A stretch of DNA of 64,000 nt from Beroe forskalii. Taxonomy: Eukaryota; Ctenophora; Nuda; Beroida; Beroidae. The stretch is from the NCBI GenBank assembly GCA_011033025.1, contig WFMF01000144.1:310001-374000 (forward strand). The letters are read 5' to 3'. Positions 1 through 64,000 of this stretch are shown here, in pieces. The notes beneath the pieces were generated by a model, which saw only the letters and a program-made list of their open reading frames with translations, searched no databases and was not told where the DNA came from. A program made the translations under genes and the position numbers. Within the stretch, counting starts at the first letter, position 1. Each line of letters starts with the position of its first letter.

Positions 1-3000
1 AGACAAAACAAATTCAGTCAGCCACGAGAGAAACAGTACACGTTTTGTATCGACGAGTTGTCTACTATGTGATCCTAGCCTGGGAACCAAGAAATAGAGA
101 AATTAGTGACCATGATTGTGATGAAAAGCCTTCTATTTTGTCATTGGATACGAAAGTGGAAACTAAAATGGCGGTTCAGAGAATGAGATATCTTACATTG
201 GTGAGACTTGAGAGTAACATGGATTGGTGTTCCTTTTCACGATGTGAAGCTGTCCACGGGCCTGATGATGACTACTGTTGTCGTATCAGTGACTCTATCT
301 ATAGTGTTATGGACAAAGAGGGTAAAAATTGTATTACGGAGACTAAAGTTTAACTTGATGTGATAGAGAACCGGAAATAATGACGTATTGAAATTATTAT
401 GATTGACATACAGTAAAGGTAGTAAATCATATTTGAGCAAAGAGGTGGACAATAGAGGCTATCGCGATTTGTGCTACAAATTCTTTGTTTTCCTGATAAA
501 TTGTCACTCTACAGTGCATATGACTGTGTTGTACGGCATATCAGGCAGCAATATCCTGATGAGAAACACGAGTACACTGGCTTAAAAGCTGGTAATGCGT
601 CTGAACTATAGTACAAGGATTTTTAATATGATTTAAAACTGGATGATCTATTGGTTATCTAACTGCTCTTAGCTAATAAAGTAGTATTATAAAGTAAACA
701 CTAAACAACAAATTCTGAATCCATATCGCCGTATCCAAATTAGAGTAGTCGAATTTAGTAGTTGGTATCAGTAATATTGCATATGGACGAAGTAGTTTAT
801 TTGGAAATATATAAACTGCTGCTAATGATGATTAAGGTATTTTTTATTACTCAAAAGTTTATTTTGATCGTCCTAAGATATGACAATATCAATTCGTATC
901 ATGGCTAGAAATAATATCAAGATATACAAATAGCGAACGGTGAAAATACAATAAAAAACCTAATTGTCTGAAAAATAAAAATCCCGACAATTGTACCCGA
1001 TTTAGCACCTTGAATTCACACCAACACATAGATTTCACACGTATTAAACGCTGCGCGGCAACCTGTCCTGCCCAAGTGACGTCATCGCGCTGAAATCTAT
1101 AAACCGCAATAACTCGCGAACTAATTGAGGTAGAGGCATGGGGATTTCACTATTTTAAAACGTGAAGTGTGAGAAATCATAAAATCATAATTTTTTGCAT
1201 GCTCTTGGAAGTCGATTCTATAGTATACTACCCCTTTAAGGAATTAAACATTAGCATGTCTTATTGGTGATTTAATTCATTAATTGATGATGTCAATTGT
1301 TTGATGGCGAATGCCTTAATTTCAATTTTATTGCTTTCCCTTGAATGCAGAGATTTGAAGATTAGAATAGCATAGCCATAACTTACATCGTAATTTCTAG
1401 TGCCTTTATTTTGAATGTATTGCTTTGTTAATGATTAATCTATCACGGACAGCTGGTATTGTGTATAGGAATCGTGATTAAAGTCAATGTAAAGTGCAGT
1501 GGCAGAATGCGGGCTGCGCTAGGATAGGCTCATCTTACACTAAATTATCTTCTCTATGGATGTAGGTATATCATTAGAATATATTGCCTCGGACAAAAGG
1601 TCCTGTCAAGGTTATTAATAACCTGGCTGCAGGGTCTTATTGTCTTATTATCATGATCAAGAGCTACTGAATGTTTTGTCATTATAACACAAGAGTAATT
1701 TGTCTATTTCTTGTCCAATAACCATATCTCCAAATCGGAAATGATGATGAGATCATATATAAGCGTTTTATTTGAATATTTTTCTCCACTTCAAATAGGT
1801 ATGCACTATTATCTGCAAGAAGTTAAGATCTGTAGTCTACAGCCGCAATTATCAAAGCTGATCCTTTCCTGAAAACAGATGTGTCCTTAAATTCAGATAT
1901 TTGTAAGAAATTGTAGGAAGGCGCAATAACTTATTTGATGGAAGTAAGCGCGCAATTCGCGGTTATTCAAAATTATCAAAATGTGCGCGCGTATCGAAAT
2001 TCCTACATTTTCCGAAAAAATGAACGAATACCAAAATGGCCAAAATTGAGAGAGAAACCCGGTTTCAAGAGACCTGAATCTGCTTGAATCAACCTGCTGT
2101 GGCAATATGATTAATCGAAATAGAATTACTCGGTACTCCCAAGTCCCATGCCACCGACCGCACCTCAAACGCCCTCTAAAAATCTAACCCGGTCAGAGGC
2201 TCCTTTAATTCTTCTAATATTAACTTATTAAACGAACTTCGTCCAGAAGCTTCAAGCTGCTCACTGACTTCTTGGTAACCTAGCAACGGCGCTGTTAAAT
2301 TTAGATTACAATCTGCACGTGGACTAGCTAGGCCGTCTCAGATTTGGCCGATTTTTCAAAATCAACTAGAGAACTTGGGCGAGGGTATGTGATTATCCCT
2401 CATTTGCATTATTTTTGGTCAAATCCGAAATTTCAAGTTTGCACCAGACGCACTCTTTTTCCAGATGAAAAACCATTAGAATTTAGGCCAACAAGTAGAT
2501 ATTTAAAACTTTTGGGCAAACAAAAAGTTTTTGGATCCTTATATGGCCACTATCGTTTTTCTCACTCTAGAGGATGCTATAGAAAGAGAAATTATGTGAT
2601 AAATAGTTCCGAAGCCGAGTTTGTCAGGCATTGTCTGACCCAACGACTCGTGGCGTCAGACAAAGCCGAGTTATGAAGCGTTGTGAATTGAACGTGATTA
2701 ATGTTGTGTGATAATAACTTTGCAGCGGACGAGTCTTGAAGTTGCCTTGTTTTATAGTTCTTGAGACCTGTCTTCCTCTCTATCATGTTTTTGGGGCTCA
2801 GGAAATGGGATGGGTGAAAAATAGTGGAGAAGTCGTGACTTAATCGATTTTAGGATTCTTTCACTGCAAAGTTATGATCACATACGAAATATCATTTTCA
2901 ATTGGCAACTTTAAAGCGTCATAACTTGGCTTCTGAACAATGTTTTCACCTATTCTTCTATTATATATCATCCTCTAGAGTGGGAAAAACGGTAGTGGCC

Positions 3001-4561
3001 ATACAAAGACTCCAAAACTTTTGTTTTGCTCCAAAATTTTAAAATAAAGTTGTTGGCGTAAATTCCAGTGCTTTTTCAGCTGAAAAAAGGGTGCGGACTC
3101 TTCTTAAGGCAAATGGGGGATAAATAGATACCCCCAAGTTGATAACCCCAAAAAAGTTGATTTCAGCCAAAATCCGAAACGGCCTAACGTGCACATCATG
3201 TCTGCTTAATAGTGCTTTGATATCACTGCTCCACGAAATCACGAATAGACTAAATTTTATAAAAACATTTCCAATATCATATCATCTCAAAATAGCAAAC
3301 CACTGCGCCAGCACAGTGACATACAGATTACATTTCACAAAATCAAACGTCAAAATATCTTTTATCCATATCATGTTATCTTAATTAACCAAGATCCTGA
3401 AAAGAGTGCAATTAATTCAAATAATAAATTGCAAGTCTACAGAGCTGAGCTTAGGTAACGTAATTTTCATGTCAATAACGCTTTTTAACCAAAAATAAAC
3501 ATTAAATTAGAGAAGTTCGTTGAATCAACTAAGGTATCAGGAAAAAGAGTCGGGAAGAATTGGACTTTTCGCCAAAAAATATCCGAATGGCTCATCCATT
3601 TTCAGTATAGACATTAGGGGCTTGTAATTTGTATAACAAATTAGTCGATCGAATCGAGTTGGTCCATCGACCGATGTGTTTTACTGGCCCCTTAAAATGG
3701 TTCGCCATTGTCGAAAAAAGATGAATGATCGACAGTGGACAGTACAAGCAGTGGTGCCTTGTCTGACGGGGGTCAGGCAACGCCTGACAAGTGGTGCCAT
3801 TGTTGCCATATTTTTAATTATTGTCGACAATGATCAATAATGGTGATCACTGTCGTCAACAACTCCAATTCTTCTTGACACGTTGACAAAGATTTTAAGA
3901 TGATATTGGTTTAATGAACGAAAGCAAATGGTAAATCGGAATATAGGCTCAGTGCTCATATCATTTTAGTCATGATATTTGTATTTATGATTATGGAAAA
4001 TGGAGATCTGATTGAATTTGTTAATTATTGTTTATCGAGCAATATCAATGAAAACCGGTCAATCACAAAAATTTACCGAGGTTGACATTTTCTTTGTCAG
4101 TTCTGAGATTCGTTCGTTCCAACCGCACAGATTCTGAAGTAAATATGATATTGAAATTTGAACGACCTTTTTGAGTCAATCCTTGATAAGAAATCTCTTG
4201 ATCTGATTTAAACAAAGTCCGAAGAATGTTACTGGTTAATTTGTAGGAATGTGCCAGGGGTGACGGGCGTCACGAAATGAGTTTGATCCGACTGACTGCA
4301 TTAAATTCGTCATCATGGTGATAAGCACAAGCAGTTGATATAGCAGCCAGATCGCAGTCAGTCGGATCAACCAGACAGCCCAATTTTAAATGACATGGTG
4401 CGCGCGCGGCGCGCACGGAAATAGGTCGATGAGCAGTCATTTGGGTTATTCTAATAAGTCTGACCATGCGCCGTACGCAACCGTGTATCTATTTGTGTGA
4501 CCGCGCTATTTTGTGACAAAATTCAATTAAGTACCATCACAGTTCATGTCATTTGTATCAC
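1..4561. other. Repeat-bearing intergenic DNA, no recognised gene
   Basis: No reading frame here resembles a known protein and none has convincing exon structure. The segment is AT-rich. It holds a diverged inverted repeat at 2375-3135 and a short hairpin at about 4288-4370, whose arms are TTGATCCGACTGACTGC and its complement. The 102-codon open frame at 45-353 has no recognisable domain, so I do not call it a gene. Confidence 0.6.
2375..3135. repeat. Diverged inverted-repeat element
   Basis: The segment at about 2380-2585 reappears in reverse orientation at about 2950-3130. Both arms share ATGGCCACTA, CACTCTAGAGGATG and GGCCAACAA blocks separated by mismatches and small gaps. The layout suggests an old non-autonomous foldback or MITE copy. 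No transposase frame is present. The boundaries are approximate. Confidence 0.55.
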
Positions 4562-7168
4562 CTACCAAAACTCCCTAGCTGTGTCCACGAATGCTGTGTT
4601 CACATCAAAGAAAACGTAGGGGTAGTAGTCGCCTCCCATGAAAACGCCTGGTATGTCAGCCTGACCAACCTACCAAAGTTTTTATCATCAATTGGTGCTT
4701 TAACTTGGCATGAGCACTCAAAGAAATGATGTCAGCAAAAATCAATAACCTTGATAGAATATTGCATTACTTAGAAGTGAGAGAATTGAATAAGAAAGCA
4801 CCACTATTGGGAAATATTTGGCAGACAGTTAAGTGGGTAAATCATAAGACTTACCTCTGCTCCTGGGACCTCTGCTTTGTCCAGATTACTGTACATCGAG
4901 TGTAGCTTTTCACGCAACTTCTTTTCAAGTTTCTTGTTAGGTTCTAACACAGCAGTCTGAGTGCAATAATGCATCGTAATTTGTAAGCTTAAATTAGCTA
5001 GATTCTATTAACACATTCTATTCTCCCATAGACATTTTATTATTTCGAATCTGTACATTACAAATTACCCAGGCAAACTAACCAGGAATGTTGCAGGAAG
5101 ACCATATCTGAGCACGGATTCTGTGAAAAGCCTCAAAGCCTTGACATGGATCCAATTAACAAAAGCCTCTGAGAAGTTGCCTTTGAGCCATCGGATTAGC
5201 GGCACGTAGGCCTTGTCTTTAGCACGCTGGAGATTCTTTACTTCGTTAGTAGCCTGGTCGATCTTGTCTTTACTGTATGTGAAGTCTCTGGGATGGTAAA
5301 GCATTAAATTTTAGGTACAAAATACAGTAGCTAAAATTTTGAGTATTGAGTAACTCAATTTCGTGTGATTCATTATACGAATGATGGCGTCCTGAGTCAT
5401 GATATGAAAGCGGGTTCCTTTATCTACGATAAATTCAAATATAGCAAACAATTAGCACTACCTCACAATAAATTTCTTCTCCCTAGCGTTGTTCTTGAAG
5501 GCGTCTATCGTTTTCTTGAACATGGTAACGGTGTAGAGGAACTGGTCTCCGTCTTGGTAGACACACTGAGAGGACCCTGGCACCACGAAGTCTGCTAACT
5601 TCCAGTAACTGCCCTCCCACTCCTTCACGTTCTGCTTGGGCACCACCACACACGCCGTTACCAGGTACTCAGACGCAACCACGAAGTCCTGCAACGCGTT
5701 ATCCGTGTCAAGTAACGCGTTACATGCGCGTGTCAGGTAACGCGTTATTATCAGGCAACGCGTTACATGTGTGTCAGCTAAACGCGTTATGTGTGTTATC
5801 CGCGTCAGGTAACGCGTTATGCGTGACAAGTTTAGATGCGTTTCGGTTTCACATTGATTTGGAACACACTATTTTTTATTCAAAACGTCAAAAAGTTTAC
5901 AAACCATAATCAACTTATCAAACTTAAACAGCATCTCAGGACGTGGAAGATAAAGAAAACGAACCTCTTCTTTTACAATGGGTCCCAGGTTCCGGGTTAC
6001 AAGACTTCCTGTTTCCTTCTTTTCGTGCTGCGCTAAGCTCTGAAAGGGATATATTATACCAGAGACTTACATAATCCCCATAATATCATGTCTTGATGAC
6101 ATGGATTGTAGGGTGATTAGGAGATTTTAGGGAGATGGAAGTTATAACTTTGTAAATAGGTAGAGTTAGTTTACACTTACAGTTTTTCTATTTTGAAGTA
6201 ATGAGATGATAAGAGAATTGAACAAGAATGCAGATGTAAATTGTAAAGTTGCATGAAGACAATACTCACAGTTTTTAGGTTATTGTAGGTTGTAGATTTT
6301 GTCTTGAAATCCTTCTCAATCTTGGTAAGATTCTTAGCGATTATGTCGTGAATTTCTTTGATTGATACTTTTGTTGGGAACTTCGCGACATCCCAAACAA
6401 ATGAATTGCAGTAGGTCCCTAAATCCTGAGATAGCATTCCAATCACATGTCGCAAACTTCAGCAATACTTGAAAATGAAAACAAATGAAAAATTGTTGAA
6501 AATGGAACAATTTGAAAATGGTACAATTTTAAAATGGAACAATTTTGCATATCAATGAAGAAATGAATATCAGTATACTGTATCCAATTCAGTCACATAA
6601 CTTTCTAAGAATATATGCTGTAGAATTCTGGATCAAAAAGTGTTACATAGTTTTACCTTGTTGTTGACTTTGGTGTACTCGGTTAGTTTCTGCAGGTCAT
6701 TCTCCTCAAGTGCGTTGGCCATGTAGTTGTACACTTTCTGCATGATGAGCTCAGTGAACTGGTCCAGCTTAGCCAGGTCGTCAGACAGGGCCATCAGCGC
6801 GTCTAGAGTCCCAACCTTGAGGTTTTGATTGTGTAGAACGTACGATGACATACATATTATGGTCATTTGTCATGGGAGAGAGCCAATAAAAGAACTTGAA
6901 GTCTGAGCAAAGAAGAATACTGGATCGATCCTAACTCAATAAAATTATAAACGATACATTTCCCTGAGCAAGAACATTATCATTTTCAAGGTAACTTCCC
7001 ACTTCCCTAAACTCCTAAAAATGAGTTAGTTTCTAAAAATACCTTGAGGTTGGGAAGGTTGAACTTGGCTGCTGAAGCCATGGGTTTCACTGCCTCCCCA
7101 AACCTGCCCCACTGCTGCTGGTTGGCTGCGTCATCTTTAGGAACTGATACCAACCAATACATCCCCAT
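4562..7168 (-). CDS. ATP6V1C: V-type proton ATPase subunit C
   Basis: This encodes the V1 stator subunit C, which links the peripheral stalks to the membrane sector of the vacuolar proton pump and is released during reversible V1/V0 disassembly. Eight coding exons on the minus strand, each bounded by GT-AG, join in phase: 7043-7168, 6657-6815, 6270-6425, 5965-6039, 5462-5688, 5083-5287, 4855-4956 and 4562-4660. They sum to 1149 nt, 382 residues plus stop, the same as the mammalian C1 length as I recall it. Conserved blocks are visible: [75 protein letters not shown] and the C-terminal YYPYVFF. The start is the ATG at 7168 ([10 protein letters not shown]); the ATG six bases further in is an alternative. 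The RIC1 gene ends about 1.8 kb upstream in the same orientation. No frameshift or missing exon is seen. Confidence 0.95.
5692..5830. repeat. Short AACGCGTTA-containing array beside a splice acceptor
   Basis: About six copies of the palindromic core AACGCGTTA occur in 140 bp, spaced roughly 18-30 bp apart with variable spacers. The array lies in an intron of the V-ATPase subunit C gene and its first copy forms the acceptor itself: on the minus strand the intron ends AACGCGTTGCAG, directly before the exon ending at 5688. Confidence 0.7.
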
Positions 7169-8926
7169 CGCTAGTACTAAGGTACGGGGTTTACTTAACT
7201 TGCTCAAATAAGACACGGAGTTTAGTTAATTTGCTAGGAGGGGTTAGAATTGAAGACTGTGAGAAAGCAGCTGAAATCACATTCTTGTTTAGCCTATTCA
7301 GGGTGAGATTAGCAGAATACTGAATAACCCTCAACAACCCCTCCTCACATAACAGAGGAATGGGGTGATTTGTTTTATTTCACGCCGAACAACTACGGAA
7401 ATCACATCATGATAAGCTGGGGCTAAGTTTTTAGTAATCTGCCGAGCATCAGAAAAAGAACACAACGCAAATAGTGGTGTGCGAAAAGAAAAATCCACAG
7501 TATCATAAAACATTCATAGAACATTGTACAATGACAACAACGTTCAAATTTCTGGCAATCTACTTTTATCGAGATATTTCGAACTAGTAATTCGAGTACT
7601 ATAGTGTGAACTTTTCCAGCATTTATCTGACACTGACCTATTAGGGTGGTATGAGTACCAACTACCACCTATCGACCTATCAATCCAAAATTTTAATCTC
7701 TATTTCTGAACATGCCATAACATAAACTTACCTTGAAAACTTTGCATTAAAATTTGGTTGTTAAAAGAATGCATGCAAGGTAATAAAAGGCCCTTCAAAT
7801 ACACAAATATCACGTTTAGGTATTTATTAAAGGCTACGAGCATAGCACCCCATTTTCTATCCCCTATTTTCTATTCATTCCGAACTAAAATAAATACCTA
7901 TGTAACATCACATTCATCAATCACCATCATCATAAAATCCCAGCCAGCAGTCGAGAAATGAGAATCATTCTGAAATTTCAGAGTTACACGTGCAGTGTGC
8001 ACCATGTATTTTAATCAAAATACTTCAGTCGCTGTATAATATGACCAAAAATGTCTGCATAGTAGAAAGGTAGGTGAAGAAAGCTATATACTCGTACGTC
8101 GCATAGTATCAAGGTGCAATGTGTACGTGCCATACTGCTAGATAGCTTATAAAACTGTATAACACGTACGTTATTACTAAATTATGGAGTCTAGTTGAAA
8201 TTTCAGAAGGTTTTCTCAAAACTCACGACGTTACGTTCTTACGTTTACCGTTCACGTAGCAGCTTCCGTTTAATATATAATCCACATTCAACGAACGTTG
8301 TACATTTTAATTTGCGATAAATTCGTTGATCATTGCTGTACTTTATGCCTACTATCAAGCATTAATATTATCTAAACAATGTAACTTTGCTTTTAAATCT
8401 AGGCATTATGGGTAACGAGGATCTTTCATCTTGATAACAAATACAAAATTTGTTGAATGCAATCAATCATGATAGCATGCTACCTATTACTGTAGTCTGT
8501 ATTACCTATCCTAACAGTTTTTGATAAGAAGTTCTCGAGCAAATTCTACCAAGCAACCGGGCTATATAAAAAGTTGACAGATATAATACCAAAGTATCTA
8601 TTTTCACTCCTAAATGGAAGTGCAGATATCTTTTCCAATGAACTTAAATTCTTGGAATAGCATTGGTCTGTTATCCATCTGAAACATTAATTAAATTGGT
8701 CGTGTGATCAAGGATTAAATTGATCAACAATTATTGTAAGAGTTTATTTCAAATAATAATACCTTCTTATTAAGTTCTAATCTGGCCCCGACTGATTTAC
8801 AATTTCATCTTTCCAGAGTTCCAGCGACAATTATCATTAAAATTTCGTCATTAATAACATTATACAAATCAAATGAGGCAGATGCCTGCTAAGTTTAATA
8901 TCGACTTCATTGCTTTGTTGGAGCGA
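7169..8926. other. Intergenic gap between RIC1 and V-ATPase subunit C
   Basis: This is the 5' flank of the V-ATPase subunit C gene and the 3' flank of RIC1. It is AT-rich with no coding segment that I recognise. No convincing promoter motif stands out. Any untranslated exons of subunit C would fall here. Confidence 0.5.
8743..8748 (-). terminator. Candidate polyadenylation signal of RIC1
   Basis: TTTATT on the plus strand reads AATAAA on the minus strand, about 180 bp after the RIC1 stop codon. Its position fits a 3' end signal, but the hexamer is common in AT-rich DNA. Confidence 0.35.
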
Positions 8927-11900
8927 TCAAGACACTGAACAAGAGGACTGATCTCCATCCTTGAGAGATAAATGACTCATATTATTCTCCAAACTGTACT
9001 TCACTTCGGAGTTTTCACTGATCCTCTTCGAGTCTTTCACATGATCCTTCTTAGTAGACAAATAGAAATCCTGACTGTTCGAGTTTGACGAGTTTAGTGA
9101 GGACAGACTACTACTGCAGATCTTAACAAGGGGTCTGACCTTTAGGTCGTTAGCTGAGGTCGGGAAGAGGGGTGAAATGAGGGGTTTGAGGGACTGCAGG
9201 AAGAGGGAGTAACCCCCACTTTCCTGGTGCCCCCAGCAATCCACAGCCATCAGAATGGACAGCATTTCGGAGGAGGGGTCCCGCTTGATGATCGTGGTGA
9301 TCATGTCCACCTTGCGCAGCACCAGCGCGAACAGCAGCGCGTAGTTGTATACCCCAGCCTCGAACATCAGGTCTGTGAAGTACTCCAGCTTTCCCTCGCT
9401 CTCTGCAGTGCCCTTCTTCAGAGCCAGGGCCAGGATGTTAGGGTCTATCTCCACCCGGCACTCTGAGTACACGGAACCTTCGTACAGACTCACACTATCC
9501 GAGATAAAGTCCACTTTGTCATCGCATTCCGCAGTAGGTTCCGCACTGCTCTCCTCGCCTCCTCCCACCGAGATAACGTTGATGTTAGACGACACCTGGG
9601 GGTGGGAGAGGATCCGGGGGATGATGTCAGGGTACGGCCAGTGGAACTCCTCGTGCACTGACATGAACACGTGCACCGGATCGTGTATGTCTGCCAGACT
9701 CTGACGCTCGTTCACCTTTGGATGGTGTGATATTTGTTATGGAAATGGCAAACCTTCATAGAGAAGGGTAGCTTATTATCAATCATAAATTAATAATGAT
9801 ACCTATCTCAATTTTGATAAATAAACGATATGATTTGGTTGTGAAGTGCCGGAAAAATTGATAAAAAGTTGTCTATCTAGATCAAAAGTTGTTTCTCACC
9901 AGGAACTGCCCCAGATCGAAGTTCAGATGGTAGCACATCTCGCCAAGTCTGTGGAACTGACAGGACTTGAGGAGCCGGTGTGCGTGGAAGGTAATGATCC
10001 GCTGAGCTCGCTTCTTGTCGCTTACTTTGTCCTCCGCGGAGTCCGCAGAGTCAGACATCTCGTCGGGGATGTGAGACAGCATGTCGTAGGAGAGCGAGTC
10101 TATGCCGGGAGTGGAGGGGGAGATCTGGGTGGGTTCCTCGTCAAAGCTGCCTGACGACCGGCGCAACCTAGCAGGAGAGGACGGAGTGTGATGGGAAATG
10201 CGCAAAATAACAAATTTACAACTGATCACACACAACAGAGAAGAATACCTACACCTTTGGTAACTGGGAACATAAAATTTCGTGCTGGACTAACAGAATG
10301 TCTAATCTAGTAGTAATAGACTCAGAAAAGTAAACAGGATTTATGAAAATTTAAGTATACCCGGTTACTGACCGTATGACAGGGTCGTGGTTCTGTCCAG
10401 TCAACTTCTTCTGCCTAGCAGCAGGGACCCTATCATTGCTCTCTGTACTGATAACATGGAGAAACCTCAGCAAATCAACTCCCAGATCCCACCGGTTCTG
10501 CTCGATGCTAGCTTCCAGGAGCTTTACAATGTAACGCCTACTGACATGCAAGGGTTGTAGGTTCTGTAGGATCACAAGGTAGAGGATGGCTGTGTCTAGG
10601 GTGTGGAGGGAGAGACACTCGTCAAGTAGCTCCTGGGAGAGTGACAGGAGTTAGGGAATGGGGAGTTAGGAGAGTCAGGAAGTTTGGGAGTTAAGGAGTT
10701 AGAGAGTAGGGAGTCAGGAAAGCAGGAAGTGGAGAGTTAAGGATTTGGGAGTTAGGAAGTGGAGAGTTGATGCAATTTCAAGAGGGGAGTGTTCACTTGT
10801 ATAAAATGTAACCTACATTGTGCAGGAAAGGCGATACGCCGGGGTGGAAAGGCCCCCGTCCGTTTTGAACTTGAATACTCACCGTGACAAGTCCTGTGCA
10901 CTGGAAGAGGTACTCCCACTGAGTCATCTCCGTCTTCCTGGCACAGTGTGCTACCGCAGCCAGATAGTGGGGCAGCCGTCTCATGAACCTGATCACGTGG
11001 GGGAGCACAGCGTCACTCACCAACTCCCGGTCATGGCACATGTCAGACTCTAGCGCCTGAGGGAATGACATGTCCGACTCTAGTGCCTGAGGGAATGACA
11101 TGTCCGACTCTAGTGCCTGAGGGAATGCACATGTCAGACTCTAGGGCCTGAGGGAATGCACATGTCAGACTCTAGCGCCTGAGGGAGTGCACATGTCAGA
11201 CTCTAGCGCCTGAGGGAATGCACATGTCAGACTCTAGCGCCTGAGGGAATGCACATGTCAGACTCTAGTGCCTACATGGCTGATCAGAGTACAGCACTTG
11301 TATACTGTGGTTCGCAGATAAAAATAGTGCCCTTGATGATAACACAATATCTATCGGTATAGCTATTTAGCTATATATTTAAATGTTGAATCCTAAAATA
11401 GAATTCAACACGCCTACAGTATACAGAAATAGATTCGATATGAGATTATGAAATACTTAAATATTTATCATGGTCTGATAATCAATGATATGTTAGTATG
11501 TAAGTATGTAATTGAGTTGTGTTGACTGTTGAGTCACTAAATTTGCACTCGGTTCACATTCTATGTGAACAGGGAGCGTCAACTCTGCACAAAAGACGAG
11601 ACATGAATAATTCCCTATTCTAATCTCTGATAATGACCTCATCAGTTCCCTATTCTAACCATTGATAATGACGTCACACCCCAACACTCGTAGAATGTAC
11701 CTTGTGAATCATGAGCTCGAGCGTGTGTTGGAAGTAGGGCAACTCCTCGCACATCTTAGCGATGGAGTAGGCGTGTTTCTCCAGGTTAATCACCACCAGT
11801 TGGTGGAGGAGGATGTGCAGGAAGGTCTCAGACCGGCACCGGAGCGAGTCAACCGGGATACCTGCGAGAGGGCGTGGTGTTTAGTGTATAATGTACAGTG

Positions 11901-14900
11901 TTTAGTGTATAATGTACAGTGTATAATGTGCAAAGTGTGTGGATCGGAATGCACAGTTCGAGGTGTACTGTACAATGTACTGTACAAAAAAGACACCGGA
12001 GCGAGTCAACCGGAATACCTGCGAGAGAGAGAGTGTGTGTGTGTGTAGATGTGTAGAGGTGTATGTACAATGTGCAAATTGCCATAATATTATATACGGT
12101 AAATACACACTTGGGTGTGGAATTACCACATTAATTCTAACACCCAAGTGTGTATTTACTGTATTATACCACTCCAGTGCAGATAACCACAGTGCAATAT
12201 AAGGGCATATTGCACTCTCAGATATCTGATATTTGCACGAGAGCACGAGTGCAATATCAAAATATCTAAATATGCACGAGTGCAATATCTCCATACGAAG
12301 GTAGTTTTCCTTACTGATAAGCAATTACTATATGTGCACTGGTTTATATTGTGACCATTTTGTTTCGTGGTATAATACGCCAATCTAACTCCCCTAGTGG
12401 TATTGTTGCACTAATTACACTCGGCTTCGCCTCGTACAATTTGTGCTCTAATCAAACTCGGCTTCGCCTCGTGTGATTAGTGCTGTAATGAGCACTCGGC
12501 AATGCCTCGTGCAATAACAGCAACAATACCACTACGGGAAGTTAGATAAGCGTATAGTACATCATCTTGTAGCTGCGAATGTACCGGGTGGGCCAAAAAG
12601 AACGTTACAAAAGTAACGCGCTGTAACTTTGGTTGTGTTTGGAGTTTCTTGATGAAACTTTGGAATGTCATAGGTATGTACGATATAATTTTGCACTAAA
12701 AATTTGAAGTGTCTACCTCAGAAAATGTCTGAGTTATCAACAAAAAACTGGTTTTTCGGCAATATTTCAACTTTTGAGAGTCAATAACTCGGCTTGTGTT
12801 TGGAGTTTCATGATGAAATTTTAGGATGTCATAGATATAGGCTATAAGTTTTTGCAACAAAAATTTGAAGTGTCTAGCTCGAAAAATGTTTCAGTTATCA
12901 AGAAAAAGCGGGTTTTTGCCCCTATCTCTGTTTCTTTGCCCATATCTTTGTTTCTGGGACTCAAAAATTTTAGCTACTCCAGGATCATATTGGTCAGATA
13001 TTGCCCGAAATATCTTGAAAGTTTCATAAAGATTGCTCGAAAAACCTCGGAGATATGCGCCTTTTTGCTTACATGTTATCAGTGAAGCGCGTAATTACTG
13101 TCATAGAGGAAGTTAAAACTACCCACGTTTGCGTATGTACACTTTTTTGTGTTACAAAAAGACGCATATCTCCGAGGTTTTTCGAGCAATCTTGATAAAA
13201 CTTTCAGGATATTTCGGGCAATATCTGACCAATATGATCCTGGAGTAGCTAAAATTTTTGAGTCCCAGAAACAAAGATATGGGCAAAGAAACAGAGATAG
13301 GGGCAAAAACCCGCTTTTTCTTGATAACTGAAACATTTTTCGAGCTAGACACTTCAAATTTTTGTTGCAAAAACTTATAGCCTATTTCTATGACATCCTA
13401 AAATTTCATCATGAAACTCCAAACACAAGCCGAGTTATTGACTCTCAAAAGTTGAAATATAGCCGAAAAACCAGTTTTCTGTTTATAACTCGGACATTTT
13501 CTGAGCTAGACACTTCAAATTTTTAGTGCAAAATTGTATCGTACATACCTATGACATCCCAAAGTTTCATCAAGAAACTCCAAACACAACCAAAGTTACA
13601 GCGCGTTACTTTTGTAACGTTCTTTTTGGCCCACCCGGTATAATGAAATGGAATGTATTATTATGTCTAATAGGCAGCTCAGAATGCATAGTTTATAGTG
13701 TGTACACTTGTAATTAACAAGTGAACAAGGAGAATTTAGATTGATCAATGATCACAATTCGCTATACTATACTTTTCGCTTACTACCTTTAGATACATGG
13801 ATTGATCATATCTCAGCACTTCTGTACCGTGGTTTGTAGATAAAAATAGAATAAAGCATAGCCGTATGCAGAGTTCAGTGGCTTATTGCATGAAGTATAT
13901 CAGTGTATAATATGCCTAATACCTGGACCATTGTCTCATTGTAAGATTGTGTGATACAAGGAGATTGAGGGTACGTATAGTTTAATGTACGATTACACTG
14001 AATACAACTACATAGAAGAAGTGCCACTCTGAGATAAAAGGAGATTGTAGAATAAATGCGTGCGACGTGCACAATGTCTGCGAAAGCAATTTATCAAAAT
14101 AAATGTCAAATGAGCACTGTTCTCGTTTTTCTGCTCTTTTACTTAGTAAGTAGCATGTCTTTGAGGAATAGCGAACTTATTTACGCCAAAAAGCATCCAA
14201 TCCAGCAATCCGGGAATGGAGTAAACTGCAAACTCCGTTCTCCTTTACTAGCATGCCTTTGAAAAAGATTATTTGAAACTACTCACCAAAAGGCTCTACG
14301 ACGTGTTGAACAACTACAAGGCATTGAACCGAGGGGTTCCGTACAGACCGAAATATTGCGACATATGTGATAATTATATCCACTCGCGTGCGCTTTTTGA
14401 AGACATTTTAGGTAGCGGGCGCGCATAGCCCGGTAAAATATCTGCACGCTAAATTTGATATCCCCACCTGATATAGCCCGGCCCGCGAGAGCAGTTCTAC
14501 ACCGGTTGCAATATAGCCTGCCATTTGGGAGAAAATATTTTTAGGTGCTAAACTGGCTGAGATCATTGAAAGTGTCCACAATTCCCGCCCTGGCCAGGGC
14601 AGTAACCCCCCGCGGTAATAAAAAAGACTGGCCAGGGTATATATGAGAGAAACGAGTGTCACAGGGTGATCTAAGACTAATACTAAGACTAATATCATGA
14701 TAATTGGGACCCAATTTAAAACGATGAGATCTCAATTACGGGAAATGGTAGAGACATGATCGAGGTCAGGTTTTGTTGATCTAAGATGGGAAAATGTTAT
14801 AGGCTATAAGAGAAGTTCTGGTGACGTCATTTTCACGTCACTATGACGTCATCAACTTAGCGAAATTTTGTTGCTTTTTTAGCGAAAATAGGCCATTTTC

Positions 14901-17900
14901 GAGTGCATTTTTCACCAAGAAGGAAAGGAGATAGCTGTCTGATTTTTCAGAATGATTTTTAGCAAATTTAAAGAGCTTTCAGAAAATCATATGGATTATT
15001 GGGCTATCTCGATTTTTCATCGAGATATACGCGATTTTCTAAGGTACGGTGAAAAATCAATTTTCAAATTATAGGACAAAACTTAAACAAGTGAGATGTC
15101 AAGAACTGCGACTTATCTTGAGATGAGACCGGTCAAAGTATGTTGTACTAAGACGGAATTGTGTGATAGGCTATATGGGAAGTTGGTTTGAGCCTATTTT
15201 GGTGCTGTGATGACGTCATCAAAATTGCATAAAACCACTAAAATAGCGTATTTTGCGATAGAACGCTATTTTGCGCTACTTTGGACATCTCTAACTCAAA
15301 GAGTTTTTATCGGATTATGTTTTACTTTGATCTGTTGCTTTTAAACCTTGAGATTTAGCTATAAAACGAGTTTCAGGGCAATCAGCCGAAAAATGTTGTC
15401 ATGAGAGGCCTCTGGATATGGAGCTGCAAAATGCTCGAAATTACGTTTATGACGAAAATTTGTTATTTAGTCCTATTCTGTGATACGATGGTCAACTGAT
15501 AATGGTTTTTCTATGTCTCACAATGAATAGGGATGGGAAATATACGATGAACTAGTGGAGCACGTGAGTTCACGCGGACGTTTTGTAGAAATTAGGGGAT
15601 TTGAAGAAATTGATATTTATACGGGATTTTCGACTTGATTACGTTGAAATGAGTGCAAATACGACTAATGCACATGAAATAAGATGCATGTGCTATACTT
15701 CAGCACGTGAGTACACACAGACGTTTTGTAGAAATTAGAGGATTTAAAGAAATTGATGTTTACACGGGATTTTCGACTTGATTATGTTGAAATGAGTTCA
15801 AATACAAATAATGCACGTGAAATTAGATCTGGTTGCTATATTTAAGCACGTGAGTTCGCGTGGACGATTTGTAGAAATTAGGGGATTTGAAGAAATTGAT
15901 ATTTACATGGGATTTTCGACTTGGTTACGTTGAAATGAGTTCAAATACGACTTATGTACGTGAAATAAGATCTGGTTGCTATATTTAAGCACGTGAGTTC
16001 GCGTGGACGATTTGTAGAAATTAAGAAATATATTAATTCTAGTAATTCCAAGTTAGATTAACGTAGTTTCGGACTTATTTAGGGTGAGTTACGTGGGTTC
16101 GGCTTGCGTGTGGGCTAGTTACGTGGGATTAGACTACGTGAGGGCAAGTAACGTGGGTCCAAACTGCCTTTGGGCAAGTAACATGGGTTCAAACTACATA
16201 CATCTGTCAAGATATCACCACCAAAACCGTTGGACGGTTGGTCTAGTAACCCCCCGCGGGTTTGGATGTGACAACAGAACCTGAAAGAGACAAAATGGGC
16301 TGATCACATCCAAACCAGCGGGGGGTTACTAGACCAACCGTCCAACGGTTTTGGTGGTGTAACAACTTAAGCAGCTAAGTCTCGATCATGAGGCAAAAAA
16401 AACTGACAAATAAGCAAATAGAAAGATTTTTGTGGAGTTGATTATCGACAAAACATCTTAGCGGTGGGAAGTTAAAAGTCAAAACACTGAAACTGATATT
16501 CATCATTGTCCAATGTCCAGCAGCGTAATGACTATTGAATCATGAAATTATGAGATGCAGTTCAACTTTGAAATAGAATTGAATGAAATTGACAGCAAAA
16601 CAACATAGGTATCGATAATTAATAAACATTCAGCAAAATATGTGGCCAACAGTAGACAAAAGTCGAATCAAATAGCAGAGAAAACAGTGAACTGCAGTGG
16701 AACTGCAGTGAAAGCAGTGATAGCAGCAGCTCAAATTCTGTAAAATTCTGTAAAAGCAATCATTCCGAGAAAGAGAAGTAAAAAGATACAAAATCAAAAA
16801 CGAGAGAATGAAATACGATATCATGAAATAAAGTTAGGAATTTGCATGTGTGTTGATCATCAATTGCATTGCCATGTTGTCATGGTTACACATTCTTCAG
16901 AAATAGCAGGAGCTGAGTGAGAGCAATACGTCATTATCATTAGTAACAATGGTGCATTACTTTTTCTCACACACAGCGGATACGATGTAAAATAAATGCC
17001 GCCTAATTACCGCGACACTCTGATACGTTGTGCAACTTCCCGTGAGAAATATTTTTAGGGACACTTTATTTCATTGACTTACCATATTCAACCATGGTAA
17101 TTACGTCATTCTCATTTGCCCATTATAACAGTGCTGCAAAAACAGAGGTTCACCAATTAATGTAAATACCTACGCTCATTCTAGCCCATTTTCGGTCGTA
17201 TGAAAGTATACCAATGACCCCCTGCTGACCCCCTACTGACCCCCAGCTGACCCCCTACTGACCCCTGCTGACCCCTACTGACCCCCTACTGACCCCCTGG
17301 TGAACCCCTACTGACCCCCTGGTGACCCCCTGGTGAAGCCCTACTGACCCCCTACTGACCCCCTGCTGACCCCCTGCTGACCCCCTACTGACCCCCTGGT
17401 GAACCCCTGGTGACCCCCTGGTGAACCCTTACTGACCCCCTACTGACCACTTCCTGATCATAATTCTAACATATATCATGAATGTTTTAAAAAGCATTTA
17501 AAATAGCACTCAGCCTTATAATGACGCTTTATTGGTCAATTGCCACTCGATCAAGGCACCCTAAAAGCACGCTCAAAACATAAACGAGTCAGTTATATTT
17601 TTCATGTTCGTTATGTTATTCTGTTATTCAAGTCAGTCAAATAAGTCAGGACAGTCACGTTAGTCAAGTTATTCAAGTCATTCAAGTCAGTTCTGTCGGT
17701 CAGGTCAGTCAGGTCGGTCAAGTTGGTCAAGTTGGTCAAGTTAGTCAAGCCAAATTAGTCAAGCCACTCAAGTCAAGTTACTTTGATCAAGTCATGTCAG
17801 TCATGTCAGTCATGTCAGTCATGTCAGTCATGTCAGTCATGTCAGTCATGTCAGTCATGTCAGTCATGTCAGTCATGTCAGTCATGTCAGTCATGTCAGT

Positions 17901-20900
17901 CATGTCAGTCATGTCAGTCATGTCAGTCATGTCAGTCATGTCAGTCATGTCAGTCATGTCAGTCATGTCAGTCATGTCAGTCATGTCAGTCATGTCAGTC
18001 ATGACAGTCATGAATAACAGAATAACATAACGAACATGAAAAATATAACTGACTCGTTTATGTTTTGAGCGTGCGTTTAGGGTGCCTTGATCGAGTGGCA
18101 ATTGACCAATAAAGCGTCATTATAAGGCTGAGTGCTATTTTAAATGCTTTTAAAACATTCATGATATATGTTAGAATTATGATCAGGAAGTGGTCAGTAG
18201 GGGGTCAGTAAGGGTTCACCAGGGGGTCACCAGGGGGTCACCAGGGGTTCACCAGGGGGTCAGTAGGGGGTCAGCAGGGGGTCAAAAGGGGGTCAGCAGG
18301 GGGTCAGTAGGGGTTCACCAGGGGGTCAGTAGGGGTTCACCAGGGGGTCAGTAGGGGGTCAGTAGGGGGTCAGTAGGGGGTCAGCTGGGGGTCAGTAGGG
18401 GGTCAGCAGGGGGTCATTGGTATACTTTCATACGACCCCATTTTCTTCATCGTTTTGTATCCCTTTTCAATTTTGTTGTAACTGATGCGTTTTGCAAAGT
18501 GACATGCTAGTGACATGCTAGTGACATTTTTACTTTGCTTGTTTTTCCAAGATTTCTAGTGTTTTAAGTTTAATTAACATCATCTGACCACATTTTAGCC
18601 AATAATCCTTCGATTGCAAGATTAATCCATGCTTTGATTCGATCCGCCTTTAAAAATTTTCGCCCTCGGGCCCTTCGGGCCTTCGGGCTCACAACTTCTA
18701 CATAGGCTTTGCCAACCTCTTCGATCTAATACTTACGATGCTTAATCGTTTTTGTATTGCATTTGTAAATAAACTTACATTTTTGTTGATTCAAGAAAAA
18801 ACTCAATATCATTGTTGCAAAACCTTCGTGTGATTTCAATTCTTCGAGGATTTACTTGAACTTTCAACTTTTCACATCTTAGATATGCCACTCTCCCAAA
18901 AAGCTCACGCGAGTGGATATATACCATATACTCCTCGCCTCATGGGCTGAATTTCGTATAGCACTCGGGCTCTTCGAGCCCTGCGTGCTATACGATATAT
19001 ATCCCACTCGGGCTAGCGCCCTCGAGGGATATATTTTCATATCGCACGCGCATGCGCGTGCGATATGAAATTCAGCCCTAGAGGCTGCGGGTATATGTAT
19101 ATATAGCCAATACCCCTTCCCTGTGCTATCAACCTGAAGGCATATGTTCACCCCTTACTCCTACCCACCGAGTAGTCCAGCACCCCTTGGCACTACCCAC
19201 CAAGTATAACAGCACCCCTTGGCACTACCCACCGAGTATTTCTACCCCCTTGGAACTACCCACCGAGTATTCCAGCACTCCCTTGGCGTTGGCACTACCC
19301 ACCGAGTATCGCAGCCTCGTAGTGGTGCACGACCAGGGGGTACACGCTCTGTTTCACCGTTACCAGGATCCTGCGGGAGCCTAGATCCTGCTCGGAAGCG
19401 TGGAGCGGCAGCCACACCCTCATGCCCCGGGCTCCACAGTTCAGCCACAGGGCGGCTCCCAGGTATTCTCCTGTGCGGGAGGGGCAGGACACGGACTCAA
19501 CACTCGTAGCTATGGTGACGGGCTTACTGCTCATCTCACCAGTCTCTGGGGAGGGGGGGTGAGGGGAAATGAAGTTTCATAGGAATAAACGGTTAACAGT
19601 GGGGTACTGCATTATTAAAATAGTAACAGGGTTACTAGAAATCGGGAAATACATAAACAGTATTTCAAATGCAAAAGTGTGAAACCGACTTTTGACTTAT
19701 TGACTTCTATCCAGTATCCACACACCCACCTCCGATCTCGAACATGAGGAGTTTGCCGGCGATGTTGAGCAGCACAGACCTCATGGTGCCATCCGGCACC
19801 CCGGCATCAGCCGTCAAGGGAGACACGTGGGCACTCAGCACGGCGCAGGGGTGCGGCGTGAACTTAGCCACCGAGAACTCCAAGCACCTAGGGGAAAACA
19901 CTCGCTATTTTGTTATTAACAAGCACTACCGACCTCCTGATTTAGGGAGAAACTAAACTATAATAGATTTTCTTATCCTCAATCAAATTTGACTAGGAGT
20001 GTCATTGACAAGACATCGTCCCCAATTTCGCTAATTGTAGAAAGGTCATTGTTATGTTTTGTAACTTCAAAAAGACTGATACACTGACTACCTCCAGAAC
20101 CTTGGTGTAAGTAGCTGCGATATCTAGGGTTGGCGGAATAACCACGCTCAGCTGGTAGATGATGACCCTGCAGTTCCCGGTCACCACTATCAGGTAGTCC
20201 AGGTAAGTGTTGAGAGTGATGATGGAGGAGGGCAGGGGGATGGTGCACACCACCGAGCTCTGGTCGATGGAGTTGTGGTGGGGGTACAGGTAGATCTTGC
20301 TGGTCTTGGTGTCGTGGTGGAAGGCCCCCACGATCAGGATGCCCCGCCACCACAGCATCCCGCCCCGCACCACCATGCTCTGCTCCTGTGCCTCGTTACC
20401 GAAACACCGCCACTTGTGTTTCGCAGAGATGTAGAAGGCAAAGCCCCGCGAGCCTGCCACCGCCGTGCACTGTCCGGAGGCGCCGATGGCGACGAAGCGG
20501 AGCGGGCAGTTCCCGTTAGCGTAGATATCAGGTACCTTGATGGCTTGCCACGGCCAGTTCTCCAGAGGACTCCCCAGGGAGGCGATGAAGGACTGGTGGG
20601 GGGAGTCGTAGTTCTCAACCTCCCCCCGGTAGATGCTCTCGTAGACTGAGAGCCCTGTCTTGGGCGGGAACCTGTTGGGCAGGATGAAGACCTGGTTGCC
20701 GGACTGCAGGATGATGTGTTGCTGGTTGTTTGACACGTTGTTCACTGTCAGCGGGGACTTGAGGAAGGGTATCTTAGAGAGCTGCACCCCGGATATGGAC
20801 CACAAGTTGTACCCTTCCAGGTCCCAACATGCCTGGGACACGGGGATGCTGCTGGAATAGAGGAAGGTGCCGAAGACAGACCACAAGTACAGGGCTCCTG

Positions 20901-22226
20901 AGCCGTAGACAGCGCACAGACAGCAGCAGTCCGGCGTCCAGAAGACCTTGACAACACGCGAGGGGTCCGTGGACGTAACCCCTTCCTCGCTCTCTGAGTA
21001 ACCCTTGAGTTGGTGGGACAGGTTGAGCAGACCACTGTCGTAGTTCAACACATACACAAACACTTCCCCACTTTCTGTCCCAAACGCTAACAGATGGTAC
21101 CGCGGATTGATGGTGGCGCAGGACGCGTTCTCAATGCCGGACGCTAACAGAGCGTGGATCGTGTTGGGTTTGTAGAACTCGCTCGACTGAATGTAGCCTG
21201 CTCGGCCGTTAGAGAATGTCACAGCAGCTATGTCCAGTGCGTTGGAGTAGCACAGGTTAGTGATGTGGATATCGTTGTCGGGAGAGTAGGAGTGCTGGTG
21301 AGGGTCTGTAAAACACACCTGGGGTCGAAGAATTCTCAGAAATCAAATAGACTGGAGAGATTTGAAAGAATTGAGAAAGGAAAAAAGGAATTGATGCAAG
21401 GATTTGACAAGTCTCATAACATTCTAATTTTGTGAATTATTAAATCAAATAGGACAGAACTCTATTATAAATTCACGCACCTGTGATATATCGCTCTCGA
21501 GCTCCTGCATGATCAGCCCATCATCCCACAGGAACTGCTTGACTCCCCCTCCCACAGTAGTGAAGATCATGAGGTCGTTGTTCAGTCCGTTGAGGGACGT
21601 GATCCCCTCCTCCGCATTGACCACCATCACGGCGTCCAGGAGGATGGACGGCACCGTCCCCACGCTCTCATGCAGCATCACCCCGCTCCTGCCGTCCACG
21701 CACTGGTATGACAGTGGCTGGGACAGGTCCAGCTTCACCTCGAACAGGATGATGCGGCCTGTGTCTGTGACAACGGCAATACCGGAACCGTCAGGGCGCC
21801 AGTAGAGCATCTCATTGCTGCCGTATTGGAGGATGGAGTCTTCAGATCTCTGGTATCGGAATAGCTTGGAGTAGGGTTAGGGTTACTATTGGAGGATGGA
21901 GTCCTCAGATCTCTGGTATCGAAATAGCCTGGAGTAGGGTTAGGGACTGTTAGGGTTAGTATTCACCAAAGAGGGGAAAGGATTGCGGCAGAAGGAAGAA
22001 TCATACAAAGATACAATGCCATCACCTCCAAGATATTCACTGATTTCAAAATATTTAATCATCTCGAACAGGTTATATGGAAAAAGTTTTTCTCTTACAA
22101 TTAGAAAAATTTCACGCGTTAATTGACGTACTTGGTAGACGAGTGGGTTCGCCAGAGATCTAGGCATGTTTTGGAACAGGATGCGATCAACAAGCGATCT
22201 GCATTGCTTCGGATACAGATCAAAGC
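8927..22226 (-). CDS. RIC1: RIC1, Rab6A exchange-factor subunit (Golgi)
   Basis: RIC1 pairs with RGP1 to activate Rab6A in endosome-to-Golgi retrieval. Ten coding exons are recognised: 22132-22226, 21481-21847, 20092-21318, 19730-19877, 19303-19545, 11701-11861, 10883-11056, 10373-10632, 9900-10167 and 8927-9715. Together they make 1243 codons plus stop; the vertebrate protein is about 1400 residues. Phases agree at every junction. The N-terminal half is the WD40-like region (YLWSVFGTFLY, GYNLWSISG, KHKWRCFGN). The C-terminal half carries the RIC1 domain (AALWLNCGARGMRVWLPL, LPYFQHTLELMIHK, VAHCARKTEMTQWEYLF) and ends CSVS like the vertebrate protein. The initiator exon, expected above 22226, was not found. 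About 24 residues seem missing between the exons at 19303 and 11861, so a short exon may hide in that 7.4-kb intron. Four splice junctions have tandem copies. Confidence 0.92.
10633..10790. repeat. GGGAGTTAGGA-type minisatellite at a RIC1 acceptor
   Basis: Degenerate copies of GGGAGTTAGGA and GTGGAGAGTTA fill about 150 bp immediately upstream, in transcription sense, of the exon ending at 10632. On the minus strand this is a long pyrimidine-rich tract ending CTCTCCCAG, so the array may have grown out of the polypyrimidine tract. Confidence 0.6.
11041..11275 (-). repeat. Eight tandem copies of a RIC1 3' splice site
   Basis: Units of 30 or 31 bp repeat nearly eight times; the last copy is partial. 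Each complete unit contains, on the minus strand, CCCTCAG followed by the first codons of the exon (GCGCTAGAGTCTGACATGT). The exon proper is taken to end at 11056, the acceptor nearest the rest of the exon. The first units are 30 bp, so using the next acceptors upstream would add ten residues each in frame. Units further out are 31 bp and would shift the frame. Confidence 0.9.
11838..12028 (-). repeat. Duplicated RIC1 acceptor with an intervening 21-bp repeat
   Basis: The acceptor-plus-exon-start segment at 11838-11870 recurs at about 11996-12030 with one or two changes. Its minus strand reads CTCTCGCAG, then GTATCCCGGTTGACTCGCTC. The interval holds tandem copies of a 21-bp unit (TGTTTAGTGTATAATGTACAG). 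Only the inner copy leads into the long conserved exon. Confidence 0.85.
12371..12556. mobile_element. Hairpin MITE with CTCGGCTTCGCCTCG core
   Basis: Outer inverted repeats (ATCTAACTCCCCTAGTGG and its near complement) enclose three short hairpins. Each hairpin is built on an imperfect palindrome like CACTCGGCTTCGCCTCGTG. Related elements occur at 18917-19106, 31911-32085, 32440-32632 and 42561-42682. A perfect small hairpin at about 12101-12160 (TAAATACACACTTGGGTG arms) lies next to it. Confidence 0.75.
12582..13640. mobile_element. 1.06-kb foldback element flanked by TA
   Basis: The left arm (12584-13070) and right arm (about 13152-13638) are inverted copies of about 490 bp separated by an 80-bp loop. 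The ends read CCGGGTGGGCCAAAAAGAACG and its complement, each next to a TA dinucleotide. That fits TA target duplication, as used by Tc1/mariner-type transposases. No transposase is encoded. The same open frame appears on opposite strands in the two arms and is only a by-product of the symmetry. The element lies in the large RIC1 intron. Confidence 0.85.
14790..15530. repeat. Diverged direct repeat with GTGACGTCAT motifs
   Basis: Two diverged copies about 370 bp apart share ATAGGCTATA..GGAAGTT, TGACGTCATCAA and A/T-rich blocks around AAAATAGCG. No coding potential is seen. It is probably an old dispersed repeat within the RIC1 intron. Confidence 0.45.
15560..16030. repeat. 143-bp satellite, about 3.3 copies
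   Basis: Copies begin with GCACGTGAG at 15560, 15706, 15846 and 15989, giving periods of 146, 140 and 143 bp. Each copy carries TTTGTAGAAATTAG, GGGATTTTCGACTTG and GTTGAAATGAGT blocks. The last copy is cut off after about 40 bp. Confidence 0.85.
16081..16198. repeat. ~32-bp tandem repeat (AGTTACGTGGGTT units)
   Basis: Four diverged units with AGT[TA]ACGTGGG followed by CAAACT or CTACGTG-like text repeat about every 31-33 bp. It follows the 143-bp satellite directly and has no gene. Confidence 0.6.
16215..16361. mobile_element. Short MITE with ~58-bp inverted arms
   Basis: The arms begin CACCACCAAAACCGTTGGAC and match over nearly 60 bp in opposite orientation, around a loop of about 30 bp. 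No coding sequence is present. Confidence 0.85.
17194..18437. mobile_element. Foldback element with satellite arms and satellite centre
   Basis: The ends GGTCGTATGAAAGTATACC and its complement bound the element. Each arm has, from outside in, a minisatellite of TGACCCCCTAC/TGGTGAACCCC units (17212-17450; inverted 18185-18415). Next comes a matched unique stretch, about 120 bp, containing TTGATCGAGTGGCAATTGAC. The centre is a 9-bp tandem array. The left arm also has an extra 150 bp of loose GTCAAGTCA repeats that the right arm lacks. Confidence 0.85.
17793..18003. repeat. 9-bp satellite, about 23 copies
   Basis: The unit ATGTCAGTC repeats almost perfectly. Because 9 is a multiple of 3 and the unit lacks stops, long frames of three-residue repeats stay open on both strands. 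These are not genes. The array is the centre of the foldback element. Confidence 0.95.
18917..19106. mobile_element. MITE made of nested hairpins
   Basis: The outer arms GGGCTGAATTTCGTAT and ATATGAAATTCAGCCC enclose three hairpins: TATAGCACTCGGGCTC.. with GAGCCCTGCGTGCTATA; TATATCCCACTCGGGC with its partner; and the near-perfect palindrome around CGCACGCGCATGCGCGTGCG. Architecture and CTCGG core match the other hairpin MITEs listed. Confidence 0.75.
19155..19315 (-). repeat. Five tandem copies of a RIC1 5' splice site
   Basis: Minus-strand units of about 30-38 bp each carry ATACTCG followed by GTGGGTAG, the exon end and donor of the exon 19303-19545. One copy has a changed base before the donor. 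The copy nearest the exon is at 19303; the others lie downstream in the intron. Confidence 0.85.
21823..21962 (-). repeat. Duplicated RIC1 acceptor with TTAGGG-like tail
   Basis: A 63-bp unit occurs twice in tandem (21823-21885 and 21886-21962) with a few substitutions. On the minus strand each copy has CGATACCAGAG then ATCTGAAGAC or ATCTGAGGAC, the acceptor and start of the exon 21481-21847. Each copy also ends in GGGTTAGGG on the plus strand. These short runs are not a telomere. Confidence 0.85.
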
Positions 22227-24136
22227 CTGTGAAACGGGAATTATAGTCTCACGAATTCAATACAAAATTCTTCCTTGATTAATTGAAGTATTAATTAACA
22301 AATTAATCACTTTAATTAACAAATTAAACACTTTGTGAAGATAATTCAAATCTTGTACACGATTTATAGCGCTTTTTTCAGAAAATCGGATTAAAAAAAA
22401 TAAAACTATAAAACTCAAAAACATGATATTTTTTCATGAAACTAGGTATAGTAACCTCTGTTGATTTCAGTAGAGCTGTAATCTGCCCATTCTGAAAGTA
22501 CATACTACACTACACCATCTTGCTAACTCTGGATTTGTCCCTGGATTTATCCTTTGTAGTGTTCCTTTATCATTGCAATTGTCTTACATATTATGCTATG
22601 GGTTGGAGAAAAGTAAGGAAATTATGGACAACAGTAACTTAAAGGAAAATCAAGATAACTTTGCTTCGATCAGCTTGTCAACGGTTGTTGAAATGTCTAT
22701 TTATTTCTTTATTTTCCTTTATTAGTCTTTTGATATGAGTTAATACGTTAATATAATGAAACCATTTTTAATTGGACGGTAGACTTGTAGATAATAGATA
22801 GGTAACATGGACTAACTCATGATTTCAACTTCAAGCTGAAAAAATGGCACATTTGTAACGTTTCTAGAGCTGTTATACATATCTTTTTTCACTGACTTAG
22901 TATTATTCTAATTTTAAGGGCCACATGGCTGCAGACAATGATACAATGATAGCACAATAGAACAATGATAAAAACCACAAGTCGAATAACCATAAACTCA
23001 TAAATAGGAAAGTGAACGATTGAAAAAGAAAATGTGTTCAATATTTAGCTCAAGCATCGAAGCAACAGAGCGGATAATATATTGTTATGTGCAAGAGCTC
23101 ATATCATGTTGTATGATTCTTCTTTCTTGGTTTTGACACAGGTTTCGTGGCATTGAGAAAAGAGAAAATTATTAGGTAATTATACTGACATGAGTTTACT
23201 GTAAATCAGTGTCACGTACGTTAAAATAGCATAGGTGTGTAAATTTCAGAATTATTCTCAGATGTCACAACACCAGCTGTGAAATAATGCCGAGTTTCGA
23301 TGAAATTCATTATAAACTTATAACTTTATAAACTTATAAAGAGTGATGATGAATATTTGATAAAATGTGTGAATTATAAAACAGAAAACTTTTTCATCTG
23401 TTCCTCTATGATACATTTGACATTTTACTAAATTACCAAATTCATTTGATAGATTTGAATGCTGTAGGGGCAAGGTCTGATCAAAATCATTTATGACTAA
23501 AAATTTGAGCGTACTTCGTTAATCATCAACTGATACCCAGAAATACCTAGAGACTTGAAATTCTTAATAAGTAATGCATGAAATCTGTATCTTTAGAAAT
23601 CTAACTCTCGGCTGCAGTCGAATGCGTTGACCTTCAAAGTGTTTGCAATTGAACGACCAGAAAATTTGACAATCGATGCGGCCTGCACATTTCAAATCCA
23701 TCAAGTATAGGTAGGTAAAGGTTAAGTATTTCAAGAAAAGCTATAGATCAGCTAGCATAAAGTTAAGCTGTTACAAATGCGACTAAAACAGATAAGAAGT
23801 GGTGTAAAAATAAGCAGTAAACATCTGAATCATAAAATTAAATTTTGAAGAAGATTAGCTTTCTAATTCCCTTCCTGATAACTGAGCTTTCAATTTAACA
23901 AAAACGTATAATACAAACCCCATAGAATTTTGATAAATAAGTCTGAAAGCAATATAATATTATAAGCAAGTTATCAATAAGCAAAAACTCAACAAATAAC
24001 AGAATGTTCTCATCAGAACAAGAGTATTTCGGAGAAACAATAAATGAATAAATGAATAATTAAAAAAGAATGAAGGCACATTCAATTGTTTTGCTGCATC
24101 TGATTGAACAACCAATGCTCATCATTGAAATCAGAT
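22227..24136. other. Unassigned 1.9-kb AT-rich stretch
   Basis: The initiator exon of RIC1 should lie in or beyond this stretch, and the 3' flank of the YEATS gene occupies its upper end. I searched for a short exon encoding an N-terminal GWPK-like motif and did not find one that I could support. Confidence 0.4.
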
Positions 24137-27100
24137 TCATAACAGCAGGTTATCAATGCTTCTGAGGGTTTCGATGTCACAGTTAACCAAATCAAACGAA
24201 ACGTCATCCTCCTTCAGATTCATAGTGCTCCTTCCATCAGACGCTAAAATATTGACAACTTCAGTTATCGTAGATCTATCATTGGTTTTCTGTAGCTGAT
24301 GAATCTTGCTGTACAAATTGAGCATGAACCGGAGGTGATCAGAAGATGGCAGCGAGGTAGCATGATTGTCTGGGGCTGCTGCTTCGGGCTCCTGGCCAAC
24401 GATATTGGCAACATCTTCAGTTGAAGAACTGGAGAAGTGGTTTTGCATTCTTTTCACAGAGTTCGATGGTGGTTCCTGGGATGGAGTCTCGAAGGCTAAT
24501 GAAGGGTGCTCATACGGATATGTTTCAGTAATTTCTTCCTTCACAGGAACCTTCATCGATGATTTTTGAAAGTTATCTGCGTCAGAAAATGCAGCAGTGG
24601 GTGACACAAAATGTGAGCTGTAATCACTTTCGTTTTCTTTTTTCACAGCCTTATGTTTGTTTTTCTTTCTCCTTCAACATGTTCTTATAGACATCTTGTT
24701 CTTCAAAAGAAGATTGGTTCTGCTTGGTTTGAACTGGGGCTTGGACAGGTGAGTTGGGAGTACTGGATTGTATTTCACCATCCTCTTGCAACTCACCTTC
24801 ACTATCACTTGACAGGGAACTTGATCTCTTTCTGGCATTAACTATCTGTTCATTTTGCTTCTTCAACTGGGTTTTGGATGGAGATGGCTTGCTTTTCTCA
24901 TCAATTTCCTTGCATTCTTCAACACGTGATCTCTTCACCTTTTCAGAGGATGATTTTGGTTTTTCCGAGGTCTTTTTGACAACTTTCAGAGACGAAACAC
25001 TATCAAATTCCATAAATGGATCAACTTTGGGTGCAGATTTCTTTTCATGGCTACGAGAAGGGTCTGGTCTGACTGCTTTAGGCGCCTTCTTTGGCTTCGA
25101 TACATTTTGTGGTTCATAAGAATCAGGCGGATCAGATGCAACACTGACATTATCTCCATCATCTTCCCCCTTCGAGCCTTCATCTGTGTCACTTGACGAG
25201 TGAGCTTGACCGCTTCCTTGACTTTTTGCTGAAACTCTTTTCCTGATCTTGATGCTCACTTAGATGTTTCTTGCTTGTCTTACTGTCTAGAATGAGACTC
25301 AAGTCTTTGCTTACCCGAAGGAGTTTTCTCTCCACTTTTGTTGGATTTAAGTTTGCTTATACTGTCGAATTCTAGAAATGATTCCTCTTTCTTTGAAGGT
25401 TTATGCCCCTCACTTTCCTTATTTGCATTTTTCGTTAATTTTGATTCCTTGTGTTTCGACGGCTTATGAGATAGTTCAGTTTTTTCGGGAACCTTCTCTT
25501 TTTCAGGTGCAACATATTTTGGTGTCTCAGGCTTGACCTTTTGTTTCTTTTAGGCTTTAATTCTTCTAGATTGTCAAATTCCAGCAACTGCCGATCTTCT
25601 TTCACAGGCTTAGCTTTGTTTTTCTGTGGCTTCGGTTTTTGGGGTATTTTCTTTGGTGTTGATGATGAACTTGTCTCGTTAAGCTTCATCGGTACCTTAT
25701 CAGGAGGAGGGTCGTCATCTTTGAAGTACTTTTCTTCATCTGACGACTCAACATCTCCAAAGTCAACAAGGAAGTTCGAGATGGGTTTCTCCTTTGATCG
25801 CTCTTTCACTTCGACTGTAAAATTAAAGATTTTAAGAAAGTTGAAATTGTGTTCAGGTAGTGAGTTTTTAATGGTTTTAGCATGTTTGAATTATTGAACA
25901 GTTACGAAAGTATAAAGTCATCATTTAAGCATTTACATTATTAACTTCACTCATCAAATATGAATCTACCGTCGCGAGAAACATCACATTTATAAAATTC
26001 ATACCTTTGGGTTCAGGTGGCTTGATTACTTTTTTCTGCTTCTTTATATCTTTGCTAACGGAAGGAGTTTCCTCTACTTCCTTCACCCTCTTCTCCTTTT
26101 CTTCTCCTTCTTAACCTCCTTTGCTTTTCTCACGTCCTCTGAATCAGAAGTAGTTGCTGCTGCTGCTGGTGCTGCCTTGGGCGGCAGTTCCTTGTTCTTA
26201 TTGGATGACGACGTGGTCGGAAGGACTTTGGGTACTGGTGAGGGAGCAGAAGAGCCGGGGTTGGATATGAGGTTGCCCTGCGCGTCAAAGTGGTGCAACA
26301 CACCTCCTCCCCTGGAAAATAGTAACGTCACCATTGGGTACACTATCGGCTTCTAATTGTACTACTTGGTAGATTTGTTAGGGAGTAAGCTAGGGATGAA
26401 ATCCTAATCTGGGGTATCTATGGAGCAACCGAGCAAAATGCATCAAAATAACTATCTATGTAATGAAATAATTTAATCACTGCTAACTCAATGAGTTTGT
26501 TCATGAACTCTGCGTTGGGGTTGGTGAACGTAAGAATTTCCTTGCGGCATCGCTTTATGGGAGCCACGCCCTCCGCCGGCAGCACTAAATCGTACTTGTA
26601 TCTGCAAGGGGTTAATCAGGGTTTATTGCTGAATATCTTCGAGGGGTTAATCGTGAGTTCTAGAAAATATGTCGACTAAGTACTGTAAAAGAGACTACAT
26701 AATACATATTATATACGAAATTGAGATCGTGGTGAAAAATTCCTGGAGCTCTTCCATGAAATAATCGCCTAAGAGTACTCGTAACTCCTACGAACATGGT
26801 ACCCAATTTACGAATACTCTCCAAAAGTGTCCATGAAACACTCGGACTCTGTTTGAATGATCCTGAAATATCACGCGCACTGTCCACGAACATTGATTTA
26901 CGAATACTCTCTAAACATGTGACAATGTCACGTGTAATCAACACCAACCAATAGGGTGTAGGTATTTCTCACGCGGATTTGAGAGCGGGATGCTCTCCTC
27001 TCGTACCTTGGCACCTCATTATTCCTAATATGGAAACTTGTTGTATCAATGTTTCAGTGTTTCGTACTATGAATTGAGTGTAGCGATTTCATTACCTATT

Positions 27101-29586
27101 TCAGTGTTGGTTTGTGTGTAGTTTGCTGTTTGGAACCGCGTCAAGCTGCTTTGAGTTCTCTTTTTCTTCAGAGTGCTGTACCATATTTACCCTCTTTATT
27201 TACCTAATACCTTTACCCGTTTACCTATATTACCATATACCTTTTTTTTCAGATTCTCTTTTCTCATTTACCGTATCTTTTAAATTGAATTGAATTACAG
27301 ACTATTTGATCGAGTTTTTTTCATAGCCATATTGATATATTACAATATATAGACACGGGCCTATCGGGACCATTTTGGGATACTTCCCGAGGGATGTATC
27401 CGGTTTTAACCCGAGCCCGTAGGGCGAGGGTCTAAACCGATATGAAGTAGGTGCGTCCGACATTTTTGACACTAGTCTTATCTTAAATTACTTTAGTACT
27501 GAATCGTATTTGTATGTACACAGCATGATGAGATGGTAAATTGTCATTAATGATTTGGTATAAAGCACAAATTATGAATTCGGTACAACTTTCTGTTTAA
27601 TTTAATTTCATGCTTCCTTTCACTTGATTGTGCTACGTAGACGATCGATAAAGTCGTTTTCTGCTTGATCGATGCTGTACATTTCTAGGACTAAGGAGTT
27701 TTATTCCCTTCTCCAATCTCCATACTTACTTACTTAGCCTCACAATTATGGAATACGTGTGAATAATCATCGGTGGCTCGATAGATCAATCTTGTATTAC
27801 GTCATCGATTGATCAGTACTGAAAAGCTATTGGAAGGAGAAGAAACCATCTACCGAATACTCAAAATGAATCACTATCAGTGAAGTTGAAGATTCGTTAT
27901 ATAGTGACAAGTGAATGTAAACAAGAGTGTAACAGTCTGAAAGAGTGAAAGGATGCTTTTATTTATTTCCATTCGAAAAATCGACAATTCAGCTTTATTT
28001 ATTCAATGTCATATACGAGTTGGTACACGCTTATTTCAGTGAGAGCAGCTAAGAGTATTCGTAAGACCCTCTCGAGTGGTCGTAAGATTTTCGTAACTTG
28101 GCACACTTTACGAGTACACTTACGAGTGAATTCTGACTTACGAACACTGCGTGAGGGTCACGGACTCAAAAGCAGTGAATCACGCACACTTACGAAGGGT
28201 TCTAGGAGTACTCGTAAATGTCCAAGAGTACTCGTAAATCAATGCACTTACGAACAAGTATCCGAGTTTCATGGACAAAATTTTTGGAGAGCATTCGTAA
28301 CTACCCAAAAATATCAGGTGACTGTGTTCTTAAGAATACAAAAACGTGTTCATGGAAGAGCCCCTGTTAATCTAGGAATACAGGTCTTGCAACTTACATC
28401 ATTCATAAAAAGATAAAGGAAAGAAAAACAAAGCTGAAGAGCGGTATTGTGTGCTGACTCCAAAAAAAAGTCTAATACTTAAAACTTTTATATCTGTAAT
28501 TTGATTCATAACTCACGTTATACTTTTGGGCTCGCGTTTGTTCCTAAATCTAACTTCCACTTCGAGAATGAATGTCCCATAACCTTGTTCCTGAATCTCG
28601 AAGGGCGGCTTCGTTATCACTGAAAGCACATCGTATAACTTGGATCGATTTGAAAATAGATACTATCTATTAGATAGAGGTAGATATTTATAAATAGGTA
28701 GAGCCATAAAGGTAGTTTTTAAGATCATTTTAGATTGCACCGCTTTCTAATCTTTTCATTTTCCGGAAATTTTCGGCATTTTCGTTGGAACTTGGAGCGG
28801 AATCATCTATAGACTTATTATTGATTAAACGTCATCGAAAAACGAATTTTATTTGTATCAAACCACCACAAGCTCAAACCTTGGTTAGGGTTACTGAAGC
28901 TCTCGTGCAACTTGAAGATGACTCGTTCAATGTAGCTGTGTATCTTGGTTCCCTCGACCCCTCTCACGTAGAAACTCCAGTCATGTGTGTAGTCATCGGA
29001 TGTGATCTTACTGCCACGATGCGATGCTGTGTGGCCCAGTATCAACGCAACCTTCACCTTGGAAACCTGCCAAAGTTGTAGGGATAAGAGCAGTGTCCAG
29101 GACAGCAGGGGCCCAACCACTGCCAATGTGTTGATAGAATTTTCTTCAATTCTACCGACCAGGCTAGAAAAAATATCCCCCTCTCCATCCGAAAATGATT
29201 GAGTTCTTTTGATTGAAAACCCTCCGTGGAGGAGTGCCGCTGTACCATCGCCAAACGGTCATTAGACGATTAGAACCAAACCGTAGAACTTAAATCAAGT
29301 TTGGATCTTGCGGCTGAGAATGTGTGAGAAGCTTAGAAAATTGAAACTACAGACTATCATCATGCTAATGAGCAGGTTATAAGTATAGAGGATATTTATT
29401 GCTTTGATTATAATTAATAATTGTCAAGGAGGTGGAGGGCATTTACTCTGAGCACCATTAGTAGCAATGGTGCTCAGTAAATGACTTATTTGTGTAGGTG
29501 CGCGGTAGAAAACTTACTCTTTTCTTGGGATCAGCTGCTGACGTCGGAGTGTTTTCGTTCTTTTTCCTAACTGCATCTTCTTTCAT
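24137..29586 (-). CDS. AF9/ENL-type YEATS-domain protein
   Basis: AF9/ENL proteins read acyl-lysine on histone H3 and recruit the super elongation complex and DOT1L. The first exon 29518-29586 begins MKEDAVRKK. The YEATS domain spans exons 28880-29066, 28517-28619 and 26488-26601 (YTHDWSFYVRG, FKLHESF, QGYGTFILEVEVRF). The acyl-pocket His/Ser/Phe of LHESF and the Gly-Tyr of the GY motif are present. Exon 26005-26311 and 24137-25814 hold a lysine/serine-rich linker with three similar motifs (LLEFDNLEEL, FLEFDSISKL, FMEFDSVSSL). The end is an AHD-like helical domain (RFMLNLYSKIHQL, DIETLRSIDNLLL). The frame breaks near 26100, 25545, 25260-25315 and 24655, all in A-rich runs. At 25314 a GTAAGC donor could instead mark a very short intron. 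The conserved ends argue for a working gene with sequence errors rather than a decayed one. Confidence 0.85.
26743..28366. mobile_element. 1.6-kb foldback element in a YEATS-gene intron
   Basis: The arms at about 26743-26935 and 28180-28366 are inverted copies that start AGCTCTTCCATGAA and its complement and share GAGTACTCGTAA and CATGGACA..TTTTGGAGAG. The interior is AT-rich. It holds a hairpin near 27370-27460 (CCCGAGCCCGTAGGGCGAGGG) that resembles the cores of the hairpin MITEs. No open frame of note. Confidence 0.75.
29440..29483. repeat. Hairpin around GAGCACCATT
   Basis: CATTTACTCTGAGCACCATT is followed after six bases by its near-perfect complement. The hairpin lies 35 bp beyond the first coding exon of the YEATS gene, inside its first intron. 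No function is inferred. Confidence 0.7.
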
Positions 29587-30835
29587 GTCATTTACACTAG
29601 ACAGTAGAGGAATTATGATGTAGGACTAAAGGACTAAAGAGGGAGTGTTCCGCAATTATTTGTCTTCATTTTATTCTAATGCTCTTAGGAATGACTTGTA
29701 ATATGTGAACCTGAACTCAGGTATGAAATACCAGTTTTTAGACTTTAAAAACTTATGAGATCATAGCAATTTATTTAGTCAATTGTGACTAAGAATACGA
29801 TTCAATTCAATTTTTAATTTTCACAAATTACAGCACAAGGACTACAATGTAGGATCCTCACTAGATTGAAAGTTGAAACTCTGAGGTGTGGTTAGGGCCA
29901 ACACAAAGCCAAATTGAAAATCTATTGAATTCTGTGATTTCGTATCATTTGGACGAGTTAAACAATGTATTTTTATTAATGGGCAAGAAATATAATATTT
30001 TATAATCATGAAAAAATTACAAAGATTTAATATACTGAACCACTAAGTATCACAGACCGTGATATGAATGAATATAGAAATTAATCGAGTATTTGATTCA
30101 AAGTAAAAAGAACTGCATAACAACTAAGAATACGTATTCTAAAATAAATCAAAATATAACTTAAATATGATTTCATAAATTTATTCAGTTGCAAAAAAAT
30201 CAAAAGTTCTTAAATATATTTAATTAAACATCTTCAAAACTAAACCTATAAATCATCTGTATTCATTTCAATGATAACTTAATTCACTTCATGCGCCATG
30301 CAAAACTAGTTATAAAACATAACAAAATGTCTATAAAACACAAGGTTGCTCACACCTATAATGTGAGCACCATCATTACTGACGCCCTGTGGACGTCTAT
30401 ACTGTACCCATAAAAGGAATAATGAAGTACAAACGCTTTAGCTTTTAAACTTGCACTTTACTGTACCATAAACTTCCAACACGCGCCCTTATTTAAGTAT
30501 TGATTAACTTAGAATTAGAAATAAAACATGAAATAAAATTCGCTCCACCCCAAAGTAAGTTTTGAAAAATCGCTTTACTTTAAACATCAATTGTGATATT
30601 AAATACTAAATTCAAATGACAGGATTTCAATTTCTTTTTTGAATAAGAAACCTGAAACGTTTACTCTATCCATAGTGTTATCAAATTCGAAATTTTAGTT
30701 AAATAGTATAATATTTGGAATCATTAACAAGGATCTACAAGGATCTGTCACTGTGTTAGATTCTTTCTGATACATATCGAGTGTGATATCCAGTCCTCAA
30801 GTCCAAAGTATTGTCTTATAAAAAGTCGGGGTATT
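29587..30835. other. Intergenic gap between YEATS and reductase genes
   Basis: AT-rich DNA with no coding segment that I recognise. It holds the 5' flank of the YEATS gene and the 3' flank of the reductase gene. Confidence 0.5.
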
Positions 30836-32976
30836 CTAGAACAGCAACACATTGTCCTTTAAGTAGCCCATATCAGCTAACAGCGGCACACAGGTGTCCT
30901 TAACCAAGCCCGGAGGACCACACAGCAGTATTACAGTGTCAGGGGCAGGCCCGGGGAGGTGAGAGGTGACTAGGTCACGGTTAACTCTACCCGTGGAGTA
31001 GCCTTTGTCAGGGGCAGCGGCAGACTGGGTCAGGGTGTGGTGCACAGAGAACTTAGGACCCACCAACTCGCTCAACATGTCACGACACAGGATGTCCTCT
31101 TCCGTCTGAGAAATTCCGATGTAATAAGAAGTCAATGTTACTCAATTTGAATGAAGTCGATGAAATACCCAGTAATAAAGGTACCTACATACGGTTATAT
31201 TGTACAAAGCTGTACATTTATACCACTTGAATATTTCCCCATTCACCCCATCCAGGCATTCTCTACCTTGTTCGAATAGAGCAGTGACATCTCTGTACCA
31301 TCTTCTTCCCTCTTCAGAATTTCTCTGATGATCTGTAACATCGGAGTGATGCCCGAGCCCCCTGCTATCATTCCAACTTTAGTGGCAGACACCTGGAGTG
31401 TCGTCAACTTAGACTTCACAACCTCGAACAGTCCTAGAACATGTGAATATAGGTCAATAGGTGGATTTTGAAAATAACTTTTTCTAAATACATAATTAAC
31501 TTACACGTGTTAAATTCCAGGTCTCTTTCAATTTCATCCGTTGATATGAAACTTGATTATCGTAATCATACTCATACACTTATAAACTTATAAAAGTGTA
31601 TAATGATACATACCATTCCCAAGGTACTTAATCTTGCCACTGGGACCCCTGACCAAGATCTGATCTCCAATCTGCAGAGAATCCATGTACTGCGACATCT
31701 TTCCCTGGCTGTACACCTTTATCATCAGGTCCATATATCCGACATCGTCATCGCTTGTAATGGGCGTGTAAGGTCGAACAACTAACTTGTTGTCAAGCAT
31801 TGCAGATACGTTGATAAAACATCCTGTGAACAGATAATTACTATTAGCCAATTTTGAGGGTACTTGTAGGCGTGCAATAATAAGTAATATTGCACTCCTT
31901 AATCAATACACTAAGAGCATGGCAAATGGTCATGACGCTAATAAAATTATTGCACACGGCTTCGCCTCGTGTAATAATTTGGTATTGTCGCACTCGGCCT
32001 GCTCCTCGTGCGACAATACAAATTATTGCACTCGTCTACGCCTCGTACAATAATTTCTATTAGCGCATTCCCAGCCATGCTCTAAGCGTATAATATCACT
32101 GTTAATCAATCAAGATCGAGAACTAACTTTCTGTTAAACAACTATGAATTTTATATGAAAAGTTGTAGAAATGGACTTGTTGAACATTAAAATACAAGAT
32201 AAAGATGAGTTGATGGGGCATCAAGTACTTGATATCTAAGTCAAAGTGATCCGACCACTAACCAACAGGAAGGCCCAGCACGTGTCGAGCACTGGGGAGG
32301 GAGAATCTGAATTGCCTGGTGTCATGCGATATCACCTGATAGAAGCAGGAAGAGGGTGTTAGATTATTTCTTTCATTGTACCACTCCTGCGCAGATTACT
32401 ACCATGCAATTATTTTACAATATGCTAATCTAACAATACATTAATCTAACGCCACAAAAGTGATCATACTGCTGGACTAATTGCACTTGGCTAACGCCTT
32501 GTGCCAATAAGTATACTAATCAACACTCAGCTTTGCCTCCGGGGTGATTAGTACATTAATTGGCACCCGGCTTCACCTTGTACAGTTATTGCAACAGTAT
32601 CACTATGTGCCGTTAGATTAGTATATACTTATATAGCGTATATTATCAGCTGATGAACAGGTAGTAGGTAATATAATCATATCTGATCTGATCTGATTTA
32701 AGACACTAAACTGGATTCTTTCACATTGATGAATCTAAGATAAATCATGACGTGTAGGTTTAGAAGATTTAATGTTTTATATTATCAACTTATCAAGAGG
32801 TACAGCTAAAGTTAATCTTGGAGCCTAGCAATGGAAAGTATCACTCACTATTTCTCTGTCAAGATGAGAGATACTTTGTTTTCAGTAGATAAGGTGACAG
32901 GATGCCTTCTTTTGAAGAAAGAGAAGCACAACATGGAGACCAGTATAGAAACTCCAGTAACCACCAATGCAACAAC
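30836..32976 (-). CDS. CYB5R: NADH-cytochrome b5 reductase
   Basis: This flavoenzyme passes electrons from NADH through FAD to cytochrome b5, for lipid desaturation and related membrane reactions. Five exons are visible: 32849-32976, 32263-32335, 31614-31823, 31267-31433 and 30836-31105. Exon 32849-32976 encodes a membrane anchor ([18 protein letters not shown]) followed by [10 protein letters not shown]. The last four exons join in phase. FAD-binding motifs are [11 protein letters not shown] and GKMSQY; NADH-binding motifs are [10 protein letters not shown] and LLCGPPG. The C-terminus ends in VLLF, close to the usual aromatic end. The anchor exon is one base out of phase: the expected LDREI before [11 protein letters not shown] lies in the next frame, which points to a one-base indel near 32875-32890 in an A run. 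The exon with the initiator methionine lies further upstream and was not found. Which paralogue (CYB5R1/2/3) it matches cannot be decided by eye. Confidence 0.92.
31911..32085. mobile_element. Hairpin MITE in a reductase intron
   Basis: The outer arms TAAGAGCATGGC and GCCATGCTCTAA enclose three hairpin units built on CACTCGGCCTGCTCCTCGTG-like palindromes, flanked by AATTATTGCAC. It is a member of the same hairpin MITE group as 12371-12556. Confidence 0.75.
32440..32632. mobile_element. Hairpin MITE close to the 12371-12556 copy
   Basis: The outer arms TTAATCTAACGCCAC and GTGCCGTTAGATTA resemble those of the element at 12371-12556. The three inner units are degenerate CACTTGGCTAACGCCTTGTG-type palindromes. 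It sits in the intron before the anchor exon of the reductase gene. Confidence 0.7.
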
Positions 32977-35110
32977 CTGAATAACTAAAGGTACATTAGG
33001 TTCACCAACAATCACAAATGGCTGTAATGATTTTGAAGTTACTTTTGATGTTTATTTGCATTTTAATGAAATTGATTTAAAAGTTTAGAATTAAAATTAG
33101 AATTAAAGTTAAATCAAATTTCTAACCTTTGGAGCTATGCAGATTAAACAAAAAATAGGGGAAGCAAACCAAGTTGGAAAAATATAAATGAAATTAACTT
33201 GCTATTTGTACTTTCATTATAAAGCTTTCATTGAAATTAAGTGGCCTCAATATTCAATTTAAGTGGACTCCCCATCTAAAGTAACATCTTTATAATTTAC
33301 AGCTTTATAATGTGTTACTAATTACATCCCCTTTACTCAATATACTTTTTAGATCCTGTGTCTGTAGCACAAAGTATGTAGACTAGTGACAAAATCAAGA
33401 TAATCATGGGCTGTTAGTTTTCATGTTCTGCACTCGAGTTCAAAACAAGCTGAAGACAGGTGAGGGCTAACATGGGCAAGCCAACAAAACAGGTGAGTCT
33501 GAATGCTTCAAAGGTTAACATCAAGACTGTAAACCAGAAACTCAGTGTTAGGAGTCAGTAAGACCACTGTCACTGTAAGTGAATGCACTGTCCAGCTAGC
33601 CCTAAAGCCCTAAGAGCCTATTATGATACTGATGGGAGTTTGCAGAGTTCTTTTTGAAGCTCAGAGAGCAAGTTTAAAACGTTGAATGATACAATAAAAT
33701 TGTGATTAGGTATTAATAAGGGGGGGGGGGGAGTTGCCCCACATATCTTATTAGACAAAAACGAAATTTTAGATATGACTTTACCAAGATGGCCAGGGCT
33801 TGTACCAACTTTCTGACAGTGGTCTTGCTTGAGTCAAAAGGTCCAACATTGCCCATGTGAGGCCTTGGAGCAAAAATCGAAATATTACCAGTAGGAGATA
33901 GAGCTTTGCATTCAATTTGTCGTATGAGTTGATCATTAGTATATTTGTTTGTCAAAATCAGGTGAATGAAAACGGCCATGTTATTGCCTTCCAAAGCATG
34001 CACCAAAGTGGCAGTTGGCCTATTTTGGGCCTTAAGATGACCAGATTGGCCACTTTTTTTGAGATATGAGCTTCAAACTTGTTTTGCCCATCATCTAGGT
34101 CAAAATTGATGGACAAACCAATTTAAAGTGAATAGGACCTTATTTGGCTATTTTAGCCCATACAGTAGGAACCATAAAAAATCCACTATATTGCTTATAT
34201 TTCAGTTTGTGATTTTGCCCATATAGACTTAACACTTTTCTGTTCTTGTCTGCCATATTTCAATGATTCTGCATACAATTTTCAGAATTGCTTTGAAATT
34301 AATGTCACACTCTTTTGGCCATTGGATGGCCAAAAACTTTTTGTGAATCCCCCCTCCCTAACAAGTAAATTTCTTAACTTGTTACCTGTGTTTCAGAATT
34401 CATCATCAAGATCCTTGAGTCACTATAATCTGCCACACAGCCAGCGCTATTTCAAGATATATAAATCATTCATATTATGTCTCTTTTGTGAATTGGATAT
34501 GATAATTATCTCATCTCATTTTTCCCTACAATTAGAGGGCATGTGTCATAGTTTTTAGTTTATTTATTTTAGATTATTTTGAATGGGAAAAAATCTCCAA
34601 AGAGAGTAAAATAATATATATGCTGAGAAAGCACCAAACATAATGGATGGTATATAGAAATAGAAATAGAAAACTTTTGCCATGAGGCAACACAACAGGT
34701 CAAAAACCTTTTTACATAATATTTAAAATATTATATATGCTGAGAAAACACCAAACATAATGGCTGGTGTATAGAAATAGAAATAGAAAACTATTTGTCA
34801 ATTTAATCACAGATTCAAAATATCCCTTTAGTCTCATTTTTCACTGAATTAACAATATTTTCTGAAACTATTACACTGTAGACAGTACTCATTCACTGAA
34901 TGAAGTGTCTTCACTCTGGTTCACCAAACCTTCTCTTCTTTAATTCTTGAACCAGAACCTGGTGTTGTGCTCTCAGTTCAAATGATCTATCTGGGCACAA
35001 AAACACTTTGCAGTACTTGTCACTGTCTCTGAGTTTATGTACCTAGCTTATATAACATCAAATTTCCCCTAACCAGGGGTGTTGCTTGCTGCGCTGTGCA
35101 CTCCGTGTGT
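32977..35110. other. Repeat-rich upstream flank of the reductase gene
   Basis: No exon could be identified, though the reductase initiator exon should be somewhere here. Visible features are a G12 run at 33721-33732 and a 67-bp direct repeat (about 34612 and 34729) with TATATATGCTGAGAAA[GA]CACC. A third, diverged copy lies near 35990-36050. A 97-codon minus-strand frame at 33713-34006 matches no family I know. Confidence 0.45.
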
Positions 35111-35114
35111 AACT

Positions 35115-38100
35115 TGGGTCCTGGTTAGGGCAACATCAAATTGGAAATGATATAGTACTATGTGTTGAACTTGATTGCTTTTAGCATTGACTGAGGGGGA
35201 CCCCATAGTAAAACACTAAGAATGCAAAAATGGATTCAAATCAGATCTACTTCACACCGCTGGTTTACTGCCAGTTTCGAGAATACATCATTGAAAATGA
35301 TGATATTATTTCTCGTCTTCAGAAAACTCCATTTGGTGATAAGCACCTTCCTCAAATTTGATTGTGAAAAGTAGTGTTGTAAAGTGTTGTGATCATCAAT
35401 TGTCAACCACAAGAAAACACTTCCAAAATACAGAGGGTATAAATGCAATTTATGTCGTAGTACTAATGGGTGTCTAAGTGCCTCACCATGGTGAAATTAG
35501 TGTAGATCCTTGCTGTACAGCATGTTTAACAAGGAATCGAAGCTGAGGGGCTCCATACAGGAAATTGCTATAACGACATATATGATTATACAGAAAAGAT
35601 TTGGATTGTACAGGACCTGAGACACAACTAATGAGTTGAATAATGTCACTTTCACAGGCCATGGTCCTTTATCAGAAGCCTTCACTATTTGACAAACTTC
35701 CAACACCATAAGAAAATGAATAAATCACATATCAATCAATATTAAAAATGATCAAAGGTTTAAGAAGGAGAGTGAATATAAGAAGATAGGTGACTAGGTG
35801 AGGAACATATTTTGCAGTATGAAATATAACATTTGAATTATGATTAAAAATATCTGAGTTTTAGAAAAATTCAATAATTTAACAAAAAACTTCCTGTCAG
35901 AATCCATTATAATAAACAATCAGCCCTTGCCTCAATCCGTGTCAAAACGTATGGTGCAAACATCCAAACATTTTTTTTTTTTTAAATTGATTTTTGAAAA
36001 ATCTCCGAAGAGAATGAAATAGTATAAATATATTCTGAGAAAGCACTAGAGGTGCATCACCAATAGTGTATCACAATTTCACAAAGCATCATCAATATAA
36101 TTCATGTTTGAAAAGTAAAATAAAAATATATTATAAGTCCTGAACATTACAAATTAACCAAGTGTTAAAAAAAACAATCCCTGTCATTAAAAATGCCCCA
36201 ATAAGGAATGAAAAGGCCAAAAACGGTCAGATTCACATGAACATACGAACAAGAAAAATGTTACCATTGGTGAATCATGCAAAAAATAGCTGTGTCTACA
36301 GCCCACTGTATGAAAAGAAAAAACAATATGTATGAACTTTCGTTAAAAGAACAGCTGGCACCATAAAACTTGAAAGTTCAAAAGATATTCATAATTCCAT
36401 AATGACCAATGATTCTTGTTGGCTGACACTAGATCCAAGTTCAGCTAATACTCTGCTTTTGGTATGAGATTGAGGTCCAGTGTCTCCATTTCTGCTGCTA
36501 TGGCTCTTGGTTTACCCCTATAACCTCGCAGTGAAATGACACATGTCTTAAGAAGGTCAAATCTTAAGCGGCGTCTCACAAAGGCAACCGTATCACTGTA
36601 TGATTGTCCTGATTTATTACTGAGTTTCACAGCCAGGTGCTTCAGAAACCTTGCTGCCTCGTTGCCCATCCCACCAGTTGTGCTGAAAACTAGTGGTGTG
36701 AATGTAGCCTTTTCAACCTGAATCACTCTATCATTGTATTTGTTCTTCTTCTCAGTCTCATGTCTCCTATACATCTGGAATAGGCTTGTGTTGGCATTGG
36801 ATTGAGCTTGTGGGTGTAATACCCTTATATCTGTAAATGCTCTATCCAATGGCGTCCAGAAGCCTCTAGTACTCACGTCTAGCCTTGCCCCATCACTAAC
36901 ATCTGTCCCTCTTTGCAGCTGCTCAGTGGTTACAGGTATAAGGCTTGGTTCCAATACTGTATCTTTGCACACCTGTTCAATCAGCTTTGCAATAGTGCTT
37001 TTCAGTGAGTCATGTCTTAGGGAGATGTAGCCACCAAGCTTACATGTTAGACAATGATTTATTGTGCTTGGTGCACCACATACACATAGTGTAGGCCTGT
37101 TTAGTGAGCTGAGAGTCAGGTTATATCTTAGACTGATTGCATCTTGGAATTCCTGCTTATTCAACAAAAATCCATATTCTTTCAAGGGTAATGATGTTAA
37201 CCATGATGAAGCCCCCTTCTCTGAAAGTAATTCCAGTTGACGCTGTACAAGAGGACTGAGCTCCTTCTCCAGTTCTCTTTTATATACATCCAAACATTGA
37301 TGTTATTTTAAATTGTTAATTTTTTGTTGTACTTTGTCACTGTTAATTGCCAGGTTTCACAACTGACAACACTTTAATGAGACACACGAGTTGCCCTAAC
37401 CAGCCCTATAGTGAAAAGATATGCCGCAAAGGTGAATCATTCACTTTTGCGGCATATCTTTTTACTTCATTCATTCTGCTGGCTTTTAATTTCATCTAAC
37501 CAGATGCTCGCGCGGCCTGGTGAATGTTGATGTCAAGGAGCAAACGAAGAAAATTGCAACGCGCGCGTGGTTAGGCATTAGGGAACACTAACGCATTGTT
37601 TGACTGGTCTTACCGTGAATTATCATTTTTACTTCATTTGTATACTGAATAAAGCTGTGTAAGATATGTAAATGAATCAAAAATTAATTTTAGGCCTTGC
37701 CTGGTACGCGCTCACGACTAAGCGCAAAATCAAATTCATAATTTTACGCCGCGCATTTTCTCTTGTAAGTTTGTTACTATATCTGAAATAACTTTGCAAC
37801 GCGCGCAGAGTTTCCGCGCAAGATTAAAATGGGGGCGCGTCGATTTGTCTATTTCGTTAGTTCAACAATTTTGTTTTCCCTTACGTTTATGTGAAGTGTT
37901 CTGAATCGAAATTCGTGAACTTCTCATTAATTTTGAAACACACCGAATTGTAGGAACATCGTTCAATGCAAATTTATTTCATCGGTTGAACTCTACTGCT
38001 TAGATATTTTTTTTAATAACAACTCCCTACTTTCCAATCTTAATGATATCATATATTGTCGCTATAAGTAGCTTTACTTTATTTGTCTCAGGATGTGTTG

Positions 38101-38430
38101 AGGCTGCTCCTCAGAGATCCTGAAGATGATTCATAGCTTTTCATGAAGTCAATTTTAAATCTTAATCTTGGCTGTATAATCACCTTCGTCGCAATAGCAA
38201 CGTCCTGTAAGGAGCCCCTCAGTTTCGATTCCTTGTTTAACATGCCGTAAAGCAAGGATCTACACTGAGTTCACCATGGTTGGGCACTTAGACACACATT
38301 AGTACTTTGACGAAAGCTGGCTTTATACCCTCTGTCTATTGGAAATGTTTCCTTGCGTTTGACAATTGATGTTCACACAGTACTATTTAATTTTCAATTT
38401 GATGTTATATAAGCTAGTCTTTATGTGAGA
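35115..38430. mobile_element. Large inverted repeat around an endonuclease fragment
   Basis: The left segment at 35115-35600 reappears in reverse at about 38195-38425. Shared blocks include GGAGCCCCTCAG, GATTCCTTGTTTAACATGC, AGCAAGGATCTACACT and CAATTTGATGTT. The left arm carries about 250 extra bases. The enclosed 2.6 kb contains the restriction-like endonuclease frame at 36445-37293. The layout suits either a foldback element that captured a retroelement fragment or a retroelement that inserted between old arms. The ends are approximate. Confidence 0.55.
36445..37293 (-). pseudogene. C-terminal restriction-like endonuclease fragment of a retrotransposon
   Basis: The open frame encodes about 282 residues without an in-frame ATG at its start, since it opens from a TAA through a TTG codon. 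It is therefore a 5'-truncated piece. Visible are the leader (SSWLTSLPLKEYGFLLNKQEF), a C-x-C..H-x4-C zinc knuckle (LCVCGAPSTINHCLTC) followed by a RHD motif, and the acidic positions of a PD-(D/E)xK-like fold (GARLDVSTRGFW, AFTDIRVLHP, RVIQVEKATFTPLVFSTTGG). This is the type of C-terminal nuclease found in early-branching non-LTR retrotransposons. No reverse transcriptase is found upstream. The frame is uninterrupted, so insertion is probably fairly recent or the domain is under constraint. The exact clade is uncertain. Confidence 0.65.
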
Positions 38431-38461
38431 GACGAGGCGGAAGAACCGACCATCAAGCACA

Positions 38462-39920
38462 GCTATGATTCGAAACTGTCAGTTGATATTGTGGAGTAGT
38501 TATTTGGCTTGAATCATAATTGTTACTTTCAATGAAAGACAGCAGTTTTATTAAATATATTCATATCTGAATTAAAAAGAAATCTTTCTTCAAGACATCA
38601 ATCGATTTTATAATTCAAGGATGGACATAAATAAATAAACAATAAGTTTATGAATCGAAACTGTCAGTTGATATTGTGGAGTTGTTATTTGGCTTGAATC
38701 ATAATTGTTACTTTCAATGAAAGACAGCAGTTTTATTAAATATAATAAAACAAATAAATTTACATTTAGTAAAAATAAATAAATAAACAATAAGGTTATG
38801 AATCAAAACTGTCAGTTGATATTGTGGAGTAGTTATTTGGCTTGAATCATAATTGTTACTTTCAATGAAAGACAGCAGTTTTATTAAATATAATAAAACA
38901 AATAAATTTACATTTAGTAGCGCATTACACCATAATTTGAACAGTTTAATTCTTTCTTGTCATATGACAATTGTGATTAAGATAAAATCAACGTACAAAC
39001 ATAATAACTTAAATAGTAAAGTAATATTAACAAAGTCAAGATATCTAATAGCACATTAACATGCTAGCTATAGTAATTATGGATTAAGTACTAGGAATGT
39101 AGCAAACTGGACACTTAAAAAACCTACCTATAGCCTATAACTAAGGGTATTATGAAACAATTACCATTATAGTGCTGAGTGGATAAAAAAGAGACAGAAG
39201 AGACTAAACTGTGATAGTGTGATTCATCAGCAGTTACCTTACAGTTGTAAGATTTCCCTGTGATGTAGATGTCTCATCTACCTCTCACAGCTTACAACTG
39301 CAAGTCTGGGCCACCCAGGACTCCGGAATCCTGAGCAACCCAGTTAATGGGGAAGGGAGAGGAAATAGAAAGAGTTCAGAAGAGGTAAAAGATCAATTAG
39401 TGTCTAAATCATGGGAAATATCTAATTTGGGTTGTTGTTCCAAACAATGAAATTCTGACTCACATTGTTATTTCAGCTTTCCTCTTCACTGCCAAATTGA
39501 AAATAAAGCAAATGGCTTAAATTTAGCCTGATATGCCATTTTGAAAATTGTCTAGCATATAATATTCACCCACATAAAGGGTGCTGGCTTCTATGCTATT
39601 AGACCTTCAGAAGGATTCTCATTTCTCAAATGATGCAATCTTTTGAGCGCTGTTTTTATGTCCTAGAATTGTGTTGGTGTAGTTCCAAAAATTTGGTATT
39701 GTATGTGTATTGTACTTTTACTCCTGATCAAGGATGAAGGTGGTAGTTTTACTTGGCCAACATAAGTCAAATCCACAGATGTTAATTGTATCTTCATATG
39801 CTTGATATTTAATAAAACTGCTGTCTTTCATCGAAAGTAACAATTACGATTCAAGCCAAATAACACAAAGCCAAATAACTACTCCACAATATCAACTGAC
39901 AGTTTCGAAACATAACTTTA
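38462..39920. repeat. Three tandem ~165-bp repeats and an inverted copy
   Basis: Copies starting near 38462, 38651 and 38799 share AACTGTCAGTTGATATTGTG and TTTCAATGAAAGACAGCAG. An inverted copy lies at about 39810-39920, followed by a stretch at 39925-40020 that inverts 38100-38160 and repeats 35350-35390. Together they form a nested foldback structure. No gene is seen between 38430 and 40112. Confidence 0.75.
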
Positions 39921-40112
39921 AGATTGACTTTATGAAAAGCTATGAATCATCTTCTGGATCTCCAAGGAGCAGCCTCAACCTGTCCTCAAATTTGATTGTA
40001 TAAAGTAGTGTTGTAAAGTTGAAGTATGAAATTGAATAATAGCTGTAGAAATTGCTCTCTATATTATCATTTATTTAGGGACTGTACAATTTCAAATACT
40101 TCCTTTTATCAG

Positions 40113-43100
40113 ATGATACATCAGTCCTATGCTATAGTTCTCCTCATTACACTCAGTTCACTATTTGGAAGACTCAACTCAGGTTATCAATTTCAGTCAA
40201 TGCTCCAATCTCTAATCTTCTGATCTCATCCATTGATGAATTGTTATTTGTTAATACTTACAATTCATACTGATTAATGATGATTATAGTCTTTGCAACA
40301 AAATAAAAATAAATCTCATTTATAAAAATTATAACATTAATGAACTGAAATGGAGAACGATGTTAAATCAGATTTATTTATTAAAATCAGCTTCTTTAAA
40401 TCTGTCACAGAGACTAAAATCATCATTAATCAGTATCAGTATTTGACTAATAAACAATGATCCAAACATTCAGTTAAGAAACTATGATTCCTATGGATTA
40501 ATTAGGTGCCTTGATGTTTCTGACAATTTAACTTATTAAATTGTTATATCCTATGATTTGATGTATTGAATAAGTAATTGTTTGATGTTATTTATATAGC
40601 CTCTTTATGTCTAAATAATCTGCTATATGAACTGTAGATTTCAGTCGAATTTCAGCTGAAGATGAACATATTGATGTATACTCTATCATTTCAGTCCAAT
40701 ATGAGTTGAACTTCAATGAAGCTTCTTGGAAGGATGCATATCTTAGCTGTAAAATGAAACTTGGCAAGCTTGCTCATATTTATAATGAGGATGAAAACAA
40801 TTATATCAGCAGTTATATGCAGAAAATGATCAAAAGTTACCACTTAGCTGATACACAGCTCTTTTTTGGGCTTGTATATAATGGGTGAGTTGAATTATAT
40901 CAGCAGTTATATGCAGAAAATGATCAAAAGTTACCACTTAGCTGATACACAGCTCTTTTTGGGCTTGTATATAATGGGTGAGTTGAAAAGATATGTATTA
41001 TGGTACCTTAATGATTTAATGAGAAGTAATGGGTAACAAAAGTATTCTATTTTGCTCTATTCCCTAATACCAGTACCTAAGTACTCTTTTAGTTTTGATG
41101 TTTGAATTATAAATAGATGGAATTATGTAATATTTATAATTTCAAAGGTTGATATTTCAATCAGTCACCATCTCCAAATAATTTATCAATAAAGTCAATG
41201 TGATAATGTGGCTTAACATAGAATCTTACTAGTGCATTTTGTGTGTTGATCGTAGCTCCTGTTTAGAATGAAAGTATGTCACTAAATTTTCAGACAAATG
41301 CATCTTTTGAGTGGAGGATGGAGCACCATTCTCTCAGTCTTTCTCAGCATTTCAATCTAATGCTGCTCTTGGAGCTAGTGATAGAACACTGACGATTGAT
41401 AAATATGGGAAGTGGTCTTTGCAGACCTAAATTCAGCACATGGATTTGTTTGCCAGTATAATGGTAAGTGGATTTGTTAGTCAGGTACATGTTTACTTAA
41501 TTAGTTAATTGAATCAATAAAGTAACAACTAACAGGTAGGTTGTGTTAGCTTCTAAAACTGTAGCAAAGTCTACAAAATGGGTAATTATGTTGTCAGTAG
41601 TGTGTAACAAGTTGATAGGAACTGTCACAAGTGTCTTTGCCGTGGGGAACCATCGAGTGCAATCCATTCGTGAGTTTGTTACGTCCAGTGATTGCTTGTA
41701 ATCACTATGATTATAAACAATATATGCGGAAAGATTTATCATATTGAAAGAAAGCTTTATCATTTTATTGAAACTTAAAAATTTCATTCCTTGTCATACT
41801 GTATTGTTTTTTCATGGTAAGTACTAACTACTAACTTAGTAGGTATCGAGTGACTATGGCCATAGAAACCATAGAAACCATGGTAGCCATGGTAACCATA
41901 GTAACCATGGTAGCCATGGTAACCATGGTAGCCATGGTAGCCATGGTAATCATGGTAGCCATGGTAGCCAATAACCATAGTAACCAATAACCATAGTAAC
42001 CATATTAACCACAGTAACCATAGTAACCACAGTAACCATAGTAACCACAGTAACCATAATAATAAAAGTAACCACAGTAACCACGGTAACCATAGTAACT
42101 AAAGTTACCACTTCCCCTCCAGACGTGTGACGCAGATGACACACCGTGTGAGAAGAATGGTGAGACTTACCACAACGACGCCATTATGTCTGATGAAGGG
42201 TGCACCCTGTGTAAATGTGAATCGGGATTGGAAAAGTGTGCCATGAAGGACACGACCGTAAGTTATCGGGCAATAATACTTCATGTCAATAATGTACGAT
42301 ATATTGAAATTGAAAGTCACGATTTTTACAACGGTGACAAGTGGCTTAACTAGGCTTAATATTTAAATGAATTTGCGATATCGAACCGCATTCATGTTCA
42401 TTTCGTCCGCGGTTTTAGCATTTATTCGAAAGTTTGCTTATAATATGCTTGAAAATATAAAATACATTGTCGAACTTAGAAATATCGAAAATCCATAAGC
42501 GTACCTAGAGCTTAATAATGCGAATTTTGATTACTTGAGCCATAATACTATGATCTCTGGAATAGGATTCCTAGGCATGCGATGATGGTAATAATTGCAC
42601 TTGACTTCGCCTCGTGCGATTATTATTGTACTTATAACACTTGGCTTCGCCTCGTGCAGTATGCATTTCTAGGAATCCTATTTTTGTATATAATATTGTA
42701 CAATTGAAAACCCAATAATATTTCAGGAATGTAGGATAGCCCAGGTACTAGGAGGGAATTAGTAGACAACAAAGTACCGTGGTAAAACATTACCGAAACC
42801 GAAGCCCAGGATGAGTCACCGAATCTTGTTAACCGTCCAACCTTTCCTAGAGCGTACATTGCCCAGTTCTACTCGTTAATCTTGTTATACAGTTATATTG
42901 AGATTAATATTGTTTTGATTTGTGTCAAATGTTGGAAAAAACGTCGAACTTTTGGGTTACAATTAGTTTGTCGAGAAGTTTCGTGAATGAAAAATGTTGT
43001 GTATTTTTATTGGCAATGACTGGATTTAAAAGACGTTAATTGTTATCAAGAGTTGTGTTAATGACTTTTATCACTTCAGTTAATTGAATAATTGTTGATG

Positions 43101-43503
43101 GCAGTTTAACTATACCTCAAGTGCCAACAGTGCCTTAAGTGCCAACAGTGCCTAAAGTGCCTACAGTAGGTTTACGTACCGTGCTTGCCACGAGCAGCAA
43201 AGTACACAGCAATTTGAACTGAGACTTGTGAAGGCCATGAAAAGCTGATGTATACGGGTCACTGTACCTTTTTATCAAAATGAAAACAACTGCCGCGCAA
43301 AAGAAATTAATCAGAAATCAAAAATATAAAAAAAACGCAAAACAAGATATCTAATACTCCATACAAGTCTATTTCAGACCGACGACTGTGTCAAAAATTA
43401 CGTCTTTTCGAACGTGTATTCCTGGCTAGTGATTTGTTTCCTGTACATACAACTAGTAACTTCTGAGGAGCTGAGCCCACTTGAGTCATGCATCTCATTG
43501 TAA
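40113..43503 (+). CDS. Secreted C-type lectin plus VWC-domain protein (frame partly broken)
   Basis: Exon 40113-40182 encodes a signal peptide (MIHQSYAIVLLITLSSLFG). Exon 40695-40884 joins it in phase and starts a C-type lectin domain (EASWKDAYLSCKMKLGKLAH, NEDENNYI). Exon 41294-41463 supplies the second half (FEW, DGAPFSQSF, DKYGKWS, HGFVCQYN), but these pieces lie in three frames; breaks at about 41311 and 41417 are next to G and T runs. Exon 42123-42257 is a cysteine-rich VWC-like module (TCDADDTPCEKNGETYHND, CTLCKC). Exon 43378-43503 ends the protein with a hydrophobic stretch (YSWLVICFLYIQLV). Phases do not match between the lectin exons and the VWC exon, so an exon may be missing or these may be two genes. 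The canonical calcium-binding EPN/WND motifs of sugar-binding lectins are not visible. The biological role is unknown. Confidence 0.6.
40799..40985 (+). repeat. Tandem duplication of a lectin exon end and its donor
   Basis: A 93/94-bp unit that includes the last part of the lectin exon and the donor GGGTGAGTTG is present twice in direct tandem. The second copy differs by one T in a T run. Splicing at the first donor keeps the lectin frame; reading into the second copy meets a TGA at once. Confidence 0.9.
41857..42108. repeat. ACCATAGTAACCATGGTAGCC minisatellite
   Basis: Tandem short units based on CCATGGTAACC and CCATAGTAACCACAGTAA fill 250 bp and stop 15 bp before the VWC exon at 42123. They are intronic and keep several frames open by chance. 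Confidence 0.85.
42561..42682. mobile_element. Hairpin MITE in a lectin/VWC-gene intron
   Basis: The arms AATAGGATTCCTAGGCATGC and GCATTTCTAGGAATCCTATT enclose two hairpin units with the CACTTGGCTTCGCCTCGTG core. It is a short member of the hairpin MITE group. Confidence 0.75.
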
Positions 43504-43521
43504 ACGTGACCGCAATCAATG

Positions 43522-43557
43522 GTCACGTGATGAGTTGTCACGTGATGAGCTTATAAA
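43522..43557 (+). promoter_or_regulatory. Candidate promoter: paired CACGTG E-boxes and TATAAA
   Basis: GTCACGTGATGAG occurs twice, 16 bp apart, and TATAAA follows at 43552-43557. The pair begins 18 bp after the stop codon of the upstream lectin/VWC gene and lies 400 bp before the ATG of the next gene, so it is the likely promoter of that gene. GTCACGTGA resembles sites bound by bHLH-zip factors of the MITF/TFEB kind. The assignment is inference. Confidence 0.4.
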
Positions 43558-43956
43558 GTGACTGATCACAATGTTACATCGCGTTCTCCTCAAACAGATC
43601 ACTTTGTCCTTAATTACGAATATTGCACGTATTTCAGTTGTTTTGTGTGTTTTTCCGTGATTGACCGTATAGAAACATTATTCATTTTTATAGCTCTGTC
43701 GGTCGCTGAATTTACTACTTTGTTGCGGGTGAGAATCAGCTCAATAGAATTTGGCCAATCGAAACACTTCATTATCGGGGAGCAACAGTAAAGCATATCA
43801 TGCTCTATATTTTACCATATCATTAAGTTAATCGTCCCGAAATTTAATTGTCAATAAGTTCGATATTTTCAATAAGTTACACTTTCAATAATAAAAATAC
43901 GGAAGACCTTTCCTTCGTAATAATCGTTTTCACGACTAGATAAGATCAGAGTTGTG

Positions 43957-45894
43957 ATGGCAAGACTCGTTCACATCTCACTTTTGATAATGCTGTTGCC
44001 ATTCATTGCTCTGACGGACGATGGTGATTTGACAGCGGATGAACCGGTGGTACTGACTGGGGATGAAGCTGCTTCGACAGAGGGCGAAGCAGCTTCAATG
44101 GGGGATGAAGCGGCTGCACCAAAGAACTCAGATTCAAGTGAGCCCTCAGCCGCAGGGGCATCAGCCGGAGGTGCAGTAGTGCCTGCAGCTCCTCTAGTGC
44201 AACCAGTGATCAAAAAATGTTTTATGCTGAAGGATGATGGCTCAGAAGAAACTGTCGTTTTCAGGATTGGACAGACAATTTCCAGGAAAGGCTGTGAGAA
44301 GTGCACATGTGAGCCTGGTGGTAGTATTGTTTGTGAAGGAGTAAGTATTTCAAACTTTGAATCACAGGATTTGCTGCCATTGACTTCGACTTTTAAATTA
44401 GGGAGGGAAAAAACGTGTAAAGATGCTAAATCTTGGCAAATACAAAATATTGCTTCCAATTCAACTGGCTGCATTTTACAAGCCCTTTGGTTCGAAATTC
44501 AAAAATTCATTCGTTAATATTTCAGGTTTGCATGTCATGCTATCACGATGGCAAAGAAATAAAACATGGGAATGAAATAGCCAAGATATTTGAGAGAGGA
44601 AATGCAGCACATTTTGAAATCTGGACGTGTGACAATGGTAAAAAGCTGTGCAAAGATAACCTGGTATGTTGAACTATAGGCTAGTCTACAGTACTTGTAT
44701 TAATTTAGAAACCTATTTCTCATGAAACAAGAATTACGCCTGCTGTCCTCTTTTGCGGGCGCTTAATTTCCCTCCCCCAGTGCCGTGCAATTTTCTTTGT
44801 AACAGTTTCATTTTGTTGCGTCTTTTGTCTTCTTGATACACATGCACCTATCTGTTATATTTTCAAATCAAACTACAGTACCATTTGGAAACTTGAACTA
44901 AATAATAGATTAGGGACTCGAGATGATTATCTTAGATCATTTATCAGTATCACAATCACACTGCTTTCTTTGAAATTCATGAATGAAGGCAGCTAATAAC
45001 ATCGATTGGTATTTGGGTGATTCTTCCTATCTTTAAAATCATTTACCCGAGATACCCATCCAAACTCTGTTTCGTGCCATATGCTTAGTGCCTTTTTCGA
45101 TATAAACAATCAAGGTGTTTCCTGCACGACCGAGGCTAGCCAAACTACCTTCCATGAGCCTGTGGTCACTTTAATATTTACATTTCGTCACTTGACAACA
45201 AGCATCCTCGTATGAGGATAGAGTACCTGTAAGAAAATTATATATTTTTTAATTTTGAAAATTTATGGTTTTGACGGATGGCAGCATCAATGTTTCGAAG
45301 GGCAGGTAATGAGTATTTTAGTGTCAACACTTGAGTTGGGACAGCCACTACCCAGACATATGATAAAAATTTCAAATTTTGGAACTTGTACATACAACCA
45401 GACACACACATATGCATGCACGATATCATCTGTCAAGACATACACACACAGGTGCAATGCAAATACTGATACTGCCTTCTGATTTGATGTTAGTGTCGTT
45501 TACTACAGAAGAGGTACCAAGTATGTACAAAATTTCTGGGTAGTGGGTACTTTCTTACCCTTGTACCAAATATGAACAAAATTTCTGGGTACTTTCTAAC
45601 CCTTCCTCAATGCCTTTTTGTAAAAAAAAAAAGATTAGGGTAGGGAGATATGATCACCCTCTGGATAGCGTTACACCCTAAATGGTTTTCAACTCCACCA
45701 GACACTGTTTAAAAGGCAAAAGTATCTATTTTTCTCCCTTTATAAACCTATTTAAATTATGCTCCCAGGACAACGACTGTACATATGAGAGTCAAATTCC
45801 AGAAGATTTACAGGTTATAGAAACACATTCTGATGCTGAAGCCACAACTGCTCCGGAAGAAGCACCAAACAGTAATTCTACACTTCCAAATTAA
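43957..45894 (+). CDS. Secreted cysteine-rich VWC-like protein
   Basis: Three exons, all phase 0 (43957-44340, 44526-44663, 45769-45894), give 215 residues. A signal peptide (MARLVHISLLIMLLPFIALT) is followed by an acidic, alanine-rich spacer with imperfect repeats (GDEAASTEGEAASMGDEAA). The cysteine-rich part reads CFMLKDDGSEE, CEKCTCEPGGSIVC, CMSCYHDGKEI, WTCDNGKKLCKDN and DNDCTY, with spacing like von Willebrand C modules. The tail is Thr/Glu-rich without a membrane segment, so the product is probably secreted. It lies 450 bp downstream of another VWC-containing gene in the same orientation, which suggests an old tandem duplication. The ATG at 43957 is chosen because it opens the signal peptide. 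VWC modules often bind BMP-type ligands or matrix, but nothing here shows the partner. Confidence 0.8.
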
Positions 45895-45984
45895 TATTTT
45901 CCCACAGTTCTAATTGACAAACTATGGTTTTATTCTACTTTGATGTTAGTAGGTATTGGATATATGTGTATTGTGTAGTCTTGA

Positions 45985-45990
45985 AATAAA
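45985..45990 (+). terminator. Polyadenylation signal of the VWC-like gene
   Basis: AATAAA lies 91 bp after the stop codon, in the expected range for a 3' end signal. No other AATAAA is closer. Confidence 0.55.
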
Positions 45991-46940
45991 TTTATGATAT
46001 GAATCAATTTGCCAATCAAGCATGGGAAAATCAAAAAACAAACTAAAATCTCATAATTGAATGCTTTTAATTCGTATATTGTTCAGTTGATTATATAAAA
46101 AAATCATTATTCAGTGATAGAGTTTCCTTTTGTCAATTTCCACAATACCACTTAACATACATCTAACAAATAACCCTCCTACAAGATTTTTGCTTGAAAT
46201 TACCTACCAGTCATATTATATGATCATTACATAGTTAAATTGCATGATATCTAATAAATAACTAAAATTTGATTTTATAAAAGAGCAGTTTAAAAGAGCT
46301 TTTATAAAGGAGCATATAGGTAATTCAGATGAGGTTTGTTTGGTCATGGTTTATTCAGTTCCTGGTCAGGGTTTAATCTAATTCCATGGTCTCAGCTGTC
46401 AACATATACCTTTGATAAAGAACTTGGCCCAACATGTCCATTATGAAACTTAACAAGTTTCAGCTTCACCTTGACCATGTAAGTTACAGTATTCAGTATA
46501 ATATACAGTAATATACAGTCATTATTCAGTACCAACACACATTTTAATTTGAACTATTATTTCACCATAAACTTTATTCCACTTACTATGGGAGCAGTAG
46601 GATTGATTAATTTTCCAAATTCAATTCAATTTAATTCAATTAATGGTACATGTACACTATGTAATGAAAATCATTTGATCAATTTATTTCAACTTACAGT
46701 CATTCTGAGAATGGTGTGAAACAGACTTTAGAAGGCCCCATAGGTCATCTGGCTCACAAAGTAAGCCATTAAGTAGGATATCTTCTAGCACAGAACACAG
46801 AGAGTCATCATAAACCTGATGAATCATAATGTCATAAAAGTAAAAGGGCATTCAACAGGATGTGTATATATAAATAGCATAGTGCCACTTAATTAATGTG
46901 CAGACAATAATTAAATTATGAAAATGACAATAATGAAACA

Positions 46941-47732
46941 ATGGAACACCCCTCTCCCGACGGAACCATCCCCTTCCTTGACGTCCTCATCCATCCCGAC
47001 AAGTCCACATCGGTCTACAGGAAACCCACCCACACCAACCTCTACACCCGCTACGACTCCTGCACAACGACTTCCTCCAAGGACAGTGTCATCAGATCCC
47101 TCACCAGACGGGCCCACAACCTCTGCTCTCCTCAACACCTCGACGCGGAACTTCAGACAGTACGACACACCCTCCTACAGAACGGATTCCCTCCCTCCCG
47201 CATCTCCTCCATCATGACAGAGGTCTCCCAGAAATTCAACAATCCCTCCACCCACCAATCTCGCTGCCTTCAACAGAGAAATCAAACCACGACCCTCCTT
47301 GAAGACATTCCTACCCTTCCATCCCTCCTCTCCAAACCCATCAAGAAGATCCTCAACGACCACGACATCGACGTCACCTTCTCCTCCAACACCTCCCTCC
47401 GGAACCTCCTCACCAAGACAAAGACTACTCCACCGTCCTCCCAGACTCCCAACACCATCTACGAGATCAGCTGCCTCGACTGCCCCGCCAAGTACAACGG
47501 ACAGACCTACCGCCCCCTCCTCGACAGGATGAAAGAACACGAGAGATGCTACAGACTGAATAACGCAGTTGACGACACTACAGACAGAGTGAAATCTGCT
47601 CCAGCTCATCACTCCCTCACCACTGGACACAACATTGCCTGGAACGACATCCACATCCTCAAGTCCCTCCCCTCCCGCTCCCATCTTGACCTGACAAAAC
47701 AGGCTGCCATAACCACTGAAAACCATCCATGA
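46941..47732 (+). pseudogene. Penelope-like element fragment with GIY-YIG endonuclease
   Basis: The 263-codon open frame matches the end of a Penelope-like retroelement: a post-catalytic RT region (FLDVLIHPDKSTSVYRKPTH, TNLYTRYDS) and then a GIY-YIG-type endonuclease (IYEISCLDCPAKYNGQTYR, LLDRMKEHERCY, HHSLTTGHNIAW) with its C-x2-C pair. The fingers and palm of the RT are missing, so the copy is 5'-truncated and cannot move itself. Its GC content is well above that of the surrounding DNA, and the frame is unbroken. A GCGCTTAATTTCCCTCCC-containing repeat lies on either side (about 44758 and 48253). Confidence 0.85.
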
Positions 47733-49356
47733 ACAGAACAGACAGCGCTCCAAAGTGCAGCACCCTGTGGAACCCCATCCTTCGATCCCAGGATCTCTTC
47801 AACCTTCAGACCTACTGACTCAGGAATCCTCTTCCCTAACTACTGACACCACTTTTTCTTGTTTATGTTATTAGTGATATTATATTTGATTATCCCGTCA
47901 CCTGATCACTCACACCCTCCACCCTTCCCCCACTCCCTGACACCACTCATTTCATTTATAAGCATCCTCTCACCTTCCATCTTCAGCTGACGACGATAAT
48001 CACATGATTTTCGAAAGCTCCTGATTTAAAGTTTATCGTATCATTTAAACGTTTTAAATTGCTCTCTAAAATGTTTTTTCATTTTATAGCAGAATCACAC
48101 TTGTAAAATAAGAAATATTTCAGATGTGGTGACATCAGATTAAATTGAATTGCATGAAAGTCTGTTGCATGTGCAAATGATCCCAAATAAATACAGAACA
48201 AGAATTGCACCTGCCGGCATAACTCTTGTTTGTCCGTTGTTCCTGTATGCAGGCGCTTAATTTCCCTCCCTGTGGTGCTTGAAGTTGATGTTAACTTATA
48301 GTATCATGATAGAACACATGCACGCTGTCCTTCTCTTAGCATGAGCATAATTTAAGCTTATCTAACAGCGCATGGTGATACTGTTGCATTAATTGAAAGA
48401 AAGCTAGTGTAAGAGGTCCCCATATTTTCGTATCTCTATGAAAATTCAATATAGCGCTATCGTCTACAATGTTAAATATTAACATGGGTTGACGTCAGTT
48501 AAACATCAGTCAAACAACCCTGTCTGACTTTTCAGACGGCCCTGCCCACACTGCATGGAGCTCGAGTGTGCGGCATAAGTGCAGAACCTTTGCACTTCGA
48601 CTTGATTAAAGATGGAAATATTTAGTTAAATTTGTCGAAAACTTTCCTGTTTGCCATCTCAATAAACAGCTCTTGGACAATGGATGCTCTACCTTATTCA
48701 TTCCACAGTAGATAATTGTTACTAGATGCATGCTGCGATGCACTTTCATATATTTTGACATGCATCAACAATAAATGATATCCACAAGCATTTAATTGAG
48801 TGCATTGTGTGTGCAAATGAAAGAGTTGCTAGGAGACTTGCCTGTATGATGTTTACACAACTTTTATGACGTTTTTACACCACTTTTATGACGTTTTTAC
48901 ACCACTTTTATGACGTTTTTACACCAAAACCATTTTCCGGGCACTTTCCAGAAATTACAGTAGTTGTACTGCAAACCTGGACCTGCTATGCACATATCTA
49001 TTTATCACCTTCCCAAACCACGATCTCTGCTAACCCTCTTCAATGCCTTTTTGTAAGATAAAAAGGCGTTGGGGAGGAAAAAAAGTACAGTATCAACTAA
49101 CCTGTTCATGTTTAATTGCAATGAGAAGATTTTCACAAATGTTCTGCAGTAGAAAAAGAAGTTCTTTTGTCATATAAGACCATCTGCAGACATATGTGTA
49201 CCTTATACCTAATCCAATAAATCATAAATGGGTGATTCAATTCAAAGTTAGAAAAATTCAATGAGGTAAATGTAAATTGCATCACTTCAAAAATAAAACA
49301 AAAATAGAATATCTTCTTTGTAGAACAAATACCATGTATCCGTTTTGGTGACAAGG
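47733..49356. other. Repeat-bearing spacer, no gene
   Basis: Contains three copies of a 22-bp unit (GACGTTTTTACACCACTTTTAT) at about 48865-48930 and a hairpin around AATGCCTTTTTGTAAGATAAAAAGGC near 49040-49080, with a related copy near 45606. I see no coding segment. Confidence 0.6.
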
Positions 49357-50710
49357 GCTCCCCCTATTCTATGTATCACAAATTACAGAGTTCACCGTAC
49401 CCAAGCTTCCCCTACACATGGGACAACCTCTTATGAAAGCTCCCCTATACACCGCTCCCCCTAATCTAGGGATCCCCCGATTTCCGGGGCTCACCTCTAT
49501 ACCCGGTCTCGCCCATACCAGACTCACCCTTACCTTGGGCTTCGCCATACCAGGCTCCACGAACCTCGGGCTTCACCAATGCCTTGGGATAACCCCGATA
49601 CAGGGCTCACACCCGTACCAGACTCACCCTTACCTTGGGCTTCGCCATACCAGGCTCACCCGATCCTCGGGCTTCACGGATGTTCTGGGATAACCCCGAT
49701 ACAGGGGCCCACCCGTACCAGACTCACCCTTATCTTGGGCTTCACCATACCAGGCTCCACCGAACCTCGGGCTTCACTGATGTTCTGGGCTCACCCTCAA
49801 ACATGCCATCACCCATACCAGGCTCATTGGGCTTCACCGTACCTGGCTCCACCTTATCCTGGGCTACACTGATGTTTGGGCTCCACCTAATCTTAGGCTT
49901 CCACTTGGCTCCACCTAATCCTAGGCTCCACCATAACTTGGGCTCACCCTGAAACATGGGATCGCCCATACGAGGCTCACCCTTACCTTGGGCTTCACTG
50001 TACTTGGCTCCACCTTATCCTGGGCTTCGCCATAGCTTGGGCTCCCCCACACTTATTTGGGCTCCCCCACCAACTCGGGCTCCCCTATGATAACTCGGGC
50101 TCCCCCATACTAACTTGGGATCCACCTATCATATACTAACTCGGGCTCCCCACACCAACTTGGGCTCCCATATGCCAATTTGGGCTCCCCGATACCAATT
50201 TGGGCTCCCCATACTCCCATACTAACTAGGGCTCCCCCATACTAACTCGGGCTCCCCCATACTAACTCGGGCTCCTCCATACTAACTCAGGCTCCCCCAC
50301 ACTAACTCGGGCTCCCCCATACTAACTCAGGCTCCCCCATATTAACTCGAGCTCCCCCGTGCAGTACGGGCTCCCCCATACCAACTTGGGCTCCCCCGTT
50401 CTAATTGGGCTCCCCCATACCAACTTGGGCTCCCCCGTGCTGTTCGGGCTCCCCCATACCAACTTGGGCTCCCCCGTTCTGTTCGGGCTCCCCCATACCA
50501 ACTTGGGCTCCCCCGTGCTGTTCAGGCTCCCCCATACCAACTTGGGCTCCCCCGTGCTGTTCGGGCTCCCCCATACCAACTTGGGCTCCCCCGTTCTGTT
50601 TGGGCTCCCCCATACCAACTTGGGCTCCCCCGTGCTGTTCGGGCTCCCCCATACCAACTTGGGCTCCCCCGTTCTGTTCGGGCTCCCCCATAAGCTGTTT
50701 GCCCTTCCTA
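49357..50710. repeat. Left inverted terminal repeat, three-zone minisatellite
   Basis: From outside in: a short unique tip; units like GGGCTTCACCATACCAGGCT (to about 50030); about 23-bp units like GGGCTCCCCCATACTAACTC (to about 50390); and seven or eight 39-bp units pairing CCATACCAACTTGGGCTCCC with CCGTGCTGTTCGGGCTCCC. The inner edge meets the C-terminal codons of the SGNH domain. Confidence 0.85.
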
Positions 50711-50816
50711 CTTAAGTGGAGACCCCCTCTACCATATAAATCCTCTCTCAGACGACCATACCTATCAAGAAATTCCCAATAGAGATAAATCCATGTAACT
50801 CCTGGCATAATCTCGG

Positions 50817-52532
50817 TCACGTACTTTGAAAGATGGTGTTGAATGTCTCTATACGGAACAGTGTCTGCCGACACTCATAAGCTCGCGGGATAATGTTAAA
50901 TAGGCCTAGACGAGCATTGGGAAACAGTTCTCTAAGTGCCCTTATCAGTTTATGATAGTCCTCAATAACACTGAGGAATGGGACGGGTTCTGAGTGGGAG
51001 GGGACATTGATGGCATTGGTGCCAACTATGAGGGTGAGTGTTCTTACATCCTCATATGAGTCTGGGTGCAAAATGTCCGTGGAGGATGCAAGGAGGGGCA
51101 GCACTTGGTTGGGATGGATACCTCCCCTACAGATGTGCATGCTGTCGGCCACATTGAGGCCCTTAACCAGTGAATCACCAATGATGATGTTTTCCCCCAC
51201 TGCTCTGGTGGTAGGAATGTGTGGGGTTACTGGTGTTTCCTCCTGGTAGCCGTTGCCTAGTGTCTCTATTGGCGGAGGTATCCGGTGCTGTGGCTGGCGC
51301 GAGGGAGTGTTCGTAGAGGGAGGAGGGTCCAGGGAGGGAGGAGGGTCCAGGGATGGAGGAGGATCCTGGGAGGGAGGATTCAGGGAGGGAGGGAGCCGAG
51401 AGTCTTTTGGAGGAGGAAGTTCTGACAGGGGAGGATCGCTGGAGGGTGGAGGCAGTAGTGCAGGAACCGGTGTCAGTTCTGCAGTCATAAGTCGTCTAGG
51501 TGCGCTCTGCAGGGCATGGAGAATGGGGGTGGAATGGATGACAAGATTCTCCGTGGCTCTTGGGGTACGTACTGGCACTATAAGAGGCTCTGGTGTTAGT
51601 TTCCGTTGAGGAGAGGTGCTGCATCGGAAGGACAGACAAAAACGCAGTCCATTTCCTCCAGGGGGGACCTTATGCCAGATATGTTGCTGGCAGCCTGGTT
51701 TCATGATGATCATGGTCCCGTGATGCATTGATATCCGTTTTACCAGGTTACCCGCCTTTTCTGGACGGGCAGACCAAAACTCGATATCCCTAGGTGTACC
51801 GATGGAGAGGTTACATATGGGGTGATCCTGATCAATCAATCCCTCGTTGTCCTGATGTAGAGGAGTGTAGTCCGATGACTTCTCGTATCGGGTCATCAGG
51901 CATGAGTCAAGCTGTAAGTTAAGGTCCTTGTTAAGCCTGTCCATGATCTTCTTGATGTGTTTGTAGGTGGCTATCTGACGGGCGTCAAGGGACCATGACC
52001 CAAATCGGTATGTGCTCGGGATGTTGGCAGAGAGCCAGATGTATTTGGTGTCAAATACAGAAAACAGTTTCAGGACCTCATTCTCCAATGATTTGAGATC
52101 TGACGCAATGACGAAGTTTTCGTTGACTGCGATAAGTTCAGCCAATGATGACAGGTTCCTTACATTGCGTGGTAGAACTTCAGATGTTTGTTCTACTGAT
52201 AAGTTCCCATCTGTTTCCCCCTCCTCATACAAGGGTGCAGATTTGGGAACTAGGTCCAAACTCTCAGGAGACGAGTCCTTAATATCCCCGGCACATTCCG
52301 ATGGCTCTTCCTTGGAAGTGTAAGAGGGGGTCCCTTGGTCGTCAGTGGAGGGGTCTGAGAATGAGCTGCTAATTGGGATAGACATCCTCTCTACTTCCTC
52401 AGAGACAAACTTTTCTATTTTGTCCAAAACCTCTTGAGGGATGGAACGATGCAAAACCAAACTAGTGAATGCCTCGATGAGCTCCTCTGCCTCTGGTGTA
52501 ATGTCCGTTGAGATTTCGTTGCTTGAGTTCAT
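50817..52532 (-). CDS. AlkB-like dioxygenase fused to SGNH/GDSL esterase (retroelement ORF1-like)
   Basis: The 571-codon frame starts at ATG 52532. Residues about 130-303 resemble an AlkB-type Fe(II)/2-oxoglutarate dioxygenase: His226-x-Asp228 (LHQDNEG), His287 (QQHIWHKVP), and Arg297 and Arg303 (GLRFCLSFR), with six residues between the arginines as in AlkB. A proline-rich linker (about 365-430) leads to an SGNH hydrolase with ENIIIGDSLVKG and IVGTNAIN; the usual GxND is GTNA. A one-base break near 50840 ends this frame. The next frame continues the domain (YVTEIMPGV, LYWEFLDRYGRL, GGLHLSRKGKQL) and then runs through the 39-bp repeats to a stop at 50401, giving a GEPEQ/GGAQVGM tail. Catalytic Asp before His is Gly, so esterase activity is doubtful. 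CR1-type ORF1 proteins carry such esterases; the AlkB part is unusual there. It is transcribed away from the RT gene. Confidence 0.75.
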   Translation of the reverse strand: MNSSNEISTDITPEAEELIEAFTSLVLHRSIPQEVLDKIEKFVSEEVERMSIPISSSFSDPSTDDQGTPSYTSKEEPSECAGDIKDSSPESLDLVPKSAPLYEEGETDGNLSVEQTSEVLPRNVRNLSSLAELIAVNENFVIASDLKSLENEVLKLFSVFDTKYIWLSANIPSTYRFGSWSLDARQIATYKHIKKIMDRLNKDLNLQLDSCLMTRYEKSSDYTPLHQDNEGLIDQDHPICNLSIGTPRDIEFWSARPEKAGNLVKRISMHHGTMIIMKPGCQQHIWHKVPPGGNGLRFCLSFRCSTSPQRKLTPEPLIVPVRTPRATENLVIHSTPILHALQSAPRRLMTAELTPVPALLPPPSSDPPLSELPPPKDSRLPPSLNPPSQDPPPSLDPPPSLDPPPSTNTPSRQPQHRIPPPIETLGNGYQEETPVTPHIPTTRAVGENIIIGDSLVKGLNVADSMHICRGGIHPNQVLPLLASSTDILHPDSYEDVRTLTLIVGTNAINVPSHSEPVPFLSVIEDYHKLIRALRELFPNARLGLFNIIPRAYECRQTLFRIETFNTIFQST

Positions 52533-53412
52533 GATGAGTGAAGTGAAAGAGTAGAAAGATCCAGGGGTTCAAGAGACCGGCGACATGAGATGAGCAGGCG
52601 GAGAGCGGTGCCACAATGGGGGCAGACCCAGCAGACCCAGGGGTGACAGCGAGCAGTGGGTGCACATTATCAGGTTCAGACACAGGTAGGAGATCCTGAA
52701 ATGAAAGAAGGCCAGCAAAAGTAAGTAACAACAAGAAGTAATGACGTTAAATGGCAGTGAAAAGTCTGATAAGTTATTTAGGTCAGAAAACAGATTTTTC
52801 CTAGGTAGACAGACTACAACTTTATGATAACTCCCAATTAAGGGGATTATTATTATTTAAGGAAAATTTGAATTGGACCATCCGTTGATTAGTTATTTGG
52901 AATAAATATCATGCGTTTACTAATGCTAAAATATGGAAAGGCAATACATATATTTGCAGGGCATTTCTAATGTCTGTAATCCTTATGGTGATCCAATAAC
53001 TTGTATTCCAAAATGAGGTCATAAGTAGCTGTTTCTGGGGACTTGAGGAAAGCCATCAATCAATGGAGAAGAGAGACACGGTGTGATTGATGGCTCCCTG
53101 TACCCTTTTGTCCACTGTCAAAATGAAACGAGCGAAAAGTATAAGAAACGCAGACTCAGTCACTATACTAAACCGAGTATCAAAGTAGGCAAGCCAGACC
53201 TGAAAACAAGGCACTGACATCAAATCAAGTTCAGAATTTGAAGATCGGAGCATCCCCATTAGAAGGACCTGTTTTCTATAATACTCTAGAAGCAAGATTG
53301 TTGAGATTTCATTTATTTCTATCATTCTTCGCCTCCATCACCATCCACAGCACATCCAAATTCACTCCTACCTCACAGATCTTATCTCCACTCAGTCACA
53401 CTTTTTATTCTA
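52533..53412. other. Spacer between the two divergent ORFs
   Basis: About 880 bp without a recognisable coding segment. If the two ORFs belong together, this should hold a two-way promoter. No TATA box or initiator stands out. If the RT gene is a separate LINE, its 5' untranslated region lies here. Confidence 0.45.
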
Positions 53413-56400
53413 ATGGGTGTTACAGCGTTACAGCATCGATGCACAATAGGAATCTATGGTAATATTCTTGCATCAAGACCACCACGAAATTCAAAAGCAG
53501 ATAGACCTCCAAAATTTATGAAGGGTAGCCTGGTCGGAATTCACGATAAACCGTATCTGGAATTGCTCTTGGCTTACTTTTATGTTTTATTAATTTGCTT
53601 AATTTTGTCAACACATATCAATGCAACCAATGTAGCTCTCATATCACAGACACGTCATCCTTGTATTCACTGCTGTGGCACAGTTACCACCTTACCCAAA
53701 TTAAATATTCTTATTAACTGGGCAGTGATTGCCCTCCTTTTCTTCACTAAGAACCATGGTAAGAGTCCATCGGTACTTGAAACCATGGCGCGCTCAAGGC
53801 TGCGACACTATAATGTTGTAAATGCCTGGTATCATATGTTCTTTAAAAATCCTAAGACTAGCCTCTTCTATCTTAGTATGTTGAATTTATTGCTGATAGT
53901 AATAGTGACACCAAGCATCGTTAACCCCGGACCTAAGCCTAGGCCAATGACCCTCTTCTATAATAACGTGCAAGGCCTCATAGATCCTAGTCAGATTAAA
54001 TCCAAAACCCCAAAACTTAACATGACGAAAATACATGAACTCCATTCATATCTCTTTGTAAATAAACCTGATATAGTTGTTTTGAACGAAACCTGGATAA
54101 ATTCTTCTATTCTTGATTCAGAAGTTTTACCCAACACATACAAAGTGTTTAGAGAAGACAGGACTTTAAAAACACATCCTTTCGACCCAAAACAGCCTAA
54201 AAAATTCCGTAGAGGAGGAGGCGGTGTCTTGATAGGCATACGGAATGATATCGATGTTGAATGTACGAAGGTTGGTTTTATTAAGGTACAGGCTGAGATA
54301 TTATCAGTAAATATTAAGACACCTTCAGGTAAAAGGTTTAATGTAACCACCCTCTACAGAGTAGGAAACCTAGGCACGGATAATTTCGATGAAGTTAGGA
54401 AATTCTTCACTGGACTTGCAAGTAAGAAAAAATTAGATAAACATATTCTTATCGGTGACTTGAATTTCCCTGAGGTAAAATGGCCTGATACCTCAACATC
54501 TGTCAACCTGCATAAGAGCTTTATTGACATGATTACTGACGAATTCGGCCATACACAATTAATTGATGTGCCCACCCACAAGGGCGGCAATATTCTTGAT
54601 TTGGCCTTCACTAACATTTCGGACTTAATTAAGGATGTAAAAGTTCTCAGCCATAATGAAGCATGTAATTCAGATCACTTTGGTATAGATTTTAAGGTTG
54701 GGCTAGATGTCTCTTACAGGAAAATGGAGAAGCGGAAGATTTTCAATTTCTCCAAGGCAAACTGGAGAGGGTTAAATTTTGAGCTCAAAAAAATAGATTG
54801 GAACGCCTTAATCGAATCTAAGGATCCTCATATATCATGGCCATTATTTAAGAATACACTCCACACCCTATGTAACAAATATATTCCTAAAAAGTTATTA
54901 GGCACCAATTCGAACCTCCTTGGTTCGATAGTGATTGTGATCGAGTAAGACGTGAGAAAGAAAAATGGAGAGTAAAGGCCAATTCTGAAAACGGTACTAA
55001 TTATGACAGAGAAAAATATCGGAAATCAAGGAGGGATCTTAAGAAAATTATGAATCTAAAGATGAGAATTAATGTGCAAGATGATGATGATACGTCACTG
55101 ATACCAAAAAAATTCTGGAAGTACGTTAAATCTAAGTCTAAATCTACCCGCATACCTGAAACTGTCTGGTATAAAAACTGCTATCGAACAAAACCTAATG
55201 ACCAAGCTAACCTATTTAACACATTCTTTTCTGACCAATTCTCCGAGGCCAGCTCCTATGACATTGATATTGATATGCAACCTGACTTGGACCGTTTTAA
55301 TGGACTAACATTTCACGAATTTGATGTATTCCTTTTACTCAAAAATGTTAACCCTAGCAAAGCTGCAGGCCCAGATGGCATCCATGGTATGGTCCTTAAA
55401 AATTGTGCAGCCACACTAGCACGGCCCCTTACAATAATGTTTAATATATCTTATAACACTGGTTGTATACCATGTGATTGGAAACTTGCATCTGTTGTAC
55501 CAGTGCATAAGAAAGATGAAAAGGGCTCAGTAGAAAATTACAGACCAATCTCCTTGACATCCTTAGTAATGAAAATTTTCGAACGTTGCATAAAGAAAGA
55601 GCTTTTTAATGAATGCGAACGCCTCCTAGATGTAAGACAGCATGGTTTTATAAATGAGAAATCGTGTACCACTCAAATGGTCCCATTTATTCACAACATT
55701 TCGTTATCCCTTAACAATAAATCTAAAACTGATATTATTTACTTTGACTTTGCCAAAGCCTTTGACAGTGTCTCACATGACTTGATATTGCGTAAACTAA
55801 AGGATAAATTTAATATAAATGGACCCATGCTCAGATTTATTCGTGCATATTTGAAGGACAGGAAACAGCAGGTAGTAATTGGTGGATCACTGTCGACTCA
55901 GTTACCAGTCAACTCAGGAGTACCCCAAGGTTCTATTCTAGGTCCCTTGCTATTTGTTTTATTTATTAATGACATGTTCGACTGTATAAGTCCTGAAACT
56001 TACATCGCCCTTTATGCAGATGATACAAAAATCTGGAGAGAAATTGAGATATCGGCTGATCATTTTGCTCTACAAGCTGACATAGATAATCTTCATAACT
56101 GGTCTGTACTAAACAAGATGAAATTTCATCCTTCGAAATGTAAAGCTTTAGCTGTTACAAACCAAAGAAACATACTCCATAATCTACCATGTACAATCTT
56201 CCAGTACAAGCTTCACAATACTTACATAGATTATGTTGCATCTCAAGTAGATCTGGGAGTCACAGTAAACTCTAGACTTTTATGGTCAGAACAATGCAAC
56301 AGTCTCTTATCTAAAGCAAGCTCCCGTCTAGGACTTGTAACACGTATTTGTCATTTCACCTGTGATAAAAGACAAAAAAGAACCTTTTACCTTACACTAG

Positions 56401-56909
56401 TTAGGTCTTTATTTGAGCATTGCTCTATCATTTGGCATCCAGTCAGCTCCAACCAGCTCAGTGGTTTTGAGGCCATCCAAAAGCGGGCCATTAAGTGGAT
56501 TGAAGGCCGTCCCCATGACCATATCTGTGATACTGAATACTATAATAAACTGAAAACCCTGAATATCCCTCCAATAAAACACAAATTTATCATAACTGAC
56601 CTAATCATGATGTTCAAAATCATACACTCTCTTATCACCATCACCTTACCAGAAGGCTTTCATATCATTAAACATACTGAAGTAAGGAGCACCAGAAGTA
56701 CACATGATATTGTGAGCAAAGAGGATTGTTCAAGATTAAAATGTACCATAAGGCCCAATTGTGATAATTTTAGGAATTCATTTTTCTATAGAACAATGGT
56801 CATATGGAACAAAATCCCTTATAGTATTAGGCAAGTTAAAAGCATCTCCACCTTTAAATCACAACTCAAAACTTTCCTTTGGAAAGCAGATCTAGACTGG
56901 CCCGATTAA
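53413..56909 (+). CDS. LINE ORF2: AP-type endonuclease and reverse transcriptase, one frameshift
   Basis: The ORF begins at ATG 53413 with a hydrophobic N-terminus of about 170 residues that ends in NPGPKPRP. The endonuclease follows (YNNVQG, VLNETW, ILIGDLNFPEVKW, CNSDHFGIDF). The frame breaks at about 54890-54925. In the next frame it continues PPWFDSDCDRVRREKEKW and then the reverse transcriptase (SKAAGPDGIHG, ENYRPISL, DIIYFDFAKAFDSVSH, SGVPQGSILGPLLF, YADD), ending at 56909 after the usual C-terminal region (RTFYLTLVRSLFEHCSIIW). Motifs fit the CR1/Jockey group. All catalytic motifs are intact and only one single-base break is seen, so the copy is young. No esterase ORF1 lies upstream on the same strand; one lies upstream on the opposite strand. 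Confidence 0.9.
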
Positions 56910-57295
56910 TTCAATTTACTCAGTCCGTGAACTAGATGGTCATTAAGTTGTAAGGCAAGAGCAAAATACCCTTATACAAGAAATTATTAACAAATTTGTA
57001 TTTTTCGAAATGATGGTCTTGATGCAGAAAAGTAATTTCTTTGTGGCCTAGGACTTTAAGTGTGACAATTTAAATACCAATCTATGATTACAATTGACAA
57101 CCATATTATTTGTGAGTTTGTGATTTAATTTTATCAGATGACGTAATTATTTATTATTATTGTTATCATTTATTTTATACCCTATTTATTGATTGATGTT
57201 TTTGACGGGCCTCCCTGTAATAATGGTTAACGCTGTGTTGGGAGTTTAGCCCAGATTTTGCACTTGATTTATATTTTCTGTGCTATTTTGCTGTG

Positions 57296-57655
57296 GGCTC
57301 CCCCTGCTTTTGGGCTCCCCCACACAAACTCGGGCTCCCCCATACTAACTCTGGCTACCCCTACTACCTCGGGCTCCCCACACTAACTCGGGCTACCCCA
57401 TACTAACTCGGGCTCCCCCATACTAACTCGGGCTCCCCCATACCATCTTGGGCTCCCCGTTCTGTTCGGGCTCCCCATACCAACTTAGGCTCCCCGTGCT
57501 GTTCAGGCTCCCCCCATACCAACTTGGGCTCCCGTGCTGTTCGGGTTCCCCTATACTAACATGGGCTCCCCCGTGCTTTTCGGGCTCCCCCATACCAACT
57601 TGGGCTCCCCCGTGCTGTTCGGGCTCCCCCATACCAACTTGGGCTCCCCCGTTCT
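57296..57655. repeat. Forward satellite piece facing the right arm
   Basis: About 360 bp of 23-bp and 39-bp units run in the same orientation as the left arm and meet the reversed right-arm units at 57655-57660, making a perfect-looking palindromic junction (TTGGGCTCCCCC..GGGGGAGCCCAAG). It begins directly after the LINE 3' region. Confidence 0.85.
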
Positions 57656-57656
57656 G

Positions 57657-59064
57657 TTCGGTCCAAGTTGGTATGGGGGAGCCCGAACAGAACGGGGGAG
57701 CCCAAGTTGCTTTGGGGGAGCCCGAACAGTACGGGGGAGCCCATGTGAGTATAGGGGAGCCCGAACAGCACCGGGAGCCCAAGTTGGTATGGGAGAGCCC
57801 GAACCGCACGGGGGAGCCCATGTTAGTATGGGGGAGCCCGAACAGCACAGGGGAGCCCATGTTAGTATAGGGGAGCCGAAACAGGGGGAGCCCAAGTTGG
57901 TATGGGGGAGCCCGAACATTACGGGGGAGCCCAAGTTTGTATGGGGGAGCCAAAGTCGATATGGGGGAGCCCGAACAGCACGGGGGAGCCCATGTTAGTA
58001 TAGGGGAGCCCGAACAGTACAGGGGAGCCCATGTTAGTATAGGGGAGCCCGAACAGAACGGGGGAGCCCAAGATGGTAATATGGTATGGGGGAGTCCGAG
58101 TTAGTATGGGGGAGCCCGAGTTAGTATGGGGTAGCCCGAGTTAGTATGGGGAGCCCGAGGTAGTAGGGGGAGCCCGAGTTAGTATGGGGGAGCCCAAGTT
58201 AGTATGGGGGAGCCCCTGTTAGTATGGGAAGCCCAAGTTGGTTTGGGGGAGCCCAAGTTAATAAAGGGGAGCCCGAGGTAGTATGGGGGAGCCCAAGTTG
58301 GTGTGGGGGAGCCCGATTTAGTATAGGGGAGCCCAAGTTGGAAGGTGGATCCCAAGTAAGTATGGGGGAGCCCGAGTTATCATATGTGAGCCCGAGTTGG
58401 TAGGGGGAGCCTATGTAAGTGTGGGGGAGCCCAAGCTATGGTGAAGCCCGGGATAAGGTGTAGCCAAGGTCGGTGGAGCCCAAGGTAAGGGTGAGCCTCG
58501 TATGGGCAATCCCATGTATCTTGGTGAGCCCAAGTTATGGTGAAGCCCAGGATAAGGTGGAGCCAAGTTCGGTGAAGCCCAAGGTAAGGGTGAGCCTGGT
58601 ATGGGTGATCCCATGTTGAAGGGTGAGCCCAGAACATCAGTGAAGCCCGAGGTTCGGGTGAGCCTGTTATGGTGAAGCCCAAGGTAAGGGTGAGCCTGGT
58701 ACGGGTGAGCCCCTGTATCGGGGTTATCCCAAGGCATTGGTGAAGCCCGAAATTCGGTGGAGCCTGGTATGGCGAAGCCCGGCAATAAGGTGAGTCTGGT
58801 ACGGGTGAGCCCCTGTATCGGGGGTTATCCCAAGGCATTGGTGAAGCCCGAGTTTCGGTGGGGCCTGGTATGGTGAAGCCCGGCAATAGGGTGAGTCTGG
58901 TATGGGCGAGACCGGGTATAGAGGTGAGCCCCGGACAATCGGGGGGAGCCCTAGATTAAGGGGAGCAGTGTACAGGGGAGTCCGTGATTAGAGGTGATAC
59001 CAGGTTTAGGGGAAGCCTCCGTACGGTGAACTCTGTAATTTGTGATCCCGGGAATAAGGGGAGC
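57657..59064. repeat. Right inverted terminal repeat
   Basis: This is the reverse complement of the left arm in zone order: 39-bp units (57660-58080), about 23-bp units (58080-58430), CACCATACC-type units (58430-58920), then the unique tip with ACGGTGAACTCTGTAATTTG. The long frames that cross it are by-products of repeat periods. Confidence 0.85.
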
Positions 59065-59639
59065 ATTAATGGGGCCGTGATGGTCCTGGGATCTGAAGAC
59101 TTATTAGCTCATCTGAAAGTACTCGTCAAGCTGATCATCATGGTTTTTGTCCAAAATTCCTAACATGATTTTAAGTGGGTTAACGAGGCACTTGAAAATC
59201 GGCTAAAACCAGTCACGTGATACACCACGCGCTACTCTCTCCCGTAACATAACCCTCTCATCAGAGCTAATGATGTGGTGCTCACGCCCGCCCTCTCGCA
59301 GCACTAATTGCATCAGCATATGCGATCATACCCATCATAATTATGCAGTACCGGCCCTTCCACTTCCAATGAGGAAGTTGTTTGTCTTCCATTCGAAACC
59401 TAATTAAATGGCGAGCAGAATGTGTGTACTGAGTGTGGATGGTGCTAACAATAACATTACCACAACACAGCGCTGCTGCAATAATTGACATTCGAACCAC
59501 TACATCGCCCGAATATTTCGAAGTTTCAATATTTTCGTTCATACCCATTCTGCAGGGAGACCGGAAAAGAATTGTTGAAAAATGATTCAAAACTTCAAAA
59601 ATAAATAAAAAATCACAATCATGAGAGGCATAATCCACG

Positions 59640-60395
59640 ATTTTTGCAAGTTCACCTGAATTCGCCGCGAATTCGCCGCGAATTCAGGTGAATTCAGGTG
59701 AATTCAGGTGAATTCGCGGCGGAGTTCGCCAAAAATTTTTTTGGCGGACTCCGCCGGACTCCACCGGAGTCCGCCGCGCTCACAACCACCCTCCCGGACC
59801 CTTTCAGGGAACTTCCCAGGAACTTCCCGGACCCTTCCCTGTTCAGGACATTCCCGAAGTAAAAGGAAACGATACCTATTAGTATCCCGGGAAGGGTCTG
59901 GGAAGTTCCCGGGAAGGGTCCAGGAAGTTCCCGGAAAAGGTCCGGGAATAGTTCCTGGGAAGGGTCCTGGAAGTTACCGTAAATGGTCCACGGTGAGTCT
60001 CCGTCGGCAGAGTACCAAGTTGCCGCCCGAGGACTTGAGGGGTCCGAGGACCGGAAGGGAGTTCAACAGCGGACTCCGCCAGTGGACCCTGCTAATGAAT
60101 TTAAATTTTAAGTTTGCCAGCAAATTCCACCGGAAGATTCCGCCGGCGGATTCCACAAGTATATCGGATTCCACCAGCGGAATCCGCGGACTAAAGTCCG
60201 CCGCGGACTTTAATCCACTGGCGGAGTTCTTTGACGAATTCCGCTGGCGGAAGAAATTCCGCGGCGGAATTTTGCTGTGAACTCCGAAAAACTCCGCGGC
60301 GGACTTTTTTGGTGGAATTTTTAACGATTCCGCGGCGGAATTTCCGCCAAGCTCCGGAAAATCCGCGGCGGAGTCGATTCCGCCAAGTATTTAGC
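59640..60395. repeat. GC-rich CCGCGGCGGAATT and TTCCCGGGAAGGGT arrays
   Basis: Short degenerate palindromic units based on AATTCGCCGCGAATTC, TCCGCCGCGGACT and GGGAAGTTCCCGGGAAGG fill this stretch. They keep long frames open on both strands, but the translated text is low complexity and matches no family. Confidence 0.75.
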
Positions 60396-60398
60396 CAG

Positions 60399-61130
60399 GA
60401 ACGGGAAAGGGAGAATTGCCTTTCTGAAATTGGAAACGGGGGAACCTGGGAACGGAGAAAGGGTGAATTTCCTTTTTGCCTTTGGTGATACTGGATACTC
60501 AAATCCCCCTTTAAACGCTGCTGTTACCAGTTAACATTTAGATTTTTTAAACGCAATTGTCACCACGTTACCGACAGCTCTAATTAGAAAGGTAAAGGGT
60601 GATAAAGGTAAAGGGTGAGCTCTTATTAATTATACACCTATAGGCGCTACGGCTAATGTTTACGTATAACTAGAGAGTAAAAGGAAAGCCCTCCCTTTGT
60701 AATAAGAGATGGAAAGGAGGGAGTTGCGTTTCCAAAATCGGAAACGAGGAACGGGAAAGGGAGAATTGCCTTTCTGAAATTGGAAACGGGGAACCTGGGA
60801 ACAGAGAAAGGGTGAATTTCCTTTTGCCTTTGGTGATGGATAAAACCCCCTTTAAACGCTGCTGTTACCAGTTAACATTTAGATTTTTTAAACGCAATTG
60901 TCACCACGTTACCGACAGCTCTAATTAGAAAGGTGAAGGGTGATAAAGGCAAGGTAAACGGTGAGCTCTTATTAATTATACACCTATAGGCGCTACAGCT
61001 AATGTTTATAATTATTGTTAACGTATAACTAGAGAGTAAAAGGAAAGCCATAGCTCCCTTTGTAATAAGGGATGGTAAGGAGAGAGTTGCGTTTCCAAAA
61101 TCGGAAACGTGGAACGGGAAAGGGAGAATT
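60399..61130. repeat. Two ~355-bp direct repeats
   Basis: Copies begin GAACGGGAAAGGGAGAATTG at 60399 and 60749, with the start of a third at 61112. They share AACGCTGCTGTTACCAGTTA and ACACCTATAGGCGCTAC with few differences. They belong to the interior of the foldback element. No gene is seen between 61130 and 61830. Confidence 0.85.
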
Positions 61131-62273
61131 GCCTACAATTGGCAGCTCCTCATTTAATCCTCCCGCACAGTTTCCTGTACGTCCAGAGAAGTTTAAGGTG
61201 CGGCGACATCCTCTGCACCAGGGGCCTATTTCGTAGGTACTTCAATTTATTCATTCAGGGCACTGGGGGCAGCACCATAGAAGCCAGAATTCTGACTTTG
61301 AGATATAAGAAAATATAATACTCAAATCAGGGAGAATTTGAAGAAGAAAGCGGGGGTCTGGGGGCAGCAGCCCCCAGAAACCAGACCTCCTGGGTAAACA
61401 AAATTGCCACCTCTCGGCCTCATACAAATATAATTGAAAACACTTTGGAATTTGGGACCTATCTGGAAAGCTGGGGCCGGCGACAGATGTCGCCGAAACG
61501 CCCCCTCTCAATGGCCTGGTACGCTTGCAAGTCAACCGTGAGGCTTGAGATACCAAAGTATCTTTCACCCGTAGCTCAGTCGGAAATGGAATGGTAGAGA
61601 ATCGATTCGGGATCTTTCGATCACGAGCCAGACTAGATTAAGATACCAATACACCAACTGAGTATACCTACTGACCACGCAGTAAGTTAAAGTATAAGAG
61701 ATTGAATTCTTCTTTCACATTCCCCTGAAATAAAAATCGAAACTCAGATAAGGTACCATTACCAGCTCCAAGTCGAACTTCATAAAAACTATTATTTCTA
61801 ACCCCCTATTATTCTTAGCTTCTCCCCTGAATCTTGAAACTTCGAAATATTCGGGCAATGTAGTGGTTCGAATATCAATTATTACAACAGCGCTGTGTTG
61901 TAATAATGTTAACACCATCCACACTCAGTACACACATTCTGCTCGCCATTTAATTAGGTTTCGAATGGAAGACAAACAACTTCCTCATTGGAAGTGGAAG
62001 GGCCGGTACTGCATAATTATGATGGGTATGATCGCATATGCTGATGCAATTAGTGCTGCGAGAGGGCGGGCGTGAGCACCATATCATTAGCTCTGATGAG
62101 AGGGTTATGTTACGGGAGAGAGTAGCGCGTGGTGTATCACGTGACTGGTTTTAGCCGATTTTCAAGTGCCTCGTTAGCCCACTTAAAATCATGTTAGGAA
62201 TTTCGGACAAAAACCATGATGATCAGCTTGACGAGTACTTTCAGATGAGCTAATAAGTCATCAGATCCATTCC

Positions 62274-64000
62274 CTAACCAGTGGCTTGCCGCGCCACGCA
62301 CTCCTTCCTAAGCCCGCATAGGTGTGCGTACGCGCGCCGCGCTACCCTACGGGACACACACCTATGGATTCAGAGGCAGATGTGAGCGTGCGTGCTGTGT
62401 TCGACGCGCGCAGCACGAACCGTCCCGTTTTGAAGGTGTACTGAAATTACGCAGCTACGCTACAGGGCACACTGCACATGGCTACTTTTAAAATATTAAC
62501 GTTAAATTATCCATGGGTGACCACACTTGTCAATTAAATATTTGATCATAGCTTGTCAATTAAATATTTCATCATAGCTCCATCATCCAGCACTGTGAAC
62601 ACGATTTACTTCAATTAAGTATTTTAATTTAATATGATACAGAGAATGAGATAAAGCCAAATATAGAGTCAACTTCTTTCAATTAAATAGTAAATACGGT
62701 ATCATGAACAGAGATGACCATGGCTCAAATTACACTCAACATATCATCACGAAAACAAAGTAATATCTAGGGCACGCTAAAATCAAATTCAACAAGATAA
62801 ACCACAAAAATACGATTGAAGTAAAATTTCGGTCCGATCGGATAAGAAACTTAAACTCTTGATAAGTTAAAAACTTATTGATCAAATAATTTTTTCTTAT
62901 ACCATAGACGGAATCAGTCAAGAAAAGATACCGGACAATGGACATCAGATTATAGCTCGGAAATCAGACTCTAGTTCAAGAACATCAGACTATAGTTCGG
63001 GGACAACAGACACCGAGCATTTGGCACTGGCAGTGACACCTCGAACAGAGTGAGTGCTGTCTGGAACATCGCAGCATCTTGCGGGACACCAAACAGAGTG
63101 CTGAGAGGAGCACTGATACTCTGACTCTCTGAAATACAAAAATTGAAAATTAAATGGTGCTCTCGGTGACTTTAATTCCGTACCCAAACTTTAGTCAAAA
63201 AACGGACTTCATTAACAAAACTGAGTGAAAGGTATTTCCGAAATCATACTCAAGTCAGAAATTTCAGGCTGATTTTTTCATCTATTATAGGAATTACTCA
63301 GGATCTTTTGATTTCAGTTGTTGTACAGTGAATTCGAAGCCGATTTGACCAAGTGTATCCTTGATGCCATACCGGTAGTTCCCTTTCCCTGTAAACAAAG
63401 AAAGTTACAGTCAGTGAGGTTATAGCGGTAGAGTGAGTGAAGTATAGCGGAAGAGTAAAGAAACAGAATCCTTGTGTCGTGCGACACGCAGTGTTGCAAG
63501 TGCAAGTAGACCTCAACTTTAAAACGTTTATTCATTTTAACTCATTAACAATCACACATCAAGTTGTGCGACGGGCCCGAGAAGGAGCCACTGACATAAT
63601 GGGCAAATCATGAGCTGAGCATGATAAGCAGAAAGGAGTTTCAAGGTAATTAGCAGTACCACCGCACCCGAAATGATAACAACCAACGACTTCTAATATT
63701 AATCCGGACGCAAAAAATATTTCCTTGGGTTTGAAAATTGCGCGCAACTTAATAACCAAACGTTTCATTTTGACGATGTTATGCCTTGATAATATCATGG
63801 TCATTGTATTGAAGGTTGTCAGTAATCCTATCTGACTGTGGTGGGCTGTATGGCCCAATTTTTTGCATGAAATACTGGCTTCGTACACTTATTCCAATGT
63901 CTTATCTATAGAGGGGTATGGCTGTAATCGATTCTTTAATTCAAGGAAGAGACTAAACTGTGAATCATCAGCAGTTACCCTACAGTAGCAACTTGCAAGG
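62274..64000. other. Unassigned end of window
   Basis: AT-rich DNA with no recognised gene. The last 60 bp (GAGACTAAACTGTGA..CATCAGCAGTTACC) repeat a segment found near 39192-39240, so a dispersed repeat probably crosses the window edge. Confidence 0.5.

Follow-up and report, generated by a model that had tools for sequence, protein, structure and literature searches.

An AlkB-bearing LINE ORF1 at a foldback locus of the ctenophore Beroe forskalii

One locus in the genome of Beroe forskalii raises the question of whether two large genes, transcribed away from each other between long inverted arms, form a new type of mobile unit. We analyzed it within a 64,000-nucleotide stretch (assembly GCA_011033025.1, contig WFMF01000144.1, positions 310,001 to 374,000), referred to here as the window; coordinates are those of the window unless a contig handle precedes them. 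The initial annotation offered two readings: a divergent ORF1/ORF2 unit moved by its inverted ends, or a foldback that carries AlkB and has received a LINE insertion. The features of the locus are as follows.

49334-50690, plus strand: left foldback arm, with ~100-bp, 20-bp and 39-bp zones; short of the family terminus by ~25 bp
50691-52532, minus strand: LINE ORF1, inverted; N-terminal region, AlkB (51651-52013), proline-rich linker, SGNH (about 50700-51195)
52533-53270, minus strand: LINE 5' UTR and spacer; 136 bp common to C186:281.6k, about 220-314 bp conserved in sister LINEs
52831-53033, no strand assigned: high-copy repeat in the spacer (40 of 210 candidate places scored); its matches elsewhere are ~120-258 bp long
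53271-53412, plus strand: the non-inverted LINE segment begins, with what is left of the ORF1-ORF2 intergenic region (approximate boundary, placed by eye)
53413-54948, plus strand: first frame of LINE ORF2; N-terminal region with a degenerate NPGP, which we take to be a 2A-like motif, and APE-type endonuclease
55050-56909, plus strand: second frame of LINE ORF2; reverse transcriptase and C-terminus
56910-57289, plus strand: LINE 3' UTR, ending about 85 bp short of the family's A-rich 3' end
57290-57661, plus strand: arm block in left-arm orientation, stopping at the palindrome centre
57662-59071, minus strand: right foldback arm, short of the family terminus by ~41 bp

The inverted arms, with their matching tips and zone order, were confirmed by alignment and by a shuffle test. 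The left arm (49357-50695) is collinear with the right arm (59064-57709), with an identity of 80% over 1423 columns in one alignment and of 84% over 1361 aligned columns in a global one. The best arm-versus-arm score was 1324 bits, compared to a maximum of 37 in 100 dinucleotide shuffles, and the tips alone scored 147 versus 29; a chance origin of the arms is ruled out by these scores. Both arms pass from ~100-bp units through 20-bp units to 39-bp units. Arm-family sequence spans about 49334 to 59071, which is wider than the annotated 49357-59064, and the true family ends (the outermost ~25 bp on the left and ~41 bp on the right) are absent from this copy. The arms meet at a palindrome centre near 57661 with almost no loop, and the right-side block at 57290-57661, which has the orientation of the left arm, is 88% identical to 50229-50603.

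The two ORF blocks pointing apart were also confirmed. The minus-strand AlkB-SGNH ORF (50817-52532) encodes 571 aa and matches 2OG-FeII_Oxy_2 in a Pfam domain search (E 1.8e-13). The plus-strand frames carry an APE endonuclease (EN; 53413-54948) and then a reverse transcriptase (RT; 55050-56909, RVT_1 E 1.9e-30), so that the ORF2 domains (PF14529/PF03372 and PF00078) are spread over two frames. By these domains, this LINE is an APE-type non-LTR retrotransposon; domain content and homologue lists make it a candidate member of the CR1/L2 (Jockey) superfamily. Its window copy is damaged: ORF2 is interrupted, the ORF1 frame is broken near 50860, and the inverted ORF1 abuts the arm ~13 codons short of its stop, with arm sequence in their place. 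At the other end, the LINE stops ~85 bp before the 3' end of its family and the A-run is missing.

The gene order in related loci gives good support to the view that the AlkB-esterase ORF and the RT belong to one LINE, the former as its ORF1. A total of 13 loci, including the window, had both AlkB and SGNH matches (76 of 674 candidates scored). In 10 of the 12 other loci, ORF1 is followed by ORF2 sequence on its own strand; none of the 12 is divergent. Seven of them (C154, C714:181k, C281, C317, C1112, C481 and C1069) have a same-strand EN match at a distance of 0.33-1.09 kb downstream, and at three of these (C154, C714:181k and C281) the ORF1-ORF2 order was read in the sequence. At C714:156k the same-strand EN match lies 9.4 kb downstream, and at two loci on C203 an RT tail directly follows AlkB-SGNH; for C333 and C581, no EN match was among the matches listed. 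The relatives thus have the LINE order of ORF1 followed by ORF2 on one strand; the window copy, with its inverted ORF1, departs from it. Other LINE copies begin at varied points of ORF2 (5' truncation), and at 14 of 19 other tail loci the family 3' end GAAATAAAA... gives way to unrelated flanks (the remaining five depart earlier; judged by eye). In addition, C186:281.6k has a 5' piece of this ORF1 by itself, with no ORF2 nearby. On this sequence comparison, AlkB-SGNH is the ordinary ORF1 of this LINE group.

For the foldback arms, 40 related left tips of 393 candidates were scored. Pairing of left and right tips gave 22 pairs, of which the window and 20 others (1.2-13.5 kb) were kept; C170:631734/C170:618366 was dropped, since the former tip reads as a right tip of another element. 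The 20 do not include C376 (4.3 kb) and C170:626.6k (5.4 kb), two pairs detected only by the left-tip query. The family termini are (C)AATGGGGTTGGCAAGTA. None of the 20 other tip pairs encloses an AlkB-SGNH match, one encloses a LINE-tail match, and 19 have no match to either gene. AlkB as native foldback cargo is ruled out by this absence from all 20. Target-site duplications, proposed as a check by the initial annotation, gave no signal in 14 foldback copy pairs (mean longest match 2.57 versus 2.58 in shuffled pairings). LINE sequence was found at such arms elsewhere: C247 (L088) has a LINE within an arm, with a full 3' end and A-run, at C469 (L035) a LINE ends against an arm-like repeat, and C203 is a palindromic locus with LINE pieces in its arms.

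Long inverted arms with zoned tandem repeats, present in many copies, are characteristic of the Drosophila FB and sea-urchin TU foldbacks. The same features are described for Tetris (PMC4079207). The window family resembles FB, Tetris and TU in having multi-copy, long, inverted arms of zoned tandem repeats and, set beside them, shows no target-site duplication signal in the 14 copy pairs. Judged by the 20 other tip pairs, the arms are a separate foldback family unrelated to the LINE. The second reading of the initial annotation stands in part: a foldback does enclose the LINE, whereas the AlkB ORF is part of the LINE, as its ORF1, and not of the foldback. The initial annotation had held that its divergent unit would fail if other RT copies had a standard 5' ORF1 and no AlkB neighbour, and if AlkB ORFs lay between the arms with no RT gene. 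This was borne out in part: gene-free arms exist (19 of 20) and the RT does have a standard upstream ORF1 elsewhere, but that ORF1 is the AlkB ORF itself.

A divergent ORF1/ORF2 pair moved as one unit by its inverted ends would be a genuinely new mobile architecture. It agrees with the arrangement as read in the window, and divergent AlkB-RT neighbours were also observed at C1027 (4.0 kb apart) and C336 (7.3 kb apart), two pairs that weigh against the explanation preferred below. However, none of the 12 AlkB-SGNH loci is divergent, and the 20 other tip pairs include no AlkB-SGNH match. Moreover, both outer termini are missing, the ORF1 and ORF2 frames are broken, and, apart from 136 bp of 5' UTR and a common repeat, the spacer has no match in the rest of the genome. 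This architecture is largely refuted by the copy survey and we regard it as extremely improbable; with its flipped layout, the window locus appears to be a single dead copy and not a mobile divergent unit. It is also quite improbable that LINE and foldback pieces were wrongly joined during assembly. Assemblers have difficulty with arms of tandem repeats, and left-arm sequence recurs in the ~370-bp block at 57290-57661, but the locus sits inside a 401-kb contig and the LINE-in-arm insertion at C247 is independent of it.

Our preferred explanation, which we consider probable, is a LINE nested in a foldback, with its 5' part inverted by 5' inversion during target-primed reverse transcription. We infer a single insertion with twin priming as the source of the inversion. 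The LINE copy would have landed about 370 bp left of the foldback centre, and the second cut strand would pair with the LINE RNA towards the end of ORF1 and from there prime the 5' part (5' UTR and ORF1) backwards. The plus-strand segment begins inside the ~140-bp ORF1-ORF2 intergenic region, as judged by eye from short motifs; its start shares the 12-mer GTTGAGATTTCA with C154 and C714, and TCACAGATCTTATCTCC with C603. The inversion break is, again by eye, at most ~100 bp from the ORF1/ORF2 boundary, and the inverted 5' segment and the 3' segment share this breakpoint, as in twin priming. Since ORF1 ends ~13 codons early and the plus-strand segment starts in the intergenic region, the two parts point to one LINE and not to two pieces.

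Other marks of twin priming (an intact 3' end, a short target duplication and a direct inner junction) are absent from the window copy. The last ~85 bp and the A-run are lacking; the inverted 5' end and the ORF2 segment, which should join directly, are ~0.4-0.7 kb apart, with foreign repeat making up 0.2 kb of that distance; and no clean short target duplication was seen at the LINE, only the ~375-bp arm block (88%) on both sides. At the arm/ORF1 junction, the bases TATG fit both the arm and the ORF1 sequence expected there; this 4-base microhomology may be chance. The window copy thus resembles twin-primed, 5'-inverted L1 insertions in its inverted 5' part, nearly common breakpoint and possible outer-junction microhomology, and differs from them in its missing 3' end and A-run and its extra inner-junction sequence. 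In addition, no 5' inversions were reported for the L2 element ZfL2-1 in one cell assay (PMC4245944).

Alternatively, the ORF1 5' piece and the ORF2 piece might be LINE fragments of separate origin, captured by repair or gene conversion replacing the foldback loop, with no single insertion. Arm sequence cuts both LINE ends, the 3' end has no A-run, and LINE pieces also lie in the arms of palindromic C203. The lone ORF1 fragment at C186:281.6k indicates that 5' pieces can occur apart, which counts against a single insertion, and the range of foldback lengths (1.2 to 13.5 kb) suggests that contents probably vary. However, the LINE positions at which the two pieces meet agree to within about 100 bp, and jointly the pieces make up a near-complete element, an unlikely outcome if they had been drawn independently and at random from a ~6.5-kb element. 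We therefore consider capture possible but rather unlikely, and prefer the nested LINE with 5' inversion.

What is new at this locus is the AlkB-bearing LINE ORF1; the divergent layout is an accident of little weight. In the 216-Mb assembly, 150 AlkB domains scored above the Pfam cut-off (189 candidates), 99 of them within open frames of at least 400 codons. Among AlkB-RT pairs no more than 6 kb apart genome-wide, 28 of 31 are on the same strand with AlkB upstream. AlkB-bearing LINEs appear common in this genome, and, given the 99 long frames and at least 28 domains upstream of an RT, many of its AlkB domains are probably LINE ORF1s and not host repair genes, a caution for annotation. The AlkB active site HxD...H...R(x5)R (H226, D228, H287, R297 and R303) is invariant in an alignment of 17 of 17 proteins, and the SGNH blocks GDS, GG and VGTN align wherever the region is present among them. 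PF13532 exceeds its cut-off in the window and C281 ORFs and falls below it in C154 and C714:156k; Lipase_GDSL reaches a cut-off in C281 only, is below it in C154 and C714:156k, and is not listed for the window ORF. The nearest PDB match of the AlkB domain by sequence is ALKBH2, and dN/dS of the AlkB-ORF1 is 0.11-0.22. An NCBIfam search gave matches below cut-off only, and none of 29 pattern matches from a scan of viral contigs with the ORF1 alignment was confirmed.

Like the type IV ORF1 of CR1/L2 LINEs (e.g., zebrafish ZfL2-1), this protein has a C-terminal SGNH hydrolase and is encoded upstream of a same-strand APE-RT ORF2; unlike it, an AlkB 2OG-Fe(II) dioxygenase precedes the esterase. The terms AlkB and oxygenase have 0 occurrences in the main text of a survey of 448 Jockey-superfamily ORF1s (PMC4120745). 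Our literature search found AlkB in orchid Ty3/gypsy elements and no description of AlkB in a LINE. The orchid elements carry a functional AlkB m6A demethylase ORF and are likewise retrotransposons with an AlkB-family domain that has metal and 2OG ligands. However, they are plant LTR elements whose ALKBH5-like domain is an additional, separate ORF described as recent (PMC9289625), whereas here the domain shares a LINE ORF1 with an esterase, is nearest to ALKBH2 in the PDB and occurs in divergent families.

We tentatively propose that AlkB-ORF1 may be a major, long-lived and undescribed class of LINE ORF1, whose dioxygenase would act in the ORF1 RNP to clear N-alkyl marks or lesions (m1A, m3C, m6A) from LINE RNA or cDNA. 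By stripping off alkyl groups that stop the RT, the AlkB domain would unblock reverse transcription or erase host marking, and the esterase would have the role proposed for that of ZfL2-1, in the handling of the RNP or of membranes. If the proposal is true, a LINE lineage encodes a nucleic-acid oxidative demethylase of its own in ORF1 and keeps it under purifying selection across many divergent copies, which would link retrotransposition to RNA/DNA methylation and make this link testable in one protein.

The initial annotation had described a 9.7-kb inverted-repeat unit whose AlkB-esterase and endonuclease-RT ORFs are transcribed away from each other, and this description was borne out by arm alignment together with ORF and domain calls in the window (bases 310001-374000 of contig C186; assembly of 216 Mb in 1134 contigs). 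The features are as follows:

46941-47732, plus strand, 263-aa ORF, 1.6 kb left of the foldback
49334..50690, left arm of the foldback
50817-52532, minus strand, ORF1 (AlkB-SGNH), 571 aa, Pfam 2OG-FeII_Oxy_2 domain (E 1.8e-13)
53413-54948, plus strand, ORF2 endonuclease (EN; PF14529, PF03372)
55050-56909, plus strand, ORF2 reverse transcriptase (RT; PF00078, E 1.9e-30), EN and RT each in its own frame
57662..59071, right arm of the foldback
59089-59453 / 61904-62268, inverted pair of 365 nt, 98% identity, 2450 nt apart

Identity between the collinear left (49357-50695) and right (59064-57709) arms is 80%, and global alignment gave 84% across 1361 aligned columns. The arm alignment scored 1324 bits versus at most 37 bits in 100 dinucleotide shuffles, and the tip alone scored 147 bits versus 29. 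By its motifs, the 263-aa ORF, which had no match in a Pfam search, looks like the terminal part of a Penelope-like element that includes a GIY-YIG-type region.

The AlkB ORF is ORF1 of the LINE. Searching the genome at the protein level (76 of 674 candidates scored) located 13 loci, the window among them, that match the AlkB half as well as the SGNH half. At seven of the 12 others (C154, C714:181k, C281, C317, C1112, C481 and C1069), EN lies 0.33-1.09 kb downstream on the same strand (EN search, 84 of 470 candidates scored). At C714:156k it is 9.4 kb downstream, also on the same strand; the two C203 loci have an RT tail directly downstream of an AlkB fragment, with a deletion between them; and C333 and C581 had no EN match among those listed (84 of 470 candidates scored). 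When read in sequence, ORF1, EN and RT share a strand at C281, and EN comes after ORF1 at C714:181k. In C154, an ORF1 of 659 aa is followed after a 140-bp gap by an ORF2 starting MGISATEHR, which resembles MGVTALQHR of the window ORF2. This C154 ORF2 is interrupted by ~3.8 kb (L067, C154:120600-124200) carrying a 247-aa ORF that matches the Mutator-like transposase family PF20700 over cut-off (E 4e-8). The C203 copies lie in a large palindromic locus (L050/L051, C203:498500-514500), one deleted AlkB-RT LINE copy in each arm (outer arms 2.8 kb, 97% identity), and the 527-aa protein encoded at its centre is coiled-coil-like and has a weak, sub-cut-off match to GDSL.

A family search (150 of 189 candidates scored) revealed at least 150 AlkB domains over the Pfam cut-off in the assembly, 99 of these 150 in open frames of at least 400 codons. 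Pairing these 150 with 150 of 2862 RT candidates, by hit position only and irrespective of SGNH content, gave 31 AlkB-RT pairs no more than 6 kb apart. Both domains share a strand with AlkB upstream in 28 pairs, 22 of which have an AlkB-to-RT distance of 2.5-2.75 kb, and with AlkB downstream in two. The remaining pair of the 31 (C1027:17749-22895, 4.0 kb) is divergent, as in the window, and could be either another inversion or unrelated sequences lying side by side.

The arms belong to an element distinct from the LINE. Tip searches (left, 40 of 393 candidates scored; right, 40 of 340) yielded 22 facing pairs within 15 kb. One pair was discarded as mispaired, since C170:631734 reads as a right tip, which left 20 pairs of 1.2-13.5 kb besides the window among the tips scored; four additional tip neighbours were left out for wrong geometry. 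A LINE-tail match (40 matches; 40 of 85 candidates scored) falls inside one of the 20, on C247. The family terminus, (C)AATGGGGTTGGCAAGTA... with small variants in 19 tip stretches, lies ~25 bp outside the window left tip and ~41 bp outside the right. In 14 pairs, no target duplication was found above shuffled pairings, and such well-defined termini without this signal are unusual for a TIR transposon. The inverted pair 59089-59453 / 61904-62268 begins 18 bp past the right end of the foldback; it may be an independent DNA element that eliminated the foldback terminus on inserting.

The proposal of a new mobile architecture, a divergent ORF1/ORF2 unit, is rejected because none of the 12 other AlkB-SGNH loci has divergent order among the matches listed, none of the 20 other tip pairs contains an AlkB-SGNH match (76 of 674 candidates scored), and both family termini are gone in the window. 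The conclusion that this is no mobile divergent unit is much more secure than either account of how the layout arose.

A single insertion with 5' inversion probably made the window layout: one LINE would have inserted in a foldback arm and broken close to where ORF1 meets ORF2, with inversion of the part 5' of the break. Leftward from the palindrome centre (~57661), the order is arm block 57290-57661, LINE, left arm; this block is in left-arm orientation, with 88% identity to 50229-50603. LINE insertion into such arms occurs, since a LINE tail with a complete end sits directly inside the arm repeat at C247 and a LINE ends against an arm-like repeat at L035 (a locus on C469). The window ORF1 is inverted and its distal end abuts the arm ~13 codons before its stop, TATG being common to arm and ORF1 at this junction. 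The plus-strand segment begins inside the ORF1-ORF2 intergenic region, and, as judged by eye, short motifs of 53299-53412 recur in C603 and in the intergenic regions of C154 and C714. It is possible, if doubtful, that two LINE pieces came together with no single insertion, and a lone ORF1 5' fragment at C186:281.6k indicates that 5' pieces can stand alone. Because ORF1 stops short and the plus segment starts in the intergenic region, one LINE with a flipped 5' part is more economical.

The window LINE has the form of a 5' inversion, an event usually ascribed to twin priming (PMC4245944, available text). Against inversion, it is without a 3' end, stopping at 57290, and 14 of 19 other copies read extend ~85 bp further into GAAATAAAA (five leave earlier). 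No clean target duplication was seen at the window LINE. Also against inversion, the inner junction carries extra sequence, ~740 bp between ORF1 and the ORF2 segment; the 5' UTR common to sister LINEs is only 220-314 bp. Within the ~740 bp, 203 bp (52831-53033) are a common repeat with a sharp left edge, found at 40 scored places (210 candidates) and up to 258 bp long elsewhere. That ZfL2-1 gave no 5' inversion in the available text of PMC4245944 likewise counts against the inversion account.

Across 17 aligned ORF1 proteins (12 public relatives and five from this genome), AlkB residues H226, D228, H287, R297 and R303 are invariant, and, a few exceptions apart, the proteins that contain the SGNH region keep its GDS and VGTN blocks. 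The window and C281 ORF1s exceed the Pfam AlkB cut-off; those of C154 and C714:156k are below it, AlkB being recognised there by alignment only. By sequence, the closest solved structure to C154 ORF1 is ALKBH2 (E 8e-5). Whole-ORF1 dN/dS is 0.11 to 0.22 in four computable pairs, two of them near saturation (synonymous distances 1.6-1.8), and AlkB dN/dS is 0.21-0.25 in two close pairs; in a fifth pair, window versus C154, synonymous sites are saturated. Public sequence data contain at least 15 ORF1 relatives and at least nine further ones by profile (~8000 candidates scored each; sequences without genomic context).

AlkB enzymes take N-alkyl groups off DNA and RNA, and m1A and m3C block reverse transcriptases. 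Carried in the ORF1 particle, a demethylase could clean up the RNA template or cDNA. In the available portions of the respective papers, an orchid Ty3/gypsy AlkB demethylated m6A in vitro (PMC9289625), ALKB2 has co-evolved with DNMTs on account of the 3mC that these produce (PMC9246332), and the ZfL2-1 esterase shows lipid binding and ester hydrolysis (PMC3905857). A report that human L1 is favoured by m6A and suppressed by the m6A eraser ALKBH5 speaks against a simple pro-element role (PMC7873242, available text). AlkB or oxygenase is not mentioned in the available main text of a survey of 448 Jockey-superfamily ORF1s (PMC4120745) or in a paper on accessory domains (PMC6338049). Among the literature matches listed, partly available and from a scope outside which most subscription journals and Repbase lie, no description of an AlkB LINE ORF1 was recognised. 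What stands as the lasting result is a LINE ORF1 that joins AlkB to SGNH.
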